From contig JAKSBG010000420.1 of the NCBI GenBank assembly GCA_022361255.1, positions 1-32,320 on the forward strand: a stretch of DNA of 32,320 bases. The letters are read 5' to 3'. Positions within the stretch are counted from its first letter, which is position 1. Each line of letters begins with the position of its first letter. The notes under the pieces were generated by a model, which was not told where the DNA came from, searched no databases, and saw nothing but the letters and a program-made list of their open reading frames with translations. Shown here in pieces: positions 1 through 32,320 of this stretch. This stretch comes from Verrucomicrobiales bacterium (GTDB lineage Bacteria; Verrucomicrobiota; Verrucomicrobiia; Verrucomicrobiales; DEV007). The position numbers were made by a program, and so were the translations under genes.

Positions 1-851
1 AAACGCCGGAGCATAAGATGAACGTCGCCAAGCACGAAGCGATGGCTCCCAAGCCGACTTTCAACGACAAACTGGTGAGTACCCGGCCGATTGATTTTGC
101 TCTTCCGGAAATGCCGGAGGTCGATCTCGACCAGATGCTTCCGCTCGATCCTTCGGAGATGATTTCGGATCAGGTCAATGGGCTCGTTGGCAGTGCCGGG
201 CTCGGTTCGGGAATGGGGGATGGAATGACCGGCGGTGGTGGTTCGGGCGAGGGGATGAGCCTTTTCGGGATCCGCGCAGAGGGCGACCGCATACTTCTGA
301 TCTTCGACGTCTCGGTGACGGTGAAGAACAAAGCAGCCGATGCCGGGATTCCGATGGAGCGGATCCAGGAGGAAACGATCAAGATGATCGGGACGCTGCC
401 GATCACGGCGCAGTTTTCGATCATTCAATTTACGGGGAATTACATGCCGTTCTCCGATGAACTCGTCGCGGCAACTCCGGCGAGAAAAAAAGAAGCGCAG
501 CAGTGGGTGAAGGACAAGTGGGTGACGGCCGGGTCCATGTCATCGGCTTCGGCGGGGGTGGTTCGGAATTTGAGAGGTGCCGTTGGAGTTCTGGAGCGGG
601 CTGCCGAAATGAGACCTGATCTCATTTTTCTCATTTCCGATGCGGATGTTCAATGGCGTCCAGACGGGGAAAGCACAGTCGATATTCCCTATGAAGAACT
701 GGAGGCCGCGCTGAAAAAAATTCAGGAAAATGCCCCGGAAGAAGTGCCGGTTCAGTTCATTGCGTTTCAGCCGGATGAGGAGGACGAGGACTTCTGGAAA
801 CGGGTCTTGCGGAGAACGGGAGGGGATTTTCGGAAGTTGAAGGAAAAGTAA
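1..851 (+). CDS. von Willebrand factor A domain protein, 5'-truncated
   Basis: The reading frame is open back to the window edge, so this is the C-terminal part of a longer protein. The first ATG, at 18, is probably internal. Numbering from that ATG, residues 55-80 form a Gly-rich linker. A vWA-like domain follows from about residue 90: beta strand RILLIFDVSVT with MIDAS-like residues D97, S99 and T101 (T replaces the usual last Ser), and a later strand LIFLISDADVQW. vWA domains bind protein partners through a metal ion. In planctomycetes and Verrucomicrobia such proteins often follow ExbB/ExbD-type genes, but upstream genes are not visible, so that context is only inference. A 161-nt gap separates it from the next gene's ATG. 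Family call fairly sure; role unknown. Confidence 0.72.
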   Translation, partial: TPEHKMNVAKHEAMAPKPTFNDKLVSTRPIDFALPEMPEVDLDQMLPLDPSEMISDQVNGLVGSAGLGSGMGDGMTGGGGSGEGMSLFGIRAEGDRILLIFDVSVTVKNKAADAGIPMERIQEETIKMIGTLPITAQFSIIQFTGNYMPFSDELVAATPARKKEAQQWVKDKWVTAGSMSSASAGVVRNLRGAVGVLERAAEMRPDLIFLISDADVQWRPDGESTVDIPYEELEAALKKIQENAPEEVPVQFIAFQPDEEDEDFWKRVLRRTGGDFRKLKEK

Positions 852-887
852 GATTTCTTTCGTGGACTTGGCGCGATAGTTGTTTAT

Positions 888-906
888 AAAGGACTCGGAA
901 TCCTTT
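888..906 (+). other. small hairpin just upstream of the membrane-protein gene
   Basis: AAAGGA at 888-893 and TCCTTT at 901-906 are perfectly complementary, with a 7-nt loop. The left arm resembles a Shine-Dalgarno sequence and the right arm covers a TTG at 905 that could start the next gene. If formed, the hairpin would hide that site, which is one reason I prefer the downstream ATG. No T-run follows, so it is not a terminator. It could be chance. Confidence 0.25.
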
Positions 907-1012
907 GGTTGAGCCTGTTTCAATCGCTGCAGATGCGGCGTATGGACTGGCTTACGCCGAGAACGGTGAACAGCCTTTTCTGGACTCCTCCTCAACTAGC
1001 ATTAACAAACTT

Positions 1013-2194
1013 ATGGAAAAAGCACTCACTACAATCAAAGGGTGGTTCGACGTCCTCGGTCCTGTCGGTCCGTGGCTGCTCGCGCTCGTCCTGATCATAC
1101 TTGGATACTTCGTCGCCAAGCTCATCGCCGGCGTTGTTCGAAAACTCCTTCAGAAAACCAGTCTTGATGACAAGCTCGCGAAGCTTCTCGGTCAGGACTG
1201 CGACGGCTGTGAAAAAGGAGTTTCGACCTTCGTATTTTATCTTCTCATGCTCTTCGTCGTCGTGTTCGCGCTGACGCAGGCGGGGAAAGAAGAGGCGGTT
1301 GCGCCGCTCCAGAAAATTCTGAATGACATTTTCGGATTTATTCCCAACCTCATCGCTGCAGCTGTTATTGGATTCGTGGCATGGATCGTGGCGACTCTCG
1401 CCAGAAACCTCCTCGTCGGTGTGCTTTCGGCCACAAAGGTAGACGAGCGTCTCGGACTGGGTGAGAAAAAGCCGATTACCAATTCAGTCGGCATGATTGC
1501 CTTCTTCGGAATCATCCTCTTGATGCTCCCCACCGCTCTGGGTGCTCTTGAGATGGACGAAATCTCTGTCCCGATCAGTGACATGATCGATCAGATCTTC
1601 GGTTACATTCCTGCTTTGTTCAGTGGACTGGTTCTTTTTGCTCTGGGATACCTGATTGCCACGATCGTTCAGAAGGTGCTCGCCAATGTGCTGAGCTCGA
1701 TCGGTCTTGATTCCCTTCCCGCCAAGCTTGGATACTCCGGTGGAGACATCATTGCCGGCAAACCGCTTTCCCTGATGGTTTCCTATGTGGCCATGGCAAC
1801 GATTCTCGTTATCATCGGTGCCCAGGCGATCGCGACGATGAAACTCGGGTTTATTTCCGAGCTCGCGCAGGACTTTGTTCCCGGTTACTTCAAGATACTT
1901 GCTGCGGTCATCATTTTCTGCGTCGCTCTTTACGTAGCGAACATCGTGGGGCAGCTTATTGAGCCAAAAAGTGAGTGGTGGGCGAAGTTCACCCGCATTG
2001 CGATTCTGGTATTCCTCGGGGCAGTGGCCCTTCAGAAAGCGAATATTTCCGCGCTTACTAACGACATCTTTCAGTATGCGATCACGGCGACAATCATTGC
2101 CGCAGCGTTCGCGCTTGGTGTTGGTGGTGCGATCGCTCTCGGTCTCGGTGGGCGCGACCGGGCGAAGAGTCTACTGGAGAAACTCAAGAAGTAA
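1013..2194 (+). CDS. mechanosensitive-channel-like membrane protein (conserved TM helix family)
   Basis: A 393-aa protein (from the ATG) made mostly of hydrophobic helices arranged as repeated units: a long helix ending in a motif such as GYFVAKLIAGVVRKLL or GYLIATIVQKVLANVL, then an amphipathic stretch. This matches the conserved TM helix family found in CmpX-like proteins and annotated as small-conductance mechanosensitive channels. I see no C-terminal beta domain of classical MscS. The C-terminus is Gly-rich (ALGVGGAIALGLGGRDRAKSLLEKLKK), a typical ending for the family. Role inferred: osmotic or membrane-tension response. The frame extends to a TTG at 905, adding 36 residues without obvious family similarity; I chose the ATG because the family normally begins close to the first helix. 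A strong terminator follows, so it is probably transcribed separately from the lipoprotein. Confidence 0.75.
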   Translation: MEKALTTIKGWFDVLGPVGPWLLALVLIILGYFVAKLIAGVVRKLLQKTSLDDKLAKLLGQDCDGCEKGVSTFVFYLLMLFVVVFALTQAGKEEAVAPLQKILNDIFGFIPNLIAAAVIGFVAWIVATLARNLLVGVLSATKVDERLGLGEKKPITNSVGMIAFFGIILLMLPTALGALEMDEISVPISDMIDQIFGYIPALFSGLVLFALGYLIATIVQKVLANVLSSIGLDSLPAKLGYSGGDIIAGKPLSLMVSYVAMATILVIIGAQAIATMKLGFISELAQDFVPGYFKILAAVIIFCVALYVANIVGQLIEPKSEWWAKFTRIAILVFLGAVALQKANISALTNDIFQYAITATIIAAAFALGVGGAIALGLGGRDRAKSLLEKLKK

Positions 2195-2243
2195 GAATCC
2201 GGGAAATTCCTGAAAACCTTCTCTTTTTTGAGAAAAACTTTGC

Positions 2244-2282
2244 AAATCGGGTCTCCGCGAAGCCGGAGGCCCGATTTTTTAT
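2244..2282 (+). terminator. Rho-independent terminator after the membrane-protein gene
   Basis: AAATCGGG (2244-2251) pairs with CCCGATTT (2270-2277). The stem continues through CTCC (2253-2256) with GGAG (2265-2268) across a T-G wobble, closing an 8-nt loop. A run of Ts (2275-2280) follows. It lies 50 nt after the stop codon of the channel-like gene and about 90 nt before the lipoprotein start. Confidence 0.88.
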
Positions 2283-2314
2283 AGATTTGACCGTTTTTCA
2301 GCGTATTCTACCGC

Positions 2315-2343
2315 TTGAGAAGTTAAAAAGTTTTATTTATCTT
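2315..2343 (+). promoter_or_regulatory. candidate sigma-70-type promoter for lipoprotein-tyrA-aroA
   Basis: TTGAGA at 2315-2320 and TATCTT at 2338-2343 are separated by 17 nt in an AT-rich stretch, just after a terminator and about 30 nt before the lipoprotein ATG. Position and spacing suit a housekeeping promoter. Matches to consensus are only moderate. Confidence 0.38.
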
Positions 2344-2374
2344 CCCCTATTGTTAACTGTTTCGACACTACGGC

Positions 2375-2971
2375 ATGACGACCCAGCTTTTCCGATTTAC
2401 GCTCCTCATTCTATTGATTGGGGGAGTCTCGTCGTGCAAGACGAGACATCCGCAACAGGTTGAAGCGCCACCCGCTGAAGTGCCGCCTGCGGAATATCCT
2501 GACGGAACGGAAGGCATGGAAGGGGAGATCCCGGAGGTTCCCGGTGGAGCCGCACCCGGCGGCGATGGAGGTCGTTTCGGTTACCGGGGTAACGACGGGA
2601 CGGATGCACCCTCTGCTCCACCGGCACCGCCAAAGCCGGGTCAGGGAACGAGAGATTTTTCCGAAATTGCGGGAAATGGCAGTGATTCTTCCGCACCGAC
2701 TCCTCCGGCTCCGCCGAAAAAAGAGGAGCCTCCCGCGCCACCGAAACCCGGTGGCACTCCGTCTTCTTCCCAGATGCCGTATGCGAATCCTGTCCCGGGC
2801 AACCCCCTTGTCGTGACTTTGCCTGGAAAGAATGCCTCGCTGGGGCAGATTTCTGTCGAAAAGTATGATTCAGCGGGAAATCCCACAGGTGAAGCACTGA
2901 AGCGCGGAACGCAGGTCCAGATTCCGGACCCGAACAATCCCGGGCAGAAAATTTACTTCAAGGTTCCCTGA
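2375..2971 (+). CDS. proline-rich lipoprotein of unknown function
   Basis: The 198-aa product starts with a short hydrophobic signal ending in a lipobox-like GVSSC, so Cys21 is the probable lipidation site and the protein is predicted to sit in the cell envelope. Residues about 30-135 are low complexity, rich in Pro, Gly, Glu and Ala (APPAPPKPG, PPAPPKKEEPPAPPKPG), the composition of a flexible, wall-spanning linker. A short ordered-looking C-terminal part follows (about 140-198), ending PNNPGQKIYFKVP. I do not recognise a named domain. The stop TGA overlaps the probable CTG start of tyrA (CTGA), suggesting co-transcription and translational coupling, though a functional link with aromatic synthesis is not obvious. 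The start ATG has no Shine-Dalgarno, like most genes here. Confidence 0.75.
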   Translation: MTTQLFRFTLLILLIGGVSSCKTRHPQQVEAPPAEVPPAEYPDGTEGMEGEIPEVPGGAAPGGDGGRFGYRGNDGTDAPSAPPAPPKPGQGTRDFSEIAGNGSDSSAPTPPAPPKKEEPPAPPKPGGTPSSSQMPYANPVPGNPLVVTLPGKNASLGQISVEKYDSAGNPTGEALKRGTQVQIPDPNNPGQKIYFKVP

Positions 2972-3846
2972 GCAATTCGGCCAAATTCCCTTTCGCCAGG
3001 ATCTCGGTTCTCGGTCCGGGTCTGATTGGAGGCTCAGTTCTCAAAGCGGTTCGGAAGCGTTTCCCGAACACGGAACTTCGGGCCTGGGCGCGTCGAGCCG
3101 AAGCGGTGCAATATCTTCGGTCGATTGACGGCCTCGTTGACCGGGCGACTGACGATCTCGATGAGGTGGTCGCCGGTGCTGATCTGGTCGTGCTGGCAAT
3201 GCCGACTGGAGCGATGGCCGGTGTCGTCGAGCAGATCAAAACCTTCGACGGTGGGGCGGGCGGTGTCGTCGTGACTGATGTGGGAAGCGTGAAGAAGCCT
3301 GTCGTAACGGAAGTCGCTCCGCTCGTTGAAGCGCGTGGCGGAGTGTTTCTCGGAAGTCACCCAATGGCAGGCTCGGAAAAAGCGGGAGTGGAATACGCGG
3401 AAGCGGAGCTGTTCGACGGAGCTGCGGTGATTCTCACACCGGATGAAAAAACAAACGGCTGGACGGAAGCGCAGCTGCGCACTTTTTGGGAATTACTGGG
3501 GGCAAGAGTTTCGGCGATGGATGCCACCGGGCATGACCGGATGGTTGCTGCGGTCAGTCATTTGCCTCACCTGGTGGCGGCATCTCTGGTCCGTGTCGTG
3601 ATGGGGGATGGTTCCAATGCTGCCGATTACAGTGGCGGGGGATTCCGCGACACGACCCGCGTTTCAGCGGGACCCGAAGCGATGTGGGCGGGCATTCTGG
3701 CGGACAATCACGAAGCGGTTTCCGGAAAGCTGGGGGAGCTGATCGGAGAACTGCAAACCTGGAAAGACGCTCTCGACTCTCTTGACAGGGAGTCTCTTCT
3801 CCGTTTTCTATCCGAAGCCCGGCAAATGCGGGAAACTCTCAAATAA
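2968..3846 (+). CDS. tyrA: prephenate/arogenate dehydrogenase (TyrA family), probable CTG start
   Basis: Catalyses NAD(P)-dependent oxidative decarboxylation of prephenate (or arogenate) in tyrosine synthesis. The N-terminus has a dinucleotide-binding fold: strand ISVLGPGLIGGS with G16, G18 and G21, counted from the CTG. The family signature GSHPMAGSEKAGVEYA follows, then HDRMVAAVSHLPHLVAASL and GGFRDTTRVSAGPEAMW. The Rossmann motif lies upstream of the first in-frame ATG/GTG/TTG codon (GTG at 3106), and a start there would delete the NAD site. The open frame reaches back to CTG 2968-2970, overlapping the lipoprotein stop (CTGA) and preceded by a weak AAGG at 2960. From CTG the protein is 292 aa, normal for the family. 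The stop codon is one base from the aroA ATG. Function sure; start inferred. Confidence 0.85.
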   Translation: MSNSAKFPFARISVLGPGLIGGSVLKAVRKRFPNTELRAWARRAEAVQYLRSIDGLVDRATDDLDEVVAGADLVVLAMPTGAMAGVVEQIKTFDGGAGGVVVTDVGSVKKPVVTEVAPLVEARGGVFLGSHPMAGSEKAGVEYAEAELFDGAAVILTPDEKTNGWTEAQLRTFWELLGARVSAMDATGHDRMVAAVSHLPHLVAASLVRVVMGDGSNAADYSGGGFRDTTRVSAGPEAMWAGILADNHEAVSGKLGELIGELQTWKDALDSLDRESLLRFLSEARQMRETLK

Positions 3847-3847
3847 T

Positions 3848-5149
3848 ATGGCTGACCTGCGTGTCAAAAAAGTGAAGGATTTCTCCGCCGAACTCACTGT
3901 TCCGGGGGACAAAAGTATTTCCCATCGTGCGTTGATGTTTTCGGCGCTCTCGAACGGTCCGTGTGAAATTACCGGATTTCTTCCGGGCGAAGACTGCCGT
4001 GCGACACGGGATGCCCTTGCCGCGATGGGGGTGCAGTTTGAAGAGCTTGGCGACGGAGGCACGGCGATCCGGGTTCACGGATGCCGCGGGGAATTCACTG
4101 CCCCTGAGCGGGCGATTGATTGTGGAAACTCGGGAACGACGATGCGGCTTTTGTCCGGAATCCTTGCCGGTTGTCCGTTTGAGACGGAATTGACAGGGGA
4201 TGCTTCTTTGACCCGGCGTCCGATGAAGCGCGTCCAGCTTCCTCTGGAGAAAATGGGAGCCAGGATTCGCGGGAAAGGCGACCGTTGCCTGCCTCCGCTC
4301 AAAATTACCGGTCGGGAAAAACTAACCCCGATCCATTACGAATCACCTGTGGCAAGTGCGCAGGTGAAAAGTGCGATAATGCTGGCGGGACTTCGTGCGG
4401 AGGGGAAAACGAGTATTTCCGAGCCTCATCCTTCGAGAGACCATACCGAACGGATGCTGAACTATTTCCTCGTGAAAAACATTCGCGAAGGCGACACGGT
4501 TTCGATCTGGGGCGGGCAAACTCCGGAATCCCGCGATATCGAGGTTCCGGGAGATATTTCCAGTGCCGCTTTCTGGATCGTGGCTGCAGCGGCTCGCGAC
4601 GGAGCGCGCCTTCTCATTGACCGGGTGGGCCTGAACCCCACACGCATCGGAATTCTCGGGGTAATGATTCGGATGGGGGCGCAGCTCATTGAGCGCGTTG
4701 ACGAATCGGGCTGCGAGCCGATGGGATCAATCGAGGTGATCGGTGGAACTCTCAAGGCCACGGAAATCGGGGGAGAGGAGATCCCGACGCTGATTGATGA
4801 AATACCTATCCTCTCAGTCGCGGCCGCTCTCGCTGAGGGGACAACGGTGATCAAGGATGCGAAGGAACTTCGCGTAAAAGAAAGTGATCGCATCTCGGCG
4901 GTAGCGGAAAATCTTCGACGTATGGGTGTCCCGGTGGAGGAATTTGCCGACGGCATGGAAATTACCGGCGTCGAAAAGCTCAAAGGGGCGGAGATTCACT
5001 CTCTCGGCGATCACCGGATCGCGATGGCTTTTGCGATTGCGGGTCTCTTTGCGGAAGGGGAGACAATTATCCGCGATGTCGACTGCATCGAGACTTCTTA
5101 TCCCGGATTTATCCGTGAACTGGAGCAACTCCAGGCGATGGGACGCTAG
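3848..5149 (+). CDS. aroA: 3-phosphoshikimate 1-carboxyvinyltransferase (EPSP synthase)
   Basis: Sixth step of the shikimate pathway: shikimate-3-phosphate plus PEP gives EPSP, in the cytoplasm. The 433-aa length is typical. Signatures in order: VPGDKSISHRAL (K22, S23, R27), DCGNSGTTMRLLSG (residues about 91-104), LTGDASLTRRPMKRV, SAQVKSAIMLAGL, PSRDHTERML, PGDISSAAFWIVAAA, a Pro-Thr-Leu-Ile-Asp-Glu segment containing the catalytic Asp/Glu, LRVKESDRIS and GDHRIAMAFA. Gly96 in NSGTT sits where plant and E. coli glyphosate-sensitive enzymes have Gly, whereas the tolerant CP4 enzyme has Ala. The surrounding motifs otherwise look rather CP4-like. The ATG at 3848 is chosen over an upstream in-frame TTG at 3782 because the family begins close to VPGDKS. 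It is tightly coupled to tyrA. Confidence 0.96.
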   Translation: MADLRVKKVKDFSAELTVPGDKSISHRALMFSALSNGPCEITGFLPGEDCRATRDALAAMGVQFEELGDGGTAIRVHGCRGEFTAPERAIDCGNSGTTMRLLSGILAGCPFETELTGDASLTRRPMKRVQLPLEKMGARIRGKGDRCLPPLKITGREKLTPIHYESPVASAQVKSAIMLAGLRAEGKTSISEPHPSRDHTERMLNYFLVKNIREGDTVSIWGGQTPESRDIEVPGDISSAAFWIVAAAARDGARLLIDRVGLNPTRIGILGVMIRMGAQLIERVDESGCEPMGSIEVIGGTLKATEIGGEEIPTLIDEIPILSVAAALAEGTTVIKDAKELRVKESDRISAVAENLRRMGVPVEEFADGMEITGVEKLKGAEIHSLGDHRIAMAFAIAGLFAEGETIIRDVDCIETSYPGFIRELEQLQAMGR

Positions 5150-5192
5150 GAGGCGGGAAATTTCGGACGTTCTACACTTTTTTCTTGTCCTC

Positions 5193-5212
5193 GAATCCAC
5201 AATTGTGGATTC
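5193..5212. repeat. 20-bp perfect palindrome downstream of aroA
   Basis: GAATCCACAA followed directly by its reverse complement TTGTGGATTC, with no loop. It lies 44 nt after the aroA stop. There is no T-run, so an operator or recombination site is likelier than a terminator. It could serve the pseudopilin cassette downstream, 186 nt from its start codon. Confidence 0.55.
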
Positions 5213-5242
5213 TCGCGGCGAAATCTGACGGAAAAGCTCTGA

Positions 5243-5339
5243 ATTTACGTTGTAAATACATTGTAATGGCGAAAAAATGCACTCTAGAGCATTTTTACCT
5301 TGTAAAGTCTTTGTAAATCGGACAGTTTACAATGTAAAT
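5243..5339. promoter_or_regulatory. array of GTAAA boxes and two TTTAC-N3-GTAAA palindromes upstream of the pseudopilin cassette
   Basis: Two sites share the architecture TTTAC-N3-GTAAA: 5244-5256 (centre GTT) and 5326-5338 (centre AAT), both followed by T. Additional half-sites of the form TTGTAA(A) begin at 5250, 5261, 5300 and 5311, so half-sites are paired 11 bp apart, about one helical turn. This is the pattern expected of cooperative binding by a dimeric regulator. A possible -10 hexamer TATAAG lies downstream at 5358-5363, and the cassette ATG is at 5398. The regulator is unknown. The 248-bp gap shows no gene. Confidence 0.5.
5273..5296 (+). terminator. weak hairpin, possible aroA terminator
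   Basis: AAAAATGC (5273-5280) pairs with GCATTTTT (5289-5296) around an 8-nt loop containing TCTAGA. The A-tract/T-tract arms make it look like a bidirectional terminator, but the stem has only two GC pairs. It sits inside the operator-like array, so it may instead be part of the regulatory region. Confidence 0.3.
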
Positions 5340-5397
5340 CTTTTCGGGTATTCCCGCTATAAGATCCATTTCAGCAAAATCTCACCCTCATGCTCTC

Positions 5398-8300
5398 ATG
5401 AAACTACCGGAAACGCTACGCCTCACGAAACTCCTCACCCGGGACAAAAAGGGGGTCGCATTGATCACTGTCCTTACAGTGATGGCTCTGACGACGATCC
5501 TTGTTCTGACATTCTTCTCGCTGGCGACGAGTGAACGGGCTGCTTCAAATACCTACTCGCACGGTTTGCACGCGCACCAGGTGGCGGAAACAGCAGTGAA
5601 CATGGTGATTGCACAAATCAGGAAAGGGACCTACACCGAAGATCCGGGAACAAGGTTGACTGACCGCAGAGCGTGGGCTTCTCAACCCGGCGCGATTCGT
5701 CAATGGGAAAACGATGGATTGATCGAAGGGATCTATAAGCTGTACTCCGACGATGAAATGATCACGACTGATCCGGGATCAATTGAGGAGGATTTTCTTA
5801 CGTCGAGTTCGTGGAGTTCGTTACCGGCTCATTATGTCGATTTGAACGAACCGGTCATCCGGGGCGAGAAAGTGTTTTACCCGATTGTTCACCCGGCAGC
5901 CACGATTGTTCCCAAGTGGCCGGATGTAATTGATAATGACCGGGACGGTGTCGAGGGATTTTCTTTTGATCCGCTCGCGCTGGACCAGGGAGAGATCGGA
6001 ACGATCGCAGCAAGTTTGCTGAAAGATGGATATGGCCAGATTGATGGACACATTCCGATGCCGGTACGCTGGCTCTATCAGCTTGCGGACGGCACGATAG
6101 GTACCCTTTCCGAAGACGGTGGCGAGGAATTTGAATTTGAGCCGATCTCCGGAACCGGCATGCCAAGCGCGGACAACCAGATGGTGGCTCGTTTCGCATT
6201 CTGGGCGGACGATGAAACCGCGAAGTTGAATTTGAATACTCACGCCGGTGGTCTCGCATGGGATATTCCCAAAGCCGGTGGCGAGCTCGATATGGCCATG
6301 GGCCGTTACCAGCCTGCTCAGAAAGAGTGGCAGCGCTACCCCGGTCACCCTGCTTCAACTCACCTCGGCCCCGCTCTTGCCCCTGGTGTGTTGGATATTG
6401 TAAACGACAGGGATGCGATGGAGATGCTTTATCGTGTTGTTCCCCGCGTAGTTGGTGGCGGGTCTGAATCGGGCACGCGACTGATCGACACCCGTAATCC
6501 CGCAGAGGTAAATGGTCTGGTGCCGGATACGGAGCCCCTTTTTCCTTCAATCGATGACATGATCATGCGCTCCGACCGGGAGCCGCATGAATTTCCGGAT
6601 GCTCAGGGCAGGCCGATCCCGGAAGAAGAATTGAGCGAATATCTGGAGCGCTCAAAATTCTTTATCACGGCGTACAATCGTGCTCCTGAAGTGAACATGT
6701 TCAACCTCCCGAAGGTGGCGATGTGGCCGATTTACAACGCCGAAAGGTCGAATCAGAGGAGTTCCCCCTACCAGTCGAGACTTTCCCCGTTTGACCGGTT
6801 GATTCATTACTGTGCCTCAGTGGGGGGGACGGATGAGATCAATCGCTATGATTACATCTTCCGACGTCAGCAGGCGGACAGCGCAACCTTTGATTATGAC
6901 GGAATTCGTCGTAATCGGGAATTGTATAACTACCTCGATCAAATGATGGAAGCCAGGGTTCCGGGATGGGGAGCGGCATTTCATGATGCAGACAAGTTTG
7001 GTCCCGAGGGGCAGGATAAGCTGCTGACTCTGATCTTCGATTACATCCGTAGCACAAACCTCCACGACGATTCATTGTATGGAGAGGATTTTCAGGCCGC
7101 GTTTTCAAACTCCAATACAAAAGGCCACCTGACTTACACAAATCCCAGGGATGGTAACAAAAACAACAAAGGTTTCGGTCTCAAGGGACATGGTCAGGTC
7201 ACGCCGATTGTTATCGAAGGAACAAAGGGAATGGGGCGCTTTTTCACCATTTCGTCTGCGCAGATCGTGGTCGGGTGTGTGGCCCATCCCGGTGGGCCGG
7301 GTGCGGAGCGACCGATGTATCCCGGAACAAACAGCTACCAGAATCAGGCAAATGATGCCCCGGCTGGCCGTGCTTATTTCAATCTCCCTCCGCTTCCGGC
7401 CAACGCGAGGAAGAATGATGCCGCTCAGAACGGTTGGCCCCAGTGGTTGAAAGATCTAAAGGCTGCCGCAGATGCTGGGGATGCCAGTGCGCAGGAGGAG
7501 TTTGATGCAGCTTTCAACCCTGCATACTGGAACTGGCAACTGGCTTTCCTGGATCAGCAATATCACCAGGCGGTGATGAGTGACCCGACGGTAGCCAAAT
7601 TCAACCGGAGCTATCTTGGGCCTCAAACGATTTCAGGAAATACCCGACTCCAGCCAGGCGAGAGGATGGTGCAGGCTGCCTTTCTGTTCGACATGTTCTG
7701 CCCCAGTATCGGCTGGAACGGAATTAACCCGGATATGCAGATCGACATCACGGCGAGCGGTGACATGAATTTCCTGGCACCGGGCGGAACCCCTTTTCCC
7801 GGGGTTTCAACAGTCGACTTTATGGGGTTTTCCGGTCAGGGCGGCGAGCGTCCCAACGGGCTGCCTAATAGAACGTTTCGCTGGGTAACCAACCACGCGC
7901 GCCCTCACCGTGAGTCCGGAAGCCGCGCCTGGGGTGGCTTGCTTCCACACGCGTTTACTCTCTCCGCACGTGACCGGTTGTTCGCCGCCGGGTATGGCGG
8001 TAATAGCCTGGTTATCAATCAGCTGTGGAACATGAGGGATTCCGAAGGTCGGAGAGCGGTAACGAGTCCGTATATCCAATCCCGTCTCTCCCCTCTTGAT
8101 CGAGGCTACAACATGATTGAGGAAGCGCTTCAGAAAGCGGCAGGCAACCGTGATATCGGCGGTGACGCAGACGATATTGATCAGGCTTATCGCTACGATC
8201 TGGTAACGGTTCCTTTCAAGGTCAGTGGTGCTGCCGCCGTCACATTTCGCGGTGGCGAAGTGAAGTTTGAGATCTACGACGGTGGACCCAATGCGGAGAA

Positions 8301-10161
8301 GCAGGGGGAAGGCCCGGCTGATAACAAGGTTTACTCAGAGGCATCCGCCTCTGATGATGCGGAGGCTTCACTGGTCCAGACGATTGAAATGGAGTTCCCG
8401 AGTTTCCGGTTCGGAGCTGATGAACTCTTCCCTCCCCATGGTAAAAAGGGTTGGGTGAATGAGTTCAACTTTCTATCTCAGTGGCACAATTCTTCCAGTC
8501 CGATCAGTCGTTGCAGTTTGACTGCTGATCCCGGGAATGAGTGGTCGACCGAGGATGCCTCTGCTCTGCACCGTGGAGGTTCATGGGATGGACCTGCGGG
8601 ATCTGATTCCTGGGGGCCTTCCAACTTCAAAGGTGATACGAATGGTCTTCACGTTCGGGGAAGGATGGCGCAGGCCGCTCTCAGCTGGCACGGGCAGTTC
8701 ATTGATATTCACGACATCGTTCAAGCGGTGGGCGTGAGTCATGGTGACGTTCGCCTTGTTGCTGCGGATGACTATGTCGAGACGGATGAGCATTTCGAGC
8801 CTCACCGTGAATACGGAAAACAGAAAATGGCTCACACTGCGACAGACGCGGAGGGCCGGCTTTACCCTGGCTTTGTTACTGCAAATGACCCTGATTACCT
8901 TCTTGTTCCGACGCTGGGCAACCGTTCCTATGGAGTAAATGCCAACGGCCGGGGCGGTAAAACGCCTTTGCCGATTCCCGGGGATAAGAAATCGTCTGAA
9001 ATCCAGCGTTTCGGAGATTTTGACAATGGTTCGGGAACGATGATTGACGGTGCTTACATCAACAAGCCGGACGAGGGAAATGTTCACGCGCTGAAAACGA
9101 AATTCACCCAGGAGGTGGTTGGGTATTGGGAGAAGCGTAGAAACTACGGAGACTGGCCTTACTTCAGTCACCCAACAGAAGCGGAGGCTGGTGGCCCTGC
9201 TTATTTCTCACCAAACCGCATCGTATCCGGTCCCGGAATGTTTGGATCGCTGCCGACCGGTCTGGAGAATGGAGATCCCTGGCAGACACTGTTGTTCCGA
9301 CCTGATGTGGTCGGTGGTAATTACGACGGGGGGCATCCTGGCGCGAACGATCCGCCTGATCATCTCATTATGGATCTCTTCTGGATGCCGGTGGTGGAGC
9401 CTTACGCCATCAGTGAGCCTCTCGCCACTGCCGGTAAGGTGAATCTCAATTATCAGATGGCTCCTTTTCTTCACATCAAGCGAACCACCGCTCTGCGTGG
9501 GGTATTCCGTTCCGAGTTCATGGTATGTATTCCGAATGAGTATCACAACGACTACAAGCATGGTCGCGGTCGAGGGGCCGGTTACCACTGGAGAGATAAC
9601 CCGTATGGAGGTGAGCTTCAGGGGAAACGACTGCGTTCGGTAATTGTGGAAACTCCAACCTTCGATCAGTTTGACGAGCGTTTTGCGGAAGGTCGCGATA
9701 TTTTCAAATCATCGACTGAAATTTGTGAGATTCACCTCATCCCCCAGGAGGTCGCCACTCGGATCAGTAGTGACGGACGCGGGGCTATCGGTAGTTACGA
9801 GCCTACTGTCGAGCAAATGAGGGACGGCAGCTACTGGAGCGACCACGTGCTTGTCGGTGACAACTCAAGGGAGCGCCCCTACACGAATATTCAGCAGAGA
9901 GTCACCACAAAGTCGAACACCTTCAAAGTCCACTACCGGGCTCAAGTCATTAAGCAGTCCCGCAGGGATACTCCGGAGGAATACAAATACTGGCGCCCGG
10001 AGCTGGATAGTGTTCAGGCTGAATATCGTGGTTCCTCTATTGTGGAACGCTATGTTGACCCGAATGATCCGGAACTCCCTGATTTCGCCACGAACATGGA
10101 GGAATCGCTGTGTGATTTCTATCAGTTCCGCGTGGTCAACCCCCGCCGTTTCGCACCATAA
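5398..10161 (+). CDS. Verru_Chthon cassette protein A (large PilX/GspK-like pseudopilin)
   Basis: The 1587-aa protein is the first gene of a four-gene pseudopilin set. Its N-terminus (residues about 15-45) has a prepilin-like hydrophobic helix, KKGVALITVLTVMALTTILV, preceded by basic residues. A second motif, HQVAETAVNMVIAQIRKG, resembles the start of PilX/GspK-type minor pseudopilins. The rest is a long, soluble, Trp/Asn/Gly-rich region, presumably exported. I see no catalytic motif. Size, N-terminus and the three prepilin neighbours match Verru_Chthon cassette protein A, a family defined from Verrucomicrobium and Chthoniobacter genomes where cassettes occur in many copies. The inferred role is the large tip or cargo component of a type IV pilus/type II secretion-like assembly. 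No assembly ATPase or prepilin peptidase is present here. The next gene starts 26 nt downstream. Confidence 0.85.
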   Translation: MKLPETLRLTKLLTRDKKGVALITVLTVMALTTILVLTFFSLATSERAASNTYSHGLHAHQVAETAVNMVIAQIRKGTYTEDPGTRLTDRRAWASQPGAIRQWENDGLIEGIYKLYSDDEMITTDPGSIEEDFLTSSSWSSLPAHYVDLNEPVIRGEKVFYPIVHPAATIVPKWPDVIDNDRDGVEGFSFDPLALDQGEIGTIAASLLKDGYGQIDGHIPMPVRWLYQLADGTIGTLSEDGGEEFEFEPISGTGMPSADNQMVARFAFWADDETAKLNLNTHAGGLAWDIPKAGGELDMAMGRYQPAQKEWQRYPGHPASTHLGPALAPGVLDIVNDRDAMEMLYRVVPRVVGGGSESGTRLIDTRNPAEVNGLVPDTEPLFPSIDDMIMRSDREPHEFPDAQGRPIPEEELSEYLERSKFFITAYNRAPEVNMFNLPKVAMWPIYNAERSNQRSSPYQSRLSPFDRLIHYCASVGGTDEINRYDYIFRRQQADSATFDYDGIRRNRELYNYLDQMMEARVPGWGAAFHDADKFGPEGQDKLLTLIFDYIRSTNLHDDSLYGEDFQAAFSNSNTKGHLTYTNPRDGNKNNKGFGLKGHGQVTPIVIEGTKGMGRFFTISSAQIVVGCVAHPGGPGAERPMYPGTNSYQNQANDAPAGRAYFNLPPLPANARKNDAAQNGWPQWLKDLKAAADAGDASAQEEFDAAFNPAYWNWQLAFLDQQYHQAVMSDPTVAKFNRSYLGPQTISGNTRLQPGERMVQAAFLFDMFCPSIGWNGINPDMQIDITASGDMNFLAPGGTPFPGVSTVDFMGFSGQGGERPNGLPNRTFRWVTNHARPHRESGSRAWGGLLPHAFTLSARDRLFAAGYGGNSLVINQLWNMRDSEGRRAVTSPYIQSRLSPLDRGYNMIEEALQKAAGNRDIGGDADDIDQAYRYDLVTVPFKVSGAAAVTFRGGEVKFEIYDGGPNAEKQGEGPADNKVYSEASASDDAEASLVQTIEMEFPSFRFGADELFPPHGKKGWVNEFNFLSQWHNSSSPISRCSLTADPGNEWSTEDASALHRGGSWDGPAGSDSWGPSNFKGDTNGLHVRGRMAQAALSWHGQFIDIHDIVQAVGVSHGDVRLVAADDYVETDEHFEPHREYGKQKMAHTATDAEGRLYPGFVTANDPDYLLVPTLGNRSYGVNANGRGGKTPLPIPGDKKSSEIQRFGDFDNGSGTMIDGAYINKPDEGNVHALKTKFTQEVVGYWEKRRNYGDWPYFSHPTEAEAGGPAYFSPNRIVSGPGMFGSLPTGLENGDPWQTLLFRPDVVGGNYDGGHPGANDPPDHLIMDLFWMPVVEPYAISEPLATAGKVNLNYQMAPFLHIKRTTALRGVFRSEFMVCIPNEYHNDYKHGRGRGAGYHWRDNPYGGELQGKRLRSVIVETPTFDQFDERFAEGRDIFKSSTEICEIHLIPQEVATRISSDGRGAIGSYEPTVEQMRDGSYWSDHVLVGDNSRERPYTNIQQRVTTKSNTFKVHYRAQVIKQSRRDTPEEYKYWRPELDSVQAEYRGSSIVERYVDPNDPELPDFATNMEESLCDFYQFRVVNPRRFAP

Positions 10162-10187
10162 GAGAGGTCAGTTCAAAATTTGAAACA

Positions 10188-10781
10188 ATGAAGATTCCAT
10201 TTTCCAATTCAGCGCGTTTTCAGCGTGGCTTTAGTCTGGTTGAGGTAACGCTCGCAATGGCTATTGCTGCTGTAGCGCTGGTCTCAATTATTGGAATGGT
10301 TCCGCAGGGCCTGCAGACGATGCAGGAAGCCGGGGACCAGGCCATCGAGGCCCGCATTCATCAGCAGATTCTCAATGAGCTGCAGATGGCTCCTTACGGG
10401 GATCCCACCACGTCTTCCACTATGGACGAATACCACGAATTCGAGATCTATTACGATGACCAGGGGGAGGAAATCGGCGACAGTAGTTCTGATGACGACG
10501 TGAAGGGTTCCTTTGGGCATGTTTACTCCGCGAGAATTTCGGTTCCCAAGCAGGGGGATGCGACTCCGACCAGTGTCGGTGGGGCTGATTTCGAGGGATT
10601 CCAATTTTCGTCGGTTGCTGACCCCGATCAGGTGAACAACTTTCTTCGCCCGGTGATTATCGAGGTGGCTGCCGTGTCAGGCAGGGGGAGTGACTTCGAC
10701 TGGGAGTTGGAAAGCAATAAGCGATTCATTTCAAGCTATCGCAGCTATGTTGTGAAAATGGGAAAGGATTACACTAAGTGA
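10188..10781 (+). CDS. Verru_Chthon cassette protein B (prepilin-like)
   Basis: The 197-aa protein has a class III prepilin N-terminus: a short basic leader, then QRG/FSLVEVTLAMAIAAVALVSII, where the slash marks the expected prepilin peptidase cut and the Glu at +5 is the conserved assembly residue. The hydrophobic helix covers about residues 15-42. The acidic C-terminal domain (EEIGDSSSDDD) has no enzyme motif I recognise. Its position directly after the large cassette protein A, and its size, fit cassette protein B. It presumably inserts into the inner membrane and is assembled as a pseudopilin. Its TGA overlaps the next ATG (TGATG), pointing to translational coupling with protein C. Confidence 0.82.
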   Translation: MKIPFSNSARFQRGFSLVEVTLAMAIAAVALVSIIGMVPQGLQTMQEAGDQAIEARIHQQILNELQMAPYGDPTTSSTMDEYHEFEIYYDDQGEEIGDSSSDDDVKGSFGHVYSARISVPKQGDATPTSVGGADFEGFQFSSVADPDQVNNFLRPVIIEVAAVSGRGSDFDWELESNKRFISSYRSYVVKMGKDYTK

Positions 10782-11836
10782 TGAGTAAATTTGGAAAAAC
10801 AACGGCCCGCGGCTTTTCTCTGATTGAGTTGATGGTCGCGATGGGCATCCTCTCGGTGCTGATGCTGATGCTGACGATGGTGCTTGACCAGGTTCAGCAG
10901 AGTTGGACCCGGGCAGAAAGTCGGATCAGTCAGTTTCGCGAGGCGAGGGTTGCTTTTGATATCATGACGAAAAACCTCAGCCAGTCCTCGCTGAATACCT
11001 ACTGGGACCTGCTCGACGAGGACAAGGATGGGTTGGTCGACGGGTATTACCGAACCTCCGAATTGCATTTCGAGGTGATGAGGGCATCAGAATTGGGGCG
11101 GAATGACGGGCAGGAACCGGTCGGTCACGCGGTATTCTTTCAGGCTCCACTTGGCTTTTCGATACAGTATCCCAATTTGAATAATCTCTTCAACGGGAGG
11201 GGCTATTTTGTTGCCTTCGGATCCGATGAGGATTTTCGACCAAGTTTCCTGCAGACGGCGAACCGGTACAGATACCGGCTGCTCGAGTTTCGTCCTCCAG
11301 CTGAAGATAACCAGGTGTTTGCTGACGGCGGGGAGGAACGTGACGAAGGTCGTCCGCAGGAGTTTACCGAATGGTTTCACCAGGGAATGTCCAATGTTGG
11401 TGAGGGGGATTTCGGACAGCATCTCAATCCTCTTGCGGAGAATATCCTCACTCTGATTATTTCACCGAGAGACTCGATTGTGGATTCCGTTGAGGGTCGG
11501 GATGAAACGGCCAGTGAAATTGCTCCGCAGTATCTCTACAATTCCAACGATATCGATTCTATTGCTACAGCTCAGCAAGTCCCTCCGCTGGTGCGTGTTA
11601 CAATGATTGCGATTGATGAAGCTTCTGCCATCAGGGTGGAGAACGGTACCTCTCCTCCTTCCGAAATTCATTCCCTTGTCGAGTCGCCGCTTCGTCAGAC
11701 GGAGAATTACGAGGAAGATATCAAGCAGATTGTGGATAGCCTGGAAGAGGCTCGTATCAGCCATAAGGTGTTCAGTTCCATGGTGCTTTTGCGAAGTGCC
11801 AAATGGAGTGAGAGTTCCGGAGTTGCTTACCCGTAG
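10781..11836 (+). CDS. Verru_Chthon cassette protein C (prepilin-like)
   Basis: The 351-aa protein has a class III prepilin leader, TARG/FSLIELMVAMGILSVLMLMLTMVL, with the conserved Glu at +5 of the mature protein. The length and an acidic soluble domain of about 300 residues resemble a PilW/GspJ-type minor pseudopilin. Third place in the cassette and size match cassette protein C. I chose the ATG at 10781, overlapping the upstream stop, over the GTG three bases earlier. An AAAGGA at 10763-10768 is one of the few Shine-Dalgarno-like sequences in the window, though its 12-nt spacing is long. The next cassette gene begins 5 nt after the stop. Confidence 0.82.
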   Translation: MSKFGKTTARGFSLIELMVAMGILSVLMLMLTMVLDQVQQSWTRAESRISQFREARVAFDIMTKNLSQSSLNTYWDLLDEDKDGLVDGYYRTSELHFEVMRASELGRNDGQEPVGHAVFFQAPLGFSIQYPNLNNLFNGRGYFVAFGSDEDFRPSFLQTANRYRYRLLEFRPPAEDNQVFADGGEERDEGRPQEFTEWFHQGMSNVGEGDFGQHLNPLAENILTLIISPRDSIVDSVEGRDETASEIAPQYLYNSNDIDSIATAQQVPPLVRVTMIAIDEASAIRVENGTSPPSEIHSLVESPLRQTENYEEDIKQIVDSLEEARISHKVFSSMVLLRSAKWSESSGVAYP

Positions 11837-11841
11837 AGACT

Positions 11842-12513
11842 ATGAAAGACCAAAATAAAAAGCCGCAGGGAGGTTTCTCGTTGATCGAGATGCTGATCGT
11901 GCTGGGGGTTGTTGGGCTGCTGCTCGCTTTTGCTGCACCCAATCTCTTCAGTCTGATTAATGCGAGCACATTGACCGGAGAGGGAACTTTGCTGGAGAAC
12001 CAGCTTACTTTGGCTCAGCAGGAGGCAATGGCCAGGAGCGCGGATGTTGAAGTCCGCTTTTTCAAGCTGACTGATGAATCTGCTGCACAGGTTGAGGAGG
12101 CTTTCCGTGGCTATCAACTGTTTCAGTATGATGCGACCGGGAAAATGGTGCCCATCAGTAGCTTTTTCCGCATACGCCCCCCTGCTGTCATCCATGCGCG
12201 TCTCAGCACCCTGGTGCAGGAAAACATGAATGTAGAGAGAAAGCAGCGTAAGTTCGGGTTCGATTCGCCGAGAGCAGGAACGGTGGAGGCGCCTTCGGGA
12301 AAGGGCGGGAGTATGCAGGCAACGGAATATGTGGCATTTCGTTTTCGCCCGGATGGTTCAACTGACCTCCCGGTGAGAGCGGGGGAGGACAATGATACCT
12401 GGTATGTCACTCTGGTTCAGGGGGAGGGCGCGTCGTCCAGTCGAACTCCTGACAACTTCGTTTGCATTCAGGTCAATCCTTACAATGGGCAAATTGCCCA
12501 GTTTCGCCCCTGA
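11842..12513 (+). CDS. Verru_Chthon cassette protein D (prepilin-like)
   Basis: The 223-aa protein has a prepilin leader, PQGG/FSLIEMLIVLGVVGLLLAFAAP, typical of GspH/PilA-like pseudopilins, with a membrane helix at about residues 12-35. The segment LTLAQQEAMARSADVEVRFF resembles GspH/FimT proteins, where a helix follows the N-terminal stalk. The C-terminal NFVCIQVNPYNGQI also resembles the final beta strand of GspH-like minor pseudopilins. It is the last gene of the cassette, ending 27 nt before a strong terminator, so A-B-C-D probably form one transcript starting after the operator-like region upstream of A. The function of the assembled structure is not known. Confidence 0.82.
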   Translation: MKDQNKKPQGGFSLIEMLIVLGVVGLLLAFAAPNLFSLINASTLTGEGTLLENQLTLAQQEAMARSADVEVRFFKLTDESAAQVEEAFRGYQLFQYDATGKMVPISSFFRIRPPAVIHARLSTLVQENMNVERKQRKFGFDSPRAGTVEAPSGKGGSMQATEYVAFRFRPDGSTDLPVRAGEDNDTWYVTLVQGEGASSSRTPDNFVCIQVNPYNGQIAQFRP

Positions 12514-12539
12514 ATTGATTTCGGAGATATATTTTCGTG

Positions 12540-12566
12540 AAAGCGGGGCTTCGGTCCCGCTTTTTT
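12540..12566 (+). terminator. Rho-independent terminator ending the pseudopilin cassette
   Basis: AAAGCGGG (12540-12547) pairs with CCCGCTTT (12556-12563). The stem continues through a G-T wobble and a C-G pair to a UUCG tetraloop (12550-12553). The right arm runs into six Ts (12561-12566). It insulates the cassette from the respiratory operon. Confidence 0.92.
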
Positions 12567-12595
12567 GTTATACAGGACGCGAGATTCTCTGAATT

Positions 12596-12618
12596 GGGAG
12601 GAATTTAGAAATTCTCCC
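12596..12618. repeat. inverted repeat in the act leader region
   Basis: GGGAG (12596-12600) and CTCCC (12614-12618) flank AATTT (12602-12606) and AAATT (12609-12613), with one unpaired G at 12601. It may be a second protein-binding site or part of a promoter region for the respiratory operon. Weak evidence. Confidence 0.3.
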
Positions 12619-12622
12619 GAAA

Positions 12623-12652
12623 AATCGCTTGTGAAAATTTTCACAAGCGATT
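12623..12652. promoter_or_regulatory. 30-bp perfect palindrome with CRP/FNR-family-like box upstream of actA
   Basis: Every base from 12623 to 12637 pairs with 12638 to 12652; the half-site reads AATCGCTTGTGAAAA. The core at 12630-12645 is TGTGA-N6-TCACA, the exact spacing of a CRP-type operator. It lies 48 bp upstream of the actA ATG, after a terminator, where the promoter of the respiratory operon should be. TTGTGA (12629-12634) and TTAAAT (12651-12656), 16 bp apart, could be -35/-10 elements overlapped by the palindrome, which would suit repression. The regulator and its signal are inferred; no regulator gene is in the window. Confidence 0.6.
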
Positions 12653-12700
12653 AAATGGTGGGCGTCCTCCCGCTCGGGTGGATCGTTTTTTCTGTTAACG

Positions 12701-13462
12701 ATGGGCAATATTTTTCCAAGGTGGACCAACCTCCTTGCCGTCAAGATTTTCCTTTGTCTTGGCGCGCTGGGGACCTGTGTAATCGCGGTGGCCTGGTATT
12801 CGTGGACGCCGAAGTACACCCGTGTGGGCTACATGCCCCAGCAACCGATTCCATTTGATCACAGCCTTCATGCAGGTCAGTTGGGAATGGATTGTCGTTA
12901 CTGCCACTCCTTTGTTGAGAACTCCGCACACTCCAACATTCCGACAGCGCAGGTTTGCTGGAATTGTCACGGGCCGGGGAAGGTGAAGTCCGATTCGCCT
13001 AAGCTGGAGCCACTCCGTGTTGCTATGGATGAGAATTACGAGGGTTACACGGGTGAGCCGATTCGCTGGGTGCAGCTGCACAAAACCCCGGATTATGCCT
13101 ATTTCGACCACTCCGTTCACGTCAATCGCGGTGTCAGCTGTGTGAAGTGCCACGGCAAGGTAAACGAAATGCCGGTTGTTTTTCATCACGAGCCTCTCAG
13201 TATGAGCTGGTGTCTTGATTGTCACCGGAATCCGGAAAAGGCCCTCCGGCCGGTGGACGAAGTGACAAATCTCGACTGGGAGCCGACAGATCTTGACCCG
13301 GATTCTTTCTACGAATATCTGGCCGGCAAGACAGACAAGACGGCCGAAGAGTTGAAAGAGGCGGATCAGGGCAAGGAGTGGGATCAGGAATTGATCGGGG
13401 CTCATTTGCAGCAGGCCTGGAATGTGAATCCTCCGCAGGACTGTGCGGCATGTCACCGTTGA
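12701..13462 (+). CDS. actA: alternative complex III pentaheme cytochrome c, ActA
   Basis: The 253-aa subunit of ACIII, the quinol:electron-acceptor oxidoreductase that replaces cytochrome bc1. An N-terminal membrane anchor covers about residues 11-33, followed by a periplasmic part with five CxxCH heme sites: CRYCH (65-69), CWNCH (86-90), CVKCH (147-151), CLDCH (171-175) and CAACH (248-252). The last lies one residue from the C-terminus. Additional His residues (FDHSLHAG, FDHSVHVN, FHHEPL) supply likely distal ligands in the pattern usual for ActA. It is the first gene of a large respiratory cluster. The start ATG has no Shine-Dalgarno. The next gene begins 28 nt downstream, counted from its preferred ATG. 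Confidence 0.93.
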   Translation: MGNIFPRWTNLLAVKIFLCLGALGTCVIAVAWYSWTPKYTRVGYMPQQPIPFDHSLHAGQLGMDCRYCHSFVENSAHSNIPTAQVCWNCHGPGKVKSDSPKLEPLRVAMDENYEGYTGEPIRWVQLHKTPDYAYFDHSVHVNRGVSCVKCHGKVNEMPVVFHHEPLSMSWCLDCHRNPEKALRPVDEVTNLDWEPTDLDPDSFYEYLAGKTDKTAEELKEADQGKEWDQELIGAHLQQAWNVNPPQDCAACHR

Positions 13463-13490
13463 TCGCGTAATTGAAATTTGTAACGACCTA

Positions 13491-16400
13491 ATGAAGCGAA
13501 AGTGGAATCATCCTGCCGAGCCTGAGGCGTCACGGACTCATTGGCGCAGTCTTGGCGAGCTTGAAAACTCAGAGGAGTTTCAGGGCTGGCTCGAGCGCGA
13601 GTTCCCTCAGGGGGCTGCCGAGCTGGAAATGGATGAAACTTCGCGGCGTAGTTTCGTGAAGTTGATGGGGGCGTCTACCGCTCTGGCCGGATTCGGAGTG
13701 TCCTGTTCGCGCCCGGTTCAGCACCTCGTGCCCTACAATGAGCATGTCGAGTGGATTGTTCCCGGAAAGGCTTTGTATTATTCCTCGGCCAAGCCCCGTC
13801 TCGGAGGGATTGGCTGTGATCCTCTGGTGGTGACCACTCACGAGGGTCGTCCGACAAAGGTTGACGGTAACCGGCTTCATCCGGTTTCATCCGGAGGTTC
13901 CACTGCTTATACTCAGGCGAGTATCCTCGAGATGTATGATCAGGATCGTTCCCGCGGTTTTCTGGAGGCGGGTAAGCCGTCCACGGGCGCTGCGTTTGAG
14001 GAAGGTTTTCTCAAGCCGCTTCGCGAAGGAAAGAGTGGGGAAAAGCTTGCTGTTCTCGTTTCTGAATCCACTTCTCCGACGCGTGAGGCCTTGCTTGGGC
14101 GGGTCAAAAAAGCGCTTCCCGGCCTGAAAATGTATTCCTATGAGGCGCTTCGTCCCAACGGGATGCGGGCCGCGGCAAAGGAATTGTATGGTGCGGGATC
14201 CATCCCTGTAGTGGATTTCTCCGGCGCGAAGCGTGTTCTTTCGCTGGATTGTGATTTTATGGGGCTTGAGGAGATCGGCGAGGGCTGCTCCTGTGGGTTC
14301 GCCGAATCGAGAAAGCCGGAGTTGGGTGACAAAATGAGTCGCTTTTACATGGCGGAGGCGGCTTTCAGCCTGACGGGCGGGATGGCAGATCATCGTTACC
14401 GCATCGCTCCTTCCCAGATTTTGCCTCTCACGGCTCTTCTTGCTGCCAAAATTGGGGAATTCCTTGGTGATGCTGCGCTTTCCGGTGTTGCGGCCAAGCT
14501 CGCGTCCAAGGTGACTCCTGAAGTGTATCGTGCTGACTGGATCGAGGAATGTGCCCGTGACTTTGCCGACAACAAGGGTGCTTCCATCGTGGTTGCTGGA
14601 GGGCGCCATCCGAAAGAGGTGCACTTGCTGGTTGCTGCAATCAACCAGGCGCTCGGAGCCTACTCCAGGTTTATCTCGGTTGTGGATCATCAGCTTCCTG
14701 AGTATGCCGGAATTAAGAGTCTCGTAGACGATATTCGATCCGGTGCGGTCGAGCGTCTTGTGGTTATGAATGAAGGGGATGTCGTTTTTGATGCCCCTGC
14801 GGAGCTGGATGTTGCCGGCGCCTTCAGTCAATTGAAAGAGTTGGTGCATCACGGGTATCGCGTAAATCAGACGGCTCGTCTCGCTCACTGGCATGTTCCG
14901 TCCACTCATTATCTCGAATCCTGGGGCGATCATTACAGTGTTTCCGGCTACTATTCGGTTCAGCAGCCGATGATCGATCCGCTCTGGGGTGGTGTTTCGG
15001 AGAATGTCTTTCTGTCCTCTATTCTCGCGGAGGGGGCTTCTGAGGAGACGGTCCTCGGTGAGGTGAAAAAGACTTTTGCGAAGCTCGGTAAGGGGAATTG
15101 GGCAAAGACTCTGCGCGATGGGTATCTTGATGGCAAGACTCTGCCGAAGAAGAAGTTCTCCGGAGAGGTTTCTCTTGATTCCGGATCCGTGAAGATTCCT
15201 GACCTTCCCTACAGTGAGGCGGTCGAGGTGACCTTTACGGTCAGTGGCGCGACTTACGACGGGCGGTTTGCCAATAACGGATGGTTGCAGGAGGCTCCGG
15301 ATCCCATCACAAAGCTCACCTGGGACAACGCGGCGCTGGTGAGTTTTCCCACAGCGATGGAGTTGGGGTTGGATGATGGTGATCTGATTGAGGTTTCCGT
15401 GGGTGAGCGTCGGGTGAAGATTCCGGTTCTCCGGTCGCCCGGTCACGCTGATTATACCCTCAGTATTCCGGTGGGTTACTACGGTGATCTTGCTGATGGT
15501 GCCGTAAGTCGGGGGGTCGGATTCAATGTGTATCCGCTGCGCACCTCATCGAGCGAGTTTATTCTCCCGGGTGCTTCGATCCGGAAGACCAAAGGAAAGC
15601 ACGATCTCGCCCTTACTGCGGAGCACTACAGCATGGAAGGTCGTGCGATCGCCCGCGAAGGGACGCTTGAGATGTTCAAGGAGGATGAGCATTTCGCCGG
15701 GCATCAGGGGATGGATCACCACATTCCTGAGAATATTTCCCTCTACAAGGGGCCGAACTACGAGACGGCTGAAAATCCTTCCGACAATGTTGTTGGAGTT
15801 CTGGATGGCCACGAGTTTCGTATCGACCCCAATCATCAATGGGCGATGACCATTGATTTGAATGCCTGCACTGGCTGTAATGCCTGTGTGATCGCCTGTC
15901 AGGCGGAAAACAACATTCCGATTGTCGGCAAAGACCAGGTGCTTGCAGGTCGTGAAATGCACTGGGTTCGGATGGACCGCTATTTCACCAGTCCGACCGA
16001 TGACAAGACGGTTGGGGAGCAGGGGACTGACTTCAAGAAGACGGAGGAATACAAGAACGGGAAATACGGTGAGCCGGGTCGTCGTGTTGTTGACAATGAC
16101 AACGTCGAAATGATTCCGGTTCCGGTCGCCTGCATGCAGTGCGAAAGTGCTCCCTGTGAGACGGTTTGTCCGGTTAATGCGACGGTTCACACAGCCGACG
16201 GTTTGAATGCGATGACCTACAATCGTTGCATCGGCACCCGCTACTGTGCGAATAACTGCCCTTACAAAGCGCGTCGTTTCAATTACTACGACTACAACAA
16301 GCGTCCGATTGAAAAAATCGAAGTGGGTGGAATCGAAGCGGAAGGATTCAAATTTGGACCGCTCGCGCCCGCGAGTGGCAATGCGACGACCACGCAGCGC

Positions 16401-16778
16401 CTCCAGAAGAATCCGAACGTATCTGTCAGGATGCGTGGTGTGATCGAGAAATGCACCTACTGCGTTCAGCGCATCACGGCAGCGAAGATTGCTGCGAAAG
16501 CGGCCGCTCGCGACTCTGCTGATATCATGGTCCCGACGAATTCGATAACGGTGGCCTGTCAGGATGCCTGCGGCGCTGATGCGGTCGTCTTCGGAAACCT
16601 GAAGGACCCCAAGGATAAGATTAATTCGAAGGCCGGAAAGAAAAATCCAAGAAATTACGAGTTGCTGAAGTATATCGGCACGAAGCCGCGCACCAGCTAT
16701 CTCGCTCGTGTGAAGAACCCGAACTCGAAAATGCCGGGAGCAGATCAGGTGGGAACTGTCACCTCGAAGATGCACTAA
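13491..16778 (+). CDS. actB: alternative complex III iron-sulfur/molybdopterin-oxidoreductase-like subunit, ActB
   Basis: The 1095-aa periplasmic subunit of ACIII. A twin-arginine signal (SRRSFVKLMGAS, R52-R53) is followed by Cys72, which may be lipidated as in some ActB proteins. A large domain related to molybdopterin oxidoreductases occupies about residues 75-700; in this family it binds no Mo cofactor. The C-terminal ferredoxin-like part carries four cysteine clusters: CTGCNACVIAC (from about 793), CMQCESAPCETVCP (881), CIGTRYCANNCP (913) and CTYC (988) with CQDAC (about 1023). In the third group Thr replaces a Cys, marking the 3Fe-4S site. Electrons pass from here to the ActA/ActE hemes. 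The frame opens at GTG 13443, overlapping actA, but ATG 13491 gives the family-like N-terminus MKRKWNHP. Confidence 0.94.
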   Translation: MKRKWNHPAEPEASRTHWRSLGELENSEEFQGWLEREFPQGAAELEMDETSRRSFVKLMGASTALAGFGVSCSRPVQHLVPYNEHVEWIVPGKALYYSSAKPRLGGIGCDPLVVTTHEGRPTKVDGNRLHPVSSGGSTAYTQASILEMYDQDRSRGFLEAGKPSTGAAFEEGFLKPLREGKSGEKLAVLVSESTSPTREALLGRVKKALPGLKMYSYEALRPNGMRAAAKELYGAGSIPVVDFSGAKRVLSLDCDFMGLEEIGEGCSCGFAESRKPELGDKMSRFYMAEAAFSLTGGMADHRYRIAPSQILPLTALLAAKIGEFLGDAALSGVAAKLASKVTPEVYRADWIEECARDFADNKGASIVVAGGRHPKEVHLLVAAINQALGAYSRFISVVDHQLPEYAGIKSLVDDIRSGAVERLVVMNEGDVVFDAPAELDVAGAFSQLKELVHHGYRVNQTARLAHWHVPSTHYLESWGDHYSVSGYYSVQQPMIDPLWGGVSENVFLSSILAEGASEETVLGEVKKTFAKLGKGNWAKTLRDGYLDGKTLPKKKFSGEVSLDSGSVKIPDLPYSEAVEVTFTVSGATYDGRFANNGWLQEAPDPITKLTWDNAALVSFPTAMELGLDDGDLIEVSVGERRVKIPVLRSPGHADYTLSIPVGYYGDLADGAVSRGVGFNVYPLRTSSSEFILPGASIRKTKGKHDLALTAEHYSMEGRAIAREGTLEMFKEDEHFAGHQGMDHHIPENISLYKGPNYETAENPSDNVVGVLDGHEFRIDPNHQWAMTIDLNACTGCNACVIACQAENNIPIVGKDQVLAGREMHWVRMDRYFTSPTDDKTVGEQGTDFKKTEEYKNGKYGEPGRRVVDNDNVEMIPVPVACMQCESAPCETVCPVNATVHTADGLNAMTYNRCIGTRYCANNCPYKARRFNYYDYNKRPIEKIEVGGIEAEGFKFGPLAPASGNATTTQRLQKNPNVSVRMRGVIEKCTYCVQRITAAKIAAKAAARDSADIMVPTNSITVACQDACGADAVVFGNLKDPKDKINSKAGKKNPRNYELLKYIGTKPRTSYLARVKNPNSKMPGADQVGTVTSKMH

Positions 16779-16802
16779 ACCGATTTACCGCTTTAACCGC
16801 AA

Positions 16803-18248
16803 ATGGCAGGAAATTCATCAGCAGATACTCAAGTCCATCCTTCTGAAGCAGAAGGAGTGGCCCGCGAACCGCTTGTTCTCAACAATCGGTCGATGGGCTG
16901 GATTACCGAGCGGATTTGCGGCATTGTCGAAAATCGCCAACCTCTCATCTGGTGGGTGCTCTTCGTGCCCTCTGTAGCCTTGTTCGGTTGCCTTCTTTTT
17001 ACCCTTTTCTATCTGGTCTCGACCGGTGTCGGGGTCTGGGGAAACAACCAGCCGGTTGCCTGGGGTTGGGCAATTGTGAACTTCGTGTTCTGGATTGGTA
17101 TCGGTCATGCGGGAACCCTGATTTCCGCGATTCTTTTCCTGACCAGGCAGAAGTGGCGGACATCTGTAAACCGGGCTTCTGAAGCGATGACGCTGATCGC
17201 GGTGATGTGCGCGGGGATTTATCCCGGGTTTCACGTCGGGCGATTCTGGATGGTTTGGTTCCTGGCTCCCATTCCGAACGCGAACGGAATCTGGCAGAAC
17301 TTCAAGAGTCCCCTTCTCTGGGACGTTTTTGCGGTCTCAACCTATTTCACTGTTTCGGTGATCTTCTGGTACATCGGACTGATTCCCGATCTTGCCACGC
17401 TGCGAGACCGTGCTTCCAAGAAGCTGCCGAAGTTTCTCTACGGATTTTTTGCCCTTGGCTGGCGCGGTGGAAACCGTCAGTGGCGCCACTACGAAATGGC
17501 CTATCTCCTTCTGGCTGCGCTCTCAACCCCTCTGGTTCTTTCGGTTCACTCTGTCGTCTCCTTTGACTTCGCAACGTCAGTGGTTCCGGGGTGGCACACG
17601 ACGATTTTCCCGCCCTACTTTGTTGCCGGTGCGATTTTCGGTGGTTTTGCCATGGTGCTCACTTTGATGCTTCCCGTTCGCAAGCTTTACGGGCTGGAGG
17701 ATATGATCACCGCCAAGCACATCGACAACATGGCGAAGATCATTCTTCTGACCGGGACCATCGTTGGTTACGCCTACATCATGGAGCTGTTCATCAGTTA
17801 CTACGGTGCCAACAAGTTCGAGTCGGACGCATTCCATCTGCGGATTTTGTCGGGGCCCTACACCTGGGCATACTACTGCATGTTCTTCTGCAACGTCATC
17901 GCTCCGCAGGTTTTCTGGTTCAAGTGGTGCCGTCACAATCTCTGGGTCGTTTTCATTATTGTGAACTTCGTGAACGCAGGAATGTGGTTTGAGCGATTTG
18001 TGATCATTCCGACTTCCATCGCACGGGACTTTCTTCCCGGTCAATGGGGTTACTACTCGCCTTCCTGGGTGGAGAAACTCATGTTCCTCGGAACCTTTGG
18101 GATGTTCCTCATGCTCTTCCTTCTCTTTATCCGGTTTCTCCCTGTCATCGCTGTTAGTGAGGTCAAAGGGGTTCTTCCGGAAGCGGATCCGCACTATCCC
18201 GATTGGAAGCGGCTTCGTGAAAAACGCCGTCAATCCTCTGCCTCGTGA
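16803..18248 (+). CDS. actC: alternative complex III membrane subunit ActC (NrfD/PsrC family)
   Basis: The 481-aa polytopic membrane protein is of the NrfD/PsrC type, with about ten transmembrane helices. In ACIII structures this subunit carries the quinol-oxidation site close to the ActB iron-sulfur clusters. Visible landmarks: [23 protein letters not shown] (TM1), [18 protein letters not shown] (TM2), [46 protein letters not shown], and [30 protein letters not shown] with the conserved His and Asp expected near the quinol and proton path. The hydrophilic N-terminus (1-45) is cytoplasmic and typical in length. It follows actB by 24 nt. The start ATG lacks a Shine-Dalgarno. Confidence 0.94.
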
Positions 18249-18267
18249 CTTTTAACCCGTAGTAACT

Positions 18268-18825
18268 GTGAGCACTGCAACTGACAAATCATCCAGCCTG
18301 TTCGGCTACGTAGCGGAGTTTTCCTCTGCGAGCGAGTTGTATCATGCCGCCGAAAAAATCCGCGATGCGGGTTTTCGACGCTGGGATGTGCACACTCCGT
18401 ATCCCGTTCACGGAATGGACCACGCGATGGGACTCGGGAAAAGCTGGCTCTCCGCAGTTGTTCTCTGCGGTGGAGCAACCGGTTCCCTGGTGGCCCTGTT
18501 CATGCAGTTCTTCACGCAGGTAACTCTGTATCCCACGGTGGTGCAAAACAAGCCGACGAACCTCTTTACGATCCCGGCCTTCTTCCCTGTCACTTTTGAG
18601 CTCACGATCCTGCTCTCCGCATTCGCGACGCTTTTTGGGCTTTTGATTTTTATTATGCTTCCGCGTTGGAATCACCCGCTCTTCAACTCCCGGTTGTTTT
18701 CAAAGTTTTCTGATGACGGATTCATCATGGTGGTCGAAGCACGGGACCCGAAATTTAAGAAAGAGGAAACCCGTGATTTTCTGAAAGAGATTGGTGCGGA
18801 AGGCATCGAAGAAGTCGCAAACTGA
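18268..18825 (+). CDS. actD: alternative complex III membrane subunit ActD (DUF3341)
   Basis: The 185-aa DUF3341 protein is a structural subunit of ACIII with two transmembrane helices. The N-terminal soluble part contains FGYVAEFSSASELYHAAEKIRDAGFRR and the family signature W-D-V-HTPYPVHGMDHAMGL. TM1 follows (about 60-85, LSAVVLCGGATGSLVALFMQFF), then TM2 (about 105-132). A later NPLFN-like motif appears as WNHPLFNSRLF, followed by a cytoplasmic tail. It starts with GTG at 18268, 19 nt after actC; no ATG is available in a better position. In ACIII it packs against the membrane core and has no cofactor. Confidence 0.93.
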   Translation: MSTATDKSSSLFGYVAEFSSASELYHAAEKIRDAGFRRWDVHTPYPVHGMDHAMGLGKSWLSAVVLCGGATGSLVALFMQFFTQVTLYPTVVQNKPTNLFTIPAFFPVTFELTILLSAFATLFGLLIFIMLPRWNHPLFNSRLFSKFSDDGFIMVVEARDPKFKKEETRDFLKEIGAEGIEEVAN

Positions 18826-18839
18826 ACGAAGTAACTGGA

Positions 18840-19460
18840 ATGCGTTGGTTTTTTCTCATATTGGCAATTGCAGTCGTAGCCACTGCTGTTGCGCTTGGAC
18901 CCCGGGGTGAAAAATTCTCCGATCCTCCTTTTGAATTGTTTAACGACATGGATCGCCAGTACAAACAGCGTCCACAGAAGTCGAGCAACATCTTCGACGA
19001 CGGAAAAGGTGCCCGCAAACCTGTCGCCGGCACTGTCCCGATCGGGTTCAAATTTCCCCACGCGGGCAACGAGAAAGATCTCGCCTCGGATCTGGATTTC
19101 AGCGCAGGAGACGATTTTTACAACACGGGTCTGTTCGGAGATTTTTACGGCAAGGGTTATCCGAAGAATCTGACGATTGATGAGGAATTCCTCGCCCGCG
19201 GTAAGGAGCGCTATCAGATTACCTGCACCCCTTGCCATGGTGAATCAGGCAATGGCCAGGGTGTCGTTTCGAAATACTGGGCCATTCCACCTTCTGCAAA
19301 TTTGATCGATCCGCGCGTCAAAGCCATGCCCGAGGGGCAGCTTTACTGGACGATTACCCACGGCAAAGGCCTCATGGGTCCCTATAACGGAGTTGTTTCA
19401 GTGCGGGATCGATGGGCGATCGTCGCTTATGTCAGGGCGCTGCAGGCAGCTGCCGAGTAA
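18840..19460 (+). CDS. actE: alternative complex III monoheme cytochrome c, ActE
   Basis: The 206-aa membrane-anchored cytochrome c of ACIII. An uncleaved or signal-type hydrophobic N-terminus (residues 1-20) precedes a linker and a class I cytochrome c domain with CTPCH at 129-133 and a probable axial Met179 in GLMGPY. The usual ActE stretch GKERYQITCTPCHGESGNGQG is present. No lipobox Cys is seen after the signal, unlike some ActE proteins described as lipoproteins. The inferred job is to hand electrons from ActA/ActB to the downstream cytochrome or oxidase. It begins 14 nt after actD. Confidence 0.93.
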   Translation: MRWFFLILAIAVVATAVALGPRGEKFSDPPFELFNDMDRQYKQRPQKSSNIFDDGKGARKPVAGTVPIGFKFPHAGNEKDLASDLDFSAGDDFYNTGLFGDFYGKGYPKNLTIDEEFLARGKERYQITCTPCHGESGNGQGVVSKYWAIPPSANLIDPRVKAMPEGQLYWTITHGKGLMGPYNGVVSVRDRWAIVAYVRALQAAAE

Positions 19461-19490
19461 TTTTTTCGATTTATCTGCATTTTCTATCTC

Positions 19491-20996
19491 ATGGCTGGTT
19501 TGAAAGACGGTGACGATTTTAAGGACGGAGAGTTTTTTAAGGCTCCTTCGGCCCTCAAGTTTCTCTGCCTGCTGATTGGCGGCGGGGGAACAATCCTGTT
19601 TCTCGTGATGGCGCTGTTCTGGGGCGAGAAAGCGGGTGAAATGGGATACAGCTGGCTTTTTGCAGTGGTATTCTTTCTCTCTCTTACGGTGGGGGGGCTT
19701 TTCTGGACCCTGCTGCACAATGCTTCCAACTCCGGCTGGGGAATTGTGATTCGCCGACTGATGGAAAACCTGGCAAGCATGATTCCATTCATGCTGATTC
19801 TCGGTCTTCCGCTTGTCTTAACGATGTTTGGATTCCGCGATAAATTGTGGGAATGGTTCCCTCAGCGGGAAGCCGCACTGACAGAAGCTCGTGCAAAGGC
19901 AGAGAAAAGTGCTCCGGAATACATTCAGAAGCACGAGAAGCAGTTGAAAGAGGCGAAAGCTGCTCTTGCCGCCGAAAAATCCAAGCTCGCATCGATCACC
20001 GATCCGAGTCCCGGACACCGGGCACATTTCGACCGCAGTATCGCGGGTTTGCAGAGTCGGGTCGAGTCAATCGAGTCCGAGGATATGTCAGAAGAGGCGG
20101 TAAACGACAAGCTTGTTGAAAAATACTACCGCAAGGCCAATGCGCTTCTCGCCGTGAAGGAAGGGTTTCTCAATCCTGCTGCGTGGAATATTCGCTATCT
20201 CTTCTACCTGCTCGTTCTCACGGCGATCGCCTGGATTCTGCGCAGTTGGTCAATCAAGCAGGATAAAGACGGCGATCCGAAATGGCTTCGTTTGGCGCGC
20301 CGCTGGAGTTGTGGATTTCTGCCGTTCTTTGCAACCGCCTGGACCTTTCTCGTGATCGACTGGCTTATGGCGCTGGATTACACGTGGTTTTCGACGATGT
20401 GGGGTGTCTATCTTTTCGCTGGCTGCGCTTTGAATTCGATGGGGCTTCTCGTGATTGTTCTCACACTTCTCCGCCGTGCCGGGTATCTGAAGAACGTAGT
20501 CACAATGGAGCACTACCATCTGATGGGTAAGTTGATGCTCGCGTTCACGATCTTCTGGGCCTACATCGCTTTCTCTCAGTTTTTCCTGATCTGGTATGCC
20601 AACATCACAGAGGAAACCAAGTTCTACCTGACCCGTAACAGTGATTTCTGGAACGTTTACACGATTACCTTCCTCGTCATCGGGCATTTCTTTATCCCTT
20701 TTGTCGTTCTTCTGATCCAGAAGGTGAAAAAGCTTCCCCATGTCCTCTCGGCGGTTGCGGTTTGGAACCTGGTAATGCATGTCCTCGACATCTACTGGAT
20801 CATTATTCCGGAGCGTGGACCCTCCCTGACCAACGGGGAAAAAATGGTGATGCCCGGAGCGATCGTTTTTGATATTCTCGCCTTTATCAGTGTTGCCGGG
20901 TTGTTCGGCTACTTTCTGCTCCGCCAACTGGGCACGGCGAGCCTTTTTCCCTGCCGCGACCCTCGTCTCGACGAGTCGCTGAATGTTGTTAACTGA
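19491..20996 (+). CDS. actF: alternative complex III membrane subunit ActF with a coiled-coil insertion
   Basis: The 501-aa second NrfD-like membrane subunit of ACIII, homologous to ActC and thought to help form proton paths. Helices TM1-TM3 lie at about residues 21-45, 55-75 and 93-113, and seven more follow from about 230 (YLFYLLVLTAIAWIL) to 485. Landmarks include SWSIKQDKDGDPKWLRLARRWS, WTFLVIDWLMALDYTWFSTMWGVYLFAG and MEHYHLMGKLMLAFTIFWAYIAFSQF. Between TM3 and TM4, residues about 125-205 form an unusual charged, Ala/Glu/Lys-rich segment predicted to be coiled coil (TEARAKAEKSAPEYIQ, KEAKAALAAEKSKLAS). The usual ActF has only a short loop here. It is followed at 23 nt by a small membrane protein. 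Confidence 0.91.
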   Translation: MAGLKDGDDFKDGEFFKAPSALKFLCLLIGGGGTILFLVMALFWGEKAGEMGYSWLFAVVFFLSLTVGGLFWTLLHNASNSGWGIVIRRLMENLASMIPFMLILGLPLVLTMFGFRDKLWEWFPQREAALTEARAKAEKSAPEYIQKHEKQLKEAKAALAAEKSKLASITDPSPGHRAHFDRSIAGLQSRVESIESEDMSEEAVNDKLVEKYYRKANALLAVKEGFLNPAAWNIRYLFYLLVLTAIAWILRSWSIKQDKDGDPKWLRLARRWSCGFLPFFATAWTFLVIDWLMALDYTWFSTMWGVYLFAGCALNSMGLLVIVLTLLRRAGYLKNVVTMEHYHLMGKLMLAFTIFWAYIAFSQFFLIWYANITEETKFYLTRNSDFWNVYTITFLVIGHFFIPFVVLLIQKVKKLPHVLSAVAVWNLVMHVLDIYWIIIPERGPSLTNGEKMVMPGAIVFDILAFISVAGLFGYFLLRQLGTASLFPCRDPRLDESLNVVN

Positions 20997-21019
20997 TCGA
21001 ATCGAATTAAGAAAATTTC

Positions 21020-21493
21020 ATGAGTAGCTCGACTTCATCCTTTCAGTTTCCCCTGAAATATATCGCGGGAACGCTGGGGCTTTTTGCGGTCTTTGGATTT
21101 CTCGCCATGGTCCTTTCGGGGTTCGCGGGGCGCGAATCAATTGAGGACCGTGCCTACAAGGGTGTTTTCAGCGCTGAGGTCACTGACGCCCGCATCGCGA
21201 ACCGGGAAGAAGTTCTTGCGGCGCAGGCGGAGCTTGTTGACGAGGAGAAAGTAAACAAAGCCCTTGCTGCGATTGCGAAGGCTCCTGCGGCAGAATCCAA
21301 GTCAGCCGTGGTTGTTCCGGGTTCCCCCACCTTTATGAAGCAGATGGAGGAGCAGGCAAAGGCCGATGAAAAGCCGAAGGCCGATGAAAAGCCGGAAGCT
21401 CCTGCGGAAAAGGCGGAGGAGAAGCCGAAGGTCGAAAAGAAACCTGCTGCGGAAACGCCGAAGAAAGACGCGGCTGCAGAGGAGAAAAAGTAA
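21020..21493 (+). CDS. small membrane protein with Lys/Glu/Pro/Ala-rich tail, between ACIII and ccoN-like genes
   Basis: The 157-aa protein has one transmembrane helix (about residues 12-35, LKYIAGTLGLFAVFGFLAMVLSG) and a hydrophilic segment with REEVLAAQAELVDEEKVNKAL. The low-complexity tail from about residue 107 is built of repeated K-A-D-E-K-P units and is probably disordered. Two copies of an 18-bp repeat encode part of that tail. I do not recognise a family. The helix-plus-R/E-rich arrangement loosely recalls small proteins found with respiratory oxidase operons in related phyla, but this is weak. Its position (23 nt after actF, 33 nt before the ccoN-like ATG) says it is co-expressed and may be an accessory or assembly subunit. 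Confidence 0.7.
   Translation: MSSSTSSFQFPLKYIAGTLGLFAVFGFLAMVLSGFAGRESIEDRAYKGVFSAEVTDARIANREEVLAAQAELVDEEKVNKALAAIAKAPAAESKSAVVVPGSPTFMKQMEEQAKADEKPKADEKPEAPAEKAEEKPKVEKKPAAETPKKDAAAEEKK
21359..21394 (+). repeat. two tandem 18-bp repeats inside the small membrane protein gene
   Basis: The unit AAGGCCGATGAAAAGCCG occurs at 21359-21376 and again, unchanged, at 21377-21394, encoding K-A-D-E-K-P twice. Perfect identity suggests recent duplication by slippage, so copy number may vary between strains. Confidence 0.8.
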
Positions 21494-21526
21494 ACAGTTT
21501 TGATAAACGGGGGTCCCGACGTTTTT

Positions 21527-22987
21527 ATGACAGTTCCACAACCAACACCGGAGGAGATTGAGGAGCGTGCAACGATTGATCGTTCCACACGCTACCCGGT
21601 GATGTTTTTCTTCACCAGCGCGGCTGCATGGCTTCTCGCCGCAACCGTTCTCGGATTTCTCAGCTCTTTGAAGATGCGTGTCCCGGGGCTCCGGGATGAC
21701 TGTCAATTCATGGGCTACGGGAGGCTCTTTCCCGCCCATATGAACGCCCTCGTCTACGGATGGGCGATGCAGGCAGGAATCGGGGTTGCTCTGTGGTTAA
21801 TGGCACGCTTGACCCGTACCCCTTTGCGTCACAGTGTCGCGATTTTGGTTACGGGCCATCTTTGGAATGCTGCGGTTACTCTGTCCGTGATTACCGTCTG
21901 GTTCGGATTCGGGAAATCCATTCCCCTGCTTGATTTCCCGACCTGGGTTTGGCCGGTGGTGGCAATTGCCTACGCGTTGACCGTAATGTGGGTCGTTCCG
22001 ATGTTCCGCACCCGTCGTGAAGGGGTTCCCTACATATCCGAGATGTTTATCGTGGGGGCTGTTCTCTGGTTCCCGTGGATTTTCATTACCGCAAACGTTC
22101 TCATTAATAAGGGAACAGCACCCGTGATGGGAGCGGGACTCGGTGCCTGGTTTATCTCAAATCTCAGTTATTTCTGGATGGCACCCGTTTCCCTGGCGGT
22201 CGCATACTACATCATTCCGAAGATTTCGGGTCGCCCGATTTTCAGTTATCCTCTCGCGCATGCCAGCTTCTGGCTTCTTGCCTTCCTCGCCGGTTGGACC
22301 GGATTCTCCCGCTATATGGGTGGACCTTTCCCCGCGTGGATGTCAGCCGTCAGCGGAGCAGCTGCGATTTTTATCCTCCTTGCGATCCTCGCAACCGTGG
22401 TGAACCTGATGATTTCACTTCGAGGATGTTCCAAGCTGTGGAAATACAGTCCCTCACTCCGGTTCACCGTTTTCGGAATGTTGATGCTGGCAATCTACGC
22501 CATTCTTTCTGCTGCCAGCTCTACTTATTCTTTCGGGAAAGATCTCCAGTTCACGCACTTTGTTGCCGGTCTCGATATTCTCGCATTCTACGGATTTTTC
22601 TCGATGACCATTTTCGGGGCGATCTATTTCATCGTTCCGCGGATTACGGGTTCGGAATGGCCCTCCGGCAGCAGGATCCGGATTCATTTCTGGTTCAGCA
22701 CCTATGGAATTGTCACGGTAATTGTCGCAACACTCGTCGGTGGAGTAGCTCAGGGCGGCGATCTTGCGATCTGGGACCGGGCGTTTTCCGTTTCGTTTGT
22801 TAATTCAACCGCCTCGATTGTCGGACGTATTGTTGCATGGGCTCTGATTGGTTACTCCAATCTTCTTTTCCTCATCCAACTCTACCAGATGTTCATCGGG
22901 AAGGGACGTAAGTCAGAGGGCCCGACCCTCCTTCACAGCGAACCCGGTAAAGCAGGCAGCGCCAAGGCTGCCGCAGGCCTCTCTTAA
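21527..22987 (+). CDS. CcoN-like membrane protein lacking copper-B and most heme ligands
   Basis: The 486-aa polytopic protein is clearly related to subunit I of cbb3 oxidases. GYGRLFPAHMNALVYGW matches the canonical GRLRPLHT..A region and keeps its low-spin heme His (H71). AYYIIPKISGRPIFSYPLAHASFW aligns without gaps to the canonical YYFVPK..ERP.YSYRLSIVHFW. Ligands of the active site are missing by the same gap-free alignment: the copper-B His of WYGHN is S211, the His-His pair of AGPHHLH is S261-R262, the cross-linked Tyr is A255, and the two His of GHVHSGALG are L349 and I351. H344 is the nearest other His. It therefore should not reduce oxygen. It is probably a structural or electron-relay partner of the CcoO-like protein encoded next. 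The start is ATG 21527, not TTG 21500. Confidence 0.85.
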   Translation: MTVPQPTPEEIEERATIDRSTRYPVMFFFTSAAAWLLAATVLGFLSSLKMRVPGLRDDCQFMGYGRLFPAHMNALVYGWAMQAGIGVALWLMARLTRTPLRHSVAILVTGHLWNAAVTLSVITVWFGFGKSIPLLDFPTWVWPVVAIAYALTVMWVVPMFRTRREGVPYISEMFIVGAVLWFPWIFITANVLINKGTAPVMGAGLGAWFISNLSYFWMAPVSLAVAYYIIPKISGRPIFSYPLAHASFWLLAFLAGWTGFSRYMGGPFPAWMSAVSGAAAIFILLAILATVVNLMISLRGCSKLWKYSPSLRFTVFGMLMLAIYAILSAASSTYSFGKDLQFTHFVAGLDILAFYGFFSMTIFGAIYFIVPRITGSEWPSGSRIRIHFWFSTYGIVTVIVATLVGGVAQGGDLAIWDRAFSVSFVNSTASIVGRIVAWALIGYSNLLFLIQLYQMFIGKGRKSEGPTLLHSEPGKAGSAKAAAGLS

Positions 22988-23005
22988 ATTTTTCTCCGTG
23001 ACTGC

Positions 23006-23617
23006 ATGAAGTTTGATCGTTTTGCCAAATTGATTGCCGGAATTTCTCTGGCATTTGCGCTACCGTGGATTTTCCTGGTCATCGTGCCGTTCATCCAGGG
23101 CTCGAATCTTGAGCCGGTCCCCTATCCGGAAGGGCAGGAAGTGGACGGCGGTATCGCTGCATACCCGGATCCCACCCTCTATCGGAATGGTTCCAGCGAT
23201 TACGGTCGTCAGATTTATGCCGCAGAAGGTTGCGCATACTGCCACACCCAGGTGATCCGCCCTACTTACGCGGGAGCTGATATGTGGCGTCCCGGTTGGG
23301 GCGGTCGCGAGGAAGATGGTCTTGCCCGTGAAACTCAGGCCCGTGACTATCTTCAAGAGGAAATTGCTCCACTGGGATACCAGCGAATCGGTCCAGACCT
23401 GTCCAATGTCGGGCACCGGATTACGGAACGGGAGCTGATGCATCGCCATCTCTCCGATCCCCGCAGTCTCGACCCCGACAGTGGGATGCCTGCTTTCCTT
23501 CATTTGTACGAAGAATCTCCGGACGGCGAGGATCTCAAGCCGACGAAAAAAGCGGAAGCTCTCGTGGATTACCTTCTTTCTCTGAAGAAGGACCAACCGC
23601 TTCCGGGTAAAGGCTAA
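23006..23617 (+). CDS. ccoO: CcoO-like monoheme cytochrome c subunit
   Basis: The 203-aa product resembles the membrane-anchored cytochrome c subunit CcoO/FixO of cbb3 oxidases. It has one N-terminal transmembrane helix (about 8-30), then GRQIYAAEGCAYCHTQVIRP with heme Cys76, Cys79 and His80, which is the CcoO signature (G-C-x-x-C-H-S/T-Q-x-I-R-P). Next come RIGPDLSNVGHRITERELMHRHLSDPRS and an axial-ligand-type GMPAF. It is shorter in the middle than some CcoO proteins. It directly follows the CcoN-like gene by 18 nt, so it probably still pairs with it, even though that subunit lacks an active site. The inferred role is electron transfer between ACIII and the aa3-type oxidase. The symbol reflects homology, not proven function. 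Confidence 0.85.
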   Translation: MKFDRFAKLIAGISLAFALPWIFLVIVPFIQGSNLEPVPYPEGQEVDGGIAAYPDPTLYRNGSSDYGRQIYAAEGCAYCHTQVIRPTYAGADMWRPGWGGREEDGLARETQARDYLQEEIAPLGYQRIGPDLSNVGHRITERELMHRHLSDPRSLDPDSGMPAFLHLYEESPDGEDLKPTKKAEALVDYLLSLKKDQPLPGKG

Positions 23618-23645
23618 GCATTCGAACGCGTGATCACCAGGTAAA

Positions 23646-24380
23646 ATGGCCAGCGAAGAAAACAACAATATCGACTATGAGCAGGGCACTGTCAGTGCAG
23701 CCGATCTCCACGACTCCGTGCGCCGTGAAAATGCGCTTCATCCTGGAGGGAAGGGGACTGTCGGGGTTTCTGTTTTGGTAGTCAGTGCTTTTATTCTCAT
23801 TCTCGGGGGAGGTCAGCTCTTCAGTACCAGCAACGGATTTCGCGACAGCATTTACGTGAACAATGATTACGTTCCGGCAGCCCGGCCTTCGCTGGGAGGC
23901 GATGATGGTGGCGGCGCGGAAGTTGCCTGGATCGACGACTGGATGAAAGACGGGAAGAAGGTTTACAACAACTGCATCGCCTGTCACCAGGCTTCTGGTC
24001 TGGGCATCCCCGGTCAGTTTCCGCCGCTCGTTGGTTCTGAGTGGGTAGACGGAGGCACTTCACGTCTCGGAGCCATCCTTCTTCACGGGATCAATGGTCC
24101 GTTCAAAGTCGGCGGGCAGACATACAATCAGTTGATGCCGGCGTGGAACAATTTGAGCGATGAGAAGATTGCGCAGGTCATTACTTACATCCGGCGCGAA
24201 TTTGGAACCCTGCCCGAAGGTGACGAGGGTGTGGTTACCACTGAAATGATTCAAGCCGCGCGCGACAAGTTCAGCGGTCAGGCCGCTCCCTACACGGAAG
24301 CGGAGCTTCTGGCGATCCCGGCGGATGAAAACCTTTCCGGCGCAAAAGTGGACCTGCAAACCGGCGATCCACTACCATAG
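23646..24380 (+). CDS. membrane-anchored monoheme cytochrome c in the CcoP position
   Basis: The 244-aa protein has a hydrophilic N-terminus, one transmembrane helix (about 38-58), and one class I cytochrome c domain with CIACH at 110-114 and a likely axial Met in QLMPAW. A hydrophilic tail of about 50 residues follows the domain. It sits where ccoP would be, but CcoP carries two hemes and this has one, and the N-terminus lacks the usual CcoP motif. It is better described as a cytochrome c that could accept electrons from ACIII or the CcoO-like subunit and pass them to CuA of the oxidase encoded downstream. A 94-nt gap, the largest in this part of the cluster, separates it from the subunit I gene; I see no convincing promoter or terminator in that gap. 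Confidence 0.85.
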   Translation: MASEENNNIDYEQGTVSAADLHDSVRRENALHPGGKGTVGVSVLVVSAFILILGGGQLFSTSNGFRDSIYVNNDYVPAARPSLGGDDGGGAEVAWIDDWMKDGKKVYNNCIACHQASGLGIPGQFPPLVGSEWVDGGTSRLGAILLHGINGPFKVGGQTYNQLMPAWNNLSDEKIAQVITYIRREFGTLPEGDEGVVTTEMIQAARDKFSGQAAPYTEAELLAIPADENLSGAKVDLQTGDPLP

Positions 24381-24474
24381 AGAAAAGAGGAAAAGAGTCT
24401 GAACGAAGTTTGTAAAAAGCATCGTTTCTCTTTCTTTGAATCCAACGTAGCGTCTAAATACCAAGTCGAATTTT

Positions 24475-26400
24475 ATGAGCACAGTTACCGAACAGACCGC
24501 AGACTCGGTCCATGAGGGGCACGATCACCACGATCATTACGAGCCTTTTTGGAAGAAATACATCTTCTCCACCGATCACAAAACGATCGGCATCCAATAC
24601 GGATTTACTTCGCTCGTGTTTCTCGCCTTCGGGTTCTTCCTGATGATGGTGATGCGGTGGAGCATTGCCTACCCGGACCGCGCGGTGCCTCTTCTTGCGG
24701 ACTGGCCCTGGTTCCAGGCGTGGCTCGATGACGGCGGAAAAGTCACGGGCGACCTTTACAATATGTTCGGTGCGATGCACGGGACCATCATGGTTTTCCT
24801 CGGCGTTGTCCCCCTCGCGTTCGGTGCCTTTGGTAACTACGTGACTCCCCTTCAGATTGGCGCCGTCGATATGGCGTTTCCACGGCTGAACATGGCGAGT
24901 TACTGGTTTTTCCTGCTTGGTGGTGTGCTGATGTTTGTCAGCTTCTTCCTTCCGTCAGGAGCTGCGAAAGCAGGTTGGACAAACTACTCCCCGCTCGCGA
25001 CCACTACGGACCTCCATTACGGCGACTTGTTCTGGACCGGTCAAACGCAGTGGCTCATGGGGATGGTGTTTCTGATCTCCTCCTCGCTTCTCGGTGCCGT
25101 GAACTTCATCTGTACGATCATCAACCTTCGTTGTCAGGGCATGACCTGGATGCGGTTGCCTTTCTTTGTCTGGGCGATGCTCGTAACAGGTTTTCTGCTG
25201 CTGCTTGCGTTCCCTCCTCTTGAGGTGGCCGCCATCATGCAGCTGATGGACCGGATGGCCGGAACAAGTTTTTACATTCCGACCGGGTTGAATGTGAGTG
25301 GAATGGCCTTCGACGCAGCAGGTGGAGGTAGTCCGCTTTTGTATCAGCACCTTTTCTGGTTTCTCGCTCACCCGGAGGTTTACGTCCTGATTCTTCCCGC
25401 CATCGCGATCGTTTCGGAGATTATCCCGTGCAACACCCGTAAGCCTCTCTGGGGTTACAAGACGATGGTCTATGCGGTGATGGTTCTCGGATTCCTTGCC
25501 TTCATCGTGTGGGCTCACCACATGTATATCACCGGCATGGGGCCCGCGATTTCGACGTTCTTCCAGACGACGACTGTTCTCATCTCGGTTCCGTCCGTAA
25601 TTCTGATTACCTCGCTGCTCATTTCGATGTGGGGTGGTTCCATCCGGTTCAACACGCCCATGTTGTTTGCGACCGCTTTCATTCCGATGTTTGGAATCGG
25701 TGGGCTTACCGGGCTTCCGCTCGCATTCAGTCTGCCGGATCTGCACCTTCACGACACCTATTATGTGATTGGTCACTTCCACTACGTGGTCGCACCGGGG
25801 ACTATCTTTGCCCTTTTTGCAGGTATCTACCACTGGTATCCGAAAATGACCGGCCGGATGATGAGTGAGCGTCTCGGCCAGCTGCATTTCTGGCCTTCAT
25901 TGATTCTCATGAACGGTATCTTTGCTCCGATGATGTTCCAGGGTATGGCCGGCTTCCACCGACGTGCCTTTGATGGCGGCAAGGCCTACGAGCAAATCAG
26001 CAACCAGGTTTTTGCTGAAGCCAACGGGTTCATCGCAAATATCTGTGAACTTCTTGGTATCGTCGGAAAAAATGAGCCCGTTCTGATGATCGATTTGAAC
26101 ATTGTGACGTCGACATCTGCGTGGTTGCTTGCCGTTTTCCAGGTTCCTTTCATTATCAACCTGTTCATCAGTGGCAAATTCGGCAAGAAAGCCAAAGGCG
26201 ACAATCCCTGGGATGCCACGACTCTCGACTGGGCGACTCCGACGCCGCCGCCGCACGGGAACTTCATCGGTGAGCCGGTTGCCTATCGTGGACCTTACGA
26301 ATACAGCGTGCCGGGAGCAGAAACGGACTTTACTCCTCAGGGGGAAAAGGATCCTGTGATTGTTTCCACTGCGGAAGGAGAGCAGGAGAAGCCTGCATAA
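24475..26400 (+). CDS. ctaD: cytochrome c oxidase subunit I (A-type, aa3)
   Basis: The 641-aa catalytic subunit, reducing oxygen to water and pumping protons. All ligands are present: heme a H102 (MHGTIMVF) and H436; heme a3 H434 (GHFHYV); copper B H299 (AHPEVY), H348 and H349; cross-linked Tyr303. The D-channel is intact: N121, D132, N139 and E301, which defines an A1-type oxidase. The K-channel is not: the canonical V-P-T-G-I-K motif reads V-P-S-V-I-L here, putting Leu377 where the essential Lys belongs. The N-terminus has a His-rich stretch (HEGHDHHDHYE, residues 13-23) and the protein has about 80 extra residues, partly in a polar C-terminal tail. The start ATG has no Shine-Dalgarno. It is followed 57 nt later by subunit III. 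Confidence 0.96.
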   Translation: MSTVTEQTADSVHEGHDHHDHYEPFWKKYIFSTDHKTIGIQYGFTSLVFLAFGFFLMMVMRWSIAYPDRAVPLLADWPWFQAWLDDGGKVTGDLYNMFGAMHGTIMVFLGVVPLAFGAFGNYVTPLQIGAVDMAFPRLNMASYWFFLLGGVLMFVSFFLPSGAAKAGWTNYSPLATTTDLHYGDLFWTGQTQWLMGMVFLISSSLLGAVNFICTIINLRCQGMTWMRLPFFVWAMLVTGFLLLLAFPPLEVAAIMQLMDRMAGTSFYIPTGLNVSGMAFDAAGGGSPLLYQHLFWFLAHPEVYVLILPAIAIVSEIIPCNTRKPLWGYKTMVYAVMVLGFLAFIVWAHHMYITGMGPAISTFFQTTTVLISVPSVILITSLLISMWGGSIRFNTPMLFATAFIPMFGIGGLTGLPLAFSLPDLHLHDTYYVIGHFHYVVAPGTIFALFAGIYHWYPKMTGRMMSERLGQLHFWPSLILMNGIFAPMMFQGMAGFHRRAFDGGKAYEQISNQVFAEANGFIANICELLGIVGKNEPVLMIDLNIVTSTSAWLLAVFQVPFIINLFISGKFGKKAKGDNPWDATTLDWATPTPPPHGNFIGEPVAYRGPYEYSVPGAETDFTPQGEKDPVIVSTAEGEQEKPA

Positions 26401-26457
26401 GGACGGGGAAATCCGCATCCCCCCCCGCATTATTCAATTTTATTCTAGTTAGTTACT

Positions 26458-27900
26458 ATGGAGATTCCCTACGAAGTGAAACCCCGCCGGGACACGGGCC
26501 TCTACAACGCCAAGCTTGGAGTATGGCTCTTCCTTGCTTCCGAGGTGATGTTGTTTGGCGGATTGTTCTCCGCATATGTCTTTCTTCGCACCGGCATCCA
26601 GGACGGAGTGGACAATCCCTGGCCCTGGGGACTGAATGTTCACAAGGGCTTCGTCTGGCTGGGCTTTCTCAACACGCTGGTCCTGATTGCCTCTTCTGTC
26701 GGCGTCGTTTTTGCCTGGGTGGCTTTGAAAGAAAGAAACTGGCGCAAGTATCAGATCTACATGTATTTCGTCGTGGCCTGCGCCGTCGTATTCATGTGCG
26801 TCAAAACCGTTGAGTACAACAGCAAGCTGAACAAGCACCACGGCATCAAGCTGGTCGACAATTCCGTGATGGAAGGAACTATTCTGGAGAAAACTGACCG
26901 GATCCGTTTCGAAGGAAACAGGGCAGTATTCGGGCTCCAGGGAGCTCTTCCCGCCTTTCTCAAAGATATCAGCGATGAGGACTTTCCCGCTTTCACCGCC
27001 ACGGTTCAATTTAAAGACGATGAAGATCCGCAGGTGACAGAGATCTCATCTGAATCTCAATTTAAGAAATGGTTCCATCAGAACCGGCGGACGGCATCGA
27101 AGAAGCTGACTGCTGAGAGACGCCGCTATCGTGCAGAAATGGAGGAGTTCGGTAAAGCCGCTCCGGTAAGCCTCAACACTTCGGCGACCGTCGTTGCCAG
27201 TGAGCCGTTTCAGGTCAATGCCAAGCCCACGAAGGTGGTGGGCCATTCCGACAGCTCTGTGAACTATCGTGACGGATCCAAGGTGGAAGGAAAACTGATC
27301 AGTGATGACGTGAAGTTCGTGATGCACGAAGTTGACCTGCAGCTGGTTCTTCCGCAGAAGCAGCGCGATTCCATCATTTGGGATGTCATTAATGATGAGA
27401 GTGCCAAGCAGCAGTTTTTCGCGAAGCAGCAGAAGCACTACGAGGAAATGAGGGATTACTACGAAGCTCGCGGAGAGACAATTCCGGAGAAAATGCTTCG
27501 CGGTCACATGCTCAATCTTCAAACCATTGATCACGAAGATCATGGTGATCACGAAGAACACCATGGAGAAGCCCCTCACAAGAGTGAGGCGAAGCACTCT
27601 GCCGGCGGAGGTCACGGAGATCACAGCTACATCACTGTTCCTCGTGACAAAATCAAGTTCATGGGGAATCACGGTCCCCGATACGGCAATTACTACGCGC
27701 TCTATTTCACAATGACTGCCCTCCACGGATTGCACGTTGTCGGCGGTGCGCTGGTCCTGCTGTTCTTCACTGTTTTTGGTAAGAAGCTGTATCTCAAGAA
27801 CCCGGAACACCTCGCAAACCGGGTCGAAGTGGGCGGATTGTTCTGGCACTTTGTGGATTTGATCTGGATCTTCCTTTTCCCGCTGATGTATCTCCTGTAG
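26458..27900 (+). CDS. ctaE: cytochrome c oxidase subunit III with a large central insertion
   Basis: The 480-aa protein is about twice the usual ~200 aa of five-helix bacterial subunit III. The N-terminal part has three helices: AKLGVWLFLASEVMLFGGLFSAYVFLR, WLGFLNTLVLIASSVGVVFAW and a helix at about 98-120. The C-terminal part has YYALYFTMTALHGLHVVGGALVLL and VGGLFWHFVDLIWIFLFPLMYLL, both family signatures. Between them, about residues 121-400 form a polar insertion, including a charged middle region and a His-rich stretch at about 357-392 (HEDHGDHEEHHGE). The reading frame is continuous across the junctions, so this is one protein rather than an assembly artefact. Subunit III stabilises subunit I and its D-channel; the insertion's role is unknown, with metal binding or docking of another subunit possible. 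Confidence 0.9.
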   Translation: MEIPYEVKPRRDTGLYNAKLGVWLFLASEVMLFGGLFSAYVFLRTGIQDGVDNPWPWGLNVHKGFVWLGFLNTLVLIASSVGVVFAWVALKERNWRKYQIYMYFVVACAVVFMCVKTVEYNSKLNKHHGIKLVDNSVMEGTILEKTDRIRFEGNRAVFGLQGALPAFLKDISDEDFPAFTATVQFKDDEDPQVTEISSESQFKKWFHQNRRTASKKLTAERRRYRAEMEEFGKAAPVSLNTSATVVASEPFQVNAKPTKVVGHSDSSVNYRDGSKVEGKLISDDVKFVMHEVDLQLVLPQKQRDSIIWDVINDESAKQQFFAKQQKHYEEMRDYYEARGETIPEKMLRGHMLNLQTIDHEDHGDHEEHHGEAPHKSEAKHSAGGGHGDHSYITVPRDKIKFMGNHGPRYGNYYALYFTMTALHGLHVVGGALVLLFFTVFGKKLYLKNPEHLANRVEVGGLFWHFVDLIWIFLFPLMYLL

Positions 27901-27952
27901 GGAGCCCGCAACGCGAACGAATGTAATTTTTAACTGACGACTCTCTATTCGA

Positions 27953-28321
27953 ATGGCAGAAGAAACTCACGATTGGGATAAGCACAAAAAGACGTACTGG
28001 GCTGTTGGTATTGCTCTTTTCGTGTTCACCGGCGTTACTTTGGCTCTCGGACTTGTGCCGATTCTGGATCTGGGCCCTCCGGGACCGACTCCTGCTGATT
28101 TTGTGATTGGACTTGCCGTGGCAGGGACGAAAGCAACTTTGGTTTCGTTGATTTTCATGCACCTGAACCACGAGAAGGGCCTGATTTACAAGACGCTGCT
28201 CTTTACCTTTCTCTTCTTTGTCGGACTGATGGCATTGACGCTGTTTGCAGGCGCGGATCCCATCATTGAGCAGTATGATACCCGCGAGACAACCAACGGG
28301 AAACTTGTGGAAAAACCATAA
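27953..28321 (+). CDS. ctaF: cytochrome c oxidase subunit IV (prokaryotic type)
   Basis: The 122-aa protein has three transmembrane helices (about 16-36, 46-70 and 80-100), matching the prokaryotic COX4 family: THDWDKHKKTYWAVGIALFVFTGVTLALG at the start, and VAGTKATLVSLIFMHLNHEKGLIYKTLL, in which the K-A-x-LV-x-x-F-MHL pattern is diagnostic. It is an accessory subunit that stabilises the oxidase. The C-terminus is polar and extended. It lies 52 nt after the subunit III gene and 18 nt before a small two-helix protein. The symbol ctaF is by family position. Confidence 0.88.
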   Translation: MAEETHDWDKHKKTYWAVGIALFVFTGVTLALGLVPILDLGPPGPTPADFVIGLAVAGTKATLVSLIFMHLNHEKGLIYKTLLFTFLFFVGLMALTLFAGADPIIEQYDTRETTNGKLVEKP

Positions 28322-28339
28322 CTCAACCCTTTACGCCCC

Positions 28340-28537
28340 ATGTCACTGAAATTTTTTCACATCGGATTTATCGGCTTCTGCACCGTGTTTTCTCTTGGAT
28401 TCGGTGCCTGGTGCCTGCTCGCTCACGGATTGCCGTCCATGTTCAACCTTATGGGGTGGCTCAGTATCGCCGGTGGGGTGTCCCTCCTCATTTACGGGAT
28501 TCGTTTCCTTCGGAAGGCAAAAGACGTAATTGTTTAA
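28340..28537 (+). CDS. 65-aa two-helix membrane protein in the oxidase cluster
   Basis: The tiny protein contains two transmembrane helices (about 6-28 and 36-57), MSLKFFHIGFIGFCTVFSLGFGAW and MGWLSIAGGVSLLIYGIRFLRKA, ending with a basic tail. I do not recognise a family. Its placement between the genes for oxidase subunits IV and II, with tight spacing (18 and 22 nt), suggests a small accessory or assembly subunit of the oxidase. Length alone makes a chance ORF conceivable, but the hydrophobic pattern and the operon spacing argue that it is real. Confidence 0.7.
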   Translation: MSLKFFHIGFIGFCTVFSLGFGAWCLLAHGLPSMFNLMGWLSIAGGVSLLIYGIRFLRKAKDVIV

Positions 28538-28559
28538 AAACGACCAACCTGTTCTCTTT

Positions 28560-28754
28560 ATGAATCCGATTTTAGCCTGTCCAATGTGCATGAGTGGTGC
28601 CGAGGGGAAGACTGCGATGGCGGCTAACTCTGCGATTCTTTTCCTTCTCGTAATTCTTTGCCTTGTGCTTATGGGCTTTCTCAGCTTCATCGTTTACATC
28701 GCCAAGCGCGCGAAGCGGTATGAGCAGCCGACAACCGACGGAGCGGGAGAATAA
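28560..28754 (+). CDS. 64-aa single-helix protein with CPMC motif, in the oxidase cluster
   Basis: The small protein reads MNPILACPMCMSGAEGKTAMAANS, then one transmembrane helix (about 25-50) and a charged tail. The CPMC motif close to the N-terminus is a C-x-x-C pair that could bind copper or another metal, or act in redox chemistry. Being next to the CuA-bearing subunit II, a copper-related assembly role is attractive but inferred. I recall similar short CP-x-C membrane proteins beside cox genes in related phyla, without a known function. I chose the ATG at 28560; an in-frame TTG at 28530 would overlap the upstream gene. Confidence 0.68.
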   Translation: MNPILACPMCMSGAEGKTAMAANSAILFLLVILCLVLMGFLSFIVYIAKRAKRYEQPTTDGAGE

Positions 28755-28791
28755 AGCCTTCTGAACCTTATTTCTTTTACCAAATTTTACT

Positions 28792-29556
28792 ATGATTGAG
28801 TGGATTAACGATATCGCCGGAATGCATGAAATTGCATCCCGTCACGGTCACGTCGGGAACCATATGCTGGCTCTCATTCACTGGTTTATGGCGATTCTTT
28901 TCGTAGGGTGGTCGATCTTTCTTTTTGTGATCCTTTACAAGTTCCGGAGAAAAAAGAATCCGAAGGCCAGTTATGCCGGGATGACATCTCACTTCTCCAC
29001 TCACGTGGAAATCGGCGTCGTTATTGTTGAGGTCGTGCTCCTCCTTGGATTCGCGTTCCCGCTCTGGGCAAAGCGTGCTGATAAAAACATTCGCCCCACT
29101 GGCGATGAAGTGGTGAACCTCCGTGCGGTCGGGGAGCAGTATCGCTGGACCTTCCACTATGCCGGAAAGGATAACATGGTGGGAATTACTGACCACGAAA
29201 GGATTTCCGGAGCCAACCCGGTAGGCCTCGTTGCCGAGGATCCGAACGCGGCGGATGATTTTGTTTCTGTAAACGAGCTCGTCGTTCCCGTCGGCCGTCC
29301 TGTCGTGATCCAGGTTACCTCCAAAGATGTGATTCACGGTCTTGCGATCGTTCCGATGTTCTCGCAGCAGGACGCGATCCCCGGATCTGAGATTCCGATG
29401 TGGTTTATTCCCGAAAAAGAAGGGGAGTGGAACATCGTTTGTGCCCAGCTCTGCGGTGCAGGGCACGCGCAGATGGTGGCTTTCGTTAGCGCTGTCAGTT
29501 CGGAGGAGTTTGATGAGTGGAACAACTCTCAGAATCCTCTTCTGCCGAAGCAGTGA
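28792..29556 (+). CDS. ctaC: cytochrome c oxidase subunit II (CuA)
   Basis: The 254-aa subunit receives electrons from cytochrome c at the dinuclear CuA centre. Two transmembrane helices lie at about 25-50 and 72-93, followed by the periplasmic cupredoxin domain. CuA ligands are H182 (DVIHGLAIV), C217 and C221 (CAQLCGAGH), H225 and M228. GEQYRWTFHYAG is the aromatic electron-entry region and DAIPGSEIPMWF follows. There is no C-terminal cytochrome c fusion, so this is an aa3 rather than a fused caa3 enzyme, and a separate cytochrome c from the cluster is expected to be the donor. Its gene comes after subunits I, III and IV, whereas subunit II more often comes first. It ends 30 nt before a terminator-like hairpin. 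Confidence 0.95.
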   Translation: MIEWINDIAGMHEIASRHGHVGNHMLALIHWFMAILFVGWSIFLFVILYKFRRKKNPKASYAGMTSHFSTHVEIGVVIVEVVLLLGFAFPLWAKRADKNIRPTGDEVVNLRAVGEQYRWTFHYAGKDNMVGITDHERISGANPVGLVAEDPNAADDFVSVNELVVPVGRPVVIQVTSKDVIHGLAIVPMFSQQDAIPGSEIPMWFIPEKEGEWNIVCAQLCGAGHAQMVAFVSAVSSEEFDEWNNSQNPLLPKQ

Positions 29557-29585
29557 TTCGACTTTCACCATCGAACTGAATGCGG

Positions 29586-29618
29586 AGTGGCGGATCGTGA
29601 AGGCGTTCCGCCATTTTT
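29586..29618 (+). terminator. terminator or attenuator between ctaC and ctaA
   Basis: TGGCGGA (29588-29594) pairs with TCCGCCA (29607-29613) around a 12-nt loop, then five Ts (29614-29618). It lies 30 nt after ctaC and is the first convincing terminator since the start of the act operon. It may end or attenuate transcription before ctaA. Confidence 0.72.
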
Positions 29619-29622
29619 CTGG

Positions 29623-29659
29623 CCGCGCCAGTTGCTCTGAGGGCAATCTTTTGGCGCGG
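29623..29659 (+). promoter_or_regulatory. second, structured hairpin in the ctaA leader
   Basis: CCGCGCCA (29623-29630) pairs perfectly with TGGCGCGG (29652-29659), and inside it TTGC (29632-29635) can pair with GCAA (29643-29646). It directly follows the terminator and sits 23 nt before the ctaA ATG. No T-run follows, so it could be a 5' stabilising structure or regulatory leader. Function unknown. Confidence 0.45.
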
Positions 29660-29682
29660 GAGAAACGTAGATACGAAGTGAG

Positions 29683-30813
29683 ATGAATTCCTCAACTACC
29701 CCCGGTTCCTCGCTGTCCTGGTACGCGCGATTTATCGTGTTTGTCTCCCTGCTTTTGATTTGGTGGGGAGCCGCTACGACGACCAAGCAGGCCGGGATGA
29801 TTTTCGCCGACTGGCCGCTCAGTATGGGCACTGTTAATCCGCCGGGATGGCTGGAAAACATGATTCCCTTTCTTGAGCACACGCACCGGCTCCTCGCCAA
29901 AACGGTGGGGATTCTGGTCCTGATTCTTTTTGGACTGACTTACATCAAGACCGGAAAACGGGCGTTGGAAGTGGCCGGGTTGATCGTGTGGCTGGTCGTG
30001 ATGATGGGCTTTTTCATCGCTGCCGGTGCGGAACGGTTTGATCCTGTTAGAAAGCAGATGCTGCTGTGGATCGCTCTAACGCTCGGAGCGGGTCCGATAC
30101 TGTGGCTGATCTGGAGCTGGCGAAAGCGCGGATGGAATGCCCTCCAGAAACTTTCAGCCCTCGCTCTCCTGATGGTGACCACTCAGGCCGTTCTCGGAGG
30201 GCTCAGGGTGACAGAAATCTCTGACGGGTTTGCCGTGTTTCACGGCTGTTTCGCACAAATCTTTTTCTGCGTGCTGATTCTCATCGCGATGATAGCCGGC
30301 CCGAAATGGGAGGATTGCGGATTTACCGATCTGCAGCGGCGCTTACGGCTGACGAGGTTTTCCGGCGTGGTGCTTTGGCTGCTCATTCTCCTGCAGCTCA
30401 TATTCGGGGCAACGATGCGCCACTTTCATCGAAGCGGACTCGTAGACTCGGGCCTGGTGAAAACGCAAGGGCAGTGGATTCCGTCATTTGAGGATCCTAT
30501 CGTCGCAGTGCTGTTTCTCCACAAGTTCACGGCGGTTTGCATTCTCCTTTTTTCTGTGGGGATTGCGGTCCGGCTGACGGTAGGCCGTGCTTCGTCGGAC
30601 GGGAAAGCGTTACGCAATATCGGGCTCATTATTTTCCTGATCCTCATCCAGTTGGTTCTCGGCTTGACCGTGATCGGGACGGACAAAAGTTTCTGGGTGA
30701 CCAATGTTCACGTTCTCAATGGACTGGCGATTCTGGCTTTTTCATTTGTCTTCGCCGTGCGCGCGTGGAAGGGAAGAGCGACTGATGCGTCGCTGGCGAA
30801 AACAGGCGCCTGA
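29683..30813 (+). CDS. ctaA: heme A synthase (COX15/CtaA family)
   Basis: The 376-aa integral membrane protein converts heme O to heme A for the aa3 oxidase. It has about eight helices in two four-helix halves. Conserved His residues are visible in each half: EHTHRLLAKTVG (E65, H66, H68), AVFHGCFAQIFF, MRHFHRSGLVDSG, VLFLHKFTAVCIL and TNVHVLNGLAI. FADWPLSMGTVNPPGW is the usual N-terminal family loop. QLVLGLTVIGTDKSFWVTNVH matches the second half. No paired loop cysteines like those of Bacillus CtaA are evident. It is followed 38 nt later by ctaB and lies after a terminator/hairpin region, so it may have its own transcription. Confidence 0.92.
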   Translation: MNSSTTPGSSLSWYARFIVFVSLLLIWWGAATTTKQAGMIFADWPLSMGTVNPPGWLENMIPFLEHTHRLLAKTVGILVLILFGLTYIKTGKRALEVAGLIVWLVVMMGFFIAAGAERFDPVRKQMLLWIALTLGAGPILWLIWSWRKRGWNALQKLSALALLMVTTQAVLGGLRVTEISDGFAVFHGCFAQIFFCVLILIAMIAGPKWEDCGFTDLQRRLRLTRFSGVVLWLLILLQLIFGATMRHFHRSGLVDSGLVKTQGQWIPSFEDPIVAVLFLHKFTAVCILLFSVGIAVRLTVGRASSDGKALRNIGLIIFLILIQLVLGLTVIGTDKSFWVTNVHVLNGLAILAFSFVFAVRAWKGRATDASLAKTGA

Positions 30814-30851
30814 GTATAGATTCCGGTCCCGTTGACGCGGGCGAGGCAGCG

Positions 30852-31769
30852 ATGACAGAAGCGGAAAAATCAGAACAAACCGAACGACAGGAAAGCGTTT
30901 TCAGGAGCGTGAGGGAGGATTTTGTCGTACTGACAAAAGCGCGTCTGAGTATTCTCGTGGTGCTGACCTCTGTTTTCGGCTATTTCGTGGCCACGAAGGG
31001 AAGTGACACATTTTCCTGGGGGATGCTTTTTCACCTCGTGCTTGGAACTACTCTCGCTGCTTTTGGTTCGGCCGTCTTCAACCAGCTCATGGAGGTTGAT
31101 GCTGACGCAAAAATGCGGAGGACGTCCGACCGCCCGCTGCCGGCGAACCGGATTCCGAAGCCCCTCGCTTTCATCATCGGTTGGCTGCTCTGTTCATTCG
31201 GTCTCATTCACCTTGGCGTCAAAGTCGACATTTTGTCATCGGGAATGGCGGCAGCGACGCTTCTGACGTATTTGTTCATTTACACCCCCTTGAAACGGGT
31301 ATCGACATTCAACACCATTGTCGGAGGCATTTCCGGAGCCCTGCCCCCACTCATTGGATGGTTTGCGGGAAAACCGGATCCGTGGATCTCAGGCGGTGTG
31401 TTTCTCTTTCTCCTCCTCTTTCTCTGGCAGATGCCGCATTTCGCTGCGATTAACTGGATGTACCGGGAGGAATACAAACGGGGAGGCTTTCTGATGTGGT
31501 CGAATGATGACGAGTCGGGGCGCCGCACTGCCCGAATCGCAATTGGATTTTCGGTGTTAACCCTGTTGCTTGGAGCGCTATACCCTGTTTGGTCACCGAC
31601 GATACAGGGTTGGGGGGCGATCCCTTGCGGTTTGCTCGGGGCCGTCATGCTCTGGCTGGCAATCCGGTTTTTTCGCAGTGGAGAAAGAGCCGATGCCCGG
31701 CGACTTTTCTTTTACACCCTCCTTTACCTTCCTCTCATGATGCTCGCATCCTACCTCGCTTGGAACTGA
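30852..31769 (+). CDS. ctaB: heme O synthase (protoheme IX farnesyltransferase)
   Basis: The 305-aa UbiA-superfamily membrane enzyme transfers a farnesyl group to heme b, giving heme O, the substrate of CtaA. Signature motifs: FNQLMEVDADAKMRRTSDRPLP, with the Asp-rich prenyl-diphosphate motif (N77, D83, D85, R94); YTPLKRVSTFNTIVGGISGALPPLIGW; and MPHFAAINWMYREEYKRGGFLM. About nine helices are expected. The polar N-terminus (1-25) is somewhat long. A GAGG at 30842-30845, seven nt from the ATG, is one of the few Shine-Dalgarno-like sites in the window. It belongs with ctaA and SCO as the oxidase cofactor-assembly group. Confidence 0.95.
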   Translation: MTEAEKSEQTERQESVFRSVREDFVVLTKARLSILVVLTSVFGYFVATKGSDTFSWGMLFHLVLGTTLAAFGSAVFNQLMEVDADAKMRRTSDRPLPANRIPKPLAFIIGWLLCSFGLIHLGVKVDILSSGMAAATLLTYLFIYTPLKRVSTFNTIVGGISGALPPLIGWFAGKPDPWISGGVFLFLLLFLWQMPHFAAINWMYREEYKRGGFLMWSNDDESGRRTARIAIGFSVLTLLLGALYPVWSPTIQGWGAIPCGLLGAVMLWLAIRFFRSGERADARRLFFYTLLYLPLMMLASYLAWN

Positions 31770-31802
31770 GCTGATCAGACGGAATTAAGATATCAGTATA
31801 TT

Positions 31803-32320
31803 ATGGAACCATCTTCCTCCCCGGATTCAGAATTACCTCCGTCTCCCGAAATTCCCCGCTCGAAACTCATTGCGTGGTGGGGCTCCATCATTGGCGTCTG
31901 TGCCATCATTGCGTTCGGCTCGATTTTTGTCACCCGCGCCTACCTTGCCCGGACAGCCTACGAAAATGAAAACTGGAGACCTCCCCACGTGGCGAGGCTG
32001 GAGACTGATATTGACCTGATCAACCGGGATGGCAGAAAGGTTTCGCTCAGCGAAATGAGAGATCACATCTTTGTCGCCGGGTACCAATACACCGACTGCC
32101 CGGCCGGATGCCTCGGGCTGGCATCAGTGATGAAAGATCTCGAAGACCAGTTTGGAAATGATCCCAGATTTCGACTTGTTTCGATCAGTGTGAATCCCGC
32201 AGAGGATACACCGGAGAAGATGGATGCATGGGTAAAGGATAAGGGGATCGATTCTCCGGACTGGTATTTCCTGACCGGTGATCCCGAAGAGATCACCAAA
32301 TACATGATTACCGAATTCAT
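31803..32320 (+). CDS. SCO1/SenC copper chaperone, 3'-truncated by window end
   Basis: The visible 172 residues show a membrane anchor (about 23-45, LIAWWGSIIGVCAIIAFGSIF) and the start of a thioredoxin-like SCO domain. The Cu-binding motif is TDCPAGCLGL (C-x-x-x-C), preceded by HIFVAGYQY and followed by FRLVSISVNPAEDTPEKMDAWV, typical of SCO proteins (canonical Y-T-x-C-P-x-x-C-P). SCO delivers copper to the CuA site of subunit II and fits the preceding oxidase-assembly genes. The conserved His expected further on lies outside the window. It begins 33 nt after ctaB. Because the stop codon is missing, the true length is unknown. Confidence 0.9.
   Translation, partial: MEPSSSPDSELPPSPEIPRSKLIAWWGSIIGVCAIIAFGSIFVTRAYLARTAYENENWRPPHVARLETDIDLINRDGRKVSLSEMRDHIFVAGYQYTDCPAGCLGLASVMKDLEDQFGNDPRFRLVSISVNPAEDTPEKMDAWVKDKGIDSPDWYFLTGDPEEITKYMITEF

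Follow-up and report, generated by a model that had tools for sequence, protein, structure and literature searches.

The membrane part of alternative complex III (ACIII) is free of redox cofactors, and its electrons leave via periplasmic haems (PMC5928083). In Flavobacterium johnsoniae, ActE is dispensable for electron transfer to aa3 (PMC8552683), so that other exits from ACIII must exist. For verrucomicrobial methanotrophs, a cbb3 oxidase has been stated to lie beside ACIII (PMC8498564); the cbb3 of methanotrophs has been tied to a high O2 affinity (PMC6688271) and is also given in PMC11102522 and PMC10205796. Here we analyzed a stretch of 32,320 nucleotides from a member of the Verrucomicrobiales (contig JAKSBG010000420.1), which as a whole will be referred to as the window and in which a homologue of CcoN is encoded between ACIII genes and the genes of an aa3 oxidase. 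This homologue will be referred to as NX, and its CcoO-like and CcoP-like neighbours as OX and PX.

The + strand of the window carries a run of 17 genes with intergenic gaps of mostly 14-94 bases (Table 1). ActA-F (12701-20996) are followed by a small protein, NX, OX and PX and then by the aa3 genes in the order CtaD-CtaE-subunit IV-CtaC; ctaA-, ctaB- and SCO-like genes are also part of the run. Act gene names in the window were assigned by sequence reading and synteny. OX matches FixO (8e-17) with a score below the ccoO equivalog cut-off, and with its CxxCH it represents the mono-haem c CcoO partner of the C-family. In CtaE (480 aa), a charged insert (31% His/Glu/Asp/Lys) splits two parts that match subunit III. 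The frame of NX has no internal stop, as the first-pass annotation had reported, and its base composition equals that of the neighbouring genes. Besides NX, the source genome encodes an ordinary fused CcoN-CcoO (G000:C486, 614 bits), whose translation and row in the tree alignment show intact ligands.

Table 1. Genes of the act-NX-cta run and catalytic positions of NX; positions are those of the window.
Feature	Position	Strand	Description	Basis
ActA	12701..13462	+	ActA-like penta-haem c subunit of ACIII, 5 CxxCH	motif count, synteny
ActB	13443..16778	+	ActB-like, molybdoprotein-like and FeS domains	sequence reading, synteny
ActC	16803..18248	+	ActC-like NrfD-type membrane subunit	sequence reading, synteny
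ActD	18268..18825	+	ActD-like subunit	sequence reading, synteny
ActE	18840..19460	+	ActE-like mono-haem c	profile match, motif
ActF	19491..20996	+	ActF-like membrane subunit	sequence reading, synteny
Small protein	21020..21493	+	Pro/Lys/Glu-rich, membrane-anchored, between ActF and NX	no family match; rarely conserved
NX	21527..22987	+	ligand-less CcoN homologue, 486 aa, 12-helix haem-copper-oxidase fold	profile match, alignment, AlphaFold2
NX H71	21737..21739	+	equals CcoN His60 (low-spin haem b), sole remaining ligand	alignment to 3mk7
NX S211	22157..22159	+	replaces CuB His207	alignment to 3mk7
NX A255	22289..22291	+	replaces cross-linked Tyr251	alignment to 3mk7
NX S261-R262	22307..22312	+	replace CuB His257-His258	alignment to 3mk7
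NX L349-D350-I351	22571..22579	+	replace haem ligands His345-x-His347, helix X	alignment to 3mk7
OX	23006..23617	+	CcoO-like membrane-anchored mono-haem c, CxxCH at residue 76	profile match, motif
PX	23646..24380	+	CcoP/cytochrome-c-like mono-haem c, CxxCH at residue 110	profile match, motif
CtaD	24475..26400	+	aa3-type subunit I; every ligand motif of a working oxidase present (MHG, HPEVY, HH, GHFHY)	profile match, motifs
CtaE	26458..27900	+	subunit III with long charged insert	profile match
Subunit IV	27953..28321	+	oxidase subunit IV	profile match
CtaC	28792..29556	+	subunit II; CuA motif present, haem-c motif absent	profile match, motifs

NX matches Pfam COX1 (9e-38), within which cbb3 subunit I is its nearest family, and P. 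stutzeri CcoN (3mk7; phmmer, 2e-20), and with 100 bits against TIGR00780 (ccoN) it stays below the equivalog cut-off of 583. An AlphaFold2 model (pLDDT 90.6, pTM 0.92) superimposed on 3mk7_D with a Z score of 45.8 and 2.1 A over 443 residues, indicating the CcoN fold over the whole length with the 12 helices of a C-family subunit I. Since the CcoN fold is intact in the model, the ligands are not rescued by a change of fold. Alignment to 3mk7 demonstrated that NX differs from CcoN at six of seven catalytic positions, and the residues named in the first-pass annotation (S211, S261, R262, A255, L349, I351) proved to be exact. All three CuB histidines are thus missing; L349 and I351 stand in for H345 and H347, so that the haem b3 ligand and one of the two low-spin haem b ligands are gone as well and only H60 is kept, as H71. 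Tyr251 is lost together with two of the residues Y237, S240 and Y317, which we take to be those of the K-channel (A244 and L321; only Y241 is kept), and E122 of CcoN corresponds to P133. With the catalytic residues gone, the fold retained and purifying selection acting on the gene, NX has the properties of a pseudoenzyme, and judged by its sequence it is close to certain to be a non-oxidase.

Purifying selection is apparent from dN/dS values of 0.022-0.101, obtained by NG86 for nine genus pairs, with dS near saturation in some of them. The ligand loss is common, with small variations, to 29 order-level homologues and was also found in 53 homologues, overlapping with the 29, from a scan of relatives' contigs that kept 80 of 364 relatives, all of them Verrucomicrobiota. 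None of the order homologues examined in this operon slot has the full ligand set; the loss is shared by all of them, a sequencing error being ruled out thereby. Among the variations, the Prosthecobacter/Brevifollis group retains the equivalent of His207; cultured strains with the ligand-less form are Brevifollis gellanilyticus and Persicirhabdus sediminis. One genome of the window's genus has, in addition to a ligand-less NX (L017), another NX-OX-PX set, which is ligand-complete and lies on a 9-kb contig devoid of act genes (L115, G017:C166). Genus g4 of family f2 of the same order (20 genomes listed, many of 2.2-3.5 Mb) is without NX altogether.

H71 had been proposed to be the only ligand left, which is true for the window but does not extend to the order. 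Most members of the window's genus and several order groups retain the histidine, whereas the position is Phe in L025, L028, L030, L178-L182, L184 and others; the majority of ligand-less members have Phe, Ala, Ser or Gln there. These findings bear on the idea that NX holds one haem b by H71 and some other ligand and relays electrons from ACIII to aa3. Two less changed ligand-less members, L131 (HNAQRYH at the seven positions) and L228 (HNSQRYH), do retain both low-spin haem ligands H60 and H347, and the groups that keep H71 would also fit. H347 is nevertheless lost from NX of the window, and among 52 order homologues H387 is the sole invariant histidine with no second one near H71, by which a new haem ligand set was ruled out as well. 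Taken together with the variation at H71, a haem relay appears unlikely.

To place NX in a wider context, eighty regions of at most 20 kb each from the class Verrucomicrobiia were compared, many of them metagenome assemblies and several single-contig genomes. The order ActABCDEF-NX-OX-PX is present in nearly all of them. NX in this slot is ligand-complete in 22 loci (HHYHHHH, or HRYHHHH in L130) and otherwise ligand-less; the two forms will be referred to as live and dead, respectively. The dead set amounts to 63 rows, genus representatives included, and the counts exclude L223-L226 (family f67, other class) and L104/L110/L112, which are ligand-complete CcoN-like genes outside the act operon. 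Independently of any alignment, the motifs HH[LMFV] and [GA]HxH were both present in 22/22 live and 0/63 dead homologues, and the mean number of histidines was 18 in the former versus 8 in the latter. L130 (G157:C100), in which one CuB His is changed to Arg and the rest is complete, stands near fully dead lineages; the loss may be just beginning there, or the assembly may be in error. L079, L127 and L129 carry, upstream of NX, an additional cytochrome c gene of the PX type.

In G063, G185 and G058, no COX1 match other than live NX was found, and CydA (cytochrome bd) is absent from G063 and G185, which are 98-99% complete. As live NX is thus the sole terminal oxidase found in G063 and G185, it is very likely a working oxidase. 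Nearly every genome with dead NX that was checked carries another strong COX1. The exception is G091 (L105, 95% complete), in which CydA is present and no other COX1 was found; a second COX1 may possibly sit on a missing contig.

The distribution of the two forms raises the question of how often the centre was lost. In the full NX tree all 63 dead rows were joined (SH-aLRT 98), which would point to one ancient loss. In the ActB+ActC tree, live and dead states are intermixed with 16 changes, at least 11 of them forced by well-supported branches, and their clustering is no stronger than with shuffled labels (168 of 500 shuffles were as low). The ActF and OX trees gave 14 and 10 changes, respectively. 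Long branches are at play in the full NX tree: without the longest rows, the NX tree agrees with the Act clades, for which it requires the minimum of 2 changes, and this subset tree shows 6 live/dead changes. Forcing a single dead clade costs 62 log-likelihood units with an AU p of 0.017, which is indicative as the group was named after the first tree had been seen. Furthermore, by identity, 47 of the 63 dead rows resemble live NX from within their Act clade more than any dead NX from a different one. A single ancient loss was rejected on the grounds of the ActB+ActC tree, the identity comparison and the AU test. Given the subset NX tree, the AU test and the identity comparison, it is also improbable that one such loss was followed by horizontal replacement of NX that mixed the states on the ActB+ActC tree; horizontal replacement inside a clade is possible. 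The changes are read as losses because a regain of seven ligands is implausible. These findings suggest that oxidase activity was lost on repeated occasions while NX itself persisted.

The first-pass annotation had held that ligand-complete homologues in sister species would imply sequencing error or recent decay. Such homologues do exist in the same slot, in the wider class, and L130 with its single missing CuB His might be taken for decay in progress. The dead state in the window's lineage, however, is old and under selection and arose many times elsewhere; frames are open in nearly all members, and a pseudogene or sequencing error is ruled out by the dN/dS values together with the wide conservation across the order. 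Recent decay in any of these forms is therefore extremely improbable, and the original view of NX as a conserved non-oxidase rather than a pseudogene is well supported, also by the haem-c partners, which are retained.

Indeed, CxxCH of OX is retained in 55/55 dead loci and that of PX in all dead loci where the PX gene was found. ActA, B, C, E and F occur all together with NX-OX-PX in 16/18 live and 47/50 dead testable loci, a conserved place in act operons as expected for a subunit of ACIII. NX had also been proposed to connect ACIII with the aa3 oxidase, which is supported in part. The association of NX with ACIII is very strong, but 32/52 dead loci have no ctaD downstream within the stretch read and G091 has dead NX with no other haem-copper oxidase found. 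ctaD lies downstream in 20/52 dead and 5/20 live loci (Fisher p 0.41), and no correlation of the dead state with a downstream aa3 was shown. The same counts weigh on the possibility that NX helps to assemble the neighbouring oxidase, or to insert its cofactors, and stays outside the mature complex: NX-OX-PX do lie directly upstream of the cta genes in the window, but with the tie to Act, OX and PX nearly constant and that to ctaD so loose, such a function is very unlikely.

We then compared the positions that are invariant in live NX, scored as kept if present in at least 70% of dead NX, with the topology inferred from the model helices. Of these, 0/7 ligand/Tyr and 0/3 K-channel positions are kept, as opposed to 9/17 in periplasmic loops and 39/95 in the membrane. 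The best-conserved residues of dead NX are structural (W35, P53, G65, R66, G78, W113, N114, P138, as well as P183, W184, W208, P267, P269, W271, G394 and G406), and many dead sequences share 25-35% identity, indicating fast divergence. A 12-helix membrane protein under selection, encoded in the operon of a complex without membrane cofactors (PMC5928083), might serve as a cofactor-free ion or proton path or as a regulator of energy conservation by ACIII. This is doubtful, since the K-channel residues are lost and the conserved membrane residues are mostly Gly, Pro and Trp with few protonatable ones (R66, R94, K232, R372, H387).

The reading we prefer is that NX is a pseudo-oxidase, a former CcoN that would now act as a cofactor-free membrane scaffold for OX and PX on ACIII, to which we assign a probability of roughly 0.6. 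CcoO normally hands electrons to haem b of CcoN; once haem b has been lost from NX, the only role left to OX and PX is that of a periplasmic chain of haem c, and NX is taken to be what fastens this chain to ACIII in the membrane. The ancestral CcoN would have reduced O2 in an operon-linked assembly of the ACIII-CcoNO type. NX, still with the CcoN fold, would hold OX and PX, both of them membrane-bound haem-c proteins, close to ACIII to form the electron outlet of this complex, and electrons would pass from ActA/ActE via OX/PX to CuA of the adjacent aa3 in the window and to another acceptor where aa3 is not nearby. The physical complex, the electron path and the scaffold role are inferred. Repeated loss of the centre with retention of the protein fits a structural second function that was already present in the live form. 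Three observations count against a scaffold: H71 is kept in many members of the order, so that one bound haem in NX is possible; ligand-less NX diverges fast, which is not expected for a tightly packed scaffold; and no single partner oxidase is common to all dead loci. In a more general form, ACIII of the Verrucomicrobiota would be an enlarged complex, ActABCDEF-NX-OX-PX, with an absorbed cbb3-like oxidase that lost its centre some ten or more times while the protein and its haem-c arms were kept as electron outlet, the 'cbb3' of the methanotrophs being one such dead module; we consider the odds of this broader proposal to be even.

The methanotrophs enter through family f12 of the window's class, all ten genomes of which (2.2-2.5 Mb) contain pmoA-family genes and which presumably corresponds to the Methylacidiphilaceae. 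A ccoN above cut-off was detected in none of these ten genomes. In the eight genomes read, NX lies beside ACIII with ADAAHQT, ADAAHQI or SESSHFV at the seven positions (L101, L102, L106, L111, L113, L116-L118). The published 'cbb3 next to ACIII' of methanotrophs is thus probably no oxidase, and the argument that methanotrophic Verrucomicrobia possess cbb3 and hence a high O2 affinity probably rests on a dead subunit. Annotation at the family level will repeat this misassignment of cbb3 across the phylum.

Compared with CcoN of the cbb3-type (C-family) oxidase (3mk7), NX is homologous, has the same fold over its whole length and adjoins a CcoO-like partner. It differs in that the CuB ligands, the cross-linked Tyr, the haem b3 ligand and one low-spin haem ligand are absent, the K-channel is changed and the score lies far below the ccoN equivalog cut-off. 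In the open-access literature we found no prior report of a conserved haem-copper oxidase subunit I without its centre. The operon of an ACIII-linked C-type oxidase described for Opitutaceae and verrucomicrobial methanotrophs (PMC8498564, citing Refojo 2010) has the same layout, and the live NX loci match it; there the subunit is treated as a working cbb3, whereas 63 rows in our analysis, those of the methanotroph type included, are without the active site. The locus also resembles the ACIII-aa3/caa3 supercomplexes of F. johnsoniae and Rhodothermus marinus, in which the ACIII operon is followed by the oxidase and electrons are handed over directly, as would be the case at our locus; unlike in those systems, an NX/OX/PX module is present, which is not among the described subunits ActA-ActH (PMC5928083, PMC8552683). 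The repeated loss of the centre bears on how ACIII hands electrons over. The core proteins of bc1 are former enzymes that now serve a structural purpose in a respiratory complex. In contrast to these, it is the oxidase itself that was deprived of its centre at our locus and its relatives, several times over and in one operon slot, which represents a natural experiment on the non-catalytic role of an oxidase subunit.
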